7,971 bases of DNA from Thermoplasmata archaeon (GTDB lineage: Archaea > Thermoplasmatota > Thermoplasmata > Lutacidiplasmatales > UBA184): assembly GCA_030042955.1 (NCBI GenBank), contig JASHYQ010000174.1:1-7971 (forward strand), written 5' to 3'. The notes below the pieces were generated by a model. The model had not been told where the DNA came from, did not search any database, and saw only the letters and a list, made by a program, of their open reading frames with translations. The translations under genes were made by a program, and so were the position numbers. This document shows positions 1-7,971 of the stretch, one piece after another (the first letter of the stretch is position 1; the number at the start of each line of letters is the position of its first letter).

Positions 1-1610
1 TGGGCCTCGCGGGCCTGGAGGTAGTCGAGGACCTCGACGCGCCGTCGGACCTCGCGCTCCATCTCCTTCATCGACCAGTTCTTCGCGAGCGCGACGCGCT
101 CGTAGACGTACGAGTGGCCCGAGTAGAGGAACGTGTCGTCGGCCGGGTTCCACGAATAGACCGAGTTGGTGATCAGCTCGTTCGTCTCGGGGTCGAGGCC
201 GACGATCTCGGTGAGCGACTGGACGCGCCGCGTCATCTTCGAGCCGACCTTCACCTGGCGCTGGAGGAGGACGAGGTTCAGCGCGCTCACGAGCGAGCGG
301 GGGAGCGAGATCGGCGGGTTCTCCATCCGGTGGACCATCGCGCTGACGCTCTCGGCGTGGAAGGTCGTGTAGCAGGTCTTCCCGGTCGCCATCGCCTGGA
401 AGACGATGAACGCCTCGGCGCCTCGGACCTCTCCGACCATCAGGTACTGCGGGCGCTGGCGCAGGGCGGCGGCGAGGAGGTCGAACATGTCGATCTCGCC
501 CGGCGCCTTGCCGCTCACGAGGTTCTTGGCGCCGAAGCCGGCGCGCGTGAGCGAGGGGACCCAGTTCTCGTGCGGCAGGTTCAGCTCGCGGGTGTCCTCG
601 ATCGAGACGATCTTCATCTGGGGCGGGATGAAGAGCAGCGTGGCGTTGAGGGTCGTCGTCTTCCCGCTCGCCGTGCCGCCGCAGACCATCATCGACTGGC
701 CGCTCTCGATGGCGATCCAGAGGTAGGCCATCATCTCGGGGCTCATCGTGCGGAACTTGAGCAGGTCGACCGGGGTGAACGGGTTGTCCCGGAACCGACG
801 GATCGTGAACGAGCTCCCGCGCTTCGTCACGTGCACGCCGAGGGTCGCCTGGAGACGCGAGCCGTCCGGGACGGTCGCGTCCAGGATCGGGCTCGCGACC
901 GAGATGTGCTTGCCCGAGCGCTGGGCGAGCCAGATGACGTAGTCGTCGACCAGCTTCGCGCTCTCGAACTTCAGGTTCGAGCGGATGGAGCCGAACTTCC
1001 GGTGGTAGATGTACAGCGGGATGCCGACGCCGTCGCACGAGATGTCCTCGACCTCGCTGTCGGTCATCGGGACATCGACGATCCCGTAGCCGATGAAGTC
1101 CCGCTCGAGGTAGTAGAGCATCCGGCCTTTCGTCGTCGGGCCGGGGGAGAGGTCCCACTCCTGGAGCTTCTTGTCGACCATCAGGCGGAGCTCGGTCCGC
1201 TTCGTCTGGGGGTCGAGCTCGGGGAGCGGCTCGAAGTCGTCGATCAGCACCGTGTGCATCCGCTCGGTCAGCTCCTTCTCAAGCGGGGAGAGCGGGGGCT
1301 CGATGACCTCGTAGAGGTACTCGTTGCGCACGTTGTGGTAGGAGATCCGCACGAAGGAGAACCCGGGTCGGATCGGCGCCAGGTCGACCTCCTTCTGCGC
1401 CGGGTCGGAGAGCGGCGGCACGGGGGTCACCTCCCCCTCCGCGCCCTGGCCCGAGACCCCGAGGCGGGCGAGCTTCACGCCGTGGGGGTCGGTCGAGCCC
1501 TTCCGGAGCGCGGCTCCGACCCGCAGGAACGGCGAGAACGACCGCTGCGGCCGCCGGCGGGGGGGCCGCTCCAGCACGACGGTCTCCGAGGGGGCCGCGT
1601 CGCCGGCCAT
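1..1610 (-). CDS. Type II/IV secretion system ATPase A1 (archaeal GspE/TadA/VirB11-like), 3' end cut by window edge
   Basis: Cytoplasmic hexameric ATPase of the PilB/GspE/VirB11 superfamily, expected to drive assembly of a type IV/Tad-like filament through the platform proteins encoded just upstream. The ORF opens with ATG at 1610 and reads 536 codons to the left edge without a stop. Alignment with its paralogue at 3603-5258 suggests only about 30-40 C-terminal residues are missing. Seen: a basic, Pro/Arg-rich N-terminal tail (about 1-80), an N-terminal domain with EDISCDGV, Walker A GGTASGKT (311-318, Lys317), Asp box SIEDTRE (336-342), Walker B-type VGEVRG (392-397, Glu394) and His box TTFHAES (415-421, His418). 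All catalytic elements are intact. The start is one base after the TAA of the upstream platform gene, behind a G-rich run, so translation is probably coupled. The family is certain. Whether it extends or retracts the filament, or serves another role, cannot be told from sequence. Confidence 0.95.
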   Translation of the reverse strand, partial: MAGDAAPSETVVLERPPRRRPQRSFSPFLRVGAALRKGSTDPHGVKLARLGVSGQGAEGEVTPVPPLSDPAQKEVDLAPIRPGFSFVRISYHNVRNEYLYEVIEPPLSPLEKELTERMHTVLIDDFEPLPELDPQTKRTELRLMVDKKLQEWDLSPGPTTKGRMLYYLERDFIGYGIVDVPMTDSEVEDISCDGVGIPLYIYHRKFGSIRSNLKFESAKLVDDYVIWLAQRSGKHISVASPILDATVPDGSRLQATLGVHVTKRGSSFTIRRFRDNPFTPVDLLKFRTMSPEMMAYLWIAIESGQSMMVCGGTASGKTTTLNATLLFIPPQMKIVSIEDTRELNLPHENWVPSLTRAGFGAKNLVSGKAPGEIDMFDLLAAALRQRPQYLMVGEVRGAEAFIVFQAMATGKTCYTTFHAESVSAMVHRMENPPISLPRSLVSALNLVLLQRQVKVGSKMTRRVQSLTEIVGLDPETNELITNSVYSWNPADDTFLYSGHSYVYERVALAKNWSMKEMEREVRRRVEVLDYLQAREA

Positions 1611-1621
1611 CTTAGCCCCCC
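1611..1621 (-). promoter_or_regulatory. Translational coupling junction platform gene / ATPase A1
   Basis: On the minus strand GGGGGGC is followed by TAA, one G and ATG. The stop of the platform gene and the start of ATPase A1 are one base apart, and the G-run inside the last codons is the only ribosome binding site candidate. The core TAAGATGGC is identical to the junction at 2588-2596. Confidence 0.55.
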
Positions 1622-2592
1622 GGGACGGCAAGGATCGGGACGAAGAAGCGCATCGTGAGGTACCCCATGATCAGCATGATCGTCGCGTGCTGGAGGCCGT
1701 AGGCGATCCTCCCCTTCTGCAGGATGCCGGCCATGATGCCGTCCCCGACCGCGTGGGCGATGACCGCGACGAAGAACGCGAGGAACAGCTGCGGGACGAG
1801 CGTGAAGGCGAGCGATACGCCCCCCGCGGAGCCGAGCGACGAGTGCGCGACGCCCGAGCCCGCGGTGATCATGTCGGGCAGGAAGATCGCCGCCATGATG
1901 TAGATCGTGACGAGGAACACCCCGAACGAGATGTAGATGACCGTGAGGTAGGTGAGCATCTGGATCTCCCGGGACTTCACGGAGAGCTGGACCTCCCGCG
2001 TGTCGTGGGCGACCATGGTCAGCACGTCCGCGACGTTCCCCCCGGCCTCGTTGGCCCGGGTGACGATGGAGACGACCCGCTGGACCAGCGGGGTCGGGAC
2101 CCGCTCCTCGAAGAGGCGGAGGGCAGTGGCGACGGGGACCCCCCACTCGAGCTGGCTCGCCATCTTCTTGATCTCGTCCGTGAGGAGGCCGTAGCGGCCC
2201 TTGCTCCCCACGACGATGGCGTCCGGGAGGGTCATGCCGAACCGTCCGGCCTCCGCGACGTCGCGGAGGAAGTCGGGCAGGCGGTCCTCGATCTTCTCGA
2301 CCCGTCCGAGCTGCCGGCTCTTTAGGAACCCGTAGGGGGCCATGATGGCGATGAGGCCGAAGACGATCCAGTCGATGGCCGCGTCGAAGCCGGTCGTCAC
2401 GCCGGAGCGGAAGACGAAGTTGAGGTCCCCCGCCCAGGTGAGCCCGGCGACGACCCAGAGGATGACCGCGACGACCGCGCCGACGATCAGGACGACCTCG
2501 GCGCTCCCGAGTCGCCCCTCCTCCTCGGCGGCGGTCGGTGCGGCGAGGGCCTTGACCTTCCGGACGGATGCGGGCGCGTTTGCGGTTGCCAT
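1612..2592 (-). CDS. Type II secretion system F-domain membrane platform protein, FlaJ C-half/TadC-like
   Basis: Polytopic inner-platform protein of a type IV filament system, 326 aa, expected to sit in the cytoplasmic membrane and couple the ATPase to pilin extrusion. Hydrophobic segments are seen at about 31-53, 74-90, 214-238, 259-282 and 300-323. A single T2SSF domain lies at about 105-230, with motifs usual in archaeal FlaJ/TadC C-terminal halves: LPDFLRD (105-111), GMTLPDA (119-125), WGVPVATAL (150-158) and EAGGNVADVL (182-191). The C-terminal pair of membrane segments, with GILQKG between them, also matches the end of FlaJ-type proteins. Length is about half that of the fused two-domain archaeal FlaJ. 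ATG at 2592 follows the upstream TAA by one base, with a GGTG Shine-Dalgarno-like tetramer 4 nt before the ATG. Its partner is the neighbouring gene at 2594-3595. Confidence 0.93.
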   Translation of the reverse strand: MATANAPASVRKVKALAAPTAAEEEGRLGSAEVVLIVGAVVAVILWVVAGLTWAGDLNFVFRSGVTTGFDAAIDWIVFGLIAIMAPYGFLKSRQLGRVEKIEDRLPDFLRDVAEAGRFGMTLPDAIVVGSKGRYGLLTDEIKKMASQLEWGVPVATALRLFEERVPTPLVQRVVSIVTRANEAGGNVADVLTMVAHDTREVQLSVKSREIQMLTYLTVIYISFGVFLVTIYIMAAIFLPDMITAGSGVAHSSLGSAGGVSLAFTLVPQLFLAFFVAVIAHAVGDGIMAGILQKGRIAYGLQHATIMLIMGYLTMRFFVPILAVPGG

Positions 2593-2600
2593 CTTACACC
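2593..2600 (-). promoter_or_regulatory. Translational coupling junction between the two platform genes
   Basis: On the minus strand GGTG (2600-2597), formed by the last codons of the upstream platform gene, matches part of the archaeal Shine-Dalgarno consensus. It is followed by TAA, G and ATG. The one-base gap suggests terminating ribosomes restart directly on the second platform gene, keeping the two partners near 1:1. Confidence 0.55.
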
Positions 2601-3595
2601 ATGTCGGCCGTGAGCGTATACATGAAGAAGATGAACCCGAACTGCGCGATGGGGATGAGCAGCGCGACGATCGCCCAGAGGATATCGATCATGAACGTCC
2701 CGCCGCCTCCGATGACGGCGAAGATCGCGATGATGATGACCAGGAAGAGGGGGAAGGCGACGACGACCGTGACGAACGTCTCGGCCATCAGTCCGAGCGT
2801 CTCGACGCGGGAGAGCATCTCGAGCTTGTTTTCCTGCTCGTACTGCTCGCTCTTGAGCAGGAAGTACGGCTTCAGCTGGCCGCCGCTCGTCGCGGTGGTC
2901 ACGACGCCCTGCAGGAAGTCCTGGAACCGCTTGGAGGGGCTCCGCTGGGCGCCGGTCCGGAGCGCGGTCAGGATGTCCACCCCCAGGAGCTCGGTGTCGC
3001 GGGTGATCCAGGCGGCCTCCTCGGCGACCTCGCCGTAGATCTTCTGGCGGGCCAGCTCCTTGAAGATCTGGTCGACGTTGACGTCGGCGGACGCCATCGC
3101 GCTGACGAAGCTCATCGCCGGGGAGATCTTCCGGTCGATCTTGCGCCCGCGGGCCTTCGCGGTCGACGCGGGCGTCCCGGGCATCCCGAAGAGCGTCCCG
3201 ACGAAGCCGAAGACGGGGAGCCCGACGGCGAGCAGGACCCCCACGAACAAGGGGAGGCCGACGATGTCGACCATGAAGAAGGCGGCCCCGAGCCCCGCGA
3301 ACACCATCGCGATGGTGACGACGATGCTCGTCCCGTAGACCATCGCCATGTACTCGTCGGCGCGGAGGCGGATGTGGGCCTTCAGGAGGTTCTCCTCGAG
3401 GGCCGGGTCCGGGGGTCGCGTGAGGACCCGCTGGCGGAAGGTCTTCCAGCACCAGCGCTGGAAGGGGGTCAGGGTCGAGTGGGTCGGCTGCTCGCCTCGC
3501 TTCAGGCGGACGGTGCGGGTGGGCTCCGAGGCGAGGGCGGGCGCGGGAAGGCGGGAGGGGCGGACGGCAGCGTTCGAGGTCGGGGTCGCCGGCAT
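2594..3595 (-). CDS. Type II secretion system F-domain membrane platform protein, FlaJ N-half/TadB-like
   Basis: Second platform protein of the filament machine, 333 aa, membrane located. Residues 1-60 are hydrophilic, Pro/Ala-rich and basic, probably cytoplasmic. Hydrophobic segments are seen at about 84-108, 113-135, 273-296 and 304-327. The T2SSF domain lies at about 158-285 and carries features I associate with the N-terminal half of archaeal FlaJ/TadC: a TELLGVDILTALR stretch (201-213), SPSKRFQDFLQG (219-230), TSGGQL (236-241) and VETLGLMAETFV (264-275). Together with the product of 1612-2592 it would rebuild the usual two-domain platform. ATG at 3595 lies 7 nt after the TAG of the ATPase gene, with GGGGAG overlapping that stop as a ribosome binding site very close to the start. 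A clean stop, its own start and full membrane segments argue that this is a separate gene and not a frameshifted fusion. Confidence 0.93.
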   Translation of the reverse strand: MPATPTSNAAVRPSRLPAPALASEPTRTVRLKRGEQPTHSTLTPFQRWCWKTFRQRVLTRPPDPALEENLLKAHIRLRADEYMAMVYGTSIVVTIAMVFAGLGAAFFMVDIVGLPLFVGVLLAVGLPVFGFVGTLFGMPGTPASTAKARGRKIDRKISPAMSFVSAMASADVNVDQIFKELARQKIYGEVAEEAAWITRDTELLGVDILTALRTGAQRSPSKRFQDFLQGVVTTATSGGQLKPYFLLKSEQYEQENKLEMLSRVETLGLMAETFVTVVVAFPLFLVIIIAIFAVIGGGGTFMIDILWAIVALLIPIAQFGFIFFMYTLTADMV

Positions 3596-3602
3596 CGCTC
3601 CC

Positions 3603-5258
3603 CTACGACCCCTTGGGGAACGGGGTCCCCGCCTGCACGCGCGCCATGACCTCTTTCGGGTCCTTGTAGTACTGCGCCACGATCCGCCACAGCTGGCGGT
3701 AGTCGGTGATCTTGAACCGCACGAGGTAGCGGATCACGTCGACGCGGCGCTGGAACTCCGCGTCCATCTCGTCGGTCGTGAAGTTCCGCACCTCGGTGAT
3801 CTTGTCGAAAAGGAACGAGTGGCCCTTGAAGGTGAAGGTGTCCCCGGCGGGGTCCCACTCGTAGACGGTGTTGGTGATCAGCTCGTTGGTCTCCGGCTCG
3901 AACCCGACGATCTCGAGCACCTGCTTGAGCCGCCGGACCACGCCCTTCTCCGTCCGGGCCTGGATCTGGATGATGACGTTGTTGAGCGCGGAGAGGAGGA
4001 TACGGGGCGTGTTGATCGGGGGATTCTCGAGGCGGTTGACCATCGATTTCACGCTGTCCGCGTGCATGGTCGAGTAGGTCGTGTGGCCCGTCGCCATCGC
4101 CTGGAACATCGTGTACGTCTCCTTGCCGCGGACCTCCCCGACGATGATGTAGTTCGGCCGCTGCCGCAGCGCCGCCCGCACGAGGTCGAACATGTCGACC
4201 TCCCCGGCGGTCTTCCCGTCGGGTCCTCGGTCGCCGGTCCCGGACCGGGTGGCCCCGGGGATCCAGTTCTCGTGGGGGAGGTTCACCTCCCGGGTATCCT
4301 CGATCGAGACGATCTTGGAGGTCGGGGGGATGAAGAGGGCGATGGCGTTGAGGGTGCTGGTCTTGCCGGCGGCGGGGCCGCCGCAGATGATCACGGACTC
4401 CCCCTGCTCCGCGGCGAGCCAGAAGTAGGCGACCATCTCCTCGTTCGCGCTGCCCATCAGGACGAGGTCGACCGGGGTGAACGGTCGCTCCTTGAATCGA
4501 CGGATCGTGAAGCTCGCGCCGCGGGTCGTGATCTCGCGCGCGTACGTCGCCTGGACCCGGTGCCCCTCGGGGGTGGTCCCGTCCAGGATGGGGGAGGAGA
4601 CGCTGACGGCCTTGGCGCAGCGTTGCCCCAGCATGACGATGAACGAGTTGAGGGAGTCCTCGTCCTCGAAGATGACGTTCGTCTTCATCGACTCGTACTT
4701 GCCGTGGAAGATGAAGATCGGGACATCGACCCCGTCGCACGAGATGTCCTCGACCTCCGGGTCCAGGATGAGGGAGTCGACGGGCCCGTAGCCGACGAAG
4801 TCCCGCAAGAGGTAGTAGATGATCCGCTCGGTCGAGAGGGGAGAGAGCGGGACGTTGCGGCTGCGGAAGTACTCCTCCGCCTCGCCTCGCAGGTAGGAGC
4901 GCTTGTCGGCGGTCGACAGGTTGGCGGTCTCGCTGCCGAGGATCTGGCTCATGGTCGCCTTCAGGTGGGCGACCAGCGCCTTCTCGTGGCCCGAGAGCTG
5001 GGGCTCGATGATCTCGTAGAGGTACTCCTTGTTCCGGTCGTTGTAGGAGACCCGCGAGTAGGAGTACGGCGGGTTCACCGCCTGCACCTCGAGCTCGCGC
5101 ATCGTCGGCTCGGCGAGCGGCGGCAGCGCCGTGATGAACGTCCCCGGCACATCCGTCGCGGGCAGCGCCGACTTGGCACTGGTGTCGAGCGGGCTCTTCT
5201 CGACCGGTGCGGCCCGCGGGATCTTGACGCGGAAGGAGGACGATCCGGAGGCGGTCAT
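3603..5258 (-). CDS. Type II/IV secretion system ATPase A2 (archaeal GspE/TadA/VirB11-like)
   Basis: Complete 551-aa cytoplasmic motor ATPase for the filament system. Seen: a low-complexity N-terminal tail (1-55), an N-terminal domain with the conserved EVEDISCDGVDVP stretch (168-180), Walker A GGPAAGKT (293-300, Lys299), Asp box SIEDTRE (318-324), NLPHENWIP (326-334), Walker B VGEVRG (373-378, Glu375) and His box STMHADS (396-402, His399). It is collinear with ATPase A1 at 1-1610 from the YSYSRVSYN region onward, with roughly half the residues identical by eye, so the two are paralogues. It lies 4 nt downstream of the prepilin and 7 nt upstream of the first platform gene, the usual position for the assembly ATPase. 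ATG at 5258 was chosen because it follows the pilin TGA closely and is preceded by a run of seven G at 5268-5274. The start is somewhat uncertain because the first 55 residues are poorly conserved in character. Confidence 0.95.
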   Translation of the reverse strand: MTASGSSSFRVKIPRAAPVEKSPLDTSAKSALPATDVPGTFITALPPLAEPTMRELEVQAVNPPYSYSRVSYNDRNKEYLYEIIEPQLSGHEKALVAHLKATMSQILGSETANLSTADKRSYLRGEAEEYFRSRNVPLSPLSTERIIYYLLRDFVGYGPVDSLILDPEVEDISCDGVDVPIFIFHGKYESMKTNVIFEDEDSLNSFIVMLGQRCAKAVSVSSPILDGTTPEGHRVQATYAREITTRGASFTIRRFKERPFTPVDLVLMGSANEEMVAYFWLAAEQGESVIICGGPAAGKTSTLNAIALFIPPTSKIVSIEDTREVNLPHENWIPGATRSGTGDRGPDGKTAGEVDMFDLVRAALRQRPNYIIVGEVRGKETYTMFQAMATGHTTYSTMHADSVKSMVNRLENPPINTPRILLSALNNVIIQIQARTEKGVVRRLKQVLEIVGFEPETNELITNTVYEWDPAGDTFTFKGHSFLFDKITEVRNFTTDEMDAEFQRRVDVIRYLVRFKITDYRQLWRIVAQYYKDPKEVMARVQAGTPFPKGS

Positions 5259-5262
5259 GTCG

Positions 5263-6360
5263 TCAGGCCCCCCCGAGGCTGGCGCTGACTTCCACGCCGG
5301 CGTAGTAGTACTGGGCGTAGTTCACGTTCGCCACATTGAGCGTGAGGATGCTCGTCAGCCCGGCCGGGTTCGAGCACACCGCGAGGCTGGGGGCGGTCGT
5401 GGAGGTCAGGTTCGTCCCAGGAGCCAGCTGCTTGAGCGACCAGTCCGCGCTGGCGAGCCCGCTGAACTGCATCGTCTGGGTCAGGAACGACCACCACGCG
5501 CACGGATACTGCGTCCCGATCTCGAACGTGAAGGTGAACGGCAGGTAGCTCTTGTTCGCGGCGACGTACAGCCCGTTCGAGGCGACGGGCTGGCTGTAGC
5601 GGTAGGTGCTGTAGAGGTCCTGGCTTCCCAGGCCGACGATCGAGGAGGCGTTCCCGTACAGCTGGAGGAGGGTCGAGGAGATGGTGGTGTTCCCCGCGGC
5701 GTTGTGACTGACGTTGAGCGGCGGGTTGACGGCCATGGCCTCGTACCCGCCGGGCTGCCAGTCGATGACGGCGTCATCCTCGAAAAAGTACGTCTCGGGC
5801 GTGTAGTACCGGTTCGGGAGGAGCATCTGGAGGACGCCCGTGGGGATCCGCTGGCTGAAGAACCCGGAGCCGCCAGGGCCTTCTTGGAGGGTGATGTTCA
5901 CGAACTCACAGGCCGCCGGGCCCGTGTTCGGGGAATAGACGGGTTTGCCGCCGGAGACGGCGTACGCCGGCTGGCCCCGAATCCCCGTCGTGGTGTTGAA
6001 GCCGTTGGCGCAGCCCGAGGGGAGGAATTCCAGGATCCCTTCGGTCGGCTGGGCGAGGAGCGGGACACTGCCGGAGCTGAGCTGGAACGGGACCCCGATC
6101 GACTGGGGTCCACCGAGCTGGTACTGGCTGTCGACGGCCGACTTGAACTGGGCGAAGGCAAGGTCAGCCTGCGCGGTGAACGCGGATTCGTTCTCGGTCA
6201 TCCAGAGGGGGAGGTACTGGGTCACGAAGACCCCGAACAGCGTGAAGAAGACGAGGAGGGCCAGGAGGGTCCCAATGACCGCGACAACCCCCCGCTGGCT
6301 GCGGAGCCGGCGTCGGGCCCGGCGATACCGGCGGCGCGCGTTGCGACTCGGCTCCCCCAT
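5263..6360 (-). CDS. Large archaeal type IV prepilin-like protein, predicted secreted filament subunit
   Basis: First gene of the pilus operon, 365 aa. Residues 1-24 form an extremely basic leader (11 Arg), ending SQRG, followed at once by VVAVIGTLLALLVFFTLFGV and a single hydrophobic helix (about 25-48). This is the architecture of class III signal peptides of archaeal pilins, in which a prepilin peptidase cuts between the basic leader and the helix; cleavage after Gly24 is my inference. The remaining roughly 315 residues look like an extracellular beta-rich domain, rich in Ser, Thr, Asn, Gly and Tyr, with four Cys (117, 151, 287, 329) and eight N-glycosylation sequons (Asn57, 122, 155, 216, 224, 237, 269, 317). 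It is much longer than typical archaeal pilins (about 130-200 aa). No adhesive or enzymatic domain was recognised. No ATG, GTG or TTG lies in frame between the ATG at 6360 and the TATA-like box, so that ATG is the best start. It could be a major pilin, an adhesive tip subunit or a pseudopilin. Confidence 0.85.
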   Translation of the reverse strand: MGEPSRNARRRYRRARRRLRSQRGVVAVIGTLLALLVFFTLFGVFVTQYLPLWMTENESAFTAQADLAFAQFKSAVDSQYQLGGPQSIGVPFQLSSGSVPLLAQPTEGILEFLPSGCANGFNTTTGIRGQPAYAVSGGKPVYSPNTGPAACEFVNITLQEGPGGSGFFSQRIPTGVLQMLLPNRYYTPETYFFEDDAVIDWQPGGYEAMAVNPPLNVSHNAAGNTTISSTLLQLYGNASSIVGLGSQDLYSTYRYSQPVASNGLYVAANKSYLPFTFTFEIGTQYPCAWWSFLTQTMQFSGLASADWSLKQLAPGTNLTSTTAPSLAVCSNPAGLTSILTLNVANVNYAQYYYAGVEVSASLGGA

Positions 6361-6422
6361 CCTACAGACCGCCCGCAGCTCCGTGGGAAGACTACGGCAG
6401 CGAGAATTAGGCCCGATTCGTG

Positions 6423-6430
6423 TATAAAAA
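6423..6430 (-). promoter_or_regulatory. TATA box of the pilus operon promoter
   Basis: On the minus strand the sequence TTTTTATA, preceded by purine-rich GAGGG as a possible BRE, stands alone in GC-rich DNA. Its centre is about 66 bp before the pilin ATG, which predicts a transcription start near 6400 and a leader of about 40 nt. No strong Shine-Dalgarno sequence precedes the pilin ATG; only GTAGG directly abuts it. On the plus strand the same element reads TATAAAAA and could also serve the divergent ACT gene. Confidence 0.6.
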
Positions 6431-6471
6431 CCCTCACTGACCCAGGCGTCGGGAGCCCCTCCCTCGTCGAA

Positions 6472-6479
6472 CCTTTAGG
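6472..6479 (+). promoter_or_regulatory. Weak TATA-like element upstream of the ACT gene
   Basis: CCTTTAGG lies about 26 bp upstream of the ATG at 6503, which is the spacing expected for a leaderless archaeal transcript. The match to the TATA consensus is poor (only TTTA), so this is tentative. The stronger AT-rich element at 6421-6430 is an alternative and would give a leader of about 50 nt. A GGGGG run at 6493-6497 could act as a ribosome binding site if the message has a leader. Confidence 0.3.
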
Positions 6480-6502
6480 CCGGGCTGCCTACGGGGGCGC
6501 CG

Positions 6503-6991
6503 ATGACCCTCCGTGAGATCTCGCTGACGCTCCCGAATCGTCCGGGTGCTCTCGCGGGGGTCGCCCGGGTGCTCGCCAAGGAGCGGATCAACCTCGCGGC
6601 GATCAGCGTCGACTCCGCCGCGGGCAAAGGACGGGTGCGGCTGATCGTCAGTGACCCGGACCGGGCCCTGGTCCTCCTCTCGACGAACGGCTACGAGACC
6701 GAGGTCCGGGAGATGATGGCCGTTCGGATGGAGGACCGGGCCGGGAGCTTCCTGCGGGTCCTCGAAGCCCTCGCCCGGGCGAAAGTGAACATCCAGAGCG
6801 TGGCGATCCTGGTCGCCCGCGACGGGAACCACCCGCTCGTCGCGCTCTCCGCGACCGACCTGAGCCGGGCCCGGACGGTCCTGCGCCAGGCCGGGTTCGC
6901 GAGCACGGCCGCCGAGCGCCTCGTCTCGAACGCGGACCTGCTGGCCAGCGCGCCCTCGATCCCCGGCGAGTCGGTGGGCCTGCTTCTCTAG
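6503..6991 (+). CDS. Tandem ACT-domain protein (possible amino-acid-binding regulator)
   Basis: Small cytoplasmic protein, 162 aa, made of two ACT domains: one at about 4-68, beginning EISLTLPNRPGAL with the NRPG ligand-loop signature (12-15), and one at about 72-136, with the cognate loop reading DRAGS (78-82), where Ala replaces the usual Pro. Both show the beta-alpha-beta-beta-alpha-beta pattern, including helix-to-strand stretches ERINLAAISV and AKVNIQSVAI. ACT domains bind amino acids or other small effectors and often regulate metabolic enzymes. Stand-alone double-ACT proteins (COG4747-like) are common in archaea, but their targets are mostly unknown. No catalytic or DNA-binding domain is present. 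The C-terminal 26 residues are hydrophobic and poorly structured. It is transcribed away from the pilus operon and followed by tRNA-Gly. A functional link to the pilus is not supported by sequence. Confidence 0.88.
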   Translation: MTLREISLTLPNRPGALAGVARVLAKERINLAAISVDSAAGKGRVRLIVSDPDRALVLLSTNGYETEVREMMAVRMEDRAGSFLRVLEALARAKVNIQSVAILVARDGNHPLVALSATDLSRARTVLRQAGFASTAAERLVSNADLLASAPSIPGESVGLLL

Positions 6992-7047
6992 CGGGACCCT
7001 TGCCCCGCACAAAGCGTAAGAGCGGACCCTCCTCCCGGTCGGTTCGC

Positions 7048-7119
7048 GCGGTTGTGGTCTAGTGGTTAGGACGGTAGCTTCCCAAGCTACCTACTCGGGT
7101 TCGAATCCCGACAACCGCA
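7048..7119 (+). tRNA. trnG: tRNA-Gly (anticodon CCC)
   Basis: A full cloverleaf can be folded: acceptor stem GCGGTTG (7048-7054) with CAACCGC (7112-7118); D stem GTCT/GGAC (7057-7060/7069-7072); anticodon stem GTAGC/GCTAC with loop TTCCCAA, giving anticodon CCC at 7081-7083; a 4-nt variable loop; T stem TCGGG/CCCGA around TTCGAAT; and discriminator A at 7119. The 3' CCA is not encoded, as in many archaea. No intron. It begins 56 nt after the ACT gene stop. A degenerate AT-richer patch (7009-7019) could be its promoter, but is weak. Confidence 0.97.
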
Positions 7120-7328
7120 TTCGGGCCGGCCGGACCCGCCCTTCAGCCCAGCGGGGTGGAGAGCAGGGACGGGGAGAGGTCGGAGTCAGCGTGCTGATAG
7201 GCCACGACCATGGGGTCCGGGGTTACCTTCCCGGCGGTAGCATACCGGTAGAGGGCGACGCGCACCACCTCCTCCGAGTTCGGGGTCCGGGCTGCGCCTT
7301 CGCACCCCTCTCGGCGCGGGGTCTCAGG
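7120..7328. other. 209-nt spacer between the two tRNA genes
   Basis: Between the convergent tRNA-Gly and tRNA-Tyr genes there is no confident gene, repeat array or insertion-sequence end. No T-rich archaeal terminator is visible on either strand. The only coding candidate is the doubtful 41-codon minus-strand ORF at 7143-7268. Confidence 0.6.
7143..7268 (-). CDS. Doubtful small ORF, 41 codons, GTG start
   Basis: A minus-strand reading frame of 41 codons runs from tandem GTG codons (7268 or 7265) to TGA at 7145-7143. GGAGGAG (7275-7269) directly abuts the first GTG, an excellent Shine-Dalgarno match but with too little spacing for a usual start. Most third codon positions are G or C, as in the real genes here. 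The product begins VVRVALYRYATAG and ends SLLSTPLG, with no signal, membrane helix or family I recognise. It lies downstream of tRNA-Tyr on the same strand and convergent with tRNA-Gly. It may be a small protein, the remnant of a longer gene, or chance in GC-rich DNA. Confidence 0.22.
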   Translation of the reverse strand: MVRVALYRYATAGKVTPDPMVVAYQHADSDLSPSLLSTPLG

Positions 7329-7435
7329 TCCCGGCTGCCTGACTCGAACAGGCGACCTGAGGATTTCTACGGGGGCCGCCGGTGGTCCGGCAGTCTCGAC
7401 TACAGTCCCCCGCTCTACCACTGAGCTAAGCCGGG
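7329..7435 (-). tRNA. trnY: tRNA-Tyr (anticodon GTA) with an intron
   Basis: On the minus strand a cloverleaf forms with acceptor CCCGGCT/AGCCGGG (7435-7429 with 7336-7330) and discriminator A at 7329; D stem GCTC/GAGC; T stem GCCTG/CAGGC around TTCGAGT; and anticodon stem GGGGA/TCCTC (7410-7406 with 7363-7359, one G-T wobble). Anticodon GTA is at 7403-7401. The C1:G72 pair with A73 is the archaeal/eukaryotic TyrRS identity set. The anticodon loop is interrupted by a 35-nt intron after G37 (7400); the spliced tRNA is 72 nt. CCA is not encoded. A TATA-like box at 7466-7461 is placed correctly for its transcription start. Confidence 0.95.
7365..7399 (-). other. Archaeal tRNA intron (canonical 37/38 position)
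   Basis: Inferred 35-nt intron in tRNA-Tyr. Splicing after G37 (7400) and before A38 (7364) restores the 7-nt loop CTGTAGA. A bulge-helix-bulge can be drawn: central pairs C32-G7367, U33-A7368, G34-U7369, U35-G7370, with 3-nt bulges A36-G37-U7399 and A7366-A7365-A7364, and cuts between the second and third bulge bases. The intron body carries a hairpin, CTGCCGG (7393-7387) with CCGGCGG (7382-7376) around loop ACCA. It is separated from the bulge by unpaired or mismatched bases, so the motif looks relaxed. Confidence 0.8.
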
Positions 7436-7460
7436 ACGACTCGAGGAGCGGGCATCCACC

Positions 7461-7466
7461 TATAAA
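7461..7466 (-). promoter_or_regulatory. TATA box for tRNA-Tyr, possibly shared with the divergent phosphatase gene
   Basis: On the minus strand, AAGTTTATAGG contains TTTATA at 7466-7461, centred about 28 bp before the 5' end of tRNA-Tyr (7435), the expected archaeal distance. On the plus strand the same bases read CTATAAACTT and lie about 36 bp before the ATG at 7500, so this short element may direct transcription both ways. The flanking DNA is strongly GC-rich. Confidence 0.65.
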
Positions 7467-7499
7467 CTTGGCGACGTGGAGGTGGAGGGGCGCGGCCGG

Positions 7500-7971
7500 A
7501 TGCGGGTCCTCGAGCACCGACGCCACAGCTATCGCGACCCCTCCAGCGCGCACCTGAGCCCCGAGGGGGTCGCCCTCGCCCGCCGCGTCGGTCGGGGGAT
7601 CGGACGGTTCGACCGGGTCGTCACCTCTCCAAAGCCCCGCGCTGTGGAGACTGCGGAGGCACTCGGGTTTCCCGACCCCGAGGTGCTGCCGGGGCTCGGC
7701 GAGATGCCGGACGAGGTCGGGATGCTGGGGGAGAAGCTCGAGCTCGGGAGCTTCGCGGAGTACGTGCACGCGGTCCTCGTGAGCGAGGTGGCCCGCCGCT
7801 ACGCGGACGAGCAGCTCTCGCTCTGGGCGGACGTGCTGGACGACGTCCCCGACGGAGCTCGAGTCCTGATGGTCTCCCACGCCGGGGTCATCGAATACGG
7901 CGCCGCTGCCGCCGCCCCCGAGGTGGCCCCGACGTGGGGCGCACCGCTCGGCTACTTGGAGGGGGTCCGAT
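7500..7971 (+). CDS. Histidine phosphatase superfamily protein (RHS variant), 3' end cut by window edge
   Basis: N-terminal 157 residues of a phosphoglycerate mutase-like/histidine phosphatase protein, which would hydrolyse a phosphoester via a phospho-His intermediate; the substrate is unknown. Seen: the first catalytic motif as EHRRHSYRD (5-13), with nucleophile His9 and Ser in place of the Gly of the usual RHG; HLSPEG (18-23); TSPKPRAVETAEAL (42-55) with the conserved Arg47; a possible acid Glu68; and the second catalytic motif VSHAGVIE (125-132) with His127. The frame is open at the right edge. ATG at 7500 was chosen because the MRVLEHRRH opening puts the motif where this family usually has it, and GGAGGGG at 7484-7490 lies 9 nt before it. 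In-frame GTG codons at 7476 and 7482 would add 8 or 6 residues and cannot be excluded. It may be an SixA-like phosphohistidine phosphatase, but this is not shown. Confidence 0.85.
   Translation, partial: MRVLEHRRHSYRDPSSAHLSPEGVALARRVGRGIGRFDRVVTSPKPRAVETAEALGFPDPEVLPGLGEMPDEVGMLGEKLELGSFAEYVHAVLVSEVARRYADEQLSLWADVLDDVPDGARVLMVSHAGVIEYGAAAAAPEVAPTWGAPLGYLEGVR

Follow-up and report, generated by a model that had tools for sequence, protein, structure and literature searches.

Gene organization of the locus

The window, i.e., the whole stretch of 7,971 nucleotides analysed here, represents an entire contig (G000:C63) of a Thermoplasmata archaeon. On its minus strand, a pilin-like gene, the gene for ATPase A2, the genes for two platform halves, and the gene for ATPase A1 are arranged almost end to end (Table 1), with intergenic gaps of 4, 7, 1, and 1 bases in this order. 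The contig end truncates A1, and approximately 49 of its C-terminal residues are missing, as gauged on the 97%-identical copy in locus L033, which comprises 585 amino acids. The predicted structure of A1 was poor. Matches to the ArlJ model place platform half 1 in the N-terminal half and platform half 2 in the C-terminal half of the model. CdiP-type loci are characterized by an ATPase, two T2SSF platform genes, and a further ATPase in one operon, as well as by a platform split into genes for an N-terminal and a C-terminal half. Both features were found in the window, which probably spans the greater part of such an archaeal pilus operon, and production of a pilus is predicted. The first-pass annotation had described A1 and A2 as collinear paralogues that flank two platform genes in a tight operon, and this description is borne out by the coordinates, the alignment, and the T2SSE and T2SSF profiles.

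Table 1. Genes and active-site elements of the locus, with positions in the window
Feature	Position	Strand	Basis
Pilin-like gene, 365 aa	5263..6360	-	open reading frame, relatives, AlphaFold2 model
ATPase A2, 551 aa, T2SSE and PilB3-like C-terminal domain	3603..5258	-	profile and GspE2 matches
A2 arginine-finger loop EGHR, residues 231-234, replacing DGSR	4557..4568	-	sequence alignment
A2 HIS box TGHTTYSTMH, residues 390-399, both histidines kept	4062..4091	-	sequence alignment
Platform half 1, T2SSF, 333 aa	2594..3595	-	NF004704 positions 6-244 of 555
Platform half 2, T2SSF, 326 aa	1612..2592	-	NF004704 positions 308-543 of 555
ATPase A1, T2SSE, 536 codons readable (3-1610), C-terminus cut	1..1610	-	profile and 2oap matches
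A1 arginine-finger loop DGSR, residues 249-252, ancestral form	855..866	-	sequence alignment
A1 HIS box TGKTCYTTFH, residues 409-418, second His kept	357..386	-	sequence alignment

The N-terminus of the pilin-like protein is conserved among its relatives, and the protein comprises a long N-terminal helix and a β-rich head; in the AlphaFold2 model (pLDDT 84.9) the helix spans residues 8-82 and is followed by strands. By our own reading, the N-terminus represents a putative class III-type leader with cleavage at ..SQRG/VVAVIGTLLALLVFF.. The protein yielded no Pfam family above its cut-off, no NCBIfam match at E 0.1, and no Foldseek PDB match at E 0.001.

Active-site elements of the two ATPases

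A1 and A2 share 235 of 472 aligned residues (50%, 509 bits) and score 115.9 and 111.7 bits, respectively, with the T2SSE profile (cut-off 24.9), and the C-terminal domain of A2 matches PilB3_C with 36.1 bits (cut-off 27). The nearest solved structure is GspE2 of Archaeoglobus fulgidus (2oap; 397.7 bits for A1, 396.8 bits for A2). The scores with the ArlI/FlaI equivalog (A1 397.7, A2 409.7; cut-off 550) and the PilT family (A1 38.3, A2 45.0; cut-off 319.1) place both proteins outside the archaellum and PilT/PilU families. Likewise, both score below the TadA-family cut-off of 373.15 (A1 139.6, A2 138.8), and with an archaeal GspE2 as the nearest solved protein, the earlier label Tad/Epp-like is a loose one.

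Both proteins carry the Walker A Lys, the Asp-box Glu, the Walker B Glu, and the arginine finger, i.e., the core of a catalytically competent secretion ATPase, together with the second HIS-box His. Both HIS-box histidines are described as required in secretion ATPases (PMC6762196, excerpt). A2 keeps both, whereas in A1 the first is lost and Lys411 (codon 378-380) stands in its place. The initial statement that both ATPases retain the Walker A Lys, Asp box, Walker B Glu, and His box thus holds for the first three elements, but not for the HIS box of A1.

Class-wide conservation of the ATPase pair

Among the 80 named loci having A2, which are the best 80 of 208 loci, A1 follows the platform genes in 66, and the other 14 end at a contig edge first. 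The gene order is identical in all 66 loci with A1 and in locus L153, taken as Cuniculiplasma divulgatum. Loci L113-L134 (22/22 with the pair) and L153-L159 (7/7) were picked since two matches already adjoined, and these counts are therefore not an unbiased census. For L173-L184, two matches were known beforehand in four cases (G001, G002, G046, G031); of the other eight, six contain both ATPases and two reach the contig end. Loci L189 and L190 were inspected and stand outside the counts. Among nine relatives scored as carrying a single ATPase, L151 has a cut second ATPase adjoining, and L150 stops at the contig end.

The residue difference seen in the window recurs as well. Of 100 distinct A1 sequences, 98 carry another residue in place of the first HIS-box His, which all 117 A2 sequences retain, while the second His is present in 100/100 distinct A1 rows; the A2 partners of the two A1 rows that retain the first His are unchanged. 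Position 233 in the finger loop of A2 is H in all 116 readable distinct rows (GHR), as opposed to S in 25/25 out-group rows, and the two marked sites are conserved in 24 or 25 of 25 out-group rows. T409 is retained in 93/100 A1 and 117/117 A2 rows, and in the class rows counted and in the window each protein has a complete ATP site of its own and R384/R386. These counts on 100 A1 and 117 A2 rows include two rows shorter than 430 aa, a length below which locus rows were excluded from the class trees.

A1 and A2 are both under purifying selection with similar dN/dS, and each forms its own clade with class-wide synteny, as had been proposed as a check. Since layout and residue difference recur across the class, they are not due to chance. 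A second copy under relaxed constraint in this genome only and descent of A1 from an unrelated system, the two outcomes named as refutations by the first-pass annotation, are excluded by the purifying selection, the separate clades, and the synteny.

Three other accounts were considered separately. A decay of A1 was ruled out by its A2-like dN/dS and retained core residues, and the recurrence of the loci across relatives ruled out both a peculiarity of this single genome and a chance neighbourhood.

Histidine replacement in other ATPase pairs

K at the first HIS-box position is also found in the second copies of two other pair groups (B2 3/3, C2 2/2), whose first copies, B1 and C1, carry H and are devoid of GHR. 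Pair group D (f38) has His in both copies. The H-to-K change at the same site was likewise seen in other pair lineages in a 103-row tree, which used 34 representatives of 120 proteins and left out the long-branch rows of 5 loci. In tests of a single ancient duplication behind all pairs, run on 62 rows without the long-branch rows of 9 loci, neither A1+A2 as one clade (p 0.536) nor A1+B2 (p 0.516), B1+B2 with L140 (p 0.563), A1+B2+C2 (p 0.226), or A2+B1+C1 (p 0.138) was rejected. A single clade of all K rows was rejected with 69 rows devoid of the marked columns (p 0.011; a quick tree, with the group named after earlier trees). Supported branches alone force one change in the 69-row tree and three in the 103-row tree. 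Either the H-to-K change had more than one origin, or an old pair underwent partial homogenisation in which the mark was retained.

The two ATPases of the window are putative orthologues of the C. divulgatum pair. A2 of L153 falls inside the A2 clade (100/100). In the drawn trees, a long branch separates A1 of L153 from the remaining A1 rows; overall, A1 forms one side of a branch versus A2, and for L153 the best match and the gene position agree with the assignment to A1 and A2. In a 44-row tree, the A2 rows of f19 are likewise separate from the other A2 rows.

Complementary losses in genus g35

In the four genomes of one Thermoplasmatales genus, g35 (L185-L188), we observed a more pronounced divergence between the first-position protein (F) and the last-position protein (S). 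F lacks the G/T of Walker A, both Asp-box Glu residues, the Walker B Glu and Arg, and the second His; it retains R384, R386, T409, and the first His (4/4). S retains Walker A, the Asp box, Walker B, the arginine finger, and the second His, and its residues at 384, 409, and the first His position are Y, S, and R, respectively (4/4). By profile score, F resembles A2 more than A1, and S resembles A1 more than A2 (4/4). Correspondingly, in the 44-row tree F groups with the A2 rows of f19 (99) and S with the A1 rows of f19 (94). Where dS was computable for both, dN/dS was 0.056 and 0.074 for F versus 0.120 and 0.064 for S, with dS being saturated; three of the four genomes are 71-81% alike in F. 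Judged from its coding sequence, F is under constraint. The A2-type partner no longer has an ATP site of its own but retains RQRP and TGH, and the A1-type partner shows the reverse; the window displays only the first step of this pattern, namely Lys411 in A1 and EGHR in A2.

A candidate mixed motor ring

We give slightly better than an even chance to a reading in which the two ATPases of the CdiP-type operon share a single mixed motor ring. ATP would be burnt chiefly by A1, with A2, as its neighbour in the ring, completing the ATP site of A1 and tuning the cycle, and this one ring would drive both platform halves. The first Arg of RQRP and the TGH loop would reach across the contact, and the other residues would act within the subunit. 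This across-contact role derives from published PilB and CpaF structures, where R347 of CpaF is supplied by the neighbouring CTD and T411 of PilB touches the next packing unit. The pair in the window would already work in this manner, though each protein still has a full site of its own. In favour of the mixed ring, each protein carries a fixed active-site change, which affects the first HIS-box histidine in A1 and a residue next to the arginine finger in A2, the two ATPases are linked in those 66 of the 80 named loci, with 14 ending first, and B2 and C2 also carry K. Points against it are the two A1 rows with His, the His in both copies of pair group D, and the absence of GHR from B1 and C1; moreover, F could be a non-motor regulator, and three of the four g35 genomes resemble each other closely in F.

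Alternatively, two separate homohexameric motors might act in turn on the one split platform, A2 assembling and A1 holding or reversing, like PilB with PilT/PilU. The full catalytic core of both proteins in the window and class-wide, the age and constraint of each clade, and the separate rings of the PilT/PilU precedent (PMC6821130, excerpt) are consistent with this scenario, and homohexamers are possible in the window and in the class, where both proteins have complete sites of their own. We nevertheless regard it as unlikely. In g35, the A2-type protein is devoid of its own ATP site, and the A1-type protein lacks the Arg and His with which the subunits of a homohexamer would have to reach across the contact; moreover, C. 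divulgatum showed no twitching in the published assay (PMC12448462, excerpt). It is because of the complementary losses in g35 that we rank the mixed ring over separate motors; a ring built from both proteins would be expected to leave this pattern. Mixed hexamer, retraction, and switch had all been suggested at the outset; the mixed hexamer is best supported, by the g35 losses, while retraction or a switch is possible.

Two assembly motors that serve different pilin sets or conditions would accord with the argument that archaeal ATPase/TadC modules can serve various pilin sets (PMC4858521, excerpt) and with the location of the C. divulgatum pilins approximately 500 kb from the machinery (PMC12448462, excerpt); the single tight operon with one platform pair and the position of the differences on catalytic elements make it improbable. 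Plain redundancy, with interchangeable motors kept for dosage and neutral active-site differences, is hardly credible even with core catalytic residues intact in both window ATPases, given that the fixed changes affect sites conserved in 24 or 25 of 25 out-group rows, that the H-to-K change recurs in other pair lineages, and that the losses in g35 are complementary.

We extend the mixed ring only tentatively, at somewhat below even chances, to the pili of the class Thermoplasmata as a whole. Here, A1 would burn ATP, and A2 would reach across the contact to supply it with an arginine and a histidine; in the Thermoplasma-like genus, A2 would have become a pseudo-ATPase retained solely for this purpose. 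Related pair lineages would have taken the first step independently, through substitution of this histidine in their second copies. If the mixed ring holds true, two-ATPase pilus loci would no longer be read by default as extension/retraction pairs, and the S-type protein would be weak or dead alone and active together with F. The residue marks would also help to find more such loci.

Comparison with known systems

The order ATPase-platform-platform-ATPase and the split platform are shared with CdiP of C. divulgatum (CdiPE1, CdiPE2, CdiPFa, CdiPFb). L153 encodes A2, both platform halves (T2SSF), and A1, with GHR in A2 and with R in the A1 HIS box where the window has Lys; the pilin-like protein of the window had no match in this 13-kb stretch. 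The locus of Aciduliprofundum boonei contains two distinct ATPases and one pilA-like pilin gene (Makarova et al. 2016, PMC4858521, excerpt), where it is noted without a residue-level comparison. Since pilus loci with two ATPases have been published for both A. boonei and Cuniculiplasma (PMC4858521, PMC5155288, PMC12448462, excerpts), the layout is not the undescribed variant it had been taken for. The second CdiP ATPase was called enigmatic by its authors, and the excerpted text of that publication makes no mention of the residues described here, a mixed ring, or wider conservation (PMC12448462). Mixed rings in this motor family have been raised without proof (PMC6711533, excerpt).

The Aap pilus of Sulfolobus acidocaldarius, an archaeal type IV pilus, retracts without PilT (PMC11178785, excerpt) and, unlike the window, has one ATPase and one platform protein (PMC12448462, excerpt). 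Bacterial PilT with PilU resembles the window in that two paralogous ATPases act on one platform; however, these are independent homohexamers (PMC6821130, excerpt), and A1 and A2 lie outside the PilT family by score. GspE2 (2oap) shows both marks in their ancestral state, DGSR and TGH, of which A1 and A2 have each altered one. The CpaF Tad motor has two separate platform proteins and a related ATPase, as in the window, but one bifunctional ATPase drives both directions. By analogy, and with no claim of homology, the mixed ring would resemble the mixed alpha/beta rings of the F1-ATPase type, in which one subunit type catalyses and the other lends an across-contact residue.

Operon and genomic neighborhood

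The source assembly is 59% complete and consists of 326 contigs, and the window is one complete contig, C63. The gaps between successive genes from the pilin-like gene to ATPase A1 measure 4, 7, 1, and 1 bases, and these genes are therefore likely to form a single transcript. The A1 stop codon lies outside the window and is present in the copy of a related locus, L033 (585 aa, 97% identical). A1 and A2 share 50% identity across 472 residues. The two platform genes match one half each of ArlJ, and thus appear to be a single platform divided between two genes.

Features of the window, pilus operon first, in transcription order
Feature	Coordinates	Strand	Remark
Pilin-like gene	6360-5263	-	First in transcription order
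ATPase A2	5258-3603	-	Second, after the pilin-like gene
Platform gene 1	3595-2594	-	T2SSF; after A2
Platform gene 2	2592-1612	-	T2SSF; before A1
ATPase A1	1610 to contig end	-	Last in transcription order
Divergent neighbors: double-ACT-domain protein and cut histidine-phosphatase gene	6503-6991 and 7500-7970	+	
tRNA-Gly(CCC)	7048-7119	+	
tRNA with long insertion in anticodon arm	7329-7435	-	Rfam 54.8 bits (cut-off 29); not listed by ARAGORN

The pilin-like product is likely a putative minor pilin. Its leader-like N-terminus is conserved, a fair AlphaFold2 model shows a helix at residues 8-82 and a beta-rich head, and a search of solved structures with this product found no relative. In 8/8 locus pairs its gene had the lowest identity among the five operon genes.

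The divergent neighbors do not look like pilus genes, and the second tRNA looks intron-bearing and is perhaps a tRNA-Tyr. Upstream of the operon in relatives we noted an ORF cluster of 16 loci, whose L033 member is also 162 aa long. Within the window's family, a same-strand ORF cluster immediately follows A1 in 11 loci, its member at L042:13431-14330 being a DNA methylase (N6_N4_Mtase, 107.7 bits), and a vWA-like and an AAA-like gene (labeled by eye) lie beyond A1 on the opposite strand. In other families (e.g., L125, L115, L130), a large ORF is convergent with A1 in 16 loci (950-1583 aa in the 14 listed); by eye, that of L125 resembles a surface protein built of repeats, whose C-terminus has a membrane helix and a zinc-ribbon-like tail. 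The product of this ORF is a possible candidate for an adhesin partner of the pilus.

Recurrence of the layout and separation of the two ATPases

The first-pass annotation had asked for a test of whether A1 and A2 each form a clade with conserved synteny, and both parts were borne out. Counting more distant ATPases, the A2 query had a match in 94 genomes of a set of 101 that includes the window's own, and in 207 of 243 genomes drawn from the phylum. Among the 80 named loci (the best 80 of 208), 62 show the order pilin-A2-platform-platform-A1, four show it without a pilin match, and in 14 the contig has 0 to 82 bases left and ends short of A1. A2-platform-platform-A1 recurs across the class, in 22/22 loci from 22 other families and in 7/7 loci of family f19, all chosen for two matches close together. 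The two-ATPase locus is not universal: 21 of the 22 genomes listed for family f8 yielded a single distant match only, and a query with an ATPase of genus g35 found no match in 11 of 20 genomes searched.

In a 74-row tree, A1 and A2 (23 rows each) are each separated from the other by a branch with 100/100 support, as they are after removal of long branches (62 rows, 20 of each; stems 0.46 and 0.47). The inner branching order is, by eye, alike in both clades; the f19 A1 rows have long branches and stand apart from the other A1 rows. Nei-Gojobori estimates over eight locus pairs, some sharing loci, gave dN/dS values of 0.065-0.369 for A1, 0.055-0.294 for A2, and 0.092-0.531 for the pilin gene, indicating that both ATPase genes are under purifying selection.

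Reciprocal changes at the active site

In an alignment of 84 A1, 103 A2, and 25 out-group rows (nine relatives, ten other ATPases, and six of the pair group D), 34 columns differ between the paralogues and show at least 85% uniformity within each. Three of them are conserved in 95% or more of one paralogue and 90% or more of the out-group, with loss in the second paralogue: one is lost in A1 and two are changed in A2. A1 lacks the first His of the HIS box (411 in A1, 392 in A2), which is H in 24/25 out-group rows, whereas A2 has changed the D and S of DGSR, each kept in 25/25. Both DGSR and TGH can be read in aligned GspE2, FlaI, and CpaF. The earlier statement that both ATPases keep the HIS box thus has to be corrected for A1: in 100 distinct A1 rows the first residue is K (83), R (10), Q (3), T (2), or H (2), as opposed to H in 117/117 distinct A2 rows. 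The preceding T409 (A1 numbering throughout) is T in 93/100 and 117/117 rows, respectively, and the residue before the arginine finger is H in 116/116 readable A2 rows and S (92) or A (8) in A1. Every readable row of both retains Walker A K/T, Walker B E/R, the arginine finger, R384, R386, and the second His (418); the Asp-box Glu is missing from one gapped A1 row only. The A1 copies of L118, L133, L121, and L131 carry H (two) or T (two) in place of K, and could serve as natural test cases for reversal of the HIS-box change.

In Geobacter metallireducens PilB, T411 lies sandwiched by H413 and H420 and reaches T327 of the adjacent packing unit, and H420 contacts the gamma-phosphate (PMC5424180). 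In CpaF, R217 and R223 form an intra-subunit clamp that closes on the phosphates, and R347 is supplied by the neighboring CTD (PMC11300603). By our own assignment, based on spacing and on counting along the CpaF chain, the T-x-H-(6)-H of PilB would fit A1 T409, K411, and H418, and CpaF R223, R347, and H382 would correspond to the R of DGSR, R384 (the first R of LRxRP), and H418. Given these roles, the class-wide change in A1 appears to lie on the across-contact side, and that in A2 next to its own finger.

The HIS-box difference recurs outside the class. K is found in the second copy and H in the first in group B (f29, f44; flanking layout; 3/3) and in group C (f42, f35; tandem layout; 2/2). 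Group D (f38: L142, L143, L144), with tandem ATPase pairs before the platform genes, has H in both copies, and these group together (100/97 in the 62-row tree). Nine of nine further relatives have H, including L151, where a cut second ATPase also has it, and L150, where the contig end cuts the locus off. Among 120 proteins found with the group C second copy, 65 have K and 55 H. In a 103-row tree built without the three marked columns, K/R occurs in three supported clades and in the f19 A1 rows. The copy with H is transcribed first in each of the three groups that carry the mark.

Complementary loss in genus g35 and a proposed mixed ring

In genus g35 of family f19, four genomes (G188, G250, G148, G191; loci L185-L188) encode, in the same order, an ATPase-like protein F, two platform halves, and an ATPase S. 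Listed stop to stop, the S frame begins tens to hundreds of bases before the end of the second platform half. F is a weak T2SSE match (19.3 bits in G188, under the cut-off) and scores below S with both class-wide profiles; of the two, the A2 profile gives F its higher score and the A1 profile gives S its higher score in 4/4 genomes. A 44-row tree, which has long branches, places F with the f19 A2 rows (99) and S with the f19 A1 rows (94).

In all four genomes F has lost the Walker A G and T, both Asp-box Glu, the Walker B Glu and Arg, and the second His, in two also the finger Arg, and keeps R384, R386, T409, and the first His. S retains its whole own site in 4/4, with R384 replaced by Y, R386 by G or N, T409 by S, and the first His by R. 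F is 40-81% identical between genomes, comparable to the 45-76% of S, and its dN/dS is low where computable (dS is saturated); on these grounds, F is not decaying.

That F and S work as separate motors is hard to keep, since the across-contact Arg and His would be absent throughout an S homohexamer, and F itself lacks an ATP site. Judged from these residues, alternation of A1 and A2 within one ring is the most likely working mode: A2 would donate the across-contact Arg and His to the A1 ATP site, and A1 would contribute a Lys to that of A2. Under alternation, A1 could dispense with across-contact residues of its own, and the A2 site could drift; the class-wide marks would represent the first step of divergence and g35 the last. 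In the window the catalytic core is intact in both A1 and A2, and we infer a mixed ring there by orthology.

Comparison with known systems

In the main texts of openly licensed PMC papers, we found no account of the class-wide conservation, the active-site differences, or the g35 case. The two-ATPase layout itself, put forward in the first-pass annotation as a candidate for an undescribed variant, is already in print, as three papers document. Makarova et al. 2016 report two distinct ATPases in one locus of A. boonei (PMC4858521), and the 2016 Cuniculiplasma genome paper describes two secretion ATPases clustered with two TadC genes, likening the arrangement to Aciduliprofundum (PMC5155288). 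The 2025 paper on Thermoplasmatales pili, which saw no twitching, names the Cuniculiplasma divulgatum machinery CdiPE1, CdiPE2, CdiPFa, and CdiPFb and singles it out as the one archaeal pilus operon with two ATPases (PMC12448462).
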